Shown here: positions 1 to 50,081 of the stretch, piece by piece
Numbering within the stretch: position 1 is the first letter of the stretch
How the letters are laid out: every line of letters starts with the position of its first letter
NCBI GenBank assembly: GCA_902774155.1
Contig: CACYHF010000010.1
Location: 1-50,081 of the forward strand
DNA: 50,081 nucleotides
Direction: 5' to 3'
Source of the DNA: an uncultured Bacteroidia bacterium
GTDB lineage: Bacteria > Bacteroidota > Bacteroidia > Bacteroidales > UBA932
Notes under the pieces: generated by a model
What the model was told of the DNA's origin: nothing
What the model saw: the letters and a program-made list of their open reading frames with translations, nothing else
The model's database searches: none
Made by a program: the position numbers and the translations under genes

Positions 1-24
1 GCTCGTAACTAATTGATTTTCAAG

Positions 25-97
25 TGGAGCATAGGAGAATCGAACTCCTGACCTTTTGAATGCCATTCAAACGCTCTACCAACTGAGCTAATACCCC
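25..97 (-). tRNA. tRNA-Ala (anticodon GGC)
   Basis: Read on the minus strand this folds as a complete 73-nt cloverleaf. The acceptor stem GGGGTAT pairs with ATGCTCC (one G-T and one T-G pair), the D arm holds AGCTCAGTTGGTAGAGC, the anticodon stem is TTTGA/TCAAA around loop ATGGCAT, and the T arm carries GTTCGATTC. The middle three loop bases are GGC, which reads Ala GCC codons. The discriminator base is A and the 3' CCA is not encoded, so it must be added after transcription. Confidence 0.95.
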
Positions 98-109
98 GTT
101 TGTGGACTG

Positions 110-140
110 CAAAGATAGATACTATTTTTGAATTTGCAAA
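110..140 (-). promoter_or_regulatory. Bacteroidetes-type promoter of tRNA-Ala
   Basis: On the minus strand a TTTG (-33 box, 137-140) is followed by exactly 19 bp and then TATCTTTG (-7 box, 110-117), a full match to the Bacteroidetes consensus TTTG-N19-TAnnTTTG. Transcription would begin about 6 nt before the tRNA 5' end at 97. Confidence 0.8.
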
Positions 141-216
141 GTTTTTTTCTGTTTTTTTGCAGAAAGCCAGACGAAATCGTTTTCATTGAAGACAGAGTAG
201 GATTGGGCACTTGACG

Positions 217-279
217 GCTAAGAGGTGACACAGGTCAGCTAAGAGGTGGCACAGGTCAGTTGAGAGATGGCGCAGGTCT
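217..279. repeat. Three tandem 21-bp repeats
   Basis: Three direct units start at 217, 238 and 259. Units 1 and 2 differ at one base and unit 3 is more diverged. Each ends in a core close to TGGCGCAGGT, at 226-235, 247-256 and 268-277. The core is the reverse complement of the core of the 22-bp array that follows, so the two arrays face each other. No gene is seen in 98-459 apart from these repeats and the tRNA promoter. Confidence 0.8.
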
Positions 280-304
280 GTTTTTAGTCGACTGACCTGC
301 GCCA
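268..304. repeat. Inverted repeat joining the two repeat arrays
   Basis: TGGCGCAGGTC (268-278) is the perfect reverse complement of GACCTGCGCCA (294-304), with a 15-nt spacer that itself contains the palindrome AGTCGACT (286-293). An 11-bp hairpin or cruciform is possible. No T-run follows on either side, so a terminator is less likely than a binding or structural site. Confidence 0.6.
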
Positions 305-352
305 CTAAAACGCATGAAAGGCCGATTTGCGGTGCCGGTCCCCCACATAAAA

Positions 353-462
353 ACGGACCTGCACCATACAGGATACGGACCTGCTCCACATAGGCATCGT
401 ACCTGCGCCAGACAGTGTACCGACCCGCGCCAAGAAACACACGGACCTGCACCAGCGTATTA
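353..462. repeat. Five tandem 22-bp degenerate repeats
   Basis: Cores close to ACCTGCGCCA start at 357, 379, 401, 423 and 445, exactly 22 bp apart. The other 12 bp of each unit diverge more, although three units begin ACGGACCTGC. A further core stands at 295-304. The last unit covers the stop codon of the EamA gene (460-462), so the array sits directly in that gene's 3' end. The constant spacing of about two helical turns suggests a protein-binding array, but no function is known. Confidence 0.75.
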
Positions 463-1332
463 CCGGGAACCCAGGTATAGCAGAATCATACTCACGAAGA
501 CCAAGGCAAGGTCTACGGCTTTGGCCTTGATATTCTGCTCCTTCAGCAGGAAAGCGCCGATGAGGAAGCTGACCAGCACGCTGCCGCGGCGGATCATGGA
601 GATCACGGAAATAAGCGCTCCGGGCTGGCCCAGGGCCTGCAAGTAGGCGTAATCGGCCGCGCAGAGGAAGATACTGATAAGGGGGATGGACCAGCGCCAC
701 TGGAAGGGCGTGGTAACAGCACGCCTGGGTGCCCAGACAAAGGCCAGGATCAAGCTCATAAACACGAACTGGTAGAGCGTATACCAGCTCAGAACCTGTA
801 AATTATCCAGCCCCAGTCCGCTTTCCGGCGACATGAGGAATTTGTCGTAGAGCCCGCTCAGCGCCCCCAAAAGGACGGCTGCAATCAGACACCAGATCCA
901 GCGGTTGTGCCGGAAATCAATTCCTTCCCGCTTGCCCGAAGAGCGCATAAGGAAGTAGGCGATGATGGCCGTCCCTACGCCCAGGCTTTGCAGCAGATTC
1001 AGCCTTTCTCCGAACAGCAGCACGGCCCCCAACAGCACCAGCACCGGGCGGGTGGCGTTCAGCGGTCCCACGATGGTGAGCGGCAGGTGTTTCATAGCAT
1101 AGTACCCGGCCAGCCAGGAAGACAGAACAATCGTGCTCTTGAGGAGGATCCATTTTTGCACATCCCAGGAGCCGAAGCCCGTCCTGAACAGCAGGGGACT
1201 CAGCAGCAAAGTGGAAACCAGCGTGTTCAAGAACAGCACCGGAATCACGGCATTATCCCTAAGCGACAGCTTCTTGCAGGAGTCGTAGCAGCCCAGGAAA
1301 GCCGCGGAAATGAAGGATAGCAACCACCACAT
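460..1332 (-). CDS. EamA/DMT-family transporter
   Basis: This is a 290-residue, very hydrophobic protein with about ten predicted membrane segments in two repeated halves, the usual size and layout of the drug/metabolite transporter (EamA) superfamily. The second half carries GALISVISMIRRGSVLVSFL followed by an FLLKEQNIKAKAVDLALVF stretch, typical of the last EamA repeat. Substrate cannot be told. The ATG at 1332 is preferred; an upstream GTG at 1341 is in frame and would add three residues. It is transcribed away from the pdxB fusion gene. Its 3' end lies inside the 22-bp repeat array, so no clear terminator is seen. Confidence 0.85.
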   Translation of the reverse strand: MWWLLSFISAAFLGCYDSCKKLSLRDNAVIPVLFLNTLVSTLLLSPLLFRTGFGSWDVQKWILLKSTIVLSSWLAGYYAMKHLPLTIVGPLNATRPVLVLLGAVLLFGERLNLLQSLGVGTAIIAYFLMRSSGKREGIDFRHNRWIWCLIAAVLLGALSGLYDKFLMSPESGLGLDNLQVLSWYTLYQFVFMSLILAFVWAPRRAVTTPFQWRWSIPLISIFLCAADYAYLQALGQPGALISVISMIRRGSVLVSFLIGAFLLKEQNIKAKAVDLALVFVSMILLYLGSR

Positions 1333-1376
1333 AATGAGCACGGTCCAAAATAGGCGGCAAATTTACAAAAAATCGC

Positions 1377-1384
1377 TATATTTG
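1377..1384 (+). promoter_or_regulatory. -7 box of the pdxB-DUF4301 gene
   Basis: TATATTTG matches the Bacteroidetes -7 consensus TAnnTTTG. The start codon follows 11 nt after the box, so the leader would be only a few nucleotides long. No good TTTG stands at the -33 position. Confidence 0.55.
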
Positions 1385-1394
1385 TAGGTTAGAT

Positions 1395-3932
1395 ATGAGA
1401 ATTGTTGCAGATACCAATATTCCCTTCCTGAAAGGGGTCCTGGAACCCTACGCGGAGGTGGTGTACCTGGACGGACGGGCCATCGACCGGGCTGCCATGC
1501 AGGATGCCGATGCCCTGATTATCCGCACCCGTACCAAGTGCAACGAAGCCAGCCTGCAGGGCTCCCGCGTGCAGCTCATCGCCAGTGCCACCATCGGCAT
1601 GGATCATATCGACCTGCCCTGGTGTGAGGCCCACGGCATCGAGGTGCAAAACGCAGAAGGCTGCAACGCCGGAGGGGTGGCGGATTATGTCTTCTCGGCC
1701 CTTTATGGAATCGCGTCCCGCCGGGCCATCAAGCTGGACGACGCTGTGATTGGCATCATCGGCGTGGGCAATGTAGGCCGAAAAGTGGAGTATATGGCCC
1801 GTACGCTGGGCTTCAAGGTCCTGCTCAACGATCCTCCCCGCGCCGCTTGGGAGGGCCCTGAAGGCTTCGTGGACCTGGATGAACTCCTGGAGAAATCCAC
1901 CGTGGTCACTATGCATGTTCCGCTGGACGAGACCACCCGCAATATGGCCAACGATTCTTTCTTCGCCAAGATGCGGCCCGGTGCCATTTTCATCAACGCC
2001 TCCCGCGGGGAAGTGGTGGACGAACCGGCCCTCCTCCATGCCCGTCCCAAGCTGGCGGCCCTGGTGTTGGACACCTGGTGCAACGAACCGGACGTAAACC
2101 CCAATCTGATTGATATCTGCGACATCGCCACGCCGCACATCGCCGGCTATTCTTATCAGGGAAAGCAGAGAGGGACGGCCATGGCCGTACAGGCGGTGGC
2201 CCGTCATTTCGGGATCGATGCCCTGAAGGACTTTTTCCCGGTGGAAGAAGACCCGGCCCTGCTTCCCGTTTCCCTGGATCTCTGGGGGCGCACGCAGGGG
2301 GAAATTGCCGCCGTAATGCAGTACAATTATCCCATCTTCACGGACGATTTCCTGTTCCGGAGCAGCCCGGACACCTTTGAGCAGCTCCGCAGCGAATACA
2401 ATTACCGGAGAGAATTTTATCTTGACAACCACTATAACACTATGTTTAGCCAAATCGACCAACAGCAAATCCTGGACAGAGGCGCAACGCTCCGCCAGGT
2501 AAAAGAACAGATCGAGCATTTCAAGAACGGCTTCCCGTGGATGAAAATCGTGGGACCTGCCACGCCGGAAAGGGGCATCAAGGTCCTGGACCCGCAGGCC
2601 GTGCAGGCCGCAGTGGCCTATTATCAGCAGGCTGCCATCCAGGGCAAGAGCAAGTTCGTTCCCGCCTCCGGGGCCGCCTCCCGCATGTTTAAGGACATGT
2701 TCCAGGGCCTGGCCGAACTGGAAGCCGGCAAGGATCTTCCGGCCGATGCCCCCGGCGCCAAGCTCGCAGCCCGCATCAAGGACTTCGCCTTCTATACGCC
2801 GGAGCTCTTCGGGGAACCTGAAGACAGCGCGGCCTATCGGCAGGAAACCCTGAAAAAACTGCTCAAGGAAGACGGCCTGGCTTATGGCAGCAAGCCCAAG
2901 GGCGTGCTCAAATTCCACCGTTATCAGGACGAAGTACGCACCGCCATCGCAGAACATCTGGTAGAAGCGCAGAAGTATATGCGCAATGCAGATGGCACCT
3001 GCAACCTTACCATCACCATTTCTCCGGAGCATCAGGGCCTGTTCGAGGAAGCCATCGGCGCCATCAAGGAGGCCTATGAGAAGAAATACGGCGTGAAATA
3101 CAACATCACCTTCACCTTCCAGGACAAGGCCACGGACACCATTGCCGTCACGCCGGATAACAAGCCCTTCCGGAAGGCCGATGGCAGCCTGCTCTTCCGT
3201 CCCGCCGGTCACGGCGCCCTCATCTACAACCTGAACAAGGTGGCCGATGAGCTGGTGAGCATCAAGAACATCGACAACGTATCTCACGAAAAGCTCCTGC
3301 CCGTCACGGCCGAATACAAACAGGTGCTTATGGGCTGCGCCCTGCAGCTGCGGGACAAGATCTTCTCCTATCTGCGCCAGCTGGAAGAGAATCCTTCCGT
3401 GCAGCTGTGCAACGAAATCGAGAACTTCCTGGACAAGGAACTCTGCATCCAGATGCCCCTGGCCCATTCCGAACAGGAACGCCTCCAGATGCTCCGTACC
3501 AAGCTGAATCGGCCTATCCGCGTCTGCGGTATGGTTCGCAACGAAGGCGAGCCCGGCGGCGGTCCGTACGTGATTGCCGGCAAGGACGGCTGCACCAGCC
3601 TGCAAATCCTGGAAAGCGTCCAGATCAACAAGGCCGATGCCGGTGCCATGGGTGCCATGTCGCACGCCACGCACTTCAATCCGGTAGACCTGGTCTGCTG
3701 CCTGCTGGACTACAAAGGCAAGCACTTCGACCTCCTGAAACACGTAGACCCGGAAGCCGGCTTCATGAGCTCCAAGAGCTTCGAAGGCCGCGAACTCAAG
3801 GCCCTGGAACTGCCCGGTCTGTGGAACGGCGCCATGAGCGACTGGAACACCCTCTTCGTGGAAGTTCCCATCGAAACCTTCAACCCCGTTAAGGTTGTCC
3901 TTGATCTTTTACGCCCTGCCCACCAAGGTTAA
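1395..3932 (+). CDS. pdxB: 4-phosphoerythronate dehydrogenase (PdxB) fused to DUF4301 protein
   Basis: One open frame of 845 codons covers two proteins that I know as separate genes in Bacteroides. Residues 1 to about 345 are PdxB, the NAD-dependent dehydrogenase of pyridoxal-phosphate synthesis. Visible are the Rossmann motif GVGNVG (123-128) and the catalytic trio Arg204 (NASRGE), Glu231 (CNEP) and His248 (TPHIAG), ending in the PdxB dimerisation tail. Residues about 350-845 begin with Met350 (ATG at 2442) and match DUF4301, with the nucleotidyltransferase-like motif PASGAASRMFKDMF; its function is unknown. The joint (YLDNHYNTM) is three residues long and looks like a former intergenic stretch. 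A real fusion, a lost stop codon or an assembly indel are all possible. Confidence 0.85.
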   Translation: MRIVADTNIPFLKGVLEPYAEVVYLDGRAIDRAAMQDADALIIRTRTKCNEASLQGSRVQLIASATIGMDHIDLPWCEAHGIEVQNAEGCNAGGVADYVFSALYGIASRRAIKLDDAVIGIIGVGNVGRKVEYMARTLGFKVLLNDPPRAAWEGPEGFVDLDELLEKSTVVTMHVPLDETTRNMANDSFFAKMRPGAIFINASRGEVVDEPALLHARPKLAALVLDTWCNEPDVNPNLIDICDIATPHIAGYSYQGKQRGTAMAVQAVARHFGIDALKDFFPVEEDPALLPVSLDLWGRTQGEIAAVMQYNYPIFTDDFLFRSSPDTFEQLRSEYNYRREFYLDNHYNTMFSQIDQQQILDRGATLRQVKEQIEHFKNGFPWMKIVGPATPERGIKVLDPQAVQAAVAYYQQAAIQGKSKFVPASGAASRMFKDMFQGLAELEAGKDLPADAPGAKLAARIKDFAFYTPELFGEPEDSAAYRQETLKKLLKEDGLAYGSKPKGVLKFHRYQDEVRTAIAEHLVEAQKYMRNADGTCNLTITISPEHQGLFEEAIGAIKEAYEKKYGVKYNITFTFQDKATDTIAVTPDNKPFRKADGSLLFRPAGHGALIYNLNKVADELVSIKNIDNVSHEKLLPVTAEYKQVLMGCALQLRDKIFSYLRQLEENPSVQLCNEIENFLDKELCIQMPLAHSEQERLQMLRTKLNRPIRVCGMVRNEGEPGGGPYVIAGKDGCTSLQILESVQINKADAGAMGAMSHATHFNPVDLVCCLLDYKGKHFDLLKHVDPEAGFMSSKSFEGRELKALELPGLWNGAMSDWNTLFVEVPIETFNPVKVVLDLLRPAHQG

Positions 3933-3953
3933 ACTTAAACTTGTTTTCATAAA

Positions 3954-4235
3954 ATGAAAAATGCAATAGCTGGAACTTTAGAAAGCGGTGACATCATGGT
4001 CACCATCGGCCCTGGAGAAGGCCTGCAGGTGGACCTGCAAAGCTCCGTGGCTGCACAGTTCGGCCGACAGTTCGGCCGACAGATCAAAGCTGTCATCACC
4101 GAGACCCTGGAGGGCCTGGGAATCCACGATGCCCATGTGGAGGCCGTAGATAAGGGCGCACTTGATTGTACCATCCGGGCGCGGGTTACTGCCGCCGCCG
4201 TCCGGGCAACAGGCAAAGACGTATGGAAAGACTAA
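3954..4235 (+). CDS. citD: Citrate lyase acyl carrier protein (gamma subunit)
   Basis: This 93-residue protein is the acyl carrier of citrate lyase, the enzyme that splits citrate into acetate and oxaloacetate. The family N-terminus AGTLESGDIMV holds the Ser (residue 12) that carries the 2'-(5''-phosphoribosyl)-3'-dephospho-CoA prosthetic group, and VDKGALDCTIRARV is the conserved C-terminal part. A perfect 12-bp tandem duplication at 4056-4079 gives QFGRQFGR where relatives have a single copy, lengthening the protein by four residues in frame. It is first in a citD-citE-citF-citX run with overlapping genes. Confidence 0.93.
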   Translation: MKNAIAGTLESGDIMVTIGPGEGLQVDLQSSVAAQFGRQFGRQIKAVITETLEGLGIHDAHVEAVDKGALDCTIRARVTAAAVRATGKDVWKD

Positions 4236-5113
4236 GGAGAACCATGATGTTCGTTCCGGGCAATAACCCCGGAATGATGGCCGATGCCCACATTTACGGC
4301 CCCGACAGCATTATGCTGGACCTGGAAGACTCTGTAACCATGGCCGAAAAGGACGCTGCCCGCCTGCTGGTGTACAACGCCCTCAAAACCATCGACTATG
4401 GTAACACCGAGATGGTGGTACGGATCAATCCGCTGAATACCCCGTATGGGAAGAAGGACGTGGAAGCCGTTGTAAAGGCCGGTGTGGACGTGATCCGCAT
4501 GCCCAAGACAGAAACGGCCGATGAAGTCCGCGAACTGGAAGCCGAAATCCTGAAAGTGGAAACCGAGATCGGCCGGGTGGGGGAGACCCGCATCATGGCC
4601 GCCATCGAGAGCGCGCTGGGCGTCGTGAACGCCTATGCCATCGCCACGGCCTCCACCCGTATGATGGGGATCGCCCTGGGCGCCGAAGACTATTCGGCCA
4701 ACCTGAAGACAAACCGTACCCCGGGCGGCGCCGAACTCCTGCTGGCCCGCGAACAGATTGTGGTGGCGGCCCGTGCCGCCGGCATCTGCTGCTTCGATAC
4801 GGTGTATTCCAACCTGGACGATATGGAAACCTTCCGGAAGGAAGTGGAACTGATCAAGACGCTGGGCTTCGACGGAAAATCCATCATCAATCCCCGTCAG
4901 ATTGAGGTGGTGAACAGCGTGTTCACGCCCACCGAGAAAGAAATCAACAAGGCCCGCGCCGTGGTGGCCGCCATCAAGGAGGCCCAGGCAAAGGGTTCCG
5001 GCGTCATCGCCGTGAACGGTAAGATGGTAGACCGTCCGGTTGTGCTGCGTGCAGAGCGTACCATCGCCCTGGCGGTGGCCGCCGGTGTCATTGACAAGGA
5101 GGAAGCCCTATGA
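4223..5113 (+). CDS. citE: Citrate lyase beta subunit (citryl-CoA/ACP lyase)
   Basis: This 296-residue protein of the HpcH/HpaI-CitE family cleaves citryl-ACP to oxaloacetate and acetyl-ACP. Family marks include RRTMMFVPGNNPGMM at the N-terminus, the metal-site region SIMLDLEDSV, VRINPL, IMAAIESALGVVNA and DGKSIINPRQI. The ATG at 4223 gives the normal family N-terminus; an in-frame start further upstream would only add codons from inside citD. It overlaps the end of citD by 13 bp and citF by an ATGA, which suggests translational coupling of the three subunits. Confidence 0.94.
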   Translation: MERLRRTMMFVPGNNPGMMADAHIYGPDSIMLDLEDSVTMAEKDAARLLVYNALKTIDYGNTEMVVRINPLNTPYGKKDVEAVVKAGVDVIRMPKTETADEVRELEAEILKVETEIGRVGETRIMAAIESALGVVNAYAIATASTRMMGIALGAEDYSANLKTNRTPGGAELLLAREQIVVAARAAGICCFDTVYSNLDDMETFRKEVELIKTLGFDGKSIINPRQIEVVNSVFTPTEKEINKARAVVAAIKEAQAKGSGVIAVNGKMVDRPVVLRAERTIALAVAAGVIDKEEAL

Positions 5114-6531
5114 GAAACAGCAAAGTAGTTACCCTGGAAGAAGCCATCCGCCGCAGCGGCCTCAAGGATGGTATGACCATCAGCTTCCACCACCATTTCC
5201 GTGGCGGTGACAAGGTGGTGAATATGGTAGTGGACAAACTGGCCCAGATGGGCTTCAAAGACCTGAAACTGGCCGCTTCCAGCCTCTCCGACGTACATAA
5301 ACCGCTCATCGAGCACATCAAGAATGGCGTCATTACCGGCATTTCCACTTCCGGTCTGCGCGGAGAACTGGCCGATGCCATCTCCCACGGCCTGCTCAAG
5401 GAGCCCGTGGTCTTCCGTTCTCACGGCGGCCGCGGTAGCGCTATCGCCAACGGCGAACTCAAGATCGATGTGGCTTTCCTGGGCGCATCGGCCTGTGACG
5501 AACTGGGCAATGCCTGCGGCGTTCCCCGTAGTGAGAATGCCAAGAGCATTTGCGGTTCGCTGGGTTATGCCCTCCCGGACGCCCGCTATGCCGCCCATGT
5601 GGTGGTGATTACCGACGACCTGGTGGCCTATCCCAATATGCCGCAGAGCATTTCCGCTGCCGATGTGGAGAGCGTCGTGGTGGTGGACAGCGTGGGCGAC
5701 AGCTCCAAGATTGCCGCCGGCGCCATCCGCGATTCCAAGAATCCGCGCGACATCCTGCTTGCCAAACAGGCTGCTAAAGTGATTATTAACTCCGGTTACT
5801 TCAAGGAAGGCTTTAGCATTCAGACCGGTACGGGCGGTGCCTCTTTGGCTGCCGTAAAGTACATCCGTGAAGAGATGATCAGTCGCGGCATCAAGGCTTC
5901 CTTCGCCCTGGGCGGCATCACGGCCCATATGGTGAAACTCCACGAGGAAGGCCTGATCGGCAAACTCATTGACGTCCAGTCCTTCGACAAAGTAGCGGCC
6001 GAATCCATCGCCAAGGATCCGCTCCACCAGGAGGTGTCGGCCGTAGAGTATGCCTCCGGCCAGCATCTGGGTTCTGCCACTCACGCCCTGGATATGGTAA
6101 TCCTCAGCGCCCTGGAGGTGGACACGGATTTCAACGTGAACGTGCTGGTGGGTTCCGACGGTATCATCCGCGGCGCCATCGGCGGTCACCAGGATACCGC
6201 GGCCGACAGTGCCTTGAGCATTATCGTGTGCCCGCTCCTGCGGGGTCGTATCCCCTGCGTGGTGCCCAAGGTGACCACCCTCATTACGCCCGGAAAGAGC
6301 GTGGATGTGGTCGTTACCGAGTATGGCATTGCCGTGAATCCGGCCCGTCCAGAAATTAAAGAAAAACTTCAGGCTGCCGGATTAAATATCGTGGATATTA
6401 AATCGTTGGCAGAGAAGGCGTCTTCCATTATCGGCACGCCGGACGCTTTGCCTTTCGGTGACAAAGTGGTGGGCATCGTGATGAACCGCGACGGTTCCGT
6501 CCTGGACAGGATTTATAACATTTGTGATTAG
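5110..6531 (+). CDS. citF: Citrate lyase alpha subunit (citrate:acetyl-ACP transferase)
   Basis: This 473-residue CitF exchanges the acetyl group on the carrier protein for citrate, forming citryl-ACP. It reads as full-length CitF, with SFHHHFRGGD near residue 20, FRSHGGRGSAIANGEL, the GGASLAAVKYI stretch, NVLVGSDGIIRGAIGGHQDT, and VTEYGIAVNPARPE near the C-terminus. It is somewhat shorter than the roughly 510 residues of the enterobacterial protein, mainly at the N-terminus. It starts in the ATGA overlap with citE, and its stop overlaps the GTG start of citX. Confidence 0.94.
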   Translation: MRNSKVVTLEEAIRRSGLKDGMTISFHHHFRGGDKVVNMVVDKLAQMGFKDLKLAASSLSDVHKPLIEHIKNGVITGISTSGLRGELADAISHGLLKEPVVFRSHGGRGSAIANGELKIDVAFLGASACDELGNACGVPRSENAKSICGSLGYALPDARYAAHVVVITDDLVAYPNMPQSISAADVESVVVVDSVGDSSKIAAGAIRDSKNPRDILLAKQAAKVIINSGYFKEGFSIQTGTGGASLAAVKYIREEMISRGIKASFALGGITAHMVKLHEEGLIGKLIDVQSFDKVAAESIAKDPLHQEVSAVEYASGQHLGSATHALDMVILSALEVDTDFNVNVLVGSDGIIRGAIGGHQDTAADSALSIIVCPLLRGRIPCVVPKVTTLITPGKSVDVVVTEYGIAVNPARPEIKEKLQAAGLNIVDIKSLAEKASSIIGTPDALPFGDKVVGIVMNRDGSVLDRIYNICD

Positions 6532-7123
6532 CCTTAACCAGTTACTGGAAAGCCGCGACGCACGTGCGCAGCATCAGAAGGACTTGCTTGGGAGATTCCC
6601 GGGCAAGTCCCTTCTTTGTCTTACAGTGCAGTTGCCCGGGCCGGAAAAGCGGAATGAACAGTCACTGGCTATAGCGAAGGCCGGGGTATCGGCCATCCGT
6701 CAGGCTTTCCAGCCAGACTATGAAGAACTAATAGATCTGGAGACCGGCTACGAGGGTTACTTCCTGGTCTCCTTACCTGCTTTGGAAGCCAAACGCAAAG
6801 CAGTAGAAGTGGAAGATAACCATCCCCTTGGGCGCTTAATGGATATTGATGTGCTTCATGGGGTGCCAGAGGAACAGACCGAACATCAAGCCAAAGAAAA
6901 TTATTTTTTGTGCAGTTGCTCAAAAAACCAATTTTCTTTGGCACATTCAAAACAGGACCATGTCGAGGCAATCAGCAGGGCGGACATTGGATATGCGCCT
7001 AGAAGGTGCCTTTTGTGTGAGAATGAAGTGAGGTATTGTATGCGAGCTAAAACGCATACTACAAGTGAATTATTGGAACGAATTAAACAAATACTTAACG
7101 AATATGAATTACAGACCCCTTAG
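6524..7123 (+). CDS. citX: Citrate lyase holo-ACP synthase (CitX) with in-frame palindromic insert
   Basis: CitX transfers the phosphoribosyl-dephospho-CoA precursor to the carrier protein CitD. The 199-residue frame starts at a GTG overlapping the citF stop. It has the family pattern LLESRDARAQHQ at the N-terminus, NHPLGRLMDIDVL in the middle, the cysteine motif RRCLLCE and MRAKTHTTSELL at the C-terminus. Compared with enterobacterial CitX there are about 30 extra residues between DIDVL and AISRADIGY. They contain the translated palindromic element at 6890-6942 (peptide ENYFLCSCSKNQF). The frame is open throughout, so the protein is probably made, with an extra loop. Confidence 0.9.
   Translation: MISLNQLLESRDARAQHQKDLLGRFPGKSLLCLTVQLPGPEKRNEQSLAIAKAGVSAIRQAFQPDYEELIDLETGYEGYFLVSLPALEAKRKAVEVEDNHPLGRLMDIDVLHGVPEEQTEHQAKENYFLCSCSKNQFSLAHSKQDHVEAISRADIGYAPRRCLLCENEVRYCMRAKTHTTSELLERIKQILNEYELQTP
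6890..6942 (+). repeat. Palindromic element copy 1 (in citX)
   Basis: The 39-bp core (6897-6935) begins AAAATTATTTTTTG and ends CAAAAAACCAATTTT around the centre TGCAGTTGCT. It is an imperfect palindrome, with a single A opposite CC. Seven-base arms GCCAAAG (6890-6896) and CTTTGGC (6936-6942) extend the hairpin perfectly and are not shared with other copies. It reads through citX in frame as ENYFLCSCSKNQF. It is strikingly AT-rich against the surrounding gene. Confidence 0.9.
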
Positions 7124-9092
7124 TCAAGAACAGATAGAATTCCTGATCCAACGCGGCTGTCGGGCCGATGACTGGTCCACCGTTTATACATCCGATCCGG
7201 AGTCCTTGTCATATATCCGTGGGGTTCGTTTTTCGGGGACGGTCAAGTTCGGCCGGTTCCAGGAGGTGTTCGTGCTTCCCGGCGGAGTGAAGAAGCATTC
7301 CGGGTTGCGGGAGGCCACCCTGCATAATGTGACGGTGGGAGATGATTCCCTCATTGAGAATGTGACCAATTATGTGGCCAACTACGACATTGGCTCGCAT
7401 ACGTATATTGAGAATGTGGACCTGATGGTTTGCGAGGGGCCTTCCCGGTTCGGAAACGGCGTGGAAGTGTCTGTCCTGAGCGAGACCGGCGGCCGGGAGG
7501 TGAAGATTTACGACCGCCTGAGCGCCCAGATTGCCTATGTGCTGGCTATGTATCGGCATCGGCCTGCCCTGATTGCCCGCCTCAATGCTATGATTGATGA
7601 GTATGCTGATTTGCAGTGCTCCAGCCGCGGTCGCATCGGAGATCACGTCTCCATCCGGAACACGCGCCATATCAATGGCGTGCGCATTGGGGACTATGCC
7701 GTCATCAGCGGCACCAGCCGCCTGCGCAATGGCAGTGTGAACAGCAATCAATCGGCCCCGGTCACCATTGCACACGGGGTAATTGCCGACGATTTCATTA
7801 TCTGCAGCGGATCCCACGTCTCCGACAATACCTCCCTGGAGCGTTGCTTTGTTGGGCAGAGCTGCCGCTTGGGGCACGGTTACAGTGCCTCGGATTCGCT
7901 CTTTTTCAGCAATTGCCAGGAGGAGAACGGAGAGGCCTGCGCCATTTTTGCCGGTCCTTTTACGGTAACGCACCACAAGAGTACGCTTCTGATAGCCGGC
8001 ATGTTCTCCTTTATGAACGCCGGCAGCGGCTCCAACCAGAGCAATCATATGTACAAGCTGGGTCCCATGCACCAGGGCATCCTGGAAAGGGGCGCCAAGA
8101 CTTCTTCCGACTCCTATATCCTGTGGCCTTCCCGTGTGGGCGCTTTCTCGCTGGTGATGGGTCGGCACGTCACCCATTCCGACACGTCCAACCTGCCGTT
8201 CTCCTATCTGATCGAACAGCAGAATACCACCTATCTGGTGCCGGGCGTGAACCTGCGCAGCGTGGGAACGGTGCGTGATGCCCAGAAATGGCCCAAACGA
8301 GACTCCCGCAAGGATCCGGACAAACTGGATTGCATCAATTACAACCTTCTGAGCCCTTACACCATCCAGAAGATGTTCAAGGGGATTCAGCTGCTCAGGA
8401 ACCTGCAGTATTCGTCCGGTGAGCTCTCTGACATTTACTCCTATCACAGCACTAAGATCCGCAACAAATCGCTGCGGAACGGCATTCATTATTACCACAC
8501 GGCCATTACCAAGTTCCTGGGCAATTCCATCATCAAACGCCTGGAGAATCTTCCTGCAGGTGCCTCGGACGAGACCATCCGCGAGGCGCTGAAGCCCACC
8601 TGCTCCTTCGGGAAAGGGGACTGGGCCGATGTGAGCGGGCTCATCGTTCCCAAGGATGCCCTGGTGAATCTCATTGAGCAGGTGGAAAGGGGAGAACTGA
8701 CTTTGGAGGAACTGTTTGCGGCTTTCCACCGTCTGCACCAGCAGTATTATGATGCCGAATGGACCTGGGCCTATGACAAGTATGCATCTTTCTTCGGTTA
8801 TCCGCTGGAAACCATTACGGCCGCCCAAGTGATTGAGATTGTGGAGCGCTGGAAAGAGGCGGTAATCGGCCTGGATAAGGAACTGTACGAAGACGCCCAC
8901 AAGGAGTTCAACCTGGCCTCCATGACCAGTTTCGGGGCCGATGGCGGCAAGGAAATCAAAGAGCGTGACTTCAGCCAGGTCCGGGGCGATTTCGAATCCA
9001 ATTCCTTCGTGCAGGCTGTGTTGGACCACATCCGGAAGAAGGAAGCCCTGGGTGATGAGCTGATCCAGAGACTGAAGACGTATGGCGCATAA
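7104..9092 (+). CDS. DUF4954 family protein (left-handed beta-helix, nucleotidyltransferase-partner-like)
   Basis: This 662-residue protein of the Bacteroidetes family DUF4954 has an N-terminus YRPLSQEQIEFLIQRGC and the conserved VLPGGVKKHSG and ATLHNVTVGD. Many isoleucine/valine-spaced hexapeptide-like repeats (GDHVSIRNTRHINGVRIGDY and others) indicate a left-handed parallel beta-helix over residues of roughly 40-330, with a mainly helical C-terminal third. No enzymatic role is established for the family, though similar helices occur in sugar-nucleotide and acyl transferases. ATG 7104 is chosen because it gives the family N-terminus; it overlaps the end of citX by 20 bp. Its place between citX and citC-citG is unexpected and may only be operon hitchhiking. 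Confidence 0.85.
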   Translation: MNYRPLSQEQIEFLIQRGCRADDWSTVYTSDPESLSYIRGVRFSGTVKFGRFQEVFVLPGGVKKHSGLREATLHNVTVGDDSLIENVTNYVANYDIGSHTYIENVDLMVCEGPSRFGNGVEVSVLSETGGREVKIYDRLSAQIAYVLAMYRHRPALIARLNAMIDEYADLQCSSRGRIGDHVSIRNTRHINGVRIGDYAVISGTSRLRNGSVNSNQSAPVTIAHGVIADDFIICSGSHVSDNTSLERCFVGQSCRLGHGYSASDSLFFSNCQEENGEACAIFAGPFTVTHHKSTLLIAGMFSFMNAGSGSNQSNHMYKLGPMHQGILERGAKTSSDSYILWPSRVGAFSLVMGRHVTHSDTSNLPFSYLIEQQNTTYLVPGVNLRSVGTVRDAQKWPKRDSRKDPDKLDCINYNLLSPYTIQKMFKGIQLLRNLQYSSGELSDIYSYHSTKIRNKSLRNGIHYYHTAITKFLGNSIIKRLENLPAGASDETIREALKPTCSFGKGDWADVSGLIVPKDALVNLIEQVERGELTLEELFAAFHRLHQQYYDAEWTWAYDKYASFFGYPLETITAAQVIEIVERWKEAVIGLDKELYEDAHKEFNLASMTSFGADGGKEIKERDFSQVRGDFESNSFVQAVLDHIRKKEALGDELIQRLKTYGA

Positions 9093-9408
9093 GTTTGTGA
9101 TTATATCGCTTCCGGGAGCGCGTGAGGGGATGTTGCTGTACGGCAATGTGGGGCAGCACCGGGAGCTGGTAGAGGAGTTCGAGCAGCGGACGGGCCAGTA
9201 TGTGCGGGTCCACGGCGGCGGGTTTTATCACCAGAACGAGAAGGACCGCACTTTCACGCTATACGGACATTCGGGCGACTATGGCTCTCCGCAGTTTGGA
9301 TGGATGAACAGCATCCCCAGCTTGCTCAAAGGCTATCGCTTTGTCTTTACAACTTCCCTGAATTTGCCGGGAAACGAGCTGGATTTGGAGAATGTTTGCT
9401 GGTTTTAG
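9082..9408 (+). CDS. Small hypothetical protein
   Basis: This 108-residue soluble protein overlaps the end of the DUF4954 gene by 11 bp. It starts MAHKFVIISLPG and has no signal peptide, membrane segment or motif I recognise. Composition is ordinary, rich in Gly and aromatic residues (GGGFYHQNEKDRTFTLYGHS). The overlap and the matching codon use favour a real gene co-transcribed with its neighbour. The function is unknown. Confidence 0.65.
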   Translation: MAHKFVIISLPGAREGMLLYGNVGQHRELVEEFEQRTGQYVRVHGGGFYHQNEKDRTFTLYGHSGDYGSPQFGWMNSIPSLLKGYRFVFTTSLNLPGNELDLENVCWF

Positions 9409-9415
9409 TTAATAA

Positions 9416-9446
9416 TTATAATAAAAGCTTTGCTTTTTTATAATAA
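9416..9446 (+). terminator. AT-rich hairpin, possible terminator
   Basis: TTATAATAAAAGC (9416-9428) pairs, with one bulge, with GCTTTTTTATAATAA (9432-9446) around a TTT loop, just after the stop at 9408. The stem is almost pure A-T and it overlaps the promoter proposed for citC-citG, so terminator function is only possible. Confidence 0.35.
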
Positions 9447-9459
9447 ATCCGTACATTCG
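9429..9459 (+). promoter_or_regulatory. Probable promoter of citC-citG-acn-icd
   Basis: TTTG (9429-9432) is followed by 19 bp and TACATTCG (9452-9459), one base away from TAnnTTTG. Transcription would start near 9466, leaving a leader of about 47 nt before the ATG at 9513. It would allow the second half of the citrate module to be expressed apart from citDEFX. Confidence 0.55.
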
Positions 9460-9512
9460 CATCGCAATTGTTTTGCGGGTCATACCGGGAGTATTGGGAA
9501 GCCTGCGGGATA

Positions 9513-11429
9513 ATGGAAAAGTACGAAAACCGCCACATATCGGAGATGCCGCTTTCATCTCCTTTCTTCCGCAACAAGGTGGAGCGCTTCCTCGGAGAAA
9601 ATGGTCTCCGGATGGAAGCATTAGATGTATATTATGCCATCGAAGACGAAGATGGCAACATCCTGGCCGGAGCCGGCCTTTCCCGTGACATTATCAAGTG
9701 CATTGCCGTGGCAGAGCAGGCCCGGCAGGAGGGTTTGGTGGCTCCGCTGGTTTCGCATCTGATTTCCCTGGCATCGGCCCGGGGCATCCTGGAGCTCAAA
9801 CTCTTTACCAAGCCGGAGAACCAGGCCATCTTTGAAAGCCTGGGCTTCCATCTCTTAGCCAGTGCCCCCAAGGCCATCCTGATGGAAAACGGCCGGGGAC
9901 TGGAGCGCTACTGCGCGTATTTGAAAGGCTTCGCCAAGGAAGGCCGATGCGGCGTAGTGGTGATGAATGCCAATCCCTTCACCCTGGGGCATCTGTATCT
10001 CCTGGAACAGGCCGCTTCTCAAGTGGATACACTGTATGTAATTCCCGTCAAAGAAGACCTGTCCCAATTCCCATACACAGAGCGCCTGGCCATGATTAAG
10101 GCCGCTGTGGGTGGAGAGTCAGAAGAAAATTATTTTTTGTGCAGTAGCTCAAAAAACCAATTTTCTTCTGAAAAAATAGCACCAGGAAGCTCATCGTGGC
10201 AAAAAATTGGTTTTTCGCAAAGCGTTGCGAAAAATAATTTTTTGCCGTCGAAAGTCGTTGTACTGGAGGGATCGGATTATCAGATTTCGGCCGCCACGTT
10301 CCCTACTTATTTCTTAAAGGACTTGTCGGATGCTGCTGAGACGCAGATGCGGCTGGACCTGGACCTTTTCGCGCGGCACATTGCCCCGGCCCTGAACGCC
10401 TCCGTGCGTTTTGTGGGCTCGGAACCCCTTGACGCTCTCACTAACCAATATAACACGCTTATCCCTAACGCAGTTATTATTCCCCGGCTAACGGCCGAAA
10501 AAAATTATTTTTTGCAAGGCTTTGCAAAAAACCAATTTTCCGATGCTGATATTATTTCGGCCTCCCGGGTGCGGAAGTATTTGGCGGAAGGGGATTTCCA
10601 TTCGGCGGCAGCGCTGTGCCCGGAAACCACGTGGCCGTATTTGCTGGCGGTGCTGGCACAGCGGGCGCTGCAGATGGAACTGGATCTGCCTTTGAAGCCC
10701 GGACTGGTGTGTCCGGACTCCAACGGCGCGCACAGTGACATGGACTATGCTCTGATGCAGAGGGGCATTGCAGCTATCCGTCCTTTCTTTGCCCCCATGG
10801 CTATGGCCGATACCCCGGAAACGCTGCGGCAGTTGGGGATAGAGGCCGAAATGGCGATGATGGCGGCTACGGGTGGGGTGAATACCCATCGCGGGGCCAT
10901 CTTCTGCCTGGGGCTTGCGCTGAATGCGTGGATGCAAGGTGCTCACAATGAGGAGCTTATGCAAAATCGATTAGCTGAAACGGCACAATCGATTTTCCGT
11001 ATTCAATTGAGCAACAATGGCTTAGCCACCACGCCTGAGGCATTGTGTGGCGCACGGCAGATAGCCGCCAGCGGCTACCGGATCCTTTTCGAAGACTGGC
11101 TGCCGTATCTACGGACGGACGAAAGGGCCTCTTCGCCCCTCCATTTACAGAAGCTTCTGCTGCGCATTATGTCCACCCTGGACGATACCTGTGTGGTCAA
11201 GCGGGCGGGCGCGGAACGGGCCCAGCTGGTTAAAGGTGAAGCCGAAGCTATGCTAATGGCCGAAGAAAAATGGTTTTTTGCAAAGCCTTGCGAAAAATAT
11301 TTTTCTTCGGATGAAACAAAGCAGAACCAATTACAGGAATTGTGCGACCGCTATGCGGCTGAGGGGATTTCTCCCGGCGGAGCGGCCGACATGTTGGCAT
11401 TGACGATTTTTATAGATTCTATTATATGA
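9513..11429 (+). CDS. citC: Citrate lyase ligase-triphosphoribosyl-dephospho-CoA synthase fusion (CitC-CitG)
   Basis: This is a 638-residue two-domain enzyme. Residues 1 to about 370 are CitC, which acetylates the citrate lyase prosthetic group with ATP. It has a GNAT-like N-terminus, the nucleotidyltransferase motif MNANPFTLGHLYLLEQA, ATFPTYFLKD and SASRVRKYL. Residues from about 385 are CitG, which makes the prosthetic-group precursor from ATP and dephospho-CoA, with KPGLVCPDSNGAHSDMD, GGVNTHRGAIF and GISPGGAADMLALT. Four palindromic elements lie in the frame: three in CitC, at positions where enterobacterial CitC has short loops, and one in CitG. ATG 9513 is preferred over an upstream in-frame start at 9468 because it leaves room for the promoter. 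The end overlaps aconitase by an ATGA. Confidence 0.9.
   Translation: MEKYENRHISEMPLSSPFFRNKVERFLGENGLRMEALDVYYAIEDEDGNILAGAGLSRDIIKCIAVAEQARQEGLVAPLVSHLISLASARGILELKLFTKPENQAIFESLGFHLLASAPKAILMENGRGLERYCAYLKGFAKEGRCGVVVMNANPFTLGHLYLLEQAASQVDTLYVIPVKEDLSQFPYTERLAMIKAAVGGESEENYFLCSSSKNQFSSEKIAPGSSSWQKIGFSQSVAKNNFLPSKVVVLEGSDYQISAATFPTYFLKDLSDAAETQMRLDLDLFARHIAPALNASVRFVGSEPLDALTNQYNTLIPNAVIIPRLTAEKNYFLQGFAKNQFSDADIISASRVRKYLAEGDFHSAAALCPETTWPYLLAVLAQRALQMELDLPLKPGLVCPDSNGAHSDMDYALMQRGIAAIRPFFAPMAMADTPETLRQLGIEAEMAMMAATGGVNTHRGAIFCLGLALNAWMQGAHNEELMQNRLAETAQSIFRIQLSNNGLATTPEALCGARQIAASGYRILFEDWLPYLRTDERASSPLHLQKLLLRIMSTLDDTCVVKRAGAERAQLVKGEAEAMLMAEEKWFFAKPCEKYFSSDETKQNQLQELCDRYAAEGISPGGAADMLALTIFIDSII
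10119..10171 (+). repeat. Palindromic element copy 2 (in citC part)
   Basis: The 39-bp core (10126-10164) differs from copy 1 at one base, in the centre (TGCAGTAGCT). The arms TCAGAAG (10119-10125) and CTTCTGA (10165-10171) are perfect inverted copies of each other and differ from those of copy 1. The reading phase is the same as in copy 1, giving ENYFLCSSSKNQF. Confidence 0.9.
10198..10246 (-). repeat. Palindromic element copy 3, reverse orientation (in citC part)
   Basis: The core (10203-10241) is again 39 bp but inverted: AAAATTGG comes first and TAATTTT last. The centre is a tight hairpin CGCAA-AGCG-TTGCG. The arms are GGCAA and TTGCC. It reads in frame as KIGFSQSVAKNNF, only 26 bp after copy 2. 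Confidence 0.88.
10501..10539 (+). repeat. Palindromic element copy 4 (in citC part)
   Basis: The 39-bp core has outer parts identical to copies 1 and 2 (AAAATTATTTTTTG and CAAAAAACCAATTTT) and the centre CAAGGCTTTG of the hairpin type seen in copies 3 and 5. The flanks GCCGAAA and CCGATGC are not complementary, so this is the one copy without matching arms. It reads as KNYFLQGFAKNQF in the same phase as copies 1 and 2. Confidence 0.88.
10963..10996. repeat. Pair of AAAATCGATT inverted repeats in citG part
   Basis: AAAATCGATT (10963-10972) and its exact reverse complement AATCGATTTT (10987-10996) lie 14 bp apart inside the CitG coding part. They are AT-rich within a GC-rich gene but unrelated in sequence to the 39-bp element, and the protein shows no obvious extra residues here. 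Confidence 0.4.
11260..11310 (-). repeat. Palindromic element copy 5, reverse orientation (in citG part)
   Basis: The 39-bp core (11266-11304) runs AAAAATGG through to TATTTTT with centre GCAA-AGCC-TTGC. It is slightly diverged from the consensus. The arms CCGAAG (11260-11265) and CTTCGG (11305-11310) are perfect inverted copies. It reads in frame as KWFFAKPCEKYF and lies in the variable stretch before the conserved SPGGAADM motif of CitG. Confidence 0.87.
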
Positions 11430-13663
11430 TAACACTGAACGCAGAAGGAGTATATCTCCTGAATGGAAAGAAAGTGGTCAGCGAGGCGCCCCTTTCCAAA
11501 GACGAAGCCCGCGAAAACACCATTGCCTACCAGATTCTCCGTGCCCACGATGTGGACGGTTCCAAGGGCAAGAAAATGCGTATCCGCTTTGATGCCATGG
11601 TATCCCATGACATCACGTATGTGGGTATTATCCAGACGGCCCGCGCCAGCGGCCTGGAAACCTTCCCGCTGCCGTATGCCATGACCAACTGCCACAATTC
11701 CCTGTGCGCGGTGGGCGGTACCATCAACGAGGACGACCACGTGTTCGGCCTCAGCGCCGCCAAGAAGTATGGTGGTATCTATGTGCCGGCCAATCAGGCG
11801 GTTATCCACCAGTATGCCCGCGAGGCCCTCACCGCCTGCGGTAACATGATCCTGGGCTCCGACTCCCATACCCGTTACGGTTCCCTGGGCAACATGGGCG
11901 TGGGTGAAGGCGGCGGTGAGCTGGTAAAACAGCTCCTCAAGAACACCTGGGACATCAATGCTCCCGAAGTGGTGCTGGTTTGGCTGGAAGGCAAACCCAA
12001 GCGCGGTATCGGCCCGCACGACGTGGCCATCAGCCTGGTGAAAGCCGTGTTCGAGAGCGGTTTCGTGAAGAACAAGGTGCTGGAGTTTGCTGGCCCTGGC
12101 GTGAAGGAACTGCCCATCGACTTCCGCAATGGCATTGATGTGATGACCACCGAAACCACCTGCCTCAGCTCCATCTGGGTCACCGATGATGAGGTAAAGA
12201 ATTATTTCAAGATGCACAACCGGCCGGAGGCTTACAAGGAGTTGAAACCCGGCGACGTGGCCTGGTACGACTCCATGGTCACCATCGACCTGAGCACCCA
12301 GGAGAGCATGATCGCCCTTCCTTATCACCCGTCCAATGCCGTGAGCATCCACGAACTGCAGGCCGATCCCGAAAAGGTGCTGAAGGCCATCGAGGAAGAC
12401 ACCAAGAAGCGTTTCGGCGACAAAGTGCATCCCGACCTCCTGTCCAAGATCAAGAATGGCAAGGTCTATGCCGACCAGGGTATCATCGCGGGTTGCTCCG
12501 GCGGTACCTATGACAACCTGAGCGAGGCTGCCACCATCCTGAAGGGCAAGTCCATCGGCAACGATTACTTCACTATGAGCGCCTATCCGCAGAGCACGCC
12601 CGTGTATCTGGCCACCACGCGCAACCACATTGCCGAAGAGCTCCTGGAGGCCGGCGTGGTCATTAAACCCGCCTTCTGCGGCCCTTGCTTCGGTGCCGGT
12701 GACGTGCCGTCCAACAACGGCCTGTCCATCCGCCATACCACCCGCAACTTCCCCAACCGCGAAGGCTCCAAGCCCGGTCAGGGCCAGATCTCCATGGTGG
12801 CGCTGATGGATGCCCGTTCCATCGCCGCCACGGCTGCCAACGGAGGTGTCATCACTGCCGCCACCGACGTGGAATACCACGACCAGCACAAGCCGTACAC
12901 CTTCGACGGCCGCATCTATGAAAAGCGCATCTACAACGGTTTCGGCAAGGCCGATCTGAGCCAGGAACTCCGCTATGGTCCCAACATCAAGGACTGGCCC
13001 ACCATGTATCCCATGCAGGAGAACATGCTGCTGGAACTGGCTGCCGTAATCCACGACCCCGTGACCACCACCGACGAACTCATCCCTTCCGGCGAAACCT
13101 CCAGCTATCGTTCCAATCCGCTGAAGCTCTCTGAATTCGCCCTGAGCCGCCGCGTTCCCGAGTACGTGGGCCTGAGCAAGCGCATCCAGGCCGATGACCT
13201 GGCCCGCCGCGAAGGCAAGCTCACCCCGGCCCTGAAGAAGACCCTGGCCATTGCCGGTGCATCGGCCGATACCACTTCCTTCGGCTCCTGCGTCTTCGCC
13301 AACAAGCCCGGCGACGGCAGCGCCCGTGAACAGGCTGCATCCTGCCAGAAGGTGCTGGGCGGCGACGCCAACATCTGCTACGAATACGCCACCAAGCGCT
13401 ATCGCAGCAACTGCATCAACTGGGGTATCGTGCCGTTCACGCTGGCTCCGAATACGCCGTTTGAGTATGAGGCAGGGGACTATGTGTTTGTGCCCGGCAT
13501 CCGCGCCGCTATCCTGGAAGGCAAGGAAGAAATTGACGCACAGGTAATCACCGCCAAAGGCGAGGTGAAGCCCATCCACCTGTACTTCCAGAACCTCACC
13601 GCCGACGAACGCCAGATCCTGGCCGACGGCTGCCTGATGAATTACTACAAGAATAGGAAATAG
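11426..13663 (+). CDS. acnA: Aconitate hydratase, mitochondrial type
   Basis: This 745-residue aconitase interconverts citrate and isocitrate with a [4Fe-4S] cluster. The three cluster ligands are visible as Cys357 ([10 protein letters not shown]), Cys418 and Cys421 ([10 protein letters not shown]), almost the spacing of the mitochondrial enzyme. Substrate-site stretches include [21 protein letters not shown], and the C-terminal swivel domain follows. A mitochondria-like aconitase of this kind is known from Bacteroides fragilis. It starts in an ATGA overlap with citC-citG and is followed after 41 bp by isocitrate dehydrogenase, so citrate made or released here can be drawn toward 2-oxoglutarate, or the reverse. 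Confidence 0.92.
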
Positions 13664-13691
13664 AGATTCTTCGTTTCACTCAGAATGACAA
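13663..13691 (+). repeat. Intergenic dispersed-type short repeat
   Basis: The sequence between acnA and icd reads GAGATTCTTCGTTTCACTCA followed by GAATGACAA, with ATTCT/AGAAT forming a small stem. It resembles the GATTCTTCG...CAGAATGAC sequences scattered between genes in many bacterial genomes. Only one copy is seen in this window. It starts on the last base of the aconitase stop codon. Confidence 0.45.
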
Positions 13692-13704
13692 TATTTTAAA
13701 TATT

Positions 13705-14919
13705 ATGGAAAAAATCAAAATGACTACGCCGCTGGTCGAGATGGACGGCGACGAAATGACCAGAATCCTCTGGAAAATGATCAAGGATGAACTCATCCTC
13801 CCGTTTGTGGACCTGAAGACCGAATACTACGACCTGGGTCTCCCGTACCGCGACAAGACCTCCGATCAGGTAACCATCGACTCCGCCAACGCTACCAAGC
13901 GCCTGGGTGTGGCCGTGAAGTGCGCTACCATCACCCCCAACGTGCAGCGTATGAGCGAGTACAACCTGCATCAGATGTGGAAGAGCCCCAACGGCACCAT
14001 CCGTGCCATGCTGGACGGCACCGTGTTCCGTACACCCATCACCATCCCCAGCATCCATCCGGCCGTGAAGTTCTGGAAGAAGCCCATCACCATCGCCCGT
14101 CACGCCTATGGCGACGTGTACCGCGACGTGGAAATCCAGACCACCGAACCCGGTGTGGCCAAGCTGGTCTTTGAAGGTGCTTCCGGAGAACGCATCGAGG
14201 AAGTGATCCACGAGTTTGCCGGTCCCGGCGTTATCGAAGGCATGCACAACACGGATGCCTCCATCCGCAGCTTCGCCCACGCCTGCTTCAAGTATGCCCT
14301 GGATGTGAAGGAGAACCTCTGGTTCGCCACCAAGGACACCATTTCCAAGAAGTACGACGGCCGTTTCAAGGCTATCTTCGAGGAAATCTATGAGGCCGAT
14401 TACAAGGAGCAGTTCGAGGCCGCCGGCATCGAGTACTTCTACACCCTGATCGACGACGCCGTGGCCCGCGTAATGCGTTCCGAGGGCGGTTTCATCTGGG
14501 CCTGCAAGAACTACGACGGCGACGTGATGAGTGATATGGTATCCACCGCCTTCGGTTCCCTGGCCATGATGACTTCCGTGCTGGTGAGCCCCGACGGCAA
14601 GTACGAGTACGAAGCCGCCCACGGCACCGTGACCCGTCACTATTACAAGTATCTGAAGGGTGAAGAGACTTCCACCAACCCTATGGCCACCATCTTTGCC
14701 TGGAGCGGTGCTTTCCGCAAGCGCGGCGAACTGGACAACCTGCCCGAATTGGTGAACTACGCCAACCAGCTGGAACAGGCTTGCTTCGACACCCTGAACG
14801 AGGGTCTGGAGACCAAGGACCTGGTGAACCTCTCCGAGGGCATTACGCCTAAGGGCCTCACCTCTCTGCAGTTCCTGCAGGAAATCCGTAAGCGTCTGGA
14901 AGTGCGTCTGGGTGCCTAA
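13705..14919 (+). CDS. icd: NADP-dependent isocitrate dehydrogenase, eukaryotic type
   Basis: This 404-residue enzyme oxidatively decarboxylates isocitrate to 2-oxoglutarate. The sequence is the eukaryote-like homodimeric class rather than the E. coli class: [20 protein letters not shown] at the N-terminus, [16 protein letters not shown] for substrate binding, [29 protein letters not shown] with the metal-binding aspartates, and [11 protein letters not shown] for NADP binding. It shares the direction and probably the transcript of aconitase. Its stop overlaps the stop of the convergent gene at 14916 by 4 bp. Confidence 0.94.
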
Positions 14920-15446
14920 CCCAGCGGATAGAACAGACTGTTATATCGGCTTTGCCAGCTCCTGTCATAGTGCATGCGCACTGTGCGGGCGCTGGCAAAC
15001 TGGTTAAAGTTGGCCCAGGCTTCCAGGAAAAGGACGGCGAAGTCTGTGCGCCCCTGGAGTTCCAGCGCGAATAGGGTATAGACCGCTGTAATATATACGC
15101 AGGCGCGCTCGCGGTCGTCGGCCTGGGGAGTGGCCGGTGTGGCTAAGGTAAGGCGCTGGGACTGAGCGAAGGCCAGATCTGCGATAACATCGGCCAACAG
15201 GGCCTCCTCTGAAGGCTTGTACAGTTGCTGGCAATAGCGCTCCTGGGCGTGTTTCAGGGCCGATGCTTCCTGGTCCAGGCGGGGAAGGGGATTGGTCAGG
15301 GGGCTTTCGAAATACTGCTGCGGCTGGGCCTGCCCTTTGAGGAAATGCAGCGCCAGCACGCAATAGTCCCGCACGCTGGCTTCGATTACCATCGCATACG
15401 GGGCTTTTTCGTCTATCCGGGCCAGTATTTCTGCCGCATTTGCCAT
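14916..15446 (-). CDS. Hypothetical protein
   Basis: This is a 176-residue soluble, helix-rich protein rich in Ala, Gln and Leu ([49 protein letters not shown]). No signal peptide, membrane segment or known motif is seen and I do not recognise the family. It converges on icd with a 4-bp overlap of the two stop codons. The start ATG at 15446 has the near-consensus -7 sequence TATATTTA on the minus strand about 20 bp upstream. Confidence 0.7.
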
Positions 15447-15475
15447 AACAGGCGTAAATATACAAATTTTCTTTT

Positions 15476-15483
15476 TATTTTTG
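15476..15483 (+). promoter_or_regulatory. -7 box of the 2-hydroxyacid dehydrogenase gene
   Basis: TATTTTTG matches TAnnTTTG. The ATG at 15489 begins 6 nt after the box, where transcription would be expected to start, so the mRNA is probably leaderless or nearly so. Confidence 0.55.
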
Positions 15484-15488
15484 TCTTT

Positions 15489-16421
15489 ATGAAAATTGTA
15501 TTTCTTGACGCCATTTCCATGGGTGATGTCTCTCTAGAAGAGATGGCTGCCCTGGGCGAACTGGTCTGTTATCCCAGTTCCACTGCAGAAGAAGCCCGCG
15601 AAAGGGTAAAGGACGCGGATGTCGCGTGCCTCAATAAAGTAATTGTAGACCAGGCTTTCCTGGACGCCGCTCCCAAACTGAAACTTGTCTGTGAGGCCGG
15701 AACCGGCATCAACAACATCGATGTCAAGCTGTGTGAGGCGCGGGGTGTTGCTGTCCGCAATGTGGCGGCCTATTCCACGGATTCCGTGGCCCAGATTGCC
15801 TGGATGCACATCCTCAACCTGTCCGGCCGGGCCTTCCATTACCAGGACTTCGTCCAAAGCGGTGCGTACAGCCAGAATCCGGTGCACGTGGATTATGCCC
15901 ATCCTTTCACGGAAATCGCCGGCAAAACGCTGGGAATCGTGGGAATGGGGGCTATCGGCCAGAAAGTCGCGTCCATCGGCCGGGCTTTTGGGATGGACGT
16001 CATTTATTACTCCACTTCGGGTACCGGCCATTGCAAGGATTACCCTTGCGTGTCGCTGGCGGAACTGTTGGAACGGGCCGATGTCATTTCCATCCACGCG
16101 CCGTATAATGAACGCACCGCCGGACTCATCGGCTATGCCCAGATGCAACAGATGAAGCGAAGTGCCATCCTGGTGAACACCGGCAGGGGAGGCATCGCGG
16201 TAGAGGCGGATTTGGCGCGTGCCATCGACGAAGGCCTGATTGCCGGCGCCGCCCTGGATGTGTACGTGAAAGAGCCCCTGCCGCTGGACAGCCCGCTCAT
16301 GGACGCCGCCCGCCGGAATCCCCAGCGCCTGCTGCTTTCTCCGCACATCGCCTGGTATTCCCGCGAAGCCCGTGCCCGCCTCGCGCACGAAATGGCCGAA
16401 AACATCCGCCGAAGCTATTGA
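15489..16421 (+). CDS. D-2-hydroxyacid dehydrogenase (glycerate dehydrogenase-like)
   Basis: This 310-residue NAD-dependent dehydrogenase belongs to the D-isomer 2-hydroxyacid family. The Rossmann motif is GMGAIG (152-157). The catalytic residues are Arg233 (NTGRGG), Glu262 (VKEPLP) and His286 (SPHIAW). The match is closest to hydroxypyruvate reductase/glycerate dehydrogenase and D-lactate-dehydrogenase-like members; the exact substrate cannot be fixed. The ATG at 15489 follows directly on a -7 box. The longer in-frame stretch upstream is antisense to the neighbouring gene and is not believed coding. A strong terminator follows at 16464. Confidence 0.88.
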   Translation: MKIVFLDAISMGDVSLEEMAALGELVCYPSSTAEEARERVKDADVACLNKVIVDQAFLDAAPKLKLVCEAGTGINNIDVKLCEARGVAVRNVAAYSTDSVAQIAWMHILNLSGRAFHYQDFVQSGAYSQNPVHVDYAHPFTEIAGKTLGIVGMGAIGQKVASIGRAFGMDVIYYSTSGTGHCKDYPCVSLAELLERADVISIHAPYNERTAGLIGYAQMQQMKRSAILVNTGRGGIAVEADLARAIDEGLIAGAALDVYVKEPLPLDSPLMDAARRNPQRLLLSPHIAWYSREARARLAHEMAENIRRSY

Positions 16422-16463
16422 TTTTTAACTGCAGATTATAGCTGATTAATAGTTGATTACAGA

Positions 16464-16505
16464 TAGCTCCCGTTCTATTTTTGAACGGGAGCTATTATTT
16501 TTTTT
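16464..16505 (+). terminator. Rho-independent terminator
   Basis: TAGCTCCCGTTC (16464-16475) is the perfect reverse complement of GAACGGGAGCTA (16483-16494), a 12-bp stem with a 7-nt T-rich loop, followed by a run of T to 16505. It ends the dehydrogenase transcript and insulates the ABC operon. Confidence 0.9.
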
Positions 16506-16514
16506 CAAAAAAAA

Positions 16515-16545
16515 TTTGGATTTTACATTTTTCTTCATACCTTTG
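16515..16545 (+). promoter_or_regulatory. Promoter of the ABC-GntR operon
   Basis: TTTG (16515-16518), 19 bp, then TACCTTTG (16538-16545) is a perfect Bacteroidetes promoter. Transcription should start close to 16552, inside the inverted repeat described next. Confidence 0.85.
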
Positions 16546-16547
16546 CA

Positions 16548-16569
16548 GTGTACTAATGAACTAATACAC
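16548..16569. promoter_or_regulatory. Putative YtrA-type operator
   Basis: GTGTACTAATG meets AACTAATACAC as an imperfect 22-bp inverted repeat with outer half-sites GTGTA/TACAC. It covers the expected transcription start. Regulators of the YtrA branch of the GntR family bind GTGTA-type palindromes, and such a regulator is encoded third in this operon, so negative autoregulation is likely. Confidence 0.6.
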
Positions 16570-16579
16570 GTAAAGCGTT

Positions 16580-17404
16580 ATGATAACCATTCAAAACCTA
16601 TCCTTCAGCTATGGATCCAAGGGAGTTCTCAAGAACATCTCCATGGAGCTCAAAGGCGGTAACATTTACGGGCTGTTGGGGGAGAACGGCGTGGGAAAAA
16701 CCACCTTGCTCACCCTGCTCTGCGGCCTGAAGAAACCCGCCACCGGTACCATCGACACCGATGGACGCACCCCCTTCGACCGGGAACCGTCCCTGCTGGC
16801 CGAACAGTTCTATCTGCCCGATGAAGTAGCACCTGTGCGCAACAAGGCCAACCAATTCGGCGTGGAGACAGGAGCCCTTTGGCCGAAGTATGACCACGGT
16901 AAGTTCCTTACCCTGCTCAGGGAATTCGAGGTGGACGAGCAGCAGCGTATGGACAGTATGAGCTCCGGCCAGCTCAAGAAAACCTGGATTGCCTTTGCCC
17001 TGGCCTGCAATGCGCGCCATTATTTCCTGGACGAACCCACCAACGGGCTGGATATCCCGTCCAAATCCCAGTTCCGCAAAGCCATCACCAAATATACGGC
17101 CGATGACAGCTGCGTGGTCATTTCCACGCACCAGGTACGCGATCTGGAAGAGATCATCGATCCTATCGTCATCCTGGACAAGGAAGATGTGCTGCTCAAC
17201 GCCAGCCTTCAGACCATCAGTGAGAAACTGTTCTTTGACTATGGCACGGAAATCCATCCGGAAGCCCTGTACCTGGAACGCACGCCCAGCGGCGCCATCC
17301 AGGTGTATCCCAACACCACCGGCGAAGAATCCAAGGTGAACCTGGAAGCCCTCTTCAATGCCGTGCATGCCCATAAAGATGTTGTAAAAGCCTTATTCCA
17401 GTAG
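16580..17404 (+). CDS. ABC transporter ATP-binding protein
   Basis: This 274-residue ATPase subunit shows Walker A GENGVGKTT (34-42), signature MSSGQLKK, Walker B HYFLDEPTNGLD and switch histidine STHQ. A C-terminal extension of about 70 residues has no recognised motif. It is followed after 4 bp by a membrane protein and then by a GntR/YtrA regulator. This gene order is typical of YtrA-controlled ABC exporters, which often respond to cell-envelope stress. The substrate is unknown. Confidence 0.9.
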   Translation: MITIQNLSFSYGSKGVLKNISMELKGGNIYGLLGENGVGKTTLLTLLCGLKKPATGTIDTDGRTPFDREPSLLAEQFYLPDEVAPVRNKANQFGVETGALWPKYDHGKFLTLLREFEVDEQQRMDSMSSGQLKKTWIAFALACNARHYFLDEPTNGLDIPSKSQFRKAITKYTADDSCVVISTHQVRDLEEIIDPIVILDKEDVLLNASLQTISEKLFFDYGTEIHPEALYLERTPSGAIQVYPNTTGEESKVNLEALFNAVHAHKDVVKALFQ

Positions 17405-17408
17405 ACCT

Positions 17409-18221
17409 ATGCAGAACGAAGTTTTCAACGGTTCTCGTTTTTGGAACTATTTTAAATATGATGCTACCCAGATGCTCCGGAACCATATGAGGGCTGCCAT
17501 CGGCATCGGCCTTTCCGGTCTCATCGTTTATGTGATCGTGGTAGGCTTCTGCCTGCTGTTCAACGGCGGATGGACCGGTCCTGGCATTAAAGCCCGTTTT
17601 ATGGTATTCTATGTGGCCAGTGTAATCCTGCAGCTCTATCAGACCCGGACATACGGCTATCTCACGGAAAAGCGGAAGGGGAGTGCCTGGCTTATGCTGC
17701 CGGCTTCCACCTTTGAGAAGTGGCTTTCCATGATCCTGATGACCTTGATCGTGATCCCCGTCCTCTTCCTGGTGGTATCCCTTACCACAGACGCGCTGGT
17801 GGCGGCACTGGATCCTACGGTGGGGAATTCCCTGCTGTATTCTTTCAGCCATGGTATGCGGGATATCTCCGGACAATTGATCAATATCAATGGAGAGTAT
17901 AACACCTCCTGGTCTGTTCACTTTTTACTTCCCTCTATGATTGTGGCCTTCTGCGCCAATTACCTGTTCTTCCTGCTGTGCGGCATACTGTTCAAGAAGC
18001 ACAAGATCCTGAGTGCATTCGTTATTATTTTCGTGGTGTCGTCGCTGTTTTCCATCGTTGCATCCCTGCTGGACATCAATACCAACGTGGAAGTAAACGA
18101 TTTCGCTGAGGCCGAATTGTTTATCCGCTCCATCTTTAACACCGTCACGTGGGTTTCCGGCCTGATTGCGGTGGGTCTTGCGGGAGGCATCTTCTATCGG
18201 CTGAAAACCTTAAAGCATTAG
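17409..18221 (+). CDS. ABC transporter membrane subunit (putative)
   Basis: This 270-residue integral membrane protein has about six hydrophobic segments (near residues 30-55, 65-80, 105-130, 180-200, 205-230 and 245-262). It has no motif beyond the hydrophobic pattern, but its position between the ATPase and the GntR regulator makes it the partner permease. The residues LTEKRKGSAWLMLPAS resemble the cytoplasmic loop of ABC-2-type and YtrC/D-like membrane subunits. Confidence 0.75.
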   Translation: MQNEVFNGSRFWNYFKYDATQMLRNHMRAAIGIGLSGLIVYVIVVGFCLLFNGGWTGPGIKARFMVFYVASVILQLYQTRTYGYLTEKRKGSAWLMLPASTFEKWLSMILMTLIVIPVLFLVVSLTTDALVAALDPTVGNSLLYSFSHGMRDISGQLININGEYNTSWSVHFLLPSMIVAFCANYLFFLLCGILFKKHKILSAFVIIFVVSSLFSIVASLLDINTNVEVNDFAEAELFIRSIFNTVTWVSGLIAVGLAGGIFYRLKTLKH

Positions 18222-18225
18222 TACC

Positions 18226-18567
18226 ATGGACTTTCATGCAGAAAAACCCATCTACCTGCAGATTGCCGACGCCCTGTGCGAAGACATCCTGTGTGGCAAA
18301 CTGCAGGCCGAAGCGCGCATCCCGTCCGTCCGTGAGTACGGGGCCGACATCGGCGTAAACCCCAACACTGTGATGCGCACCTACGAGAAGCTCACGGCGG
18401 ATGAAATCATTTACAACAAGCGCGGAATCGGCTATTTCGTATCGGCCGACGCCCGTGAAAAGATTATGGAGGCCCAAAGGGCCGAATTTCTCTCCAAGGA
18501 TGTCCCGGCCATCCTGCGTAAAATGAAACTGCTGGGATTGGATGCAAAGGTATTTAAAGAGGAATAA
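18226..18567 (+). CDS. GntR-family transcriptional regulator, YtrA subfamily
   Basis: This 113-residue protein carries the GntR winged helix: EKPIYLQIADALCEDILCGK, then RIPSVREYGADIGVNPNTVMRTYEKL and the wing GIGYFVSADA. Only a short helical tail of about 35 residues follows, the mark of the YtrA subfamily, which lacks a ligand domain. It probably represses its own operon through the inverted repeat at 16548-16569. Confidence 0.9.
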   Translation: MDFHAEKPIYLQIADALCEDILCGKLQAEARIPSVREYGADIGVNPNTVMRTYEKLTADEIIYNKRGIGYFVSADAREKIMEAQRAEFLSKDVPAILRKMKLLGLDAKVFKEE

Positions 18568-18570
18568 AAA

Positions 18571-19257
18571 ATGAAAAAAATGATGATGGCCCTTGTGGCC
18601 CTTGCTCTGTTGACCAGCTGCAATTTTTCGTTCAATATCGGCAATAACAAGAATATTGTCCTCTGTAAAGGGGATGTGGAATTGCGCACTTTCGATCTCA
18701 CCGGTTTTGATCAGATTGTCATTAACGGCGCAACCGATCTGGCTTTCACCCAAGGTACAGACTGCAGCGTGAAAGTAGAGGCTAACGCGGATGTGTTCCA
18801 GTATCTGGATTACCGGGTAGAAAAAGGGGTCCTTATTCTGGAAACCAAGAACAAAGTGCAGCCGATGGCCGAAACCTTTAACGTCTACGTGTCTTCTCCC
18901 GTGTTGAAGACCGTCTCGATGAATGGTGCGGCGGAGGCCACCTTCGAAGGCATTGATGCCAAGCAGGACCTGACCATTACCGTAAACGGCAGCACCGAAT
19001 GTGAGCTGAAGGACATTTGCGTTCCTACGCTCACTTTCACCATTAACGGAGCGGGAGAATTGGAGGCCAACAGACTGCGGGTCGAAAAGTTTTATCTCTC
19101 CATCAACGGTGCCGGCGAAGCCGAAATCAGCGGTTCGGCCGATTATGCTTCCTTCAGCGTAAATGGCGCCGGAGATATCGATGCCAGAGGATTGATTTGT
19201 CCTAATATTGATAAGTCTACCTCCGGTGCAGCCAAGATCCGGATCAAGAAGGACTAA
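18571..19257 (+). CDS. DUF2807 (head GIN domain) lipoprotein
   Basis: This 228-residue protein has a lipoprotein signal peptide with lipobox LTSC (Cys17). The mature part is the putative auto-transporter adhesin head GIN domain (DUF2807), visible as repeated VNGAG/INGAG turns (INGATDLAF, VNGSTECEL, INGAGELEA, INGAGEAEI, VNGAGDIDA) that form a beta-solenoid. Proteins of this family are common in Bacteroidetes and have no known activity. It lies 3 bp after the GntR gene, so it is probably the last gene of that operon and may act in envelope stress. Its stop overlaps the convergent AraC-type gene. Confidence 0.85.
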   Translation: MKKMMMALVALALLTSCNFSFNIGNNKNIVLCKGDVELRTFDLTGFDQIVINGATDLAFTQGTDCSVKVEANADVFQYLDYRVEKGVLILETKNKVQPMAETFNVYVSSPVLKTVSMNGAAEATFEGIDAKQDLTITVNGSTECELKDICVPTLTFTINGAGELEANRLRVEKFYLSINGAGEAEISGSADYASFSVNGAGDIDARGLICPNIDKSTSGAAKIRIKKD

Positions 19258-19700
19258 GACCGTTTTTGGGATTTGCGCCAGGCATCGGGGGTGAGCCCTG
19301 TAAAGGCTTTGAACTGATGCGAGAAATTGGCGCGGTCGTTGAAACCCACTCGTTTGCCAATGGTGGACGAGGGGGTTTCGGGTTCTAGTAACAATTGCTG
19401 TTTGGCGTCTTCCAGACGCAGCCGGGCGCGGAAAGTACGGAAGTCTTCTCCGCGTCCGGCAAAATAGCGGTACAGCGTGGCGGAATCCGTTCCGATGCGT
19501 TTGGCTGCCTGCTCGATGCTTTTATCGGGCATCCGGTAGCCCTTTCCTTCCACCCAGTTGTCGATGAGCTTGTCCAGGCGGATCACCGTCTGGGGCATCA
19601 GTTGGTACGCAGTGCGTACGGGAAAAGAAGGAGCCTGTTCTTTTTTGCTGAACAGGCTCCTGAAGGAATCTTGAAGGGATTTCTTACCAGCCCAGGACAT
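19254..19700 (-). CDS. AraC-family helix-turn-helix protein
   Basis: This 148-residue frame has a C-terminal AraC DNA-binding region: SIEQAAKRIGTDSATLYRYF (first helix-turn-helix), then FRTFRARLRLEDAKQQLL and IGKRVGFNDRANFSHQFKAF with LTPDAWR, the classic second motif. There is no ligand domain. ATG 19700 overlaps the end of the deoxyhypusine-synthase-like gene by 17 bp, and the codons at 19629-19661 form a terminator-like hairpin. A start at ATG 19598 (114 residues) is therefore a serious alternative and would keep the whole DNA-binding part. Confidence 0.75.
   Translation of the reverse strand: MSWAGKKSLQDSFRSLFSKKEQAPSFPVRTAYQLMPQTVIRLDKLIDNWVEGKGYRMPDKSIEQAAKRIGTDSATLYRYFAGRGEDFRTFRARLRLEDAKQQLLLEPETPSSTIGKRVGFNDRANFSHQFKAFTGLTPDAWRKSQKRS
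19605..19619. promoter_or_regulatory. 15-bp palindrome near the AraC-type gene start
   Basis: GTACGCAGTGCGTAC is a perfect palindrome around a single central base. It lies 7 bp upstream (minus strand) of the alternative ATG at 19598. It could be an operator for this regulator or chance within the coding frame. Confidence 0.35.
19629..19661 (-). terminator. Hairpin terminator of the deoxyhypusine-synthase-like gene
   Basis: On the minus strand AGGAGCCTGTTC and GAACAGGCTCCT form a perfect 12-bp stem with a 9-nt loop, 22 bp after the stop of the upstream gene. A T-rich stretch (TCTTTTCC) follows. It fits a rho-independent terminator, although it lies inside the longest reading of the AraC-type frame. 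Confidence 0.65.
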
Positions 19701-20652
19701 AAGCGAAGATGAGCGGTGCGACGATGGTGGCATCCGACTCTACGATGAACTTGGGCGTATCCGGTGCCAGCTTGCCCCAGGTGATTTTCTCGTTGGGGAC
19801 GGCGCCGGAGTAGGAACCATAGGAAGTGGTGGAATCCGAGATCTGGCAGAAATAGGCCCAGAGCGGAGTGCCTTCCCAGCCCAGATCCTGTTCCATCATA
19901 GGAACGCAGCAGATGGGGAAATCTCCGGCGGTGCCGCCGCCAATCTGGAAGAAGCCCACGCCGGGGGCGTTCTTCTTGTACCAGTCTACCAGGAACATCA
20001 TCACTTCTACGCCCTGGATAACCATATGGGGATCATATTCGCCGCGAATCACGTGGGCGGTGAAGATATTACCGGTGGTGCAGTCTTCCCAGGCGGGGCA
20101 AATGATGGGGATGTTCTTTTCGCAGGCGGCCACTACCCAGCTGTCTTTGGGGTCGATTTCATAGTACTGTTTCAGGACGCCGCTGCGGATCATCTGATAG
20201 ATGAATTCGTAGGGGAGATATCTCTTGCCTTCGGCCTTGGCCTTGTCCCAAACTTCCACCAGGTGTTTTTCCAGACGGCGGAAAGCTTCCTCTTCCGGGA
20301 TGCAGGTGTCCGTTACGCGGTTGTAGTGGTTGTCCAGCAGTTCCTGCTCCTGTTTGGGGGTGAGGTCACGATAGCCGGGGACACGATAATAGTGGCTGTG
20401 GGCCACCAGGTTCATAATGTCTTCTTCCAGGTTGTTGGCGCTGCAGCAGACAAAGGCTATCTTGTCCTGACGGATCATTTCGGCCAGCGAAAGGCCGATT
20501 TCGGCCGTACTCATGGCGCCGGCCATGGCCAGGAACATCTTGCCACCCTTGTTCAGGAGGTCTTCATAGGCTTTGGCAGCGTCTACCAGGGCTGCGGAAT
20601 TGAAATGACGGTAGTTGTGGGTAATGAATTGAGAGATAGGTCCCTTTTCCAT
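19684..20652 (-). CDS. Deoxyhypusine synthase-like protein
   Basis: This 322-residue NAD-binding protein of the deoxyhypusine synthase family has GKMFLAMAGAMSTAEIGLSL near residues 37-56, ICPAWEDCTTGNIF, and VGFFQIGGGTAGDFPICCVP near 232-251. In true deoxyhypusine synthase the GGG motif is followed by the lysine that forms the enzyme-intermediate adduct; here the matching residue is Gly243, so the usual chemistry should not work. Bacteria have no eIF5A; bacterial relatives include homospermidine-synthase-like enzymes. The start at 20652 (ATG, MEKGPISQF) gives the family length. In-frame codons further upstream cross a divergent promoter. Confidence 0.82.
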   Translation of the reverse strand: MEKGPISQFITHNYRHFNSAALVDAAKAYEDLLNKGGKMFLAMAGAMSTAEIGLSLAEMIRQDKIAFVCCSANNLEEDIMNLVAHSHYYRVPGYRDLTPKQEQELLDNHYNRVTDTCIPEEEAFRRLEKHLVEVWDKAKAEGKRYLPYEFIYQMIRSGVLKQYYEIDPKDSWVVAACEKNIPIICPAWEDCTTGNIFTAHVIRGEYDPHMVIQGVEVMMFLVDWYKKNAPGVGFFQIGGGTAGDFPICCVPMMEQDLGWEGTPLWAYFCQISDSTTSYGSYSGAVPNEKITWGKLAPDTPKFIVESDATIVAPLIFAYVLGW

Positions 20653-20712
20653 TTTTTTAAAAACAGGCCGCAGCGGCGAAGCCAGTCTGTGGCTTCCAAC
20701 CGTGCGAATGGG

Positions 20713-20720
20713 CAAATTTA
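20713..20720 (-). promoter_or_regulatory. -7 box of the deoxyhypusine-synthase-like gene
   Basis: On the minus strand TAAATTTG matches TAnnTTTG, with a TTG 21 bp upstream (20742-20744). The leader would be about 55 nt. It lies back to back with the promoter of the small EamA-like gene. Confidence 0.5.
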
Positions 20721-20733
20721 AGAAAAAAAATGC

Positions 20734-20741
20734 TAACTTTG
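20734..20741 (+). promoter_or_regulatory. -7 box of the small EamA-like gene
   Basis: TAACTTTG is a perfect TAnnTTTG, and the ATG at 20747 follows 6 nt later, so the transcript probably begins at or next to the start codon. No TTTG is seen at -33. Confidence 0.55.
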
Positions 20742-20746
20742 CAACT

Positions 20747-21103
20747 ATGATTAGACTTATTCTGCTCTCCCTGATACAGTCGGTACTTATGTGCGGTGCC
20801 CAGTCTTTTTTTAAGGTCGCCGCTTCCCATATGCAGCCCTTTTCCTGGACCTGGACCTTCTTCCGGGACAGCCTGTTCACCAACTGGTGGCTGCTGGCTG
20901 CCGGTTTCTGTGGCATCGCCGGTATGATCGAATGGATGTATATGCTCAAGAATTACCCGTTCAGCATTGTTTATCCGCTCTCGTCCATCAGTTACCTGCT
21001 GGGTATGTTCATCGCCATCATTTTCTTCAAGGAAACAGTTGTGTGGCAGCAGTGGGTGGGCGTTTTCCTGATCCTGGCGGGTTGCGGTCTCATTGCACGG
21101 TAA
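20747..21103 (+). CDS. Half-size EamA/SMR-like membrane protein
   Basis: This 118-residue protein has four predicted membrane segments, the size of one EamA repeat or of a small multidrug resistance protein: FSIVYPLSSISYLLGMFIAI, then FFKETVVWQQWVGVFLILAG. The PLSSISYLLGM and E-x-x-x-x-QQWVG pattern is that of EamA-domain proteins related to ArnE/ArnF-type flippases. Such proteins work as dimers. It lies just upstream of the polyene cluster but has its own promoter, and a separate promoter follows it. Confidence 0.8.
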   Translation: MIRLILLSLIQSVLMCGAQSFFKVAASHMQPFSWTWTFFRDSLFTNWWLLAAGFCGIAGMIEWMYMLKNYPFSIVYPLSSISYLLGMFIAIIFFKETVVWQQWVGVFLILAGCGLIAR

Positions 21104-21134
21104 TTTGTTCTCAGGAATAAATTTACTATCTTTG
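21104..21134 (+). promoter_or_regulatory. Promoter of the aryl-polyene-type cluster
   Basis: TTTG (21104-21107), 19 bp, TATCTTTG (21127-21134) is a perfect Bacteroidetes promoter directly after the previous stop codon. Transcription would start near 21141, 23 nt before the fabG-like ATG. No other good promoter is seen in the 17 kb that follow, so the cluster may be one transcript. Confidence 0.85.
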
Positions 21135-21163
21135 TTTACTTATATAGTTTCTTAGTAAGAATA

Positions 21164-21898
21164 ATGGGACTTAAGTATGCATTCGTTACCGGTGGTTCCC
21201 GGGGAATCGGACGGGCCATATGCCTCAAACTGGCTGGGATGGGAATCCCCGTTATTATCGGCTATCATACCAATGAAACGGCCGCCCGGGAGGTTTATGA
21301 CGCTATTGTCCGGGACGGCGGTACGGCTTCTCTCCTGCAGTGCAACGTGTGCAGCAAAGAAGAGGTGGAAGCAGCGCTGGCTGCCTGGGAACAGGCCCAC
21401 CCCAACGATTATATCGCCTATCTGGTGAACAACGCCGGCATCGCGCGGGACAACCTGATGTTCATGATGCCGGACGAAGACTGGGACGCCGTTCTCCAAA
21501 CGTCCGTGAACGGTATGTTCTATGTTACCCGTTATCTCCTGCCTCAGATGATGGCAAGGGGCCGTGGCGGCAGAATCGTGAACATATCTTCGCTTTCGGG
21601 CCTGAAAGGGATGCCCGGCCAAACCAATTACTGCGCCGCCAAAGCTGCTGTCATCGGCGCCACCAGGGCCCTGGCCCAGGAAACGGCCACGCGGAATGTC
21701 ACCGTCAACGCCGTGGCGCCCGGTTTTATCACCACGGATATGACCAGTGACCTTCCGGAAGAGGAATTGAAGAAGCTGATTCCCATGAAGCGCTTCGGCA
21801 AGCCGGAGGAAGTGGCCGAGCTGGTAGCTTTCCTCTGCTCCGAAAACGCCGCCTACATTACCGGTGAAGTCATCAGCATCAACGGAGGATTGTATTGA
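21164..21898 (+). CDS. 3-ketoacyl-ACP reductase (FabG family) of polyene cluster
   Basis: This 244-residue short-chain dehydrogenase shows the NADPH motif TGGSRGIG (9-16), NNAG (89-92), the active-site serine region ISSLSG near 141-146 and Tyr156-x3-Lys160 (YCAAK). The C-terminus INGGLY is typical of FabG. In aryl polyene synthesis the ketoreductase reduces each beta-keto intermediate before dehydration. It is the first gene of the cluster, and its TGA overlaps the ATG of the next gene by one base. Confidence 0.92.
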   Translation: MGLKYAFVTGGSRGIGRAICLKLAGMGIPVIIGYHTNETAAREVYDAIVRDGGTASLLQCNVCSKEEVEAALAAWEQAHPNDYIAYLVNNAGIARDNLMFMMPDEDWDAVLQTSVNGMFYVTRYLLPQMMARGRGGRIVNISSLSGLKGMPGQTNYCAAKAAVIGATRALAQETATRNVTVNAVAPGFITTDMTSDLPEEELKKLIPMKRFGKPEEVAELVAFLCSENAAYITGEVISINGGLY

Positions 21899-23118
21899 TG
21901 AGAAAGGTCGTCATTACGGGTATGGGTATCTGGTCCTGTCTGGGAACCAGCATAGCGGAAGTGAAGGACTCCCTGTATCAGGGCAAATCCGGTATCGGGC
22001 TGGAGCCTGAACGCCTGGAATACGGTTTTCAGTCGCCCCTGACGGGCATCGTCCCCAGGCCGTCGCTGAAAGGAGTCATCGACCGTCACTTGCGCCGGGG
22101 CCTCTCCGAAGAGGCCGAATACGCCTTTATGGCCAGTTCCCAGGCCCTGGAAATGGCGGGTGTCGGGGACGAAATCCTGGACAGCCAGGAGATTGGCTGC
22201 ATCTTCGGCAACGACTCATCGGCCAAGCCGGTCATCGAGGCCGAAAGGATTATGCAGGAAAAGCGCGACACGCAGTTGTTGGGCCAGACCTTCATCTTCC
22301 AGGCCATGAACTCCACGGTGAATATGAACATCAGCACCATCTTCCGCCTGAAAGGAATCAACTTCACCGTGAGCGCAGCCTGCGCCAGCGGCAGCCATTC
22401 CATCGGCCTGGCGTATCTCTTCATCAAGAACGGCCAGCAGGATATGGTCTTGTGCGGCGGCGCCCAGGAAATGAATTATTACTCGATGGCTTCCTTCGAT
22501 GCCCTGGGAGCCTTCTCCAAGAACGCGGCGGATCCTTCCAAGGCCAGCCGGCCCTTCGACCGTGACCGGGACGGCCTGGTGCCCAGCGGGGGGGCGGCCG
22601 CCCTTGTGCTGGAAGAATATGAGCACGCCAAGGCCCGCGGGGCGAATATCCTGGCCGAGGTAGTGGGCTACGGCTTCTCCTCCAACGGTACCGTGGTCAT
22701 CAGCCAGCCCAGTCCCGAGGGCTGTATGCGCGCTATGCAGCGCGCGCTGGAGGATGCCGGTATGCAAGCCTCCGATATCGATTACGTGAATGCCCACGCC
22801 ACCGGAACCCGCCAGGGAGATATGTGTGAGGCAGAAGCGCTCATGAGCCTCTTCGGCGGCCAGCGGGCCTGGATCAGCAGCACCAAGGGTATGACGGGAC
22901 ACGAGTGCTGGATGGCCGGCGCCAGTGAGATTGTCTATTCGCTCATTATGATGCAGCACGGATTCGTGGCTCCCAACCTCAATTTCGAAAAGGGTGACGA
23001 ATACTCCAGCCAGTTGCATCTGGCCACCACCACCGTGGATACCCCCGTTAACGTGGTCCTGAGCAATTCCTTCGGTTTCGGAGGAACCAACAGTGCATTG
23101 ATTATTAAAAAGATATAA
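21898..23118 (+). CDS. Beta-ketoacyl-ACP synthase (KS 1)
   Basis: This 406-residue KAS I/II-type ketosynthase has the complete triad Cys162 (SAACASG), His300 (NAHATGT) and His335 (GMTGHECW) and ends in the usual NSFGFGGTNSALIIKK. It would elongate the polyene chain with malonyl-ACP units. The ATG at 21898 is preferred to the TTG one codon earlier. An ACP gene follows after 6 bp. Confidence 0.92.
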   Translation: MRKVVITGMGIWSCLGTSIAEVKDSLYQGKSGIGLEPERLEYGFQSPLTGIVPRPSLKGVIDRHLRRGLSEEAEYAFMASSQALEMAGVGDEILDSQEIGCIFGNDSSAKPVIEAERIMQEKRDTQLLGQTFIFQAMNSTVNMNISTIFRLKGINFTVSAACASGSHSIGLAYLFIKNGQQDMVLCGGAQEMNYYSMASFDALGAFSKNAADPSKASRPFDRDRDGLVPSGGAAALVLEEYEHAKARGANILAEVVGYGFSSNGTVVISQPSPEGCMRAMQRALEDAGMQASDIDYVNAHATGTRQGDMCEAEALMSLFGGQRAWISSTKGMTGHECWMAGASEIVYSLIMMQHGFVAPNLNFEKGDEYSSQLHLATTTVDTPVNVVLSNSFGFGGTNSALIIKKI

Positions 23119-23124
23119 AACCAT

Positions 23125-23367
23125 ATGGATAGAAAAGAAATTGAAGAAAAGGTAAAGAACTTCCTGATTGAAGATATCGAGGTGGATGAAGAGAAGATCG
23201 TTCCGGATGCCAAACTGAAGGACGACCTTGGCATCGACAGTCTGGATTTCGTGGACATCGTGGTCCTGGTGAACAACAAATTCGGCTTCAAGATCAAGCA
23301 GGAAGAGATGGTGGGCGTAGATACGTTCGCCAAGTTCTGCGATTATATCCAGACAAAAGTGAATTAG
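23125..23367 (+). CDS. Acyl carrier protein (cluster ACP 1)
   Basis: This 80-residue acidic helical protein has the phosphopantetheine site DDLGIDSLDFVD, with the modified serine at position 39. It would carry the growing chain between ketosynthases, reductase and dehydratases of this cluster. It ends one codon before the next gene. Confidence 0.92.
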   Translation: MDRKEIEEKVKNFLIEDIEVDEEKIVPDAKLKDDLGIDSLDFVDIVVLVNNKFGFKIKQEEMVGVDTFAKFCDYIQTKVN

Positions 23368-23370
23368 GTG

Positions 23371-24249
23371 ATGGCGGAGCGCCAATGGAAAGGAGCTACT
23401 TATGGGAATGGGTGGATGCACAGGAATCTCATCCGTATCCTTCGTTTCACGGATGTAAGGCTTTTGTACCTGATAGCAGACATCTTCGTGGTTCCTTTCT
23501 GTGTTCTGTTCAACCATAGCCGCAAAACGGCCTATTCCTTTTATCGCAACCGCCTGCACTATTCCGTCCCCAAGTCTTTGTGGATGGTTTACCGGAATCA
23601 TTGCCTCTTCTCGCAGGTGGTGATAGACCGCTTTGCCATGTATGCCGGCAAATCCTTCGACGTCTCCACTGTAGGAACGGACCATTTCAAGGAACTGGCC
23701 ACCCGGGAAGAAGGGTTTGTGATGCTCAGTTCCCATATCGGCAACTATGAGATTGCCGGGTATTCCCTGAACTCGGAGCGCAAGGTGATCCATCCCATTG
23801 TCTATTCCTTTGAGAAGGAATCCGTGATGAGGGGCCGGAACAGCCTGTTCCACCTTACCAACGTGAGTATGATCACGCTCAAGGCCGATATGAGCCATCT
23901 CTTCGAGATAGACGAGGCCCTGTGCCGCGGAGACATCATCAGTTTCCCCACGGACCGTCATATGGAGGAAGGAAGATGCCTGACGCTGGCCTTCCTGGGC
24001 GCGGAGGCCAAGTTCCCGCAGGGGCCGTTCAGCGTGGCCGCTATGCGGGGCGTGGATGTGCTGGCCGTGAATGTGATGAAGGAGGGCTTGCGGAAGTACC
24101 GGATTTACGTGACGCCCCTCCCGTACGATAAGGAAGCCTCCCGCAAGGAGCAGATGAACCAACTGGCCGCCGGTTACGTGGCCGAACTGGAGAAAAGGGT
24201 GCGGCAGTATCCTCAGCAGTGGTATAACTTTTACGATTTTTGGGCATAA
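23371..24249 (+). CDS. LpxL/HtrB-family acyltransferase
   Basis: This 292-residue member of the lysophospholipid/lipid A acyltransferase family has a hydrophobic N-terminal segment (VRLLYLIADIFVVPFCVLF), the active-site motif SSHIGNYEIAG (a variant of H-x4-E/D), FPTDRHMEEGR and the FPQGPFSVAAMRG binding stretch. In polyene clusters such enzymes are thought to attach the polyene acyl chain to a lipid anchor at the inner membrane. ATG 23371 is used; a GTG one codon earlier is also possible. Confidence 0.87.
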   Translation: MAERQWKGATYGNGWMHRNLIRILRFTDVRLLYLIADIFVVPFCVLFNHSRKTAYSFYRNRLHYSVPKSLWMVYRNHCLFSQVVIDRFAMYAGKSFDVSTVGTDHFKELATREEGFVMLSSHIGNYEIAGYSLNSERKVIHPIVYSFEKESVMRGRNSLFHLTNVSMITLKADMSHLFEIDEALCRGDIISFPTDRHMEEGRCLTLAFLGAEAKFPQGPFSVAAMRGVDVLAVNVMKEGLRKYRIYVTPLPYDKEASRKEQMNQLAAGYVAELEKRVRQYPQQWYNFYDFWA

Positions 24250-24704
24250 TGCAATTAGCAGACGTCACAGAAGCCTTCCTCAGGTCCATCGACATCCATA
24301 CCATCCTTCCGCAGCAGGAACCTTTCGTGATGGTGGGGAAGCTGGTTCATTTCGAGCTCCGCACCTCCACCACGGAAACGGTGATTCGGGAGGACAACCT
24401 GTTTGTGGAAAAGGGTTACTTCACGCCCTGTGGCATTATGGAGAATATGGCCCAGACCTGTGCGTCCCGCATCGGATTTTACAATAAGTACATCCTGGAG
24501 AAGGAGGTTCAGATTGGCTATATCGGCGCCATCCGGGATTTTGTGAACCCGGGTAAGGCGCGGGCGGGCTCCCAGATTACCACCACGGTGGATGTGGTGG
24601 ACGAAGTTTTTGGAATGACCCTGGCCTCCGCAACGGTCAAGTGCCAGGAAGAAGTCATTGCCACCGCCCAGATCGTGCTGGCCGTCAAAAATATGGAATT
24701 ATGA
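24249..24704 (+). CDS. Hotdog-fold 3-hydroxyacyl-ACP dehydratase-like protein (dehydratase 1)
   Basis: This 151-residue hotdog protein resembles the FabZ/FabA-like dehydratases of aryl polyene clusters: ILPQQEPFVMVGKLVHFE at the N-terminus and GYFTPCGIMENMAQTCASRIG for the long central helix. Where FabZ has an H-x-FPGxP signature this protein has GYFTPCG, so its active site differs from the second dehydratase at 29379 and it may form a pair with it. The ATG shares its A with the previous stop. Confidence 0.82.
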   Translation: MQLADVTEAFLRSIDIHTILPQQEPFVMVGKLVHFELRTSTTETVIREDNLFVEKGYFTPCGIMENMAQTCASRIGFYNKYILEKEVQIGYIGAIRDFVNPGKARAGSQITTTVDVVDEVFGMTLASATVKCQEEVIATAQIVLAVKNMEL

Positions 24705-25132
24705 GCAAGGAACCGGTCATACTCTGTGCTGAGAAGGAAATTGAAATCAGGTTCAGCGAGGTGGACATGATGGGGGTCGTATGGCACGGCTCGTACGTCA
24801 CTTATCTGGAAGATGCCCGGGAAGCCTTTGGCACCCGCTTCGGCCTGTCCTACAACCGGTACATTGTGGAAAACATCTTCGCTCCCATCGTGGAGCTGAA
24901 CTTTCATTACAGGAAACCCCTGCGCTACGGGATGAAGCCCGTTGTACGCATTACCTACCGCCCCTCCGACGCTGCCAAGATTATCTTCGACTACGAGATG
25001 GTGAATCCGGCCGATGGGGAAGTCTTCCTCAAGGCCACCTCCGTGCAGGTTTTTATGGACCGGGACTATAATCTCCTCTGGGAAGCGCCTGCGTTCTACC
25101 TGGATTGGAAAAAAAAGATGGGATTGCTATGA
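24701..25132 (+). CDS. 4HBT-family acyl thioesterase
   Basis: This 143-residue hotdog thioesterase of the 4-hydroxybenzoyl-CoA thioesterase/YbgC type has the catalytic aspartate in RFSEVDMMGVVWHGSYVTYL, followed by EDAREAFG. In aryl polyene clusters a thioesterase of this type is a standard member and may release or edit chains. It overlaps both neighbours by ATGA. Confidence 0.9.
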   Translation: MSKEPVILCAEKEIEIRFSEVDMMGVVWHGSYVTYLEDAREAFGTRFGLSYNRYIVENIFAPIVELNFHYRKPLRYGMKPVVRITYRPSDAAKIIFDYEMVNPADGEVFLKATSVQVFMDRDYNLLWEAPAFYLDWKKKMGLL

Positions 25133-26823
25133 CCCGGATTGCCGCCACGAATATCACCTCGCCCCTGGGCCTCACGACAGCCGAGAATTACGCTGCCGTA
25201 AGACAGGGGAAAAGCGCCCTCCGGGAGCTGGATGGCTGCCTGGGGTTGCCGGGGCATTTCTGTGTGGGCATTTTCCCAGATGCGCTCCGGGCTCAGGTCC
25301 AGCTGGAAGGATTCAGCTGGTATGAATCGCTGGTGATCTGGTCGGTGAAGGAAGCCCTCAGCCATACGGACATCCCCGTTTCCTCCCCCCGGACAGCCCT
25401 GATCCTGGGCACCGCTACGGCGGGTATCGGGGAGTTGGCCGAAACGCCGGAAAAGGATGGTCTGTACCTGGCGCCCGGACTGGCGGCCAAGAAGATTGCC
25501 GATACTTTGGGTTTCGTAAGCACACCCATCACCGTGAGCAATGCGTGCATTTCGGGCGCCACCGCACAGATGCTGGCCCAAAGGCTGATTGCCGCTGGAA
25601 TCTATGATGCCGCGGTGGTATGCGGCGCGGACGTCCTTTCCTCCTTCGTACTGGCCGGCTTCGACTCCTTCAAGGCCCTTTCCCCTGTGGAATGCCGGCC
25701 GTTTGATATGGAACGTCTGGGCCTGAACATAGGGGAGGGTGCTGCCACCCTCATTCTCACAAAAGAAAATGAACAGGCCGATGACTGGTGCCTCGTGGAC
25801 GGCTGCCTGAACAACGACGCTTACCACGTGAGCGCGCCCATCCCTTCCGGAGACGGGCTGGCCCGTGCCATCCGGAAAGTGGCGGATCCGGACCGGATAT
25901 CCCTCCTGGCCTGTGTAACGGCCCACGGAACCGCCACCCTGTTCAACGACCAGATGGAGTCCAAGGCCCTCGCAAGCGCCGGGCTGGGAGATATCCCTAC
26001 CACGGCCTTTAAATCCCATTTCGGCCACACGTTCGGCGCTTCCGGTATCCTGGAACCCATCCTCACGATGTGCTCGCTGGACGAAGGAAAAATCCTTCCC
26101 CTGCGCGGCTTTGAGGAACTGGGGGTCAGCGGGAAGATCAGCATCTGCTCCTGCCTGCAGGAGACGGACAAGAAAGCCTTCATCAAGACGCAATCGGCCT
26201 TTGGTGGCTGCAATGGCGCCGTTCTGTACCAGAAGGGATCTGGCCCGGAGGCAGCACCGAAGCAGACGCTATATGAGACGGTAAAAACCGTGGAAATAGA
26301 CCCGGAGGGCCTTTCCGTGGATGGACAGTCCATTCCGCTGGAGAACCAAGGTGCCGCCCTGCTGCCGGAGATTTTCAAGAAATATCTGGCCGATGGCTCG
26401 CGCTTTTTCAAGATGGACCTCTTCAGCCGCCTGGCCTATGTGGGTACAGGGTTGCTGGCGAAGGATACCCTGGAAGACAGTGCGCCGGAGGACCGGGGCC
26501 TTCTCATCTGTACGCTCAACGGATCCGTTCTGGCCGACAGGAAGCACCTGTCCACCTTCTCGGAGGAGTATTATCCCAGTCCGGCCATCTTCATCAATAC
26601 GCTGCCCAATGTAGTTTTGGGAGAGATTGCCGTGACGCATCAGATTCAGGGAGAGACCACGCTGGTGATGCTGCCCAGCCTGGACGATGCCTGCCTGGAA
26701 ACCCTTTTGCGCACCACCCTCGCCGCCACCACGCCGTCCGCGCTTATTGCCGGATTTGTAGACTGCGAGAGCGAAAACGTGTTCCGGGCCAGCCTTAAAC
26801 TGTTAAAACTCAAAAAAAGATAA
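25129..26823 (+). CDS. Beta-ketoacyl synthase with C-terminal KS-like extension (KS 2)
   Basis: This is a 564-residue protein. Residues 1 to about 355 form a ketosynthase with triad Cys140 (SNACISG), His266 (TAHGTAT) and His300 (SHFGHTFG). The remaining 200 residues hold a second domain resembling the beta-ketoacyl-synthase-like N-terminal domain Ketoacyl-synt_2 (RGLLICTLNGSVLADRKH, YYPSPAIFINTLPNVVLGEI), which lacks a catalytic cysteine of its own. In relatives the second domain is usually a separate small protein. It may act with KS 3 as the chain-length pair. Confidence 0.85.
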   Translation: MTRIAATNITSPLGLTTAENYAAVRQGKSALRELDGCLGLPGHFCVGIFPDALRAQVQLEGFSWYESLVIWSVKEALSHTDIPVSSPRTALILGTATAGIGELAETPEKDGLYLAPGLAAKKIADTLGFVSTPITVSNACISGATAQMLAQRLIAAGIYDAAVVCGADVLSSFVLAGFDSFKALSPVECRPFDMERLGLNIGEGAATLILTKENEQADDWCLVDGCLNNDAYHVSAPIPSGDGLARAIRKVADPDRISLLACVTAHGTATLFNDQMESKALASAGLGDIPTTAFKSHFGHTFGASGILEPILTMCSLDEGKILPLRGFEELGVSGKISICSCLQETDKKAFIKTQSAFGGCNGAVLYQKGSGPEAAPKQTLYETVKTVEIDPEGLSVDGQSIPLENQGAALLPEIFKKYLADGSRFFKMDLFSRLAYVGTGLLAKDTLEDSAPEDRGLLICTLNGSVLADRKHLSTFSEEYYPSPAIFINTLPNVVLGEIAVTHQIQGETTLVMLPSLDDACLETLLRTTLAATTPSALIAGFVDCESENVFRASLKLLKLKKR

Positions 26824-26824
26824 A

Positions 26825-27082
26825 ATGGAAGAATTGATTGAAATACTGAAACTGCAGATCATCGACGCGCTGAATCTGGAAGGGATGACGCCGGACCAGA
26901 TAGACAATGACGCACCTCTTTTCGGAGAGGGGATGGGGCTGGATTCCATCGACGCCCTGGAACTCATTGTGATCCTGGACAAGCATTACGGCATCAAACT
27001 GAAGAGTCCCGCTGAAGGAAAGACGGTCTTCCAGAGTATCAATTGCATAGCAGATTATATCCAGAAGAACAGGACCAAGTAA
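26825..27082 (+). CDS. Acyl carrier protein (cluster ACP 2)
   Basis: This 85-residue acyl carrier protein has the site GMGLDSIDALEL, with the modified serine at 41. It begins one base after the stop of KS 2, and its last base is the first of the KS 3 start codon. Two different free ACPs in one cluster suggest separate roles for starter loading and elongation, as known for aryl polyene systems. Confidence 0.92.
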   Translation: MEELIEILKLQIIDALNLEGMTPDQIDNDAPLFGEGMGLDSIDALELIVILDKHYGIKLKSPAEGKTVFQSINCIADYIQKNRTK

Positions 27083-28803
27083 TGGGCGGAACCGTTTCCA
27101 TAAGCGGGATGGGCATTCTCAGTGCCATCGGCAACAACCGGCAGGAGGTTTTAAACGCTCTTCTGCGGAAAGAGTCGGGTATAGGGCCCATGAAGTATCT
27201 GGCTTCGGTTCACACCGACATCCCTGTGGGAGAGATCAAGCTGTCCACCGCCCAGATGAAGCAGGCGCTGGGAATCGCGGCCGATCTGCCCGTCAGCCGG
27301 ACCTCCCTTATGGGAGCACTGGCCGTACGGGAGGCCCTGGAGCAGGCCGGAATACAGGACGTTACCGGAAAACGGGTGGCGCTGATTTCGGGCACCACCG
27401 TGGGCGTGATGGACGTTACGGAGCAATACTTCGAACGGATGAAGACGGAGCCGGACCTGCAGTACTTGCCGCACAGCAACGAATGTGGCCGCAGTACGGA
27501 GGAAATCGCCCAGTATGCAGGCCTCTCAGACGCCAGGTGCTGCACCATCTGCACGGCCTGTTCATCGGCCCTGAACGCCATTATGCTGGGCGCCGAGATG
27601 CTGCAGAACGACGAGGTGGACCTGGTCATCGCCGGCGGTTCGGAGCCGCTGAGCCGCTACCACCTGAACGGATTCAATACCCTTATGATCCTGGACCGGG
27701 AAAGATGCCGTCCTTTCGACGACACCCGCGCCGGACTGAACCTGGGTGAAGGCGCCGCCTTCGTGGTGCTGGAAAAGAATGCTCCCCGTGCCCTGGCCTA
27801 TGTAAGCGGCTATGCCAACCGCTGTGACGCATTCCATCAGACGGCCACCTCGAAAGAAGGGGAGGGCGCCTATCTGGCTATGACGGAAGCGCTTCGCCAG
27901 GCGGGAATCGGCCCCGAGGCCATTGACTACATCAATGCACACGGGACGGGAACACCCGACAACGACGCCTCGGAGAGCGCCGCTTTCCTGCGGGTATTTG
28001 GTAACGCCCTGCCCGCGATGTCCAGTACAAAATCCTATACCGGGCATACCACATCGGCCGCCGGCTCCGTGGAAGTGGTCATCTGCATCCTGGCTATGCA
28101 GAACGGCTTTGTGCCGGCTTCCCTGGGCTGGAGCCATCCCATTCCGGGCGGCGTGATCCCTTCACAGGGGTGCACGGGCGTGAACCTGGAAAACGTGATG
28201 TGCAATTCCTTCGGCTTCGGCGGAAACGATTCCTCGCTCATCCTGAGCAAACACGCGCCGGTGGCCCGTGAAAGGATGCTGGCCGATGAATCCCGGGTGG
28301 CCCTTGTCTCCCGCTGCGTCATTTCTAACGATGAACAGCTGCTCCTGCTGAAAGAGTATCTCTCCCCGATGGAAACCCGGCGGATGGACCGGATGATGAA
28401 GGCCTGCCTGCTGTCGGCCTTTACGGTTTTGAAGGAGGCCGGGATCACCCGTCCCGACGCCATCATCGCCGCCACCTCCAGGGGGATGTTCGAGACCAGC
28501 ACGCTTTTCCTGGAAGACATCGTGGCCAATCAGGAAGAGCACCTCAAGCCCACGCTCTTTATGCAGAGCACGCACAACACCATTGCATCTGCCATTGCCA
28601 TCCGCACGGGTTGTCACGGATACAACATTACCTACTCCCAGGGAGAGGAATCGGCCTTCTGGGCCATCCGGGATGCGAAAATGCTGCTGCGCAAAGGCGA
28701 AGCCAGAACGGTCCTGGTCTGCGTTTTTGACGAAGACAGGGTGGATGGCACGGTATTTCAATATAAAGCCGAAAGCACCCTTTATACACTGAAAGATGAA
28801 TAG
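27082..28803 (+). CDS. Beta-ketoacyl synthase with C-terminal KS-like extension (KS 3)
   Basis: This 573-residue protein has the same layout as KS 2. The ketosynthase (1 to about 395) has triad Cys160 (CTACSSAL), His287 (NAHGTGT) and His322 (SYTGHTTS), ending NSFGFGGNDSSLILSK. A C-terminal Ketoacyl-synt_2-like domain follows (PTLFMQSTHNTIASAIAIRT, then GYNITYSQGEESAFWAIRDA). Neither KS 2 nor KS 3 lacks the cysteine, so no chain-length factor of the classical type II kind is apparent. Confidence 0.87.
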   Translation: MGGTVSISGMGILSAIGNNRQEVLNALLRKESGIGPMKYLASVHTDIPVGEIKLSTAQMKQALGIAADLPVSRTSLMGALAVREALEQAGIQDVTGKRVALISGTTVGVMDVTEQYFERMKTEPDLQYLPHSNECGRSTEEIAQYAGLSDARCCTICTACSSALNAIMLGAEMLQNDEVDLVIAGGSEPLSRYHLNGFNTLMILDRERCRPFDDTRAGLNLGEGAAFVVLEKNAPRALAYVSGYANRCDAFHQTATSKEGEGAYLAMTEALRQAGIGPEAIDYINAHGTGTPDNDASESAAFLRVFGNALPAMSSTKSYTGHTTSAAGSVEVVICILAMQNGFVPASLGWSHPIPGGVIPSQGCTGVNLENVMCNSFGFGGNDSSLILSKHAPVARERMLADESRVALVSRCVISNDEQLLLLKEYLSPMETRRMDRMMKACLLSAFTVLKEAGITRPDAIIAATSRGMFETSTLFLEDIVANQEEHLKPTLFMQSTHNTIASAIAIRTGCHGYNITYSQGEESAFWAIRDAKMLLRKGEARTVLVCVFDEDRVDGTVFQYKAESTLYTLKDE

Positions 28804-29395
28804 CCGTTCCCTCATCCTAAGGACCCTTCTGTCCCTCTTGCTGCTGCTCCCGGCCCTTACGCTGGGCGCCCAGGAAGCCCGTGAGGCCATCCTGGCTTTC
28901 AGCGCCAAGGTGAAGGCCGTGGACTGTGACTTCACCCAAACGAAGGAGTCGTCCCTGCTGGCCGAAGCGGCTGTCTCCACAGGGCATATGACCTATCGCC
29001 GGCCCGCTTATCTGGAGTGGCAGTATCAGACCCCCATTCCCATCGCGTTCATCGCGGATGGAGAGCAGGTGGGAATCAGAAGGGAAGACCATACCGAATC
29101 CCTGACCGGGAACCAGGGCCGGACGATGAAGGAGATGACCCGGATGATCGTGGGCAACATCGAGGGCAGCGCCCTTATGGACGAGAAATACTTCCAGACC
29201 CAGTATGAGGAAACGGCCGATGCCATCATCGTCACCCTGTTCCCCAAGAAGCGGGAGATGCAGAAAATGTGGTCCCGTCTGCTCCTATACTACGACAAGG
29301 CCAGCCTGAACGCTACCCGGTTCGAGTTGTACGAAGCTTCAGGGGACCTGACAACCATCACATTCAGCAAGATCCACTATGAATTTTCGGAATAA
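28796..29395 (+). CDS. LolA-like outer membrane lipoprotein carrier
   Basis: This 199-residue protein has an N-terminal signal peptide (leucine-rich core to about residue 20, likely cleavage near TLGAQ-EA). The mature part follows the LolA fold: VDCDFTQTKESSLLAE, then TGHMTYRRPAYLEWQYQTP. LolA relatives are regular members of aryl polyene and flexirubin clusters and probably ferry the polyene-lipid through the periplasm. It overlaps KS 3 by 8 bp. Confidence 0.87.
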   Translation: MNSRSLILRTLLSLLLLLPALTLGAQEAREAILAFSAKVKAVDCDFTQTKESSLLAEAAVSTGHMTYRRPAYLEWQYQTPIPIAFIADGEQVGIRREDHTESLTGNQGRTMKEMTRMIVGNIEGSALMDEKYFQTQYEETADAIIVTLFPKKREMQKMWSRLLLYYDKASLNATRFELYEASGDLTTITFSKIHYEFSE

Positions 29396-29753
29396 TCTCT
29401 ATTTCATCGATAACGTCTCACGCGGAGAAGAGGGTGTTTCCTACCAGATTCATCTGAATGCGGAGCATATCATCTACCAGGCACATTTCCCCGGGGAGCC
29501 CATTACCCCGGGCGTATGCCTGCTGCAGATGGGCCTGGAACTGCTCTCGGATGCCGTGGGCTGTGAACTGGAGCTTGACACCGCAAAGAATGTGAAATTC
29601 CTGAGTGTGCTGCATCCGGAAGGCCAGACCGTGGATGTACGCGTCCATCATTTGGTTCAGAACGAAGATACCAGCAAAGCCCAGATAGATTTCGCCACCG
29701 GGGAACAGCCCGTGGCCAGGATGTCCCTTATATGCCGGAAGACTGCAAAATAG
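29379..29753 (+). CDS. 3-hydroxyacyl-ACP dehydratase, FabZ-like (dehydratase 2)
   Basis: This 124-residue hotdog protein has the FabZ-type signature HFPGEPITPGVCLLQMGLEL with active-site His51, preceded by IHLNAEHIIYQA. It would remove water from the 3-hydroxy intermediates to build the conjugated chain. It overlaps the LolA-like gene by 17 bp and the glycosyltransferase gene by 22 bp. Confidence 0.88.
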   Translation: MNFRNNLYFIDNVSRGEEGVSYQIHLNAEHIIYQAHFPGEPITPGVCLLQMGLELLSDAVGCELELDTAKNVKFLSVLHPEGQTVDVRVHHLVQNEDTSKAQIDFATGEQPVARMSLICRKTAK

Positions 29754-31231
29754 GACTCAGAAACAGAGGAATCTGTGTAATCATCCCGACTTACAACAAT
29801 GCCGGGACCGTGGCCGATGTGGTTTCACGGGCACAGGCCTACTGTGAAGATGTCTTTGTGGTTCTGGACGGCTGCACCGACGATACGCTGTCCCGGCTGG
29901 AGGCTTTGCCCGTCAAGCCCCGTTGCATTGTCATTGAGCAGAATAAGGGGAAGGGGAATGCGCTGAAGGAGGGTTTCCGCCAGGCGAGGGAGGCCGGTTT
30001 CGCTTATGCCATCACCCTGGACGCCGACGGCCAGCATTTCCCCGAAGACCTTCCGCTCTTCCTGGAGGCCAGCCGGAAGCATCCCGGCGCGCTCATCGTG
30101 GGGAACAGGCTGGGACTCAAAGACGCAGAGCGCAGTAAGGGAAGCCGCTTTGCCAATGCCTTCAGTAACTTCTGGTTCTTCCTGCAGACCTTTATACCCT
30201 TGCAGGATACGCAGACAGGATACCGGCTGTACCCCCTGAAGAGAATCCCTAAACTGTTCTCGGCCCGTTATGAGGCCGAACTGGCGCTCCTGGTCTTTTC
30301 GGCCTGGCGGGGTATCCCCCTGGTGAGCCAGGGCGTGCGCGTCTATTACCCTCCCCAGGAGGAACGGGTGTCGCATTTCCGTCCCATCGCCGATTTTGCC
30401 AGAATTACGCTGCTGAACGTTTTCCTGTGCATCCTCGCACTCATTTATGGTTGGCCCCGGACCCTCCTTCGCTGGGTTTTCCGGGTGCTGAAGTCCCTGT
30501 TCGTCTTCCTCTTCTATGTGGTTGTAATGGCCTTTTTAGTAACGCCGGGCGTGTGGATTTTCCTGAAATTCGCGCCCAATACCAATCAGAAGAAGGAAAA
30601 ACTGCACCGCTTCATCTGCCGCTTTGCCGGAATGGGCACCCGCTTTTTCGGATGGGTGGGGAATCCGCTTACTCGGGAAGGAAACCTGGAAGAAGACTTC
30701 AGCCGGCCGGCTGTCATTACCTGCAACCATCAGTCGCACCTGGATTTGCTGCCTGTGCTGGCCCTAACGCCCAGGCTGGTCATCCTCACCGCCGACTGGG
30801 TGTGGAATAATCCGCTTTACAGCTTCATTATCCACGAGGCCGATTTCCTCCCGGCTTCCAGGGGCGTTGAAGCCATTTCGTCCCAGCTGTCCGAACTGGT
30901 GAAAAACGGGTACAGCATTGTCATCTTCCCGGAGAGCACCCGTTCGCTGGACGGCAGTATCGGCCGTTTCCATCAGGGCGCGTTCTATCTGGCCGATCAC
31001 CTGGGCCTGGATATCCTCCCGGTGGTCCTGTATGGAACCGGGAAGGCGCTGCCCAAGCACGGACGCATCCTTCGGCGCTGGCCCATCCGCCTGGAGATGG
31101 ATGGACGGATCTCCCAGGAAGAACTGAAACAGAAGGGGGAGGATTACAAGTCCCAGGCCTCCTGGCTCAGGAAATATTACAAGAGCAGATATACGGAAAT
31201 AGCAGACAAAGTAGAGCAAACGATAGTATGA
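29732..31231 (+). CDS. Glycosyltransferase 2-acyltransferase fusion
   Basis: This is a 499-residue protein. Residues 1 to about 230 are a family 2 glycosyltransferase (CVIIPTYNNAGTVADVV, LDADGQHFPEDL, TQTGYRLYPL). Residues about 235-285 hold membrane segments, and residues from about 290 are a PlsC-type acyltransferase with NHQSHLD (near 332-338) and FPESTRSLDG. Such GT2-acyltransferase proteins occur in Bacteroidetes aryl polyene and flexirubin clusters and are thought to build the lipid/sugar anchor. The first methionine overlaps the previous gene. Confidence 0.88.
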   Translation: MPEDCKIGLRNRGICVIIPTYNNAGTVADVVSRAQAYCEDVFVVLDGCTDDTLSRLEALPVKPRCIVIEQNKGKGNALKEGFRQAREAGFAYAITLDADGQHFPEDLPLFLEASRKHPGALIVGNRLGLKDAERSKGSRFANAFSNFWFFLQTFIPLQDTQTGYRLYPLKRIPKLFSARYEAELALLVFSAWRGIPLVSQGVRVYYPPQEERVSHFRPIADFARITLLNVFLCILALIYGWPRTLLRWVFRVLKSLFVFLFYVVVMAFLVTPGVWIFLKFAPNTNQKKEKLHRFICRFAGMGTRFFGWVGNPLTREGNLEEDFSRPAVITCNHQSHLDLLPVLALTPRLVILTADWVWNNPLYSFIIHEADFLPASRGVEAISSQLSELVKNGYSIVIFPESTRSLDGSIGRFHQGAFYLADHLGLDILPVVLYGTGKALPKHGRILRRWPIRLEMDGRISQEELKQKGEDYKSQASWLRKYYKSRYTEIADKVEQTIV

Positions 31232-33840
31232 ACAAAAGCGTAGTCATCATTGGCGGTGGTCTGGGCGGCCTATTCACCGGTGCCATCCTCTCCAAGGAGG
31301 GGTTGAAGGTTACCGTGCTGGAAAAGAACGCCATCATCGGCGGAGGCCTTCAGAGTTTCCGGCGCTTCGGGGAACTGTTCGATACCGGTATGCACGTAAT
31401 AGGCGGAATGCAGCAGGATGGAAATATCCGTCGCATCTGCGAGTATCTGGGCATCTGGGACAAGGTGCAACTGAAGGATACGGACCCGGATCATATGGAC
31501 AGCATCTACTTTTCCGAGGACGGGAAAACCTATTCCATCGCCCGGGGCCGCACCCGTTATGTGGAAGTCCTGAGCCAGGCGTTTCCCCATCAGCGGGAAC
31601 AACTCAAGGCCTATGTGGATGCGCTGTACAAGCTGGCCAATGAGGTGGATCTGTTCTACCTGAGGCCCTCGCCGGATTACCTGCAGGGCCATTCAGAACT
31701 GTTCCATCTGTCGGCTACGGATTTTATTGCGAAATACATTCAGGATGAGCACCTCCGCAGCGTGGTGGCTTATCTGAACCCCTTGTATGGCGGACAGGCC
31801 CAGGTAACGCCGGCCTATATCCACGCGCTCATCTCCGTCCTGTACATCGACGGGTCCAGCCGTTTTGCCGGCGGCACAATCCTTTTTGCCGAAACCCTGC
31901 GGAATTTCATCGAGGAAAACGGCGGTCACGTTTTCTCCGGCGACGGGGTGAAAGCCGTTCATAGTGAAGGGAAGCTCATTACCGGCGTTACCACCGAAAG
32001 CGGAAAGGATTATTCGGCCGATGATTATATCTGCGCCATCCATCCGTGTTCCTTCTTCTCTCTTCTGGACGATGAGAAGATCCTGCCCAAGCCTTACCGG
32101 CTCCGTCTGAATGAATTGCCCAATTCTTATTCGGCCTTTATCCTGAACATCAAGCTGAAGCCCCGGACATTCCGGTACTTCAACTACACCCAATATTATA
32201 TGTCCCGTTATGACGGAATGTGGAAATTCGGGGATCCGGAGCATTGGCCCAACGGTTTTCTCTTCCTGACGCCGCCTGAAATCGGCCAGGGGGAATATGC
32301 CAATAAGCTGATTGTAACGGCCCCGATGGCCTGGGAATACGTGAAACGCTGGGAAAATACTTCAGTGGGCAAGAGGGGGGCCGATTATGAGCAATGGAAG
32401 GCCGAGTGTGCAGAAAAATTGCTTAACGGCCTCGAAGAGATGCATCCCGGTTTCCGGGACTGCATAGAGGCTGTCAATACAGCATCGCCGCTTACCATCC
32501 GTGATTTCTACGGGGTGAAAGACGGCTCTATGTATGGTTTCTCCAAAGACTGCAACAACCTGGTGCTTTCCCAGGTCCCGGTGTTCACCAAGGTACCCAA
32601 CCTCTTCCTCACCGGACAGTGCTGCAACCTGCATGGTTTCTGTGGCGTGACGCTCACGGCCATCAATACCTGTGAGGCCATCCTGGGGCGCAATTTTATC
32701 TTGGACAAGCTGAACCGCTTCGATGACATCCGTCCTTACTACGACTCCGAGATTCCCCAGGCTATGCACCGCATCGCCCGCCATCCCGCACTCGATTCCG
32801 TAATGGCATACCTGTACCCCGGAGAGGATGTCAGAACCATTCGGAGGAATATAGACCGGATTGTAAATGCCGATGAATTCCAGGTGCAGGTGATGCAGCC
32901 TGCCATAAAAAAGCTCATCCAGAAAACCTGCCAGGGATTTACCACAGAGGGGATTGACGGCCTGGATGCCTCCGGGAGTTATCTGTTCGTGTCCAACCAC
33001 CGGGATATTATGCTGGATGCATCCCTGTTAACCTATGAACTCTACTTGAAGGGTTTCGAAACGCCGGAGATTACCTTCGGGGCCAACCTGATGCAGGGAC
33101 AGTTTGTGATTGACGTGGGAAAATCCAACAAGATGTTCCGGGTAGAGCGTCCGGGCAGTAATATCCGGGATTTTTACAATGCCTCAGAGCACCTTTCGGA
33201 CTACATCCGTACCACCATCGTCCAACGGAACCGTTCCATCTGGATTGCGCAGCGGAACGGGCGCACGAAGGACGGCTTGGACCGGACGGACCAGGCCATC
33301 GTGAAGATGTTTGCGATGAGCGGTTCCAAGGACCGGGTAAAGGCCCTTGCCCAGCTGCATATCGTCCCCGTTGCCATTTCCTATGAGTGGGAACCCTGTG
33401 ATATCCTCAAGGCCGTTGAGCTGTATAAAAGAGCGCAGGGACCTTATCAGAAACAGCCCGGAGAGGACTTGCACAGCATTATCACCGGCGTGGTGAATCA
33501 GAAGGGGAGGGTGCATATGACAGTATGCCAGCCCTTGACGGAAGAAGACCTGTACCCGTACGAGGCGCTCCCGTCCCGTGCGTTCTACCGGGCCGTCGCT
33601 TCCATCCTGGACAAACGGATCTGCAGCGCCTATCGGCTCTTCCCCAATAATTACATTGCTTACGACCTCCTGCACGGCACCCGTACTTTCGGCAGGCGTT
33701 ATTCCGATGAGCAGAAGCAGCAGTTTGAGGAGCATCTCTCCCGCATCCTTCCGAAAAACGGGCGGGAGGAGATTCGCCGTATCCTGTTGGGCATCTATGC
33801 CAATCCCGTAGACAGTATGCTCTTGTTTGCGCAGGTATGA
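31228..33840 (+). CDS. FAD-dependent oxidoreductase fused to acyltransferase
   Basis: This is an 870-residue fusion. Residues 1 to about 500 resemble phytoene-desaturase/CrtI-like NAD(P)/FAD oxidoreductases: VVIIGGGLGGLFTGAILSKE (5-24), the EKN and GG flavin contacts, and near the end of the domain LFLTGQCCNLHGFCGVTLTA. Residues from about 540 form a PlsB/PlsC-like acyltransferase with NHRDIMLD (near 590-597) and IWIAQRNGRTKDGLD. In relatives these can be separate genes. It overlaps its neighbours by ATGA on both sides. The oxidoreductase may set desaturation of the chain or the aryl head. Confidence 0.85.
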   Translation: MNKSVVIIGGGLGGLFTGAILSKEGLKVTVLEKNAIIGGGLQSFRRFGELFDTGMHVIGGMQQDGNIRRICEYLGIWDKVQLKDTDPDHMDSIYFSEDGKTYSIARGRTRYVEVLSQAFPHQREQLKAYVDALYKLANEVDLFYLRPSPDYLQGHSELFHLSATDFIAKYIQDEHLRSVVAYLNPLYGGQAQVTPAYIHALISVLYIDGSSRFAGGTILFAETLRNFIEENGGHVFSGDGVKAVHSEGKLITGVTTESGKDYSADDYICAIHPCSFFSLLDDEKILPKPYRLRLNELPNSYSAFILNIKLKPRTFRYFNYTQYYMSRYDGMWKFGDPEHWPNGFLFLTPPEIGQGEYANKLIVTAPMAWEYVKRWENTSVGKRGADYEQWKAECAEKLLNGLEEMHPGFRDCIEAVNTASPLTIRDFYGVKDGSMYGFSKDCNNLVLSQVPVFTKVPNLFLTGQCCNLHGFCGVTLTAINTCEAILGRNFILDKLNRFDDIRPYYDSEIPQAMHRIARHPALDSVMAYLYPGEDVRTIRRNIDRIVNADEFQVQVMQPAIKKLIQKTCQGFTTEGIDGLDASGSYLFVSNHRDIMLDASLLTYELYLKGFETPEITFGANLMQGQFVIDVGKSNKMFRVERPGSNIRDFYNASEHLSDYIRTTIVQRNRSIWIAQRNGRTKDGLDRTDQAIVKMFAMSGSKDRVKALAQLHIVPVAISYEWEPCDILKAVELYKRAQGPYQKQPGEDLHSIITGVVNQKGRVHMTVCQPLTEEDLYPYEALPSRAFYRAVASILDKRICSAYRLFPNNYIAYDLLHGTRTFGRRYSDEQKQQFEEHLSRILPKNGREEIRRILLGIYANPVDSMLLFAQV

Positions 33841-36578
33841 CCATAACGGACATCTACACCTTTTTCTCCCGGCGCAAGGGAATCCGGAGGGCCTCCTTAC
33901 TGGTTCTTACCGGACTCCTGGCTTTCCTGGTCTCTTCGCTGCATTTTAGCGAAGACATCAGCGATTTCCTGCCGCTGGGAACCCGGGAAAGGGAACAGAT
34001 GTCGGTGTATCAGAATATTGCCGGGGCCGATAAGCTCATCCTCCTGTTCTCCGGTCCGGAAGACCCCGACTACACGGTGGAAGCCATCGAGTGCTTTGTG
34101 GAAACGGCCGGTGCCGAAGACAAGCGGGGCTGGTGTGAGCATCTGACCGCCCAGATTGACATGGACGCCATTGCCGCCGTGTCCAATTATGTCCTGGAAA
34201 ATGCCCCGTACTTCCTTACGGAGGCCGATTTGGAAAGGATGGACAGCCTGCTGGCGGTGCCGGGGTATTTGCAAAAAGCCCTGGACAATGACCGGCAGGT
34301 GCTCATGTTCCCGTCTTCCCCGCTGGTAACGGGACGGATTACGCGCGATCCCTTGGCCCTCTTTGGCCCGGTGATGTCCCGACTGCAGTCCTCCCTGGGT
34401 CAGTCGGGTTTTGAACTGTATGACAATTACATCTTTTCGCCGGATATGAGCCGGGCGGTCCTGATGCTGGATTCTCCCTTCGGAAGCAGTGAAACCCAAG
34501 GAAACGCCCAACTGCTCTCTTTCCTGGAGGGAATCACCCACAAGATGCAGCAGGCGTATCCGGGTGTTTCCGTGGACATAATCGGCGGACCGGCCATTGC
34601 AGTGGGGAACTCCGTCCGTATCAAGAAAGACAGCATCCTGGCCATATCCCTTTCGGTGGTGCTCATCTTCCTTTTGCTGGCCTATTCCTTCAACTCGCTC
34701 CGTAACATCCTTCTCATCTTCCTTACGGTGGGCTGGGGGCTTTTGTTCGCCTTGGGCGGGCTGTCCGTGTTCCGGGACAATGTGTCCATCATCGTCATCG
34801 GCATTGCCAGTGTGATCCTGGGCATTGCCATCAATTATCCTTTGCACCTGATTTCCCATTCGGCGTATTACCAGCCGGACCGGAAATTGGCGCTGAAAGA
34901 GATCCTGTCCCCGCTGGTGGTGGGGAATATCACCACCGTGGGCGCCTTCCTGGCGCTGATTCCGCTCAAGTCCACCGCCCTCCGGGACCTGGGGCTTTTC
35001 GCCTCCCTGCTGCTGGTGGGAACCATCCTGTTCGTCCTTTTCTACTTGCCGCATTATATGGAGGTAAAGAATGGCAGGAAGCGGGATAACCGCATGCTGG
35101 AGATGCTTTCTGCATTCTCCCCGGAGCATCACCGGTGGCTTGTGGCAGGGACGGTTATCCTTACGGTGGTGTTGCTCTTCTTCAGTTTCCGCACCCAGTT
35201 CGATGCCAACATCTCCCACATCAATTATATGTCTCCGGAGCAAAGCCGCGAGATGCAGTATTTCGAAGACCTGATGACCCACGATGTCTCTCATACGGCA
35301 CAGACGCTGTATGTCTACGGCAGCGGCGGCAGTGAGGAAGAGGCCATCCGGGATATCCGGGGCAGGGAAGTGCTGCTGGACAGCCTGGCCCGCTGCGGGA
35401 AGCTCACCCGTCAGAATGAAGCCCTCAGCTTCTTCTGTTCCCGGGAGGAGCAGCAGGCGAGACTGGACCGGTGGAAACTGTTTGTGCAACGTCATCGGCA
35501 GATGCTCACCACAGAACTGGCCGAAGCGGCCCGGACAGCCGGTTTCGCGCCGGGCGCTTTCGACCGTTTTTACCGTCTGGTCCAGGATTCTTCCACGCTG
35601 GAACCCCAGGAGGCCGATCTTTTTGAGCCGCTGCGCGAAACGGTCTTCAGCCAAAGTACCACCTCTGTGGACGGGAAATCTTATCTCGTATGTCCGGTAA
35701 ACGTGGAACCCGAGGATATGGAGGCTGTGAAAAGCGTGCTGGGGGACCAATGCTTCGAGATTGCCGGCATCAACAAGGCTATGGCCAGCAGCCTCTCGGA
35801 CAACTTCAACTACATTGGCTGGGCCTGTTCCCTCATAGTCTTCCTTTTCCTTTGGTTCTCTTTCGGCCGCCTGGAACTGGCCCTGATTTCTTTTCTGCCT
35901 ATGGCCGTGAGCTGGGTTTGGATCCTGGGATTAATGGCTTTACTGGGTATCAAATTCAACATCGTCAATATAATCCTGGCCACCTTCATCTTTGGCCAGG
36001 GCGACGACTATACCATCTTTATGACCGAAGGCTGCCAGTATGAGTATTCCCGCCGAAAACCCATCCTGAAGGCTTTCAAGAGCAGTATCCTGCAATCGGC
36101 CGCCATTATGTTCGCCGGCATCGGCACGCTCATCGTGGCCCGGCATCCGGCTATGCATTCCCTGGCCGAGGTGACTATCGTGGGTATGTTCTCCGTGGTC
36201 CTGATGGCCTACCTGATTCCTCCGCTCCTGTTCCGCTGGATGACGCAGGGACGCCGCTATCCCGTTACCCTTAAGTCCTTGTTGACCGGGATCCCCAAGG
36301 ATGCGGTTTCCCAGGTGATGGGCCGGTATATCTATAAGGGCAAGGAAATCGAACGTCCCGTGCGCCGCCGTCTCCGGGAAGAAGCCGCCACCGTGTTGGA
36401 AATGCCCCTGGAGGGCAGGGTGGAATATGCCGATTCCGGCTATGGCGAGCTCTCCATCCTGCTGGCGCTGACCCATCCGGACGGGAAGGTAATCGCCCAT
36501 ATCTCGGACGAGGAACGGAGACGGATTGCGCAGATAGCGGCCGATGGTTTTGTGAACAACATAGTTTTTGTACAATGA
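33837..36578 (+). CDS. MMPL/RND-family exporter with methyltransferase-like C-terminal tail
   Basis: This 913-residue inner-membrane protein has one N-terminal membrane segment, a periplasmic domain, a bundle of about five segments (260-405), a second periplasmic domain and a second bundle (650-800), the MMPL arrangement. FGQGDDYTIFMTEGCQYEYS is the conserved motif of the second half. The last 110 residues are soluble, and DSGYGELSILLALTHPDGKV resembles the start of a class I methyltransferase. MMPL exporters of aryl polyene clusters are thought to move the lipid out of the inner membrane. Confidence 0.88.
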   Translation: MTITDIYTFFSRRKGIRRASLLVLTGLLAFLVSSLHFSEDISDFLPLGTREREQMSVYQNIAGADKLILLFSGPEDPDYTVEAIECFVETAGAEDKRGWCEHLTAQIDMDAIAAVSNYVLENAPYFLTEADLERMDSLLAVPGYLQKALDNDRQVLMFPSSPLVTGRITRDPLALFGPVMSRLQSSLGQSGFELYDNYIFSPDMSRAVLMLDSPFGSSETQGNAQLLSFLEGITHKMQQAYPGVSVDIIGGPAIAVGNSVRIKKDSILAISLSVVLIFLLLAYSFNSLRNILLIFLTVGWGLLFALGGLSVFRDNVSIIVIGIASVILGIAINYPLHLISHSAYYQPDRKLALKEILSPLVVGNITTVGAFLALIPLKSTALRDLGLFASLLLVGTILFVLFYLPHYMEVKNGRKRDNRMLEMLSAFSPEHHRWLVAGTVILTVVLLFFSFRTQFDANISHINYMSPEQSREMQYFEDLMTHDVSHTAQTLYVYGSGGSEEEAIRDIRGREVLLDSLARCGKLTRQNEALSFFCSREEQQARLDRWKLFVQRHRQMLTTELAEAARTAGFAPGAFDRFYRLVQDSSTLEPQEADLFEPLRETVFSQSTTSVDGKSYLVCPVNVEPEDMEAVKSVLGDQCFEIAGINKAMASSLSDNFNYIGWACSLIVFLFLWFSFGRLELALISFLPMAVSWVWILGLMALLGIKFNIVNIILATFIFGQGDDYTIFMTEGCQYEYSRRKPILKAFKSSILQSAAIMFAGIGTLIVARHPAMHSLAEVTIVGMFSVVLMAYLIPPLLFRWMTQGRRYPVTLKSLLTGIPKDAVSQVMGRYIYKGKEIERPVRRRLREEAATVLEMPLEGRVEYADSGYGELSILLALTHPDGKVIAHISDEERRRIAQIAADGFVNNIVFVQ

Positions 36579-38113
36579 AAACAGATGAGATTAAACAGTT
36601 ACTGAGTGACATCCTGCCGGCCGTGGATTTCGGTTCGGACTTTCTCTTTGCTGAATTGGATTCCCTGGGAGTCGCAACCATTCTGTACGTACTCTCCCAA
36701 AAGTACAACGTCCCGCTGGACCAGGAAGACATCACGCCCCGGAATTTCAAGGACCTGGCTTCCCTGACCAGGATGCTTACGGACAAAATGACGCTGGAGA
36801 GCAGAATCCGGCAGTATGCCACAAGCCGGCCGGACAAAGTGGCCGTGATCTGCGGGGAGGAAAGCATCACCTACAAGCAACTGTGGGATGCCATCGTGGC
36901 TAAGGCAGATGCCTTGAAGGCAGAAGGACTCCAGTCGCGTAAGGCTTACGTGTTTCGCGCCAACCAGGGGATAGACTTCATTGTGACCTATTGTGCCGTC
37001 CATTATCTGCAGGCGGTGGCCGTTCCGCTGGGACACGCGGAAACGGAGGAGAATGTTCAGGCCATCAAGGAGGAAGTGGAGCAGTATACTTTCCCGGCCG
37101 ATATCGCCGATACGCTTTACACAACCGGCACTACCGGGAAATCCAAGGGCGTTATGCTGTCCAAGACCTGCCTGATGTCCTGCGCGGAGAACTTCATCAC
37201 GGATTTGCATTTTACCGAAGACCTACTGTTCATTATCAGCGGCCCCCTCAATCATATCGCCTCCTTGTTCAAGATCCATCCCACCCTGTGTGCCGGCGGG
37301 ACCGTCTGTGTGCTGGACGGCCTTAAGGATATGAACGCCTTCTTCCGCGTCTTCGACCTTCCCTACAAGTCCTTCGCAACTTTCCTGGTACCGGCCAGCA
37401 TCCGCCTGATTATGCAGTTCTCCTATGAGAAACTCTGCGCCCTGGCCCCCAAGATTGCGTTCATCGAGACAGGCGCTGCTCCCATCACCAAGGCCGATAT
37501 GGAGCAGCTGAGCCGGGCCCTGCCGCAGTCCCATCTGTATAACACCTATGGCGGGACGGAGATCGGTTGCGTGGCCACCTACGATTTCAATGACGGGAAG
37601 TATATGGAGGGATGTGTGGGCCGTCCGCTCAAGAATGCTTCCGTGGAGATACTGGAAGACGGAACGGTGGTGGTCTCGGGCCTTACCATTATGAGTGGAT
37701 ATGTGAATGATGAGGAAGGTACCCGGAACGTAATCCGGGACGGGAAAGTGTATATGTCAGACCTGGGCTTCTTTGACGAAGACGGCCTGATCCACCTGTC
37801 CGGACGCCAGGGAGATACCATCAATGTGGGTGGTTACAAAGTGAATCCGCTGGAGGTAGAAAACGTTGCCTCCGCCTATCCGGGCATCCGGGACTGCATT
37901 TGCATCCAGGCCACTCATCCGATCATCGGCCCTGTGCTGGAATTATTGGTGATCATGGAAGATGGTGCCACGCTGGACAAACACGCACTGGCGGTTTACA
38001 TTAAATCCAAACTGGATGCCTACAAGGTTCCCACCCTGTATGAGGTGACCGATGCCATCCGCTACACATATAACGGGAAAAAGGACAGAAAAGCTTACAG
38101 GGAGCAGGGATAA
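36575..38113 (+). CDS. ACP-AMP-dependent acyl/aryl ligase fusion
   Basis: This is a 512-residue protein. Residues 1 to about 70 look like an acyl carrier domain (FAELDSLGVATILYVL, serine 30). The rest is an adenylate-forming ligase: TLYTTGTTGKSKGVML (near 182), NTYGGTEIGC, SDLGFFDEDG, GRQGDTINVGGYKVNP and the C-terminal lysine in YTYNGKKDRKAY. It should activate the aromatic starter acid and load it on an ACP. It is the last gene of the cluster and overlaps the convergent esterase by 19 bp. Confidence 0.86.
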   Translation: MKTDEIKQLLSDILPAVDFGSDFLFAELDSLGVATILYVLSQKYNVPLDQEDITPRNFKDLASLTRMLTDKMTLESRIRQYATSRPDKVAVICGEESITYKQLWDAIVAKADALKAEGLQSRKAYVFRANQGIDFIVTYCAVHYLQAVAVPLGHAETEENVQAIKEEVEQYTFPADIADTLYTTGTTGKSKGVMLSKTCLMSCAENFITDLHFTEDLLFIISGPLNHIASLFKIHPTLCAGGTVCVLDGLKDMNAFFRVFDLPYKSFATFLVPASIRLIMQFSYEKLCALAPKIAFIETGAAPITKADMEQLSRALPQSHLYNTYGGTEIGCVATYDFNDGKYMEGCVGRPLKNASVEILEDGTVVVSGLTIMSGYVNDEEGTRNVIRDGKVYMSDLGFFDEDGLIHLSGRQGDTINVGGYKVNPLEVENVASAYPGIRDCICIQATHPIIGPVLELLVIMEDGATLDKHALAVYIKSKLDAYKVPTLYEVTDAIRYTYNGKKDRKAYREQG

Positions 38114-39009
38114 ATCGCTTCCAGCCAGCGCAGGAACTCATTTCTCCATTCACGGCATTCCTGGCTGCCATAATAATCGCTGGCCCCGAAGCCGTGTTTT
38201 CCTTCTTGATACTGCAAGTATTCGTGCGGGACTCCTTTCTGCGTTAAGGCCGAATCCAGCAAGACGGAGTTCTGGTATTGGACTATAGGGTCATCCACGC
38301 AGTTGATCAGGAATACGGGAGGGCAGTTGTCGGGGATGTGCCTCTCCAGGGACAGGGAGTCCCGCATAGATTTTCGGCCCACCCAGCTGTCTCCCAGGAG
38401 GCCGCGCCGGGAACGTTTGTGCACATAGGGCGGGTGCATCGTGACAACAGGGTAGACGGCCGCCACAAAGGCCGGACGTAAGTTGACGTCAGTTTCAATT
38501 CCCGACAGCTGCAGGAAATTGGTGGAGCTGAAGCAGGCGGCCGACATCACCAGGTGGCCACCGGCCGAAAAGCCCATCATTCCTATTCGAGTGGGATCCA
38601 GCTTATACTCCGGGGCGTGTTCCTGCACATATTGGAGCGCCCGCTGGGCATCCGTAATCATATCCGGATGCCGTTTGCCACGAAAGATGAGGCGGGTATG
38701 GAAGGCAATCTCCGCCGCGCCGGCCACGCGATAGGTGAGGACAAAGGCCGTAATCCCTTTGGAACGCAGCCATTCGGCCACCAGTTCGCCTTCATTCTCC
38801 TTATCGTGCCAGTAATAACTTCCGCCGGGACAAACGATAATGCTGATCCCGTTGGGCTGCTCCGGTTTGTACGCATACAGGGATACTTCCTTGCCAAAAC
38901 GGATGTTCTCTCCTTTCCAAAGGGCGATGGTGTCAACCGGAGGGATTGACGCATAACCATATAGGGAAAGGAACAAGAGCAGGATTAGCAGGCAGTACCT
39001 TTTATGCAT
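38095..39009 (-). CDS. Secreted alpha/beta hydrolase (BD-FAE/acetylxylan-esterase-like)
   Basis: This 304-residue protein has a signal peptide (hydrophobic LLILLLFLSLYGYAS). The hydrolase marks are the oxyanion region CPGGSYYW, the nucleophile motif GFSAGG (Ser near 163), an aspartate in NCVDDPIV and the histidine in GKHGFG. Family members remove acyl groups from sugars in the periplasm or outside the cell. It converges on the AMP-ligase gene and may be unrelated to the polyene cluster; a role in trimming an acylated product is only conceivable. Confidence 0.85.
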   Translation of the reverse strand: MHKRYCLLILLLFLSLYGYASIPPVDTIALWKGENIRFGKEVSLYAYKPEQPNGISIIVCPGGSYYWHDKENEGELVAEWLRSKGITAFVLTYRVAGAAEIAFHTRLIFRGKRHPDMITDAQRALQYVQEHAPEYKLDPTRIGMMGFSAGGHLVMSAACFSSTNFLQLSGIETDVNLRPAFVAAVYPVVTMHPPYVHKRSRRGLLGDSWVGRKSMRDSLSLERHIPDNCPPVFLINCVDDPIVQYQNSVLLDSALTQKGVPHEYLQYQEGKHGFGASDYYGSQECREWRNEFLRWLEAIYPCSL

Positions 39010-39034
39010 CTTCTAGACTCATTATATCCGAATA

Positions 39035-39042
39035 CAAACCTA
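39035..39042 (-). promoter_or_regulatory. -7 box of the esterase gene
   Basis: On the minus strand TAGGTTTG matches TAnnTTTG, 25 bp upstream of the ATG at 39009. No TTTG stands at the right distance. Confidence 0.4.
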
Positions 39043-39051
39043 CATAAAAAA

Positions 39052-39082
39052 TTGTAATTTTTAGCGCATTTTATTAATTTTG
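39052..39082 (+). promoter_or_regulatory. Promoter of the uridine-kinase-like gene
   Basis: TTG (39052-39054), 20 bp, TAATTTTG (39075-39082). The -7 box is a full match. The ATG at 39105 follows 22 nt downstream. Confidence 0.55.
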
Positions 39083-39104
39083 CTTAATTTTAAAATCACC
39101 GTCC

Positions 39105-40760
39105 ATGGTTCAGGTATACTGCAAGAACACGGGGGAAACCAAACGTTTCCCGGAAGGCACTTCCTTGTTGCAAATGCTCTCGGAATTCGACTGCCGCCGC
39201 CCTTATCCCATTGTCTCCGCCAAGGTGAACAATGTCTCGCAGGGCCTCAAGTTCAAGGTCTATCAGAATAAGGACATCGAATTCATAGATGTCCGCGAAT
39301 CGAGCGGCATGCGGGTGTATTGCCGCTCGCTTTATTTCTTGCTGTATAAGGCGGCTTCGGACGTGTTCCCGGGCTGTCGGCTGTATATCGAACACCCCAT
39401 CTCGCACGGTTATTTCTGCCATCTGCGCAAGGCCGATGGAGTGGATGTGGGCCCGGAAGATCTGGCCCTGCTGGAAAGCCACATGCGCGAACTGGTGGAA
39501 AAGGATATGCCGTTCCACCGCTACGATGTCCAGACGGCCCGCGCCATCAAGGAGTTCCGCAAAGCCGGTTTTATGGACAAGGTGAAACTGCTGGAAACCA
39601 GCGGAGAAGCCTATACGGATTACTACACGCTGGGAGATACCGTGGACTATTTTTATGGGAAACTGGTCCCGTCCACCAGCTATCTCACTGTCTGGGGCCT
39701 TTGCCCTTTTCACGACGGTATCCTGCTGCGCATTCCCTCCAAACAGGACCCGTCCCGTCTGGCGGAGTATGTAGACCAGCCCAAGACCTTCGAGATGTTC
39801 AAGGAAGCCCTGCGCTGGAATATCATTATGGGCCTGAGCACTGTGGGCGATGTGAACGAAGCCTTCCTCAGTGGCCGCGCCAGCGAGCTCATCCAGATTG
39901 CAGAAGCCTTGCAGGAGAAAAAGATCGTCCAGATCGCTGAAGAAATCGACCGCCGCTACCGCAGCGAAAACCCACTGAAGGTGGTGCTCATCACCGGCCC
40001 ATCTTCTTCCGGTAAAACCACCTTCTGCAAGCGCCTTTCCATCCAGCTCAAAGCCTGTGGCCTCAAGCCCGTTTCCGTGAGCACGGACGACTACTTCGTG
40101 AACCGCGTGGAAACGCCCAAGTTCCCGGATGGCAGCTACGATTTCGATAATTTCGACACCGTGGACCACGCCCTTATGGAGCGGGACATTATGAAGCTCA
40201 TAGAAGGGGAGGAGGTGGATGTGCCGGAGTTCAACTTCGTCACCGGCCTGCGCGAATACAATGGCAAGAAATTACAATTGGCCGATGGCAAGATCCTGCT
40301 CATCGAAGGCATCCACGCCCTGAATCCCGCCCTCACGGAACAGATTCCGGATTCGGCCAAATTCCGGATCTTCATCAATACGCTCACCGGAACCCTCCTG
40401 GACGATCACAATATGATCCCCACCAGCGACAACCGCCTGCTGCGCCGCATCGTGCGCGATTATAACAAAGGCGCCTTTACCGCCCGGGAATCCATTTCCA
40501 ACTGGCAGAACGTGCTGGATGCGGAGCAGAAGTGGATTTATCCATATCAGGAAATGTCCGATGTGATGTTCAACAGCGCCTACCTGATTGAATTCGCGGT
40601 GCTGAAGAACCACGCCGAGCCCATCCTGCGCAGCGTGCCGCAGAATTGCGCGGAATACTCAGAAGCGCACCGCCTCCTCAAGTTCATCCACTACTTTACC
40701 CCGGTGCCCGACAAAGAGATTCCAGCCACCTCGCTCCTGCGCGAATTTATCGGCGGTTAA
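39105..40760 (+). CDS. Uridine kinase-like nucleoside kinase with TGS/SAD-like N-terminus
   Basis: This 551-residue protein joins an N-terminal TGS-like domain and a threonyl-tRNA-synthetase second-additional-domain-like region (HPISHGYFCHL, where tRNA synthetases have their H-x3-H motif) to a C-terminal uridine-kinase/phosphoribulokinase domain with P-loop ITGPSSSGKTTFCKRL (near 297) and VSTDDYFVNRVETP. The architecture is common in Bacteroidetes and Firmicutes. The natural substrate is not settled; uridine phosphorylation is inferred from the kinase domain. Confidence 0.9.
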   Translation: MVQVYCKNTGETKRFPEGTSLLQMLSEFDCRRPYPIVSAKVNNVSQGLKFKVYQNKDIEFIDVRESSGMRVYCRSLYFLLYKAASDVFPGCRLYIEHPISHGYFCHLRKADGVDVGPEDLALLESHMRELVEKDMPFHRYDVQTARAIKEFRKAGFMDKVKLLETSGEAYTDYYTLGDTVDYFYGKLVPSTSYLTVWGLCPFHDGILLRIPSKQDPSRLAEYVDQPKTFEMFKEALRWNIIMGLSTVGDVNEAFLSGRASELIQIAEALQEKKIVQIAEEIDRRYRSENPLKVVLITGPSSSGKTTFCKRLSIQLKACGLKPVSVSTDDYFVNRVETPKFPDGSYDFDNFDTVDHALMERDIMKLIEGEEVDVPEFNFVTGLREYNGKKLQLADGKILLIEGIHALNPALTEQIPDSAKFRIFINTLTGTLLDDHNMIPTSDNRLLRRIVRDYNKGAFTARESISNWQNVLDAEQKWIYPYQEMSDVMFNSAYLIEFAVLKNHAEPILRSVPQNCAEYSEAHRLLKFIHYFTPVPDKEIPATSLLREFIGG

Positions 40761-40993
40761 AGCTTGGTTTCCAGTTTTTCCAGATAGGAAACGACGTCGC
40801 CCACGGTTTCAAACTTGGCCAGGGCCTCGTCCGGGATCACCAGGCCGTACTCGTCCTCGATGCGCATCAGGAGCTGGAGGATGTCCAGGGAATCGGCCCC
40901 CAGGTCTTTCTTGATCAGGGATGCAGGGGTTACCTTGGCGGGATCCAGGCGCAGCTGCTTGGCCAGGATGGCTTGTACTTTCTCAAACATCAT
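40757..40993 (-). CDS. acpP: Acyl carrier protein
   Basis: This 78-residue acyl carrier protein begins MMFEKVQAILAKQL and has the phosphopantetheine site KKDLGADSLDILQLL (Ser35), closest to fatty-acid-synthesis ACPs. The ATG at 40993 (or the next one at 40990) lies inside the end of plsX, an overlap that suggests coupling. Codons upstream of 40993 in this frame belong to plsX and are not used. Next to plsX, it would supply the ACP for acyl-phosphate/acyl-ACP exchange. Its stop overlaps the convergent kinase gene by 4 bp. Confidence 0.88.
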   Translation of the reverse strand: MMFEKVQAILAKQLRLDPAKVTPASLIKKDLGADSLDILQLLMRIEDEYGLVIPDEALAKFETVGDVVSYLEKLETKL

Positions 40994-42002
40994 AATGTTC
41001 GTATTTGACGATTTCTGCTTCAATTTTGTCGGATAAGCGGCTCAGTTCCATTCGGTAGGCCTGCTCGATACATTTTTCCACGGCTACGGCTTTGGAGGAA
41101 CCATGTCCTTTCACCACCACCTTGGAGGTGCCCAGGAGCACGCTGCCGCCGTAATTCTGGTAGTTCATAAACTCCTTCATATCGGCGAACATCCGTTTCA
41201 TCAGGAGTGCTCCCAGTTTGTAGAGCGTCTTGCTGAAAATCTCTTTCTTGAGTTTTTTCAGCAGTTCCAGGGCCGTTCCTTCCGTAGTCTTCACCAGTAC
41301 ATTGCCGGAGAAGCCATCGGCCACCACTACATCGTAGCTGCCGGAGAGAAGGTCGCGACTCTCCATATTGCCCACGAAGTTCACTGACGGGGTATCCTGT
41401 AACAGTTTGTAGGCTTCCTGGCGGATTTCGTCGCCTTTTTCGGCCTCTTTCCCCACATTCAGGAGAGCGACCCGGGGCTTGGAAACGCCGTACACATTCT
41501 CCAAATACAGGGAAGCCATAATGGCGAATTGGCGCAGGTGGGCGGCCGTTACTTCCACATTGGCACCGCTGTCGCAAACGCCCACGATGCCGCCGTCCAT
41601 AGTGGGCAGCAGGGGACAGAAAGCAGGCCGAATGACGCCCGGAATGCGTCCCAGTCGCACCAGGGCGCCCGTTACCAGCGCTCCCGTGGAACCGGTGGAG
41701 ACCAGGGCAGCGATATCGTCGCGGTCGCGCAGGAGGATGATGCCCTTCATCATCGAGGAGTTCCGTTTGAGACGCACCACGTCCGTGGGTTTCTCATCAC
41801 AGCCGATCACTTCCGGTGCGTGAACAATCTCCAGCCGGCTTTTATCGTATGTCTTACCCTCCAGTTCCTTCTGCAGGATGGCTTCGTCTCCGGTGAGGAG
41901 GATGTACAGGTCCGGATAGGTGGCCATTGCTTTGAGGGCCCCCTCTATGGGTGCCTGGGGGCAGTGGTCGCCGCCGAAACAGTCTACGATTATTTTGATC
42001 AT
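40983..42002 (-). CDS. plsX: Phosphate acyltransferase
   Basis: This 339-residue PlsX interconverts acyl-ACP and acyl-phosphate, the acyl donor for the first step of phospholipid synthesis. Family stretches include IIVDCFGGDHCPQAPIEGAL at the N-terminus, STGSTGALVTGALVRLGRI, RPAFCPLLPT, LLNVGKEAEKGDE and VADGFSGNVLVKTTEG. Lying in the same operon as fakA and fakB, it could turn acyl-phosphate from scavenged fatty acids into acyl-ACP. It overlaps both neighbours, upstream by ATGA. Confidence 0.93.
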   Translation of the reverse strand: MIKIIVDCFGGDHCPQAPIEGALKAMATYPDLYILLTGDEAILQKELEGKTYDKSRLEIVHAPEVIGCDEKPTDVVRLKRNSSMMKGIILLRDRDDIAALVSTGSTGALVTGALVRLGRIPGVIRPAFCPLLPTMDGGIVGVCDSGANVEVTAAHLRQFAIMASLYLENVYGVSKPRVALLNVGKEAEKGDEIRQEAYKLLQDTPSVNFVGNMESRDLLSGSYDVVVADGFSGNVLVKTTEGTALELLKKLKKEIFSKTLYKLGALLMKRMFADMKEFMNYQNYGGSVLLGTSKVVVKGHGSSKAVAVEKCIEQAYRMELSRLSDKIEAEIVKYEHYDV

Positions 42003-43126
42003 AATGACTTCACATAAGCTCTATAGCGTTTGCACTCTTCACGCTTAAAGCGGCGCCACTGGTTCAGGATGGCATAGTTGTCTTCCAGGTTCAGGTTGGT
42101 GTCGGCCCATTTGAGACGGGGGTTGTCGCGCAGCATCTTCATAATGGCCAGGCTGAGGGCACCGGAAACTCCGCGGTTCAGATAAGTGGGATCTACGCCC
42201 ACCAGGCACAGGTCAATGATTTCGGGCCGTTTGATGGCATACAGCAACTTCGCCAGCGTGAGCGGCGTGTATTTACCGCGCGTACCCACCAGGGCGCTGG
42301 CCAGTCCCGGGAAGGACAGGCCGAAACAGACGATCTTTTCGTTCTCGTCCAGAATCACGGCCGTGTGCTTGGGATTGATCACGATGGCGAAGTTCTCCAG
42401 CACCAGCTTGCGCATCCCTTCGGTGAAGGGGACTGTCCCGTAGAGTCCTTCGTACGAGGTGTCCAGTAGGTCGAAGATACCATCGGCATACTTGCGAAGC
42501 AGATCCGGTCCGTTCTTGGAGGTGCCGTAATGCAGCTTGTAACGCTTGAAGATGAAGGCTACCAGCTTCTCAAGCTCCTCCAGGGTTTCCTGACTCTCGG
42601 GGCCATACAGCCGGCTGGCGGTCCAGTCAATTTCCTTTACGTAACCGAGGGCCTCCAGATGGTCTTTGTAATAGGAGAAGTTGTAGTTTTCCTCGAAGGT
42701 GGCCGGCTCCTCAAAGCCTTCCACCAGCAGGCCTTCCCGTTCCAGGTCGCTGAAGTTGAGTGGTCCCACCACCGTGTCCATCCCTTTCTCCAGGGCCCAG
42801 GCTTCGGCCTTTTCCAGGAGGGCGCGGGAAACTTCCAGCTTGTCTATGACATCGAAACGGCTGAAACGGCAGCGTTTTTCTGCGTTCTTGGCATTTGCGT
42901 CCTTCTGGATGATGCATTGGATACGGCCTACGGGTTTCCCGTCCTCAAAGGCCAGGAAAGCCGTCCAGTCGCAGCTGTCGTTGTACACATAGTCTTTCCG
43001 AAACATCTTCTTTTCGTCGCTGTACAGCGGCGGCACGAAGTACGGATTGCCCTTGTACAGATCAAGCGCAAAGTTCAGGAACTGCTTCTGCTCCTTCTTG
43101 GTGGTTACTTCTTTAACTTCAATCAT
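41999..43126 (-). CDS. GNAT-like N-acyltransferase family protein
   Basis: This 375-residue soluble protein starts MIEVKEVTTKKEQKQFLNFA, followed by LYKGNPYFVPPLYSDEKKMF, then a segment with DGKPVGRIQCIIQKDANA and VVGPLNFSDLEREGLLVEGF, as in a family of GNAT-superfamily proteins of gut bacteria that has no assigned substrate. Its place between fakB and plsX hints at a lipid or amino-acyl substrate, but this is inference only. It directly abuts the fakB stop and overlaps plsX by ATGA. Confidence 0.78.
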   Translation of the reverse strand: MIEVKEVTTKKEQKQFLNFALDLYKGNPYFVPPLYSDEKKMFRKDYVYNDSCDWTAFLAFEDGKPVGRIQCIIQKDANAKNAEKRCRFSRFDVIDKLEVSRALLEKAEAWALEKGMDTVVGPLNFSDLEREGLLVEGFEEPATFEENYNFSYYKDHLEALGYVKEIDWTASRLYGPESQETLEELEKLVAFIFKRYKLHYGTSKNGPDLLRKYADGIFDLLDTSYEGLYGTVPFTEGMRKLVLENFAIVINPKHTAVILDENEKIVCFGLSFPGLASALVGTRGKYTPLTLAKLLYAIKRPEIIDLCLVGVDPTYLNRGVSGALSLAIMKMLRDNPRLKWADTNLNLEDNYAILNQWRRFKREECKRYRAYVKSL

Positions 43127-43993
43127 TTATCTATGCTTTGCGTGGAAGCATACACCTACGCCGTTGGGGCCGCAGTGGCTGCCGGCGGTGGGATTCACAT
43201 AAACGTATTCGATGTTTTGCTTCCCGTATTTCTCTTCAATCATACGGCCGATCTCCTTCGCCAGTTCCGGGGCATCCGTATGACCGATGCAGATGCGGTG
43301 CTTCTCAATCTCATCGCCCAGTTCGCCCACTTTGTCCACCAGGTAATCCATAGCCTTGGCGCGGCCCTTGGCGGTGCCCACGGAGACCATCTTGCCTTCC
43401 TGGCTCATATGGATGAGGGGACGTACGCCGATGAGCGTACCCATGGTGGCGGCCAGTCCGCTCACGCGGCCGCTGCGGCGGAAGAACTTCAGGTCGTCGG
43501 CAAAGAAATACATCGCGAATTTGTCCACTTCCGTCTTGGCCCATTCCAGGAGTTCATCCAGGGTTTTGCCAGCCTTGTACAGGTCTCCCACTTCGCGCAC
43601 GATGGCGTAGCTGATGGTGGTGATGCCCTTGGTGTCAATCTCTTCGAAGCGGGTGGCGGGGAACTTCTTCTTAAGATCGGCGATGGCCTGGTCCATCGCA
43701 TCGAAGGTATTGGTCATGGCGCGGGAGAAGTGCACGTACAGGATGTCGTTCCCGGCGGCGAAATCGCGGATGAAGTAGTTCATATACTGCTCCTTGGAGA
43801 TGGCGCTGGTGGTGGGCAGGACGCCGCTGCGCAGGACATCGTAGAAAGCGTGGCCGTCGAAGGTCTCGAAGTCCACATAGGGATACGTGGTTCTGGCATC
43901 AATGCTATAGGGCATGGAAATGAGTTGATACCCATACTCCGCCGCCAGGGCGGGGGTGATGTCGGTATCGGTGTCGGTGTAGATTTTCAGCAT
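43127..43993 (-). CDS. fakB: DegV family fatty-acid-binding protein (FakB-like)
   Basis: This 288-residue DegV-fold protein would hold one fatty acid and present it to the kinase FakA. Seen are the N-terminal KIYTDTDTDITPAL, TTSAISKEQYMNYF (the carboxylate-binding loop), FSRAMTNTFDAMDQA, the RSGRVSGLAATMGTLIGVRP helix and the C-terminal GSHCGPNGVGVCF. The N-terminal SDS of many relatives is TDT here. It follows fakA by 7 bp, strong support for the pair. Confidence 0.87.
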   Translation of the reverse strand: MLKIYTDTDTDITPALAAEYGYQLISMPYSIDARTTYPYVDFETFDGHAFYDVLRSGVLPTTSAISKEQYMNYFIRDFAAGNDILYVHFSRAMTNTFDAMDQAIADLKKKFPATRFEEIDTKGITTISYAIVREVGDLYKAGKTLDELLEWAKTEVDKFAMYFFADDLKFFRRSGRVSGLAATMGTLIGVRPLIHMSQEGKMVSVGTAKGRAKAMDYLVDKVGELGDEIEKHRICIGHTDAPELAKEIGRMIEEKYGKQNIEYVYVNPTAGSHCGPNGVGVCFHAKHR

Positions 43994-44000
43994 AATACTA

Positions 44001-45617
44001 TTAACACGTTACTAAGATATAATCGTAAATAGGTTGACCGCCTTCGCGAAGAATCACTTCGGTGCGGGGGAAACGCTGTTCCAGGGCGCCGCAAAGGGCC
44101 TGTGCCTCTTTCTGAGGGGCGTCCAGCCCACGGAATACAATCAGGATATCGGCCGATCCGGCATCCAGCTTTCCGGCCAGTTCCAAAGCCGTCTGCAGGC
44201 GCTCCGCTCCGGCTGTCAGGATGTCTTTCCCGCTAAAGCCGATGTAATCTCCCGTACGGGTCTCCGCGGTGTCGCGGATGGCACGGGAAACGAGCCCCGT
44301 CTGAACGGAAGCGGCGGCTTCCGTGAGGGCGGGAACCAGCTCTTCCGGGGCCATTTCAGGGTCCAGATTGGCCAGGGCGAAATAGCCTTCTCCCAGGGAG
44401 TGGGTGGGAATCACCTGCACCTGGGAATCCTTATACAGGGACGCCGCCTGCTGGGCGGTGAAGACGATGTTGCCGTTATTGGGGAAGACTAATATCTGTT
44501 CGGCATCCACCTGGTCGAACGCCTCCAGGAAACGCTCTACCGGCGGGTTCATGGTCTGGCCGCCTTCGATCACTATATCGGCCCCCATCTCCTTGAAGGT
44601 TTCCGTGAGACCTTTCCCGGTGGCTACCACTACCAGTCCAAGGGTTTTGCGGGAGCGTTTGAAACGCTCGTCCATATGGTTTTCGTGGTGCTGGAGCGTC
44701 ATATTCTCTACCTTGATGGTGAGGAATTCGCCCCACTGCCGGCAGCGGGTGAGCACCGCGCCCGGATCCATCGTGTGCACGTGCACCTTGATGATGCTGC
44801 CGTCGCGGAAGAATACCAGGGAGTCGCCCTGGGTTTGCAGCCAGTTGGAGATGACGCTTTCGTCGAAGTGCTCCAAGTCCACCTTGCTGCGCTGTAGGCG
44901 AAGGAGGAATTCCGTGCAGTAGCCAAACTCCAGCACCGTGTCTTCCGTAAAGGCGTTGAAATCCACTTTGGGGGCGGTGGTAGGCCCATTGGCGTCGGCC
45001 GTGACGGATGACTCATCCCCGACTCCGATGGGGGATTTGCCGTGCAGGGCATCGCGCATTCCTTCCACAATACACAGCAGGCCGGCGCCGCCGCTGTCCA
45101 CCACACCGGCTTTCTTCAGGACATCCAAAAGCTCCGGAGTGCGCTCCAGGGAAACCTCCATCCCCGCAATCCAGCGGTCGAAGAGGGTGTCCAGGGAGGT
45201 GGTGTCGTCTACGGCCGCCACGCCTTCGCGCAGTACCGTGAGGATGGTTCCCTCCACCGGCTGTGAAACGGCGTGATAGGCTTCGGTCACCCCGCATTGC
45301 AGGGCCTTCAGGAAGCGGTCGGGATCGGCCTTTTCGGCCCCTCTCAGGCCTTTGGCCATACCGGCGAAGATCCGGGAAAGGATGACGCCGGAATTACCGC
45401 GGGCGCCCATAAGCATCCCTTGCGAGACGGCATCGGCCACTTCCGAAAGCGAGTTGCCCTGTGCGTGGGTGCCCGCTTCCAGGGTCATATACATATTGTC
45501 TCCCGTATCTCCGTCGGGGATCGGGAAGACATTGAGATCATTGATGGTCTGACGGTTTTGGGCCAACTGGGCCGCGCCACCGCGGATCAGGTTCAGGTAT
45601 AGGTTGGCGTCTATCAT
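44001..45617 (-). CDS. fakA: Fatty acid kinase FakA (DAK2/YloV family)
   Basis: This 538-residue protein has an N-terminal DhaL-type kinase domain with the Mg-ADP aspartates in FPIPDGDTGDNMYMTLEAG (near 31-50) and GARGNSGVILSRIFAGMAKG, a middle domain (VLEFGYCTEFLLRL, IIKVHVHTMDPG) and a C-terminal DegV-like half (ILVFPNNGNIVFTAQQA, IPTHSLGEGYFAL). With FakB it phosphorylates exogenous fatty acids to acyl-phosphate. The pathway is best known from Firmicutes. It overlaps the MMPL gene upstream by ATGA, so the exporter-like protein and the kinase are coupled. Confidence 0.9.
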   Translation of the reverse strand: MIDANLYLNLIRGGAAQLAQNRQTINDLNVFPIPDGDTGDNMYMTLEAGTHAQGNSLSEVADAVSQGMLMGARGNSGVILSRIFAGMAKGLRGAEKADPDRFLKALQCGVTEAYHAVSQPVEGTILTVLREGVAAVDDTTSLDTLFDRWIAGMEVSLERTPELLDVLKKAGVVDSGGAGLLCIVEGMRDALHGKSPIGVGDESSVTADANGPTTAPKVDFNAFTEDTVLEFGYCTEFLLRLQRSKVDLEHFDESVISNWLQTQGDSLVFFRDGSIIKVHVHTMDPGAVLTRCRQWGEFLTIKVENMTLQHHENHMDERFKRSRKTLGLVVVATGKGLTETFKEMGADIVIEGGQTMNPPVERFLEAFDQVDAEQILVFPNNGNIVFTAQQAASLYKDSQVQVIPTHSLGEGYFALANLDPEMAPEELVPALTEAAASVQTGLVSRAIRDTAETRTGDYIGFSGKDILTAGAERLQTALELAGKLDAGSADILIVFRGLDAPQKEAQALCGALEQRFPRTEVILREGGQPIYDYILVTC

Positions 45618-48100
45618 TTTTCAGGTATACGGAAGCCGCGGCGGAAGAAGGGAATGCGCGTTAACAGGCGGAAGACCCAAGGCTGCAGCGAATAGGTGAT
45701 CAGGATGGTGGAAGCCATTCCGATAAGGGTTATCAGGCCGATGGAATGGATAGCCGGATGCCGGGCGAAAATGAGCGAGAAGGTGACGATGGCCAGCACC
45801 ATAGCGCTGTAGAAAATGGCCACCTTATGGTATTCCAACGTGGATTTTTCGCCGTTTCGGGCCTCTGACAACAATCCCTCCATCACAAAGATGCTATAGT
45901 CCACACCAATACCGTAGATGAAGGTGGAAATGACGATATTGATGAGATTGAACTCCAGGCCGAAGAGAGCCATATAGCCCTGCATCACATACCAGCTCAC
46001 GAACATAGGCAGGAAGGCCAGCAGGGAAATCCAGACATTCCGGAACGAGACCAAGAGGACGATGAGCACGAAGATACTGGAAATCCAGAGCGTGGTGGAG
46101 AAGTCGTCGTGGACGATTTCCACCATATCGCGGCAATAGAAGAACGGTTCCAGGACAAAGACGTGCGGGGCCCGGGTCACTTCGCGCATCACCTGGTTGG
46201 CATCTGCCTTGCTGAAGGAAACGTCCGTGAATACCAGGTAGCGCCCATCGGCCTGCTGCTCCACGAAATTGGACATCAGTCCCGGCGGAACCAGGCCGGA
46301 GGCAAACAGGTCGCCCGTTTCGTAATGGGCGGTGAGCATACCCAGGAAGGTGTCGAAGAACCCATCCGGCAGGGCATATTCCCGGGCCGATTCCTTGAGG
46401 TCCTTGCGCAGCTGCTGGACGCGCTCCTTGTTCCAGAATTCCTTCCAGGCCTGGATGCGCAGCTGTTGGTCGGCCTGCGACTGGAACAATAAATGGGAGA
46501 TGGGGGAGTACCCCTTCACCAGGCCGGTCCCAACCAGGGAATCCAGTCTTTGTCCCATCCCCTTGTTGTATTCCAGGGCATTGTCCAGTTGGTCGTTATC
46601 CCAGGCGGCGAAGTACAGATGCATATCGCCGTCGGTGTTCTTGCTGTTGTATAGCGCCAGGCTTTCCTGCAGGGCTTCGTTGTCGTAGTCCAGGTGGCTC
46701 AGGTCACTGTCGAACTTCACACGCGGGCTCAGGGCAATGCCGATGACGATGAGCACCAGCAGGGTTCCGATGATCCACTTGTTGCGGTCCCAGGGGAGAT
46801 TGTTGATCTTCTCCACCAGCGGGAATCCGTGGGTACGCTTGAATTTGATCTGTCCGGGATGCAGGAAATGGGGGAGGAACACCAGGGCAAAGAACGTATT
46901 GCCGATGAGCGCGAAGGTGGCGAACAGGCCGAAATCCCGCAGCAGTTCACTTTCCGTGAAAATGAGGCCCATAAAGGCGCCCACGGTGGTGATGCAGCCC
47001 AGGAAAACGGGCGTGCTTTCGTCTCTGAGCAGCTTTTCCGTGTCTCCCACGTAGTAATAGTGGATGAGCATATGCAGGCAGTAGCTGATGGCTACGCCCA
47101 GCACAATGGCGCTGAGGCCCAGTGCCATAAACGACATAACCCCCTTGATCCAGTACATACAGGCCAGGGCGAAGAAGGAACCGTAGACAACCGGCACCAC
47201 CTGCTGCCAGATGAAGGAGAACTTGTGGAAGCTCATGAGCATGATGATCAGGATCAGGAGCAGGGAAAGGCCGATGGTCCAGATCAGGTCGTGCTTGATG
47301 GTGCTGGAGTTGGAAACGCTTTCCACGGGCGTGCCGTGGATGAGGATGCGGATGTCCGGATTGGCTGCCTCGAAGTCCCGTGCCGTCTTGTTGATCATAT
47401 TCACCATCCGGGTGCCCGTTCCGGTGTCCAGACCGCTGAACGCCGGGGCGGCATAGGCCAGGGCCACCGTTTTGTCGGGGCAGAAGACGTGCCCGTCCAC
47501 CAGGGTGAGGCCACCTACGGACTGACCGTCGCCCAGAATGGATCCCAGGAGCTTTTCCCGCAGGTTCAGCGGGTCCATCGCCACCATCTGGCTGGCTTCT
47601 CCTGTCTCATCTTCTTCCAGGATGCGGTAATTCTCGCTCATCTGGGCGTCGATGGCTTCCCGGGTGAGGAAGGGCACAAGCTCCTTATACCAGGCGGTGT
47701 CCACAAAGGTGGGCAGGTGCGTGAGGGCATAGTCCAGCGCCGACAGGCCCAGGTCTACGTCTAGTTTGCAGAAAATACCGGCGAGGTAATGGGTGCTGCT
47801 GTCCTTCTGTTCCAGGATGCCGCAGAACGTCTCCATCGCTTCCCCCAGGCGGTCTGTTCCCACCGGAGAAAGGGTGTCACGCGAAGTGAGCTGCAGAAAT
47901 ACTTTGTCTTTCAGGCCGATTTCGCTGAACGCCATCTCGTTGTCTGTGGACGAACGGGGCAGCAGTTTCACAATGTTCTCTTCATACTGAAGCTTGAAGC
48001 CATACCAGGCGAAGACGAACGTGCTGGCCAGCAGCAGGAAATACATTAGGGCCTTGTGACCCTTGAAGAAGTGATATAGAGGCAGGAATATCCGATGCAT
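45614..48100 (-). CDS. MMPL/RND-family transporter
   Basis: This 828-residue inner-membrane protein has the MMPL duplication: an N-terminal membrane segment, a periplasmic domain, a membrane bundle (about 270-420) with MALGLSAIVLGVAISYCLHM, a second periplasmic domain and a second bundle with YGIGVDYSIFVMEGLLSEAR. It is distinct from the polyene-cluster exporter at 33837 and lacks its long soluble tail. Sharing an operon with fakA, fakB and plsX, it probably handles a lipid or fatty-acid-derived substrate. Confidence 0.88.
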   Translation of the reverse strand: MHRIFLPLYHFFKGHKALMYFLLLASTFVFAWYGFKLQYEENIVKLLPRSSTDNEMAFSEIGLKDKVFLQLTSRDTLSPVGTDRLGEAMETFCGILEQKDSSTHYLAGIFCKLDVDLGLSALDYALTHLPTFVDTAWYKELVPFLTREAIDAQMSENYRILEEDETGEASQMVAMDPLNLREKLLGSILGDGQSVGGLTLVDGHVFCPDKTVALAYAAPAFSGLDTGTGTRMVNMINKTARDFEAANPDIRILIHGTPVESVSNSSTIKHDLIWTIGLSLLLILIIMLMSFHKFSFIWQQVVPVVYGSFFALACMYWIKGVMSFMALGLSAIVLGVAISYCLHMLIHYYYVGDTEKLLRDESTPVFLGCITTVGAFMGLIFTESELLRDFGLFATFALIGNTFFALVFLPHFLHPGQIKFKRTHGFPLVEKINNLPWDRNKWIIGTLLVLIVIGIALSPRVKFDSDLSHLDYDNEALQESLALYNSKNTDGDMHLYFAAWDNDQLDNALEYNKGMGQRLDSLVGTGLVKGYSPISHLLFQSQADQQLRIQAWKEFWNKERVQQLRKDLKESAREYALPDGFFDTFLGMLTAHYETGDLFASGLVPPGLMSNFVEQQADGRYLVFTDVSFSKADANQVMREVTRAPHVFVLEPFFYCRDMVEIVHDDFSTTLWISSIFVLIVLLVSFRNVWISLLAFLPMFVSWYVMQGYMALFGLEFNLINIVISTFIYGIGVDYSIFVMEGLLSEARNGEKSTLEYHKVAIFYSAMVLAIVTFSLIFARHPAIHSIGLITLIGMASTILITYSLQPWVFRLLTRIPFFRRGFRIPEK

Positions 48101-48110
48101 TTGTCTTGTT

Positions 48111-48683
48111 TTAGAAGCGGTCCATCACGGCGAAAATGCGGTCACGCACCTCCTCGATGCTGCCTACGCCGTCTATCTCCTGATACTTGCCGGCTTTGCG
48201 GTAGTACTCGATGAGGGGTTCGGTTTTAGCGTGATACGTCTTGATGCGGTTTTCCACAACTTCGGGGCGGGCGTCGTCGGCCCTGCCTTCCACGGCGGCG
48301 CGGCCTGCAATCCTTTCCTGGATGAGACTGTCCGGAATCATGATGGAGATGCAGGCGGTGACGGATTCCAGGGTGCTTTCCAGCATCCGGTCAAGTGCTT
48401 CTGCCTGGGCGATGGTGCGCGGGAAGCCGTCCAGCAGGAAACCGTTCACGCCACCCGTGCTACGGAATTTGGCGGCAATCATTCCTTCCACAACCTCGTC
48501 CGGGACCAGGTTGCCGGCTTCGATGAGGGCCTGGGCTTTTTTCCCGAGCTCCGTACCGGCGGCAATTTCGTTGCGAAGCAGTTCACCGGTGGACAGATGG
48601 CAAAGATGATAGCGTTCCACCATGGAACCGGCCTGGGTGCCTTTCCCGGCGCCCGGAGGGCCAAAGAGAATGTAGTACTTCAT
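48111..48683 (-). CDS. adk: Adenylate kinase
   Basis: This 190-residue adenylate kinase has the P-loop FGPPGAGKGTQ (7-17), LSTGELLRNEIAAGTELGKK, GFLLDGFPRTIAQAEAL and a short LID (RAAVEGRADDARPEVVENRI) without zinc cysteines, the short-type enzyme normal in Bacteroidetes. It balances ATP, ADP and AMP. It sits between hpt (3 bp gap) and the MMPL gene (10 bp gap). Confidence 0.96.
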   Translation of the reverse strand: MKYYILFGPPGAGKGTQAGSMVERYHLCHLSTGELLRNEIAAGTELGKKAQALIEAGNLVPDEVVEGMIAAKFRSTGGVNGFLLDGFPRTIAQAEALDRMLESTLESVTACISIMIPDSLIQERIAGRAAVEGRADDARPEVVENRIKTYHAKTEPLIEYYRKAGKYQEIDGVGSIEEVRDRIFAVMDRF

Positions 48684-48686
48684 GGT

Positions 48687-49235
48687 TTAGTCGTCTAATA
48701 CGTAGATGTCTTTGATATTGCGTCCCAGTTCATCGTAGTCCAGGCCGAATCCCACGATAAAGCGGTTGGGAATCTCCATGGCTACGTAGTCCAGTTTCAC
48801 ATCTTTATCGTACACGTCTTTCTTGAGCAGCAGGGTGCAGACGCGTGCATCCTTCACGTTCTTCTGGCGCAGCTGCTCCGTCATGGCCACGATGGTGTTG
48901 CCCGTATCCACGATGTCTTCCACGATGATTACGCGTTTGCCTTCCAGGTTGTTGGGAAGCGGAACATCGGTCTTGACCACACCGGTGGAAGAGGTTCCCT
49001 GATACGAGGAGAGTTTGCAGGCTTTGAGTACCAGCGGGAAGTTTACCCGCTTGAGCAGTTCGGCCGCAAAAATGACGGCGCCGTTGAGCGTGCAAAGCAG
49101 GATGGCAGGATCCTGGTCCGTGCTGTCTGCGTAGTCTTGGTTAAGCTGAAGCGCCACCGCGTCGATGGCTTTTTCAATGTCTTGGTTGGGAATGAAAAGC
49201 CGGAAGGTTTTGTCGTGAAGGGTGATTTTTTCCAT
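48687..49235 (-). CDS. hpt: Hypoxanthine phosphoribosyltransferase
   Basis: This 182-residue purine salvage enzyme has the PRPP-binding motif VIIVEDIVDTGNT, the flexible-loop region KLSSYQGTSSTG and the C-terminal FIVGFGLDYDELGRNIKDIY typical of Hpt. ATG 49235 (MEKITLHDKTF) is chosen; an in-frame extension upstream crosses the promoter. It is the first gene of the minus-strand run that goes on through adk to the fatty-acid genes. Confidence 0.95.
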   Translation of the reverse strand: MEKITLHDKTFRLFIPNQDIEKAIDAVALQLNQDYADSTDQDPAILLCTLNGAVIFAAELLKRVNFPLVLKACKLSSYQGTSSTGVVKTDVPLPNNLEGKRVIIVEDIVDTGNTIVAMTEQLRQKNVKDARVCTLLLKKDVYDKDVKLDYVAMEIPNRFIVGFGLDYDELGRNIKDIYVLDD

Positions 49236-49254
49236 CGTTGCTTTATTTATTCTA

Positions 49255-49262
49255 CAAAAATA
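49255..49262 (-). promoter_or_regulatory. -7 box of the hpt-adk operon
   Basis: On the minus strand TATTTTTG matches TAnnTTTG, with a leader of about 14-20 nt before the hpt ATG. No TTTG or TTG stands 19-21 bp upstream. Confidence 0.45.
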
Positions 49263-49349
49263 ATAAAAAACACGCAAAAAATCACCTGAAACAACACAAC
49301 TTATCAACAAGGACTATGTTCGAAGGGCTGCTCTTTGTAACTTACCGGT

Positions 49350-50081
49350 ATGAGACGGATAATTTGTATGCTGATTTGCCTGTTGCCGGGGGCCGGATGG
49401 GTCTGGGCGCAGGACGAGGAGATCCTCCGGGCGGCCCGCTATCTGTCGGGCGCCTCCTCCGAGGAACAAGTGGATGAATACTGGATCGAGCGGCTGGAAG
49501 CCCGGAACGGACGACGGATCCGGATTAACGAGAAGACCGTTCGGGCCGATGGCCTGCTAAGCGACTATCAGCTGGCCTCCCTGGCCGATTACAAGGCCCG
49601 CTGCGGGGATGTGCTTTCCTGGGAGGAACTGGCCCTGGTGGACGGTTTCTCGCGCGAGGCCGTGGAAGCGCTCCGTCCCTTCCTTTCATTGGCTTCCCAC
49701 CGTTTGCCGGGACAGACAGATACCATTCGGATACGAGGCTATGCCCTGGTACGGGGCACGCTTTCCACGGTGGGCGGGAAAGCCCGGGCGCAAGGGGAGT
49801 ACTGGCGTGCGGGCGGCGCCTGGCGGGGCTCGGACGGCACTTTCTATGCCGAAGGCAGCTGGCGGGGACACCGCCTGTTGCTGGGCCACTACAACTTACG
49901 GCTGGGCCAGGGACTGGCGTATTGGAGCGGGTTCTCCCTGAGCAGTTTATCCACGGTGGACGCGTTCATCCGGCGGACACCCGGTGCCTCGCCGGTATGG
50001 TCCTACAACTCCTCTTCCGTCTATCTGGGCGGCGTATACGAATACACTTCTGCCCATTGGCGAGCACTGGCTTTCGGCAGC
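49350..50081 (+). CDS. Helix-hairpin-helix protein, outer-membrane type (partial, runs off the window)
   Basis: The first 244 codons are visible. A signal peptide (ICMLICLLPGAGWVWAQ) precedes a ComEA-like helix-hairpin-helix region with GLLSDYQLASLADYKARCGD and LSWEELALVDGFSREAVEAL, the pattern of a large Bacteroidetes family in which this region leads into a long beta-rich, probably outer-membrane, part. The following GYALVRGTLSTVGGKARAQG and YNLRLGQGLAYWSGF stretches look like beta strands. The start ATG 49350 is preceded by TATGTTCG (49315-49322), one base from TAnnTTTG. Confidence 0.72.
   Translation, partial: MRRIICMLICLLPGAGWVWAQDEEILRAARYLSGASSEEQVDEYWIERLEARNGRRIRINEKTVRADGLLSDYQLASLADYKARCGDVLSWEELALVDGFSREAVEALRPFLSLASHRLPGQTDTIRIRGYALVRGTLSTVGGKARAQGEYWRAGGAWRGSDGTFYAEGSWRGHRLLLGHYNLRLGQGLAYWSGFSLSSLSTVDAFIRRTPGASPVWSYNSSSVYLGGVYEYTSAHWRALAFGS

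Follow-up and report, generated by a model that had tools for sequence, protein, structure and literature searches.

Palindromes that code within proteins are best known from Rickettsia. Five palindromic sequences were noted in citX and the fused citC-citG frame of the present window (i.e., the whole 50,081-nt stretch of Bacteroidales DNA analyzed here), raising the question of whether they belong to one repeat family, how far such a family extends, and how it comes to reside in coding sequences.

Hairpin repeats in citX and citC-citG

All five cores proposed by the first-pass annotation were present at the coordinates listed in Table 1, each 39 bp in length. Three are in forward and two in inverted orientation; all show the asymmetry of A against CC and leave the host reading frame open. 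A covariance-model search of the window (E ≤ 0.1) returned matches at these five sites only. The five hairpin repeats are real and are members of one repeat family. The 39-bp palindromic core was retained as described, but the full structural unit proved larger, being a 55-nt hairpin. Similarly, the proposed gain of 13 codons per copy did not apply to citC site c, where the window protein exceeds the G146 orthologue by 19 residues (57 nt, counted on the alignment).

Table 1 Hairpin copies and their host genes in the window
Feature	Position	Strand	Remarks
citX, host gene	6524..7123	+	Pfam CitX
55-nt hairpin copy in citX	6889..6943	+	Core 6897-6935; phase ENYF..KNQF
citC-citG fused frame, host gene	9513..11429	+	Pfam Citrate_ly_lig and CitG
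55-nt hairpin copy, citC loop	10118..10172	+	Core 10126-10164; phase ENYF
55-nt hairpin copy, inverted, same citC loop	10195..10249	-	Core 10203-10241; reads KIGFSQSVAKNNF
55-nt hairpin copy, citC site c	10493..10547	+	Core 10501-10539; phase KNYF; partial decay of right arm
55-nt hairpin copy, inverted, in citG	11258..11312	-	Core 11266-11304; reads EKWFFAKPCEKYF

Structure and covariation of the hairpin

The unit consists of 12 outer pairs, two more pairs (TT..AA), an A versus CC bulge, and approximately nine inner pairs that close a small loop. For the structural analysis, the stem test removed 9 of 200 distinct pattern matches and left 191 copies, including 53 of a sister form with GGGCGG arms (hereafter RG). 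Among the 138 non-RG copies, 124 had a 31-nt inner core and yielded 116 distinct windows, in which the 12 positions outside the inner TT..AA were paired at 83-100% and the thirteenth position at 24%. The stem is kept paired by compensatory changes. Across 27 tested pairs, 4 of which lie outside the stem, these 116 copies had 477 both-side changes against a maximum of 202 in 200 shuffles, and the first 12 copies showed 27 against a shuffled mean of 10.2, a value reached in 0 of 500 shuffles, with the copies taken as unrelated and kinship ignored in the shuffling. As the search pattern requires the A/CC bulge, the invariance of the bulge among pattern matches is partly by construction; the bulge was also found in copies picked up by the covariance model. 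In addition, some copies have GGCC(A/C/T)AC on their 5' side and a conserved tail, ATCGCAACGCC(A/C)ACGC, on their 3' side. Rfam searches of four loci gave nothing at or above the gathering score.

Distribution within the genome and the genus

The genome from which the window derives (2.43 Mb, 88 contigs) was scanned with a loose pattern drawn from the copies, revealing 12 sites at 0-1 mismatch and three chance-like sites at three mismatches. The reversed-pattern control gave no match in the whole genome, indicating, in comparison with the 12 strong matches, that the five repeats are not due to chance. A covariance model built on the 12 strong copies added one diverged copy (C8:51740, 49.9 bits). 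The restriction to citX and citC-citG suggested by the first-pass annotation thus holds within the window but not genome-wide, as all 12 strong copies are genic, in frame, and open, and are distributed over eight host proteins (mutY, yggS, citX, citC with three copies, citG, ribF with two, a HAD phosphatase, GT2, and atpG). Pfam supported these hosts as CitX, CitC-CitG, MutY (HhH-GPD and NUDIX_4), a YggS-type Ala_racemase_N protein, RibF (FAD_syn and Flavokinase), a HAD phosphatase, a GT2 glycosyltransferase, and ATP synthase gamma. Two further features were seen beside such hosts: in ribF (locus L016, G000:C13) an in-frame array reading CHSEHSYCHSERSEES adjoins two copies of the element, and at L017 (G000:C18) the HAD phosphatase frame runs open into a tRNA_edit domain over 433 codons, possibly as a fusion.

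Beyond this genome, the family was present in 65 of 400 genomes of the same genus, with copy numbers being lower bounds due to the scoring of at most 14 candidates per genome. It was found in none of 24 genomes of other families, and an order-wide draw of 198 genomes gave two weak matches outside the genus (E values of 1e-4 and 9e-4). Pattern scanning yielded at least 115 loci, 106 of which hold a copy passing the stem test, whereas in a viral collection none of four pattern loci passed. A profile search without further finds had been put forward as a refutation of such a family; the search recovered many more copies in congeners. Among the matches listed, named records with the element are mostly ruminant-gut Bacteroidales MAGs, and the recurrence of the family in many separately named MAGs speaks against an assembly artefact. 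The element occurred at 22 places in G028, and just three of these lie within open frames of at least 300 codons, indicating that the family also resides outside genes.

Host proteins and reading phase

In the genome of the window, all ten forward copies use one phase, even though all three forward frames are open over the 55 nt in eight of them. The single reading phase that had been noted for the forward copies was also borne out elsewhere: in nine Pfam-confirmed host families, among the pattern-scan matches listed, 27 of 27 forward copies are in that phase and two more copies are inverted. This count covers 29 of the 127 listed pattern-scan copies, i.e., those with an ORF in the nine confirmed families (the other 98 being unassigned), and it includes orthologues, so that not all copies are independent. 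In-phase hosts in other genomes, as identified by Pfam, were MutY, an NTP-transferase/HAD protein, a SpoU methylase, GT2, the ATP synthase A chain, ATP synthase gamma, a GDP-mannose dehydratase, CitC-CitG, and a DNA alkylation repair enzyme. The copies in DNA polymerase I and a 2-hydroxyacid dehydrogenase are situated at the extreme start of the frame and may lie 5' of the true start codon.

When non-RG copies were grouped by long-ORF cluster, 15 clusters had them in the same phase, 4 and 2 clusters in the other forward phases, and 12 in inverted orientation. Eight tested off-phase ORFs had no Pfam match and may be spurious, while three inverted-copy ORFs are real genes. The hosts of inverted copies in other genomes were an MFS transporter, a PF00144 serine hydrolase, and a DEAD helicase. 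Among the RG copies located in long ORFs, no phase was preferred (5, 5, and 4 forward; 5 inverted). The frame in use encodes a mild polar peptide, and the remaining forward frames encode basic or hydrophobic ones; we infer that the phase is filtered by protein tolerance.

Presence, absence, and decay at orthologous sites

The best 30 orthologous loci were compared for CitC-CitG (108 genomes with a match) and for MutY (42 genomes with a match). Among the best 30 CitC-CitG orthologues, the citC loop holds an insert of this type in 10, site c in 5, and the citG site in 5, with one additional, truncated insert at the citG site; at citC site c, L289 and L290 retain diverged remnants. Among the best 30 MutY orthologues, the NUDIX loop carries an insert in five (three forward, two inverted). 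Presence at the citC, citG, and mutY sites therefore varies among orthologues, which does not agree with insertions that are ancient and fixed. The copies at these sites were located in length-variable loops, in line with the loop positions suggested earlier, and the same loops differ in length also among orthologues without the repeat. In a predicted MutY model with a mean pLDDT of 87.3, residues 273-287, just before and extending into the insert, fell below 50.

In the citG of G334 (L294), the center of the copy has been deleted with the frame kept, while the related G005 copy is intact and shows the direct repeat GAAAAAT that marks the deletion ends.

Other repeats were observed at the same loops. 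Other palindromic families occur there in frame, reading VMPGSDRAS, PDQVGND, HSERSEES, and similar peptides, with carriers at L289, L291, L293, L298, L300, and L305 for citC-citG and at L320, L325, L334, and L335 for mutY. In the citC-citG of RUG478 (L095), a composite insert is present three times, and the frame is shifted next to one of these copies of the element, reflecting either a broken gene or an assembly error.

Proposed origin and mobilization

Taken together, the element probably represents a REP-sized family of non-autonomous palindromic repeats that belongs to one Bacteroidales genus and has spread within genes as well as outside them, its movement being suggested by its distribution. 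Copies would insert as hairpin-forming single strands through an enzyme acting in trans; gene-breaking insertions would be lost, while those in exposed loops and in the mildest frame (ENYFSQGFAKNQF) would survive as translated peptides, and later shrinkage of the copies could proceed by deletion at the hairpin center. The frameshift at L095 and the lack of a preferred phase among RG copies weigh against this reading.

The alternative of a classical REP-RAYT system, with the hairpins as REPs moved by a dedicated RAYT (TnpA-REP) flanked by copies, was considered in view of the wide occurrence of RAYT-type proteins (PF01797, in 78 of 101 genomes of the genus). Four RAYT-like genes, referred to as seeds, have a copy of the element 124-175 bp away, and the sole NCBIfam entry matching them was REP_Tyr_transpos, under its cut-off; the RAYT profile gave no match to solved structures. 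Furthermore, when the genomes with the best RAYT matches were taken without the seeds, 17 of 26 carried the element compared with 65 of 400 overall (Fisher 2e-9, kinship ignored), a co-occurrence that still counts for RAYT.

Against this reading, copies were largely missing from the RAYT loci themselves. Among the best 30 RAYT loci of the genus, only the four seeds have a copy; none was found at 30 RAYT loci in 13 element-carrying genomes (three of these loci overlapping the best-30 set), nor at any of the 14 RAYTs of the window's genome, G005, and G028 (E ≤ 0.05). Likewise, 66 listed copies and 63 of 72 listed RAYT matches were compared, and none lay within 3 kb of each other. Two of the four seeds are flanked on both sides by other repeats, namely GATCTTAAGC arrays in G028, which the related G420 RAYT also has, and in G326 a 24-nt repeat; the remaining two had no repeat common to both flanks. 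The five RAYTs located less than 500 bp from a copy share one 16-row clade in a 38-RAYT tree without forming one group. Motif analysis pointed in the same direction: none of 152 copies has GT[AG]G immediately at the 5' hairpin foot, whichever strand is read, and within 8 nt 5' the motif is present in one of these copies (forward) and in 29 (reverse strand). C[CT]AC adjoins the opposite foot immediately in 20 of the 124 non-RG copies, and 9 of the 152 copies have CGTC or GACG no more than 8 nt from the hairpin, so that the CGTC tag of CGTC REPs is not a general feature of the family. In summary, the element is a short hairpin repeated in the genome, as REPs are (12 strong copies in the window's genome, 22 places in G028, and a covarying stem), but no cognate RAYT flanked by copies was found among the subset of RAYTs examined. 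Membership of the element in the REPs was not supported, and a REP-RAYT origin is doubtful.

RAYT as the dedicated mobilizer was dropped following flank inspection and the analysis of further RAYT loci. RAYT flanks at L261, L266, L277, L282, L283, and other loci bear hairpins or arrays that differ between RAYTs. None of the genes adjoining copies resembled, by eye, a mobilizer or the parent insertion sequence that a MITE would have.

It was also considered that the element might be the 39-bp core alone, with the arms representing inverted target copies made at each insertion or existing palindromes that the core entered. Arm sequences differ greatly from site to site, and the mutY of G005 (L323) contains a perfect palindrome, GTCTTCGG-CCG-CCGAAGAC, with no core, while in G062 these arms enclose the core; the coreless arms could be either a remnant or a pre-insertion palindrome. 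Nevertheless, the arm length is constant at 12 positions, which disfavors inverted target duplication, and many copies extend past the arms into the conserved tail (31 of 138 non-RG copies match the tail pattern), making an origin of the arms from the target improbable. Finally, the strong conserved hairpin within coding sequence might recall bypassing elements, i.e., a hairpin removed or skipped at the RNA level or in translation with the protein unaltered, yet this is very improbable given that all 12 strong copies of the window's genome are in frame and open and that the forward copies of confirmed families do not deviate from one phase, which skipping does not require.

Relation to known repeats and implications

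The element, probably a mobile non-autonomous repeat, can be compared with three described systems. Rickettsia palindromic elements (RPEs) are described in PMC10969869 as palindromic repeats lying in frame in unrelated protein genes and also outside genes, with a coded peptide. The present element resembles them in being a palindrome in frame in unrelated protein genes, in occurring extragenically, in encoding a peptide, and in its variable presence among orthologues, and it differs in being a 55-nt hairpin of Bacteroidales rather than a repeat of approximately 150 bp in Rickettsia (PMC10969869). The RPE-like reading of the first-pass annotation is thus supported by in-frame palindromes, loop positions, one phase, and variable presence. 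Similarly, intragenic GTAG and CGTC REPs are REP-sized hairpins within ORFs of several species, with CGTC REPs reported also from Bacteroidetes without a dedicated transposase (PMC3733652). The element shares with them its REP size, hairpin formation, and location inside ORFs, whereas it has no GT[AG]G at the 5' foot, as a rule no CGTC, a much longer stem, and a single phase in confirmed families. For the Bacteroidetes TnpA-REP subclass 2.6, PMC6006769 describes atypical flanking hairpins without the GT[AG]G consensus; the phylum and the hairpin without GT[AG]G are common to both, but the present element was not seen as a flanking repeat of the examined RAYTs in the genus. A search of the open-access literature, with subscription papers mostly outside its scope, yielded no description of a family of this kind in Bacteroidales. 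By its behavior, the element stands with RPEs and intragenic REPs as an apparently new family, but it has neither the tag of REPs nor, among the loci examined, a RAYT of its own.

More tentatively, the proteins of this genus may be undergoing lengthening by a guild of palindromic repeats, comprising the element and the VMPGSDRAS, PDQVGND, and HSERSEES repeats, which would share tolerant loops and be moved in trans by a single-strand enzyme. Within ORFs, hairpin and peptide might both be maintained, placing one sequence under structural and protein selection. The hosts include ordinary, probably essential genes (atpG, atpB, mutY, and ribF), and in-frame inserts in MAG proteins are not necessarily assembly noise. 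Hundreds of congeners present the same sites in filled, unfilled, inverted, and decayed form, and thus the entry of selfish DNA into coding sequence, phase filtering, and a possible origin of new protein segments become testable.
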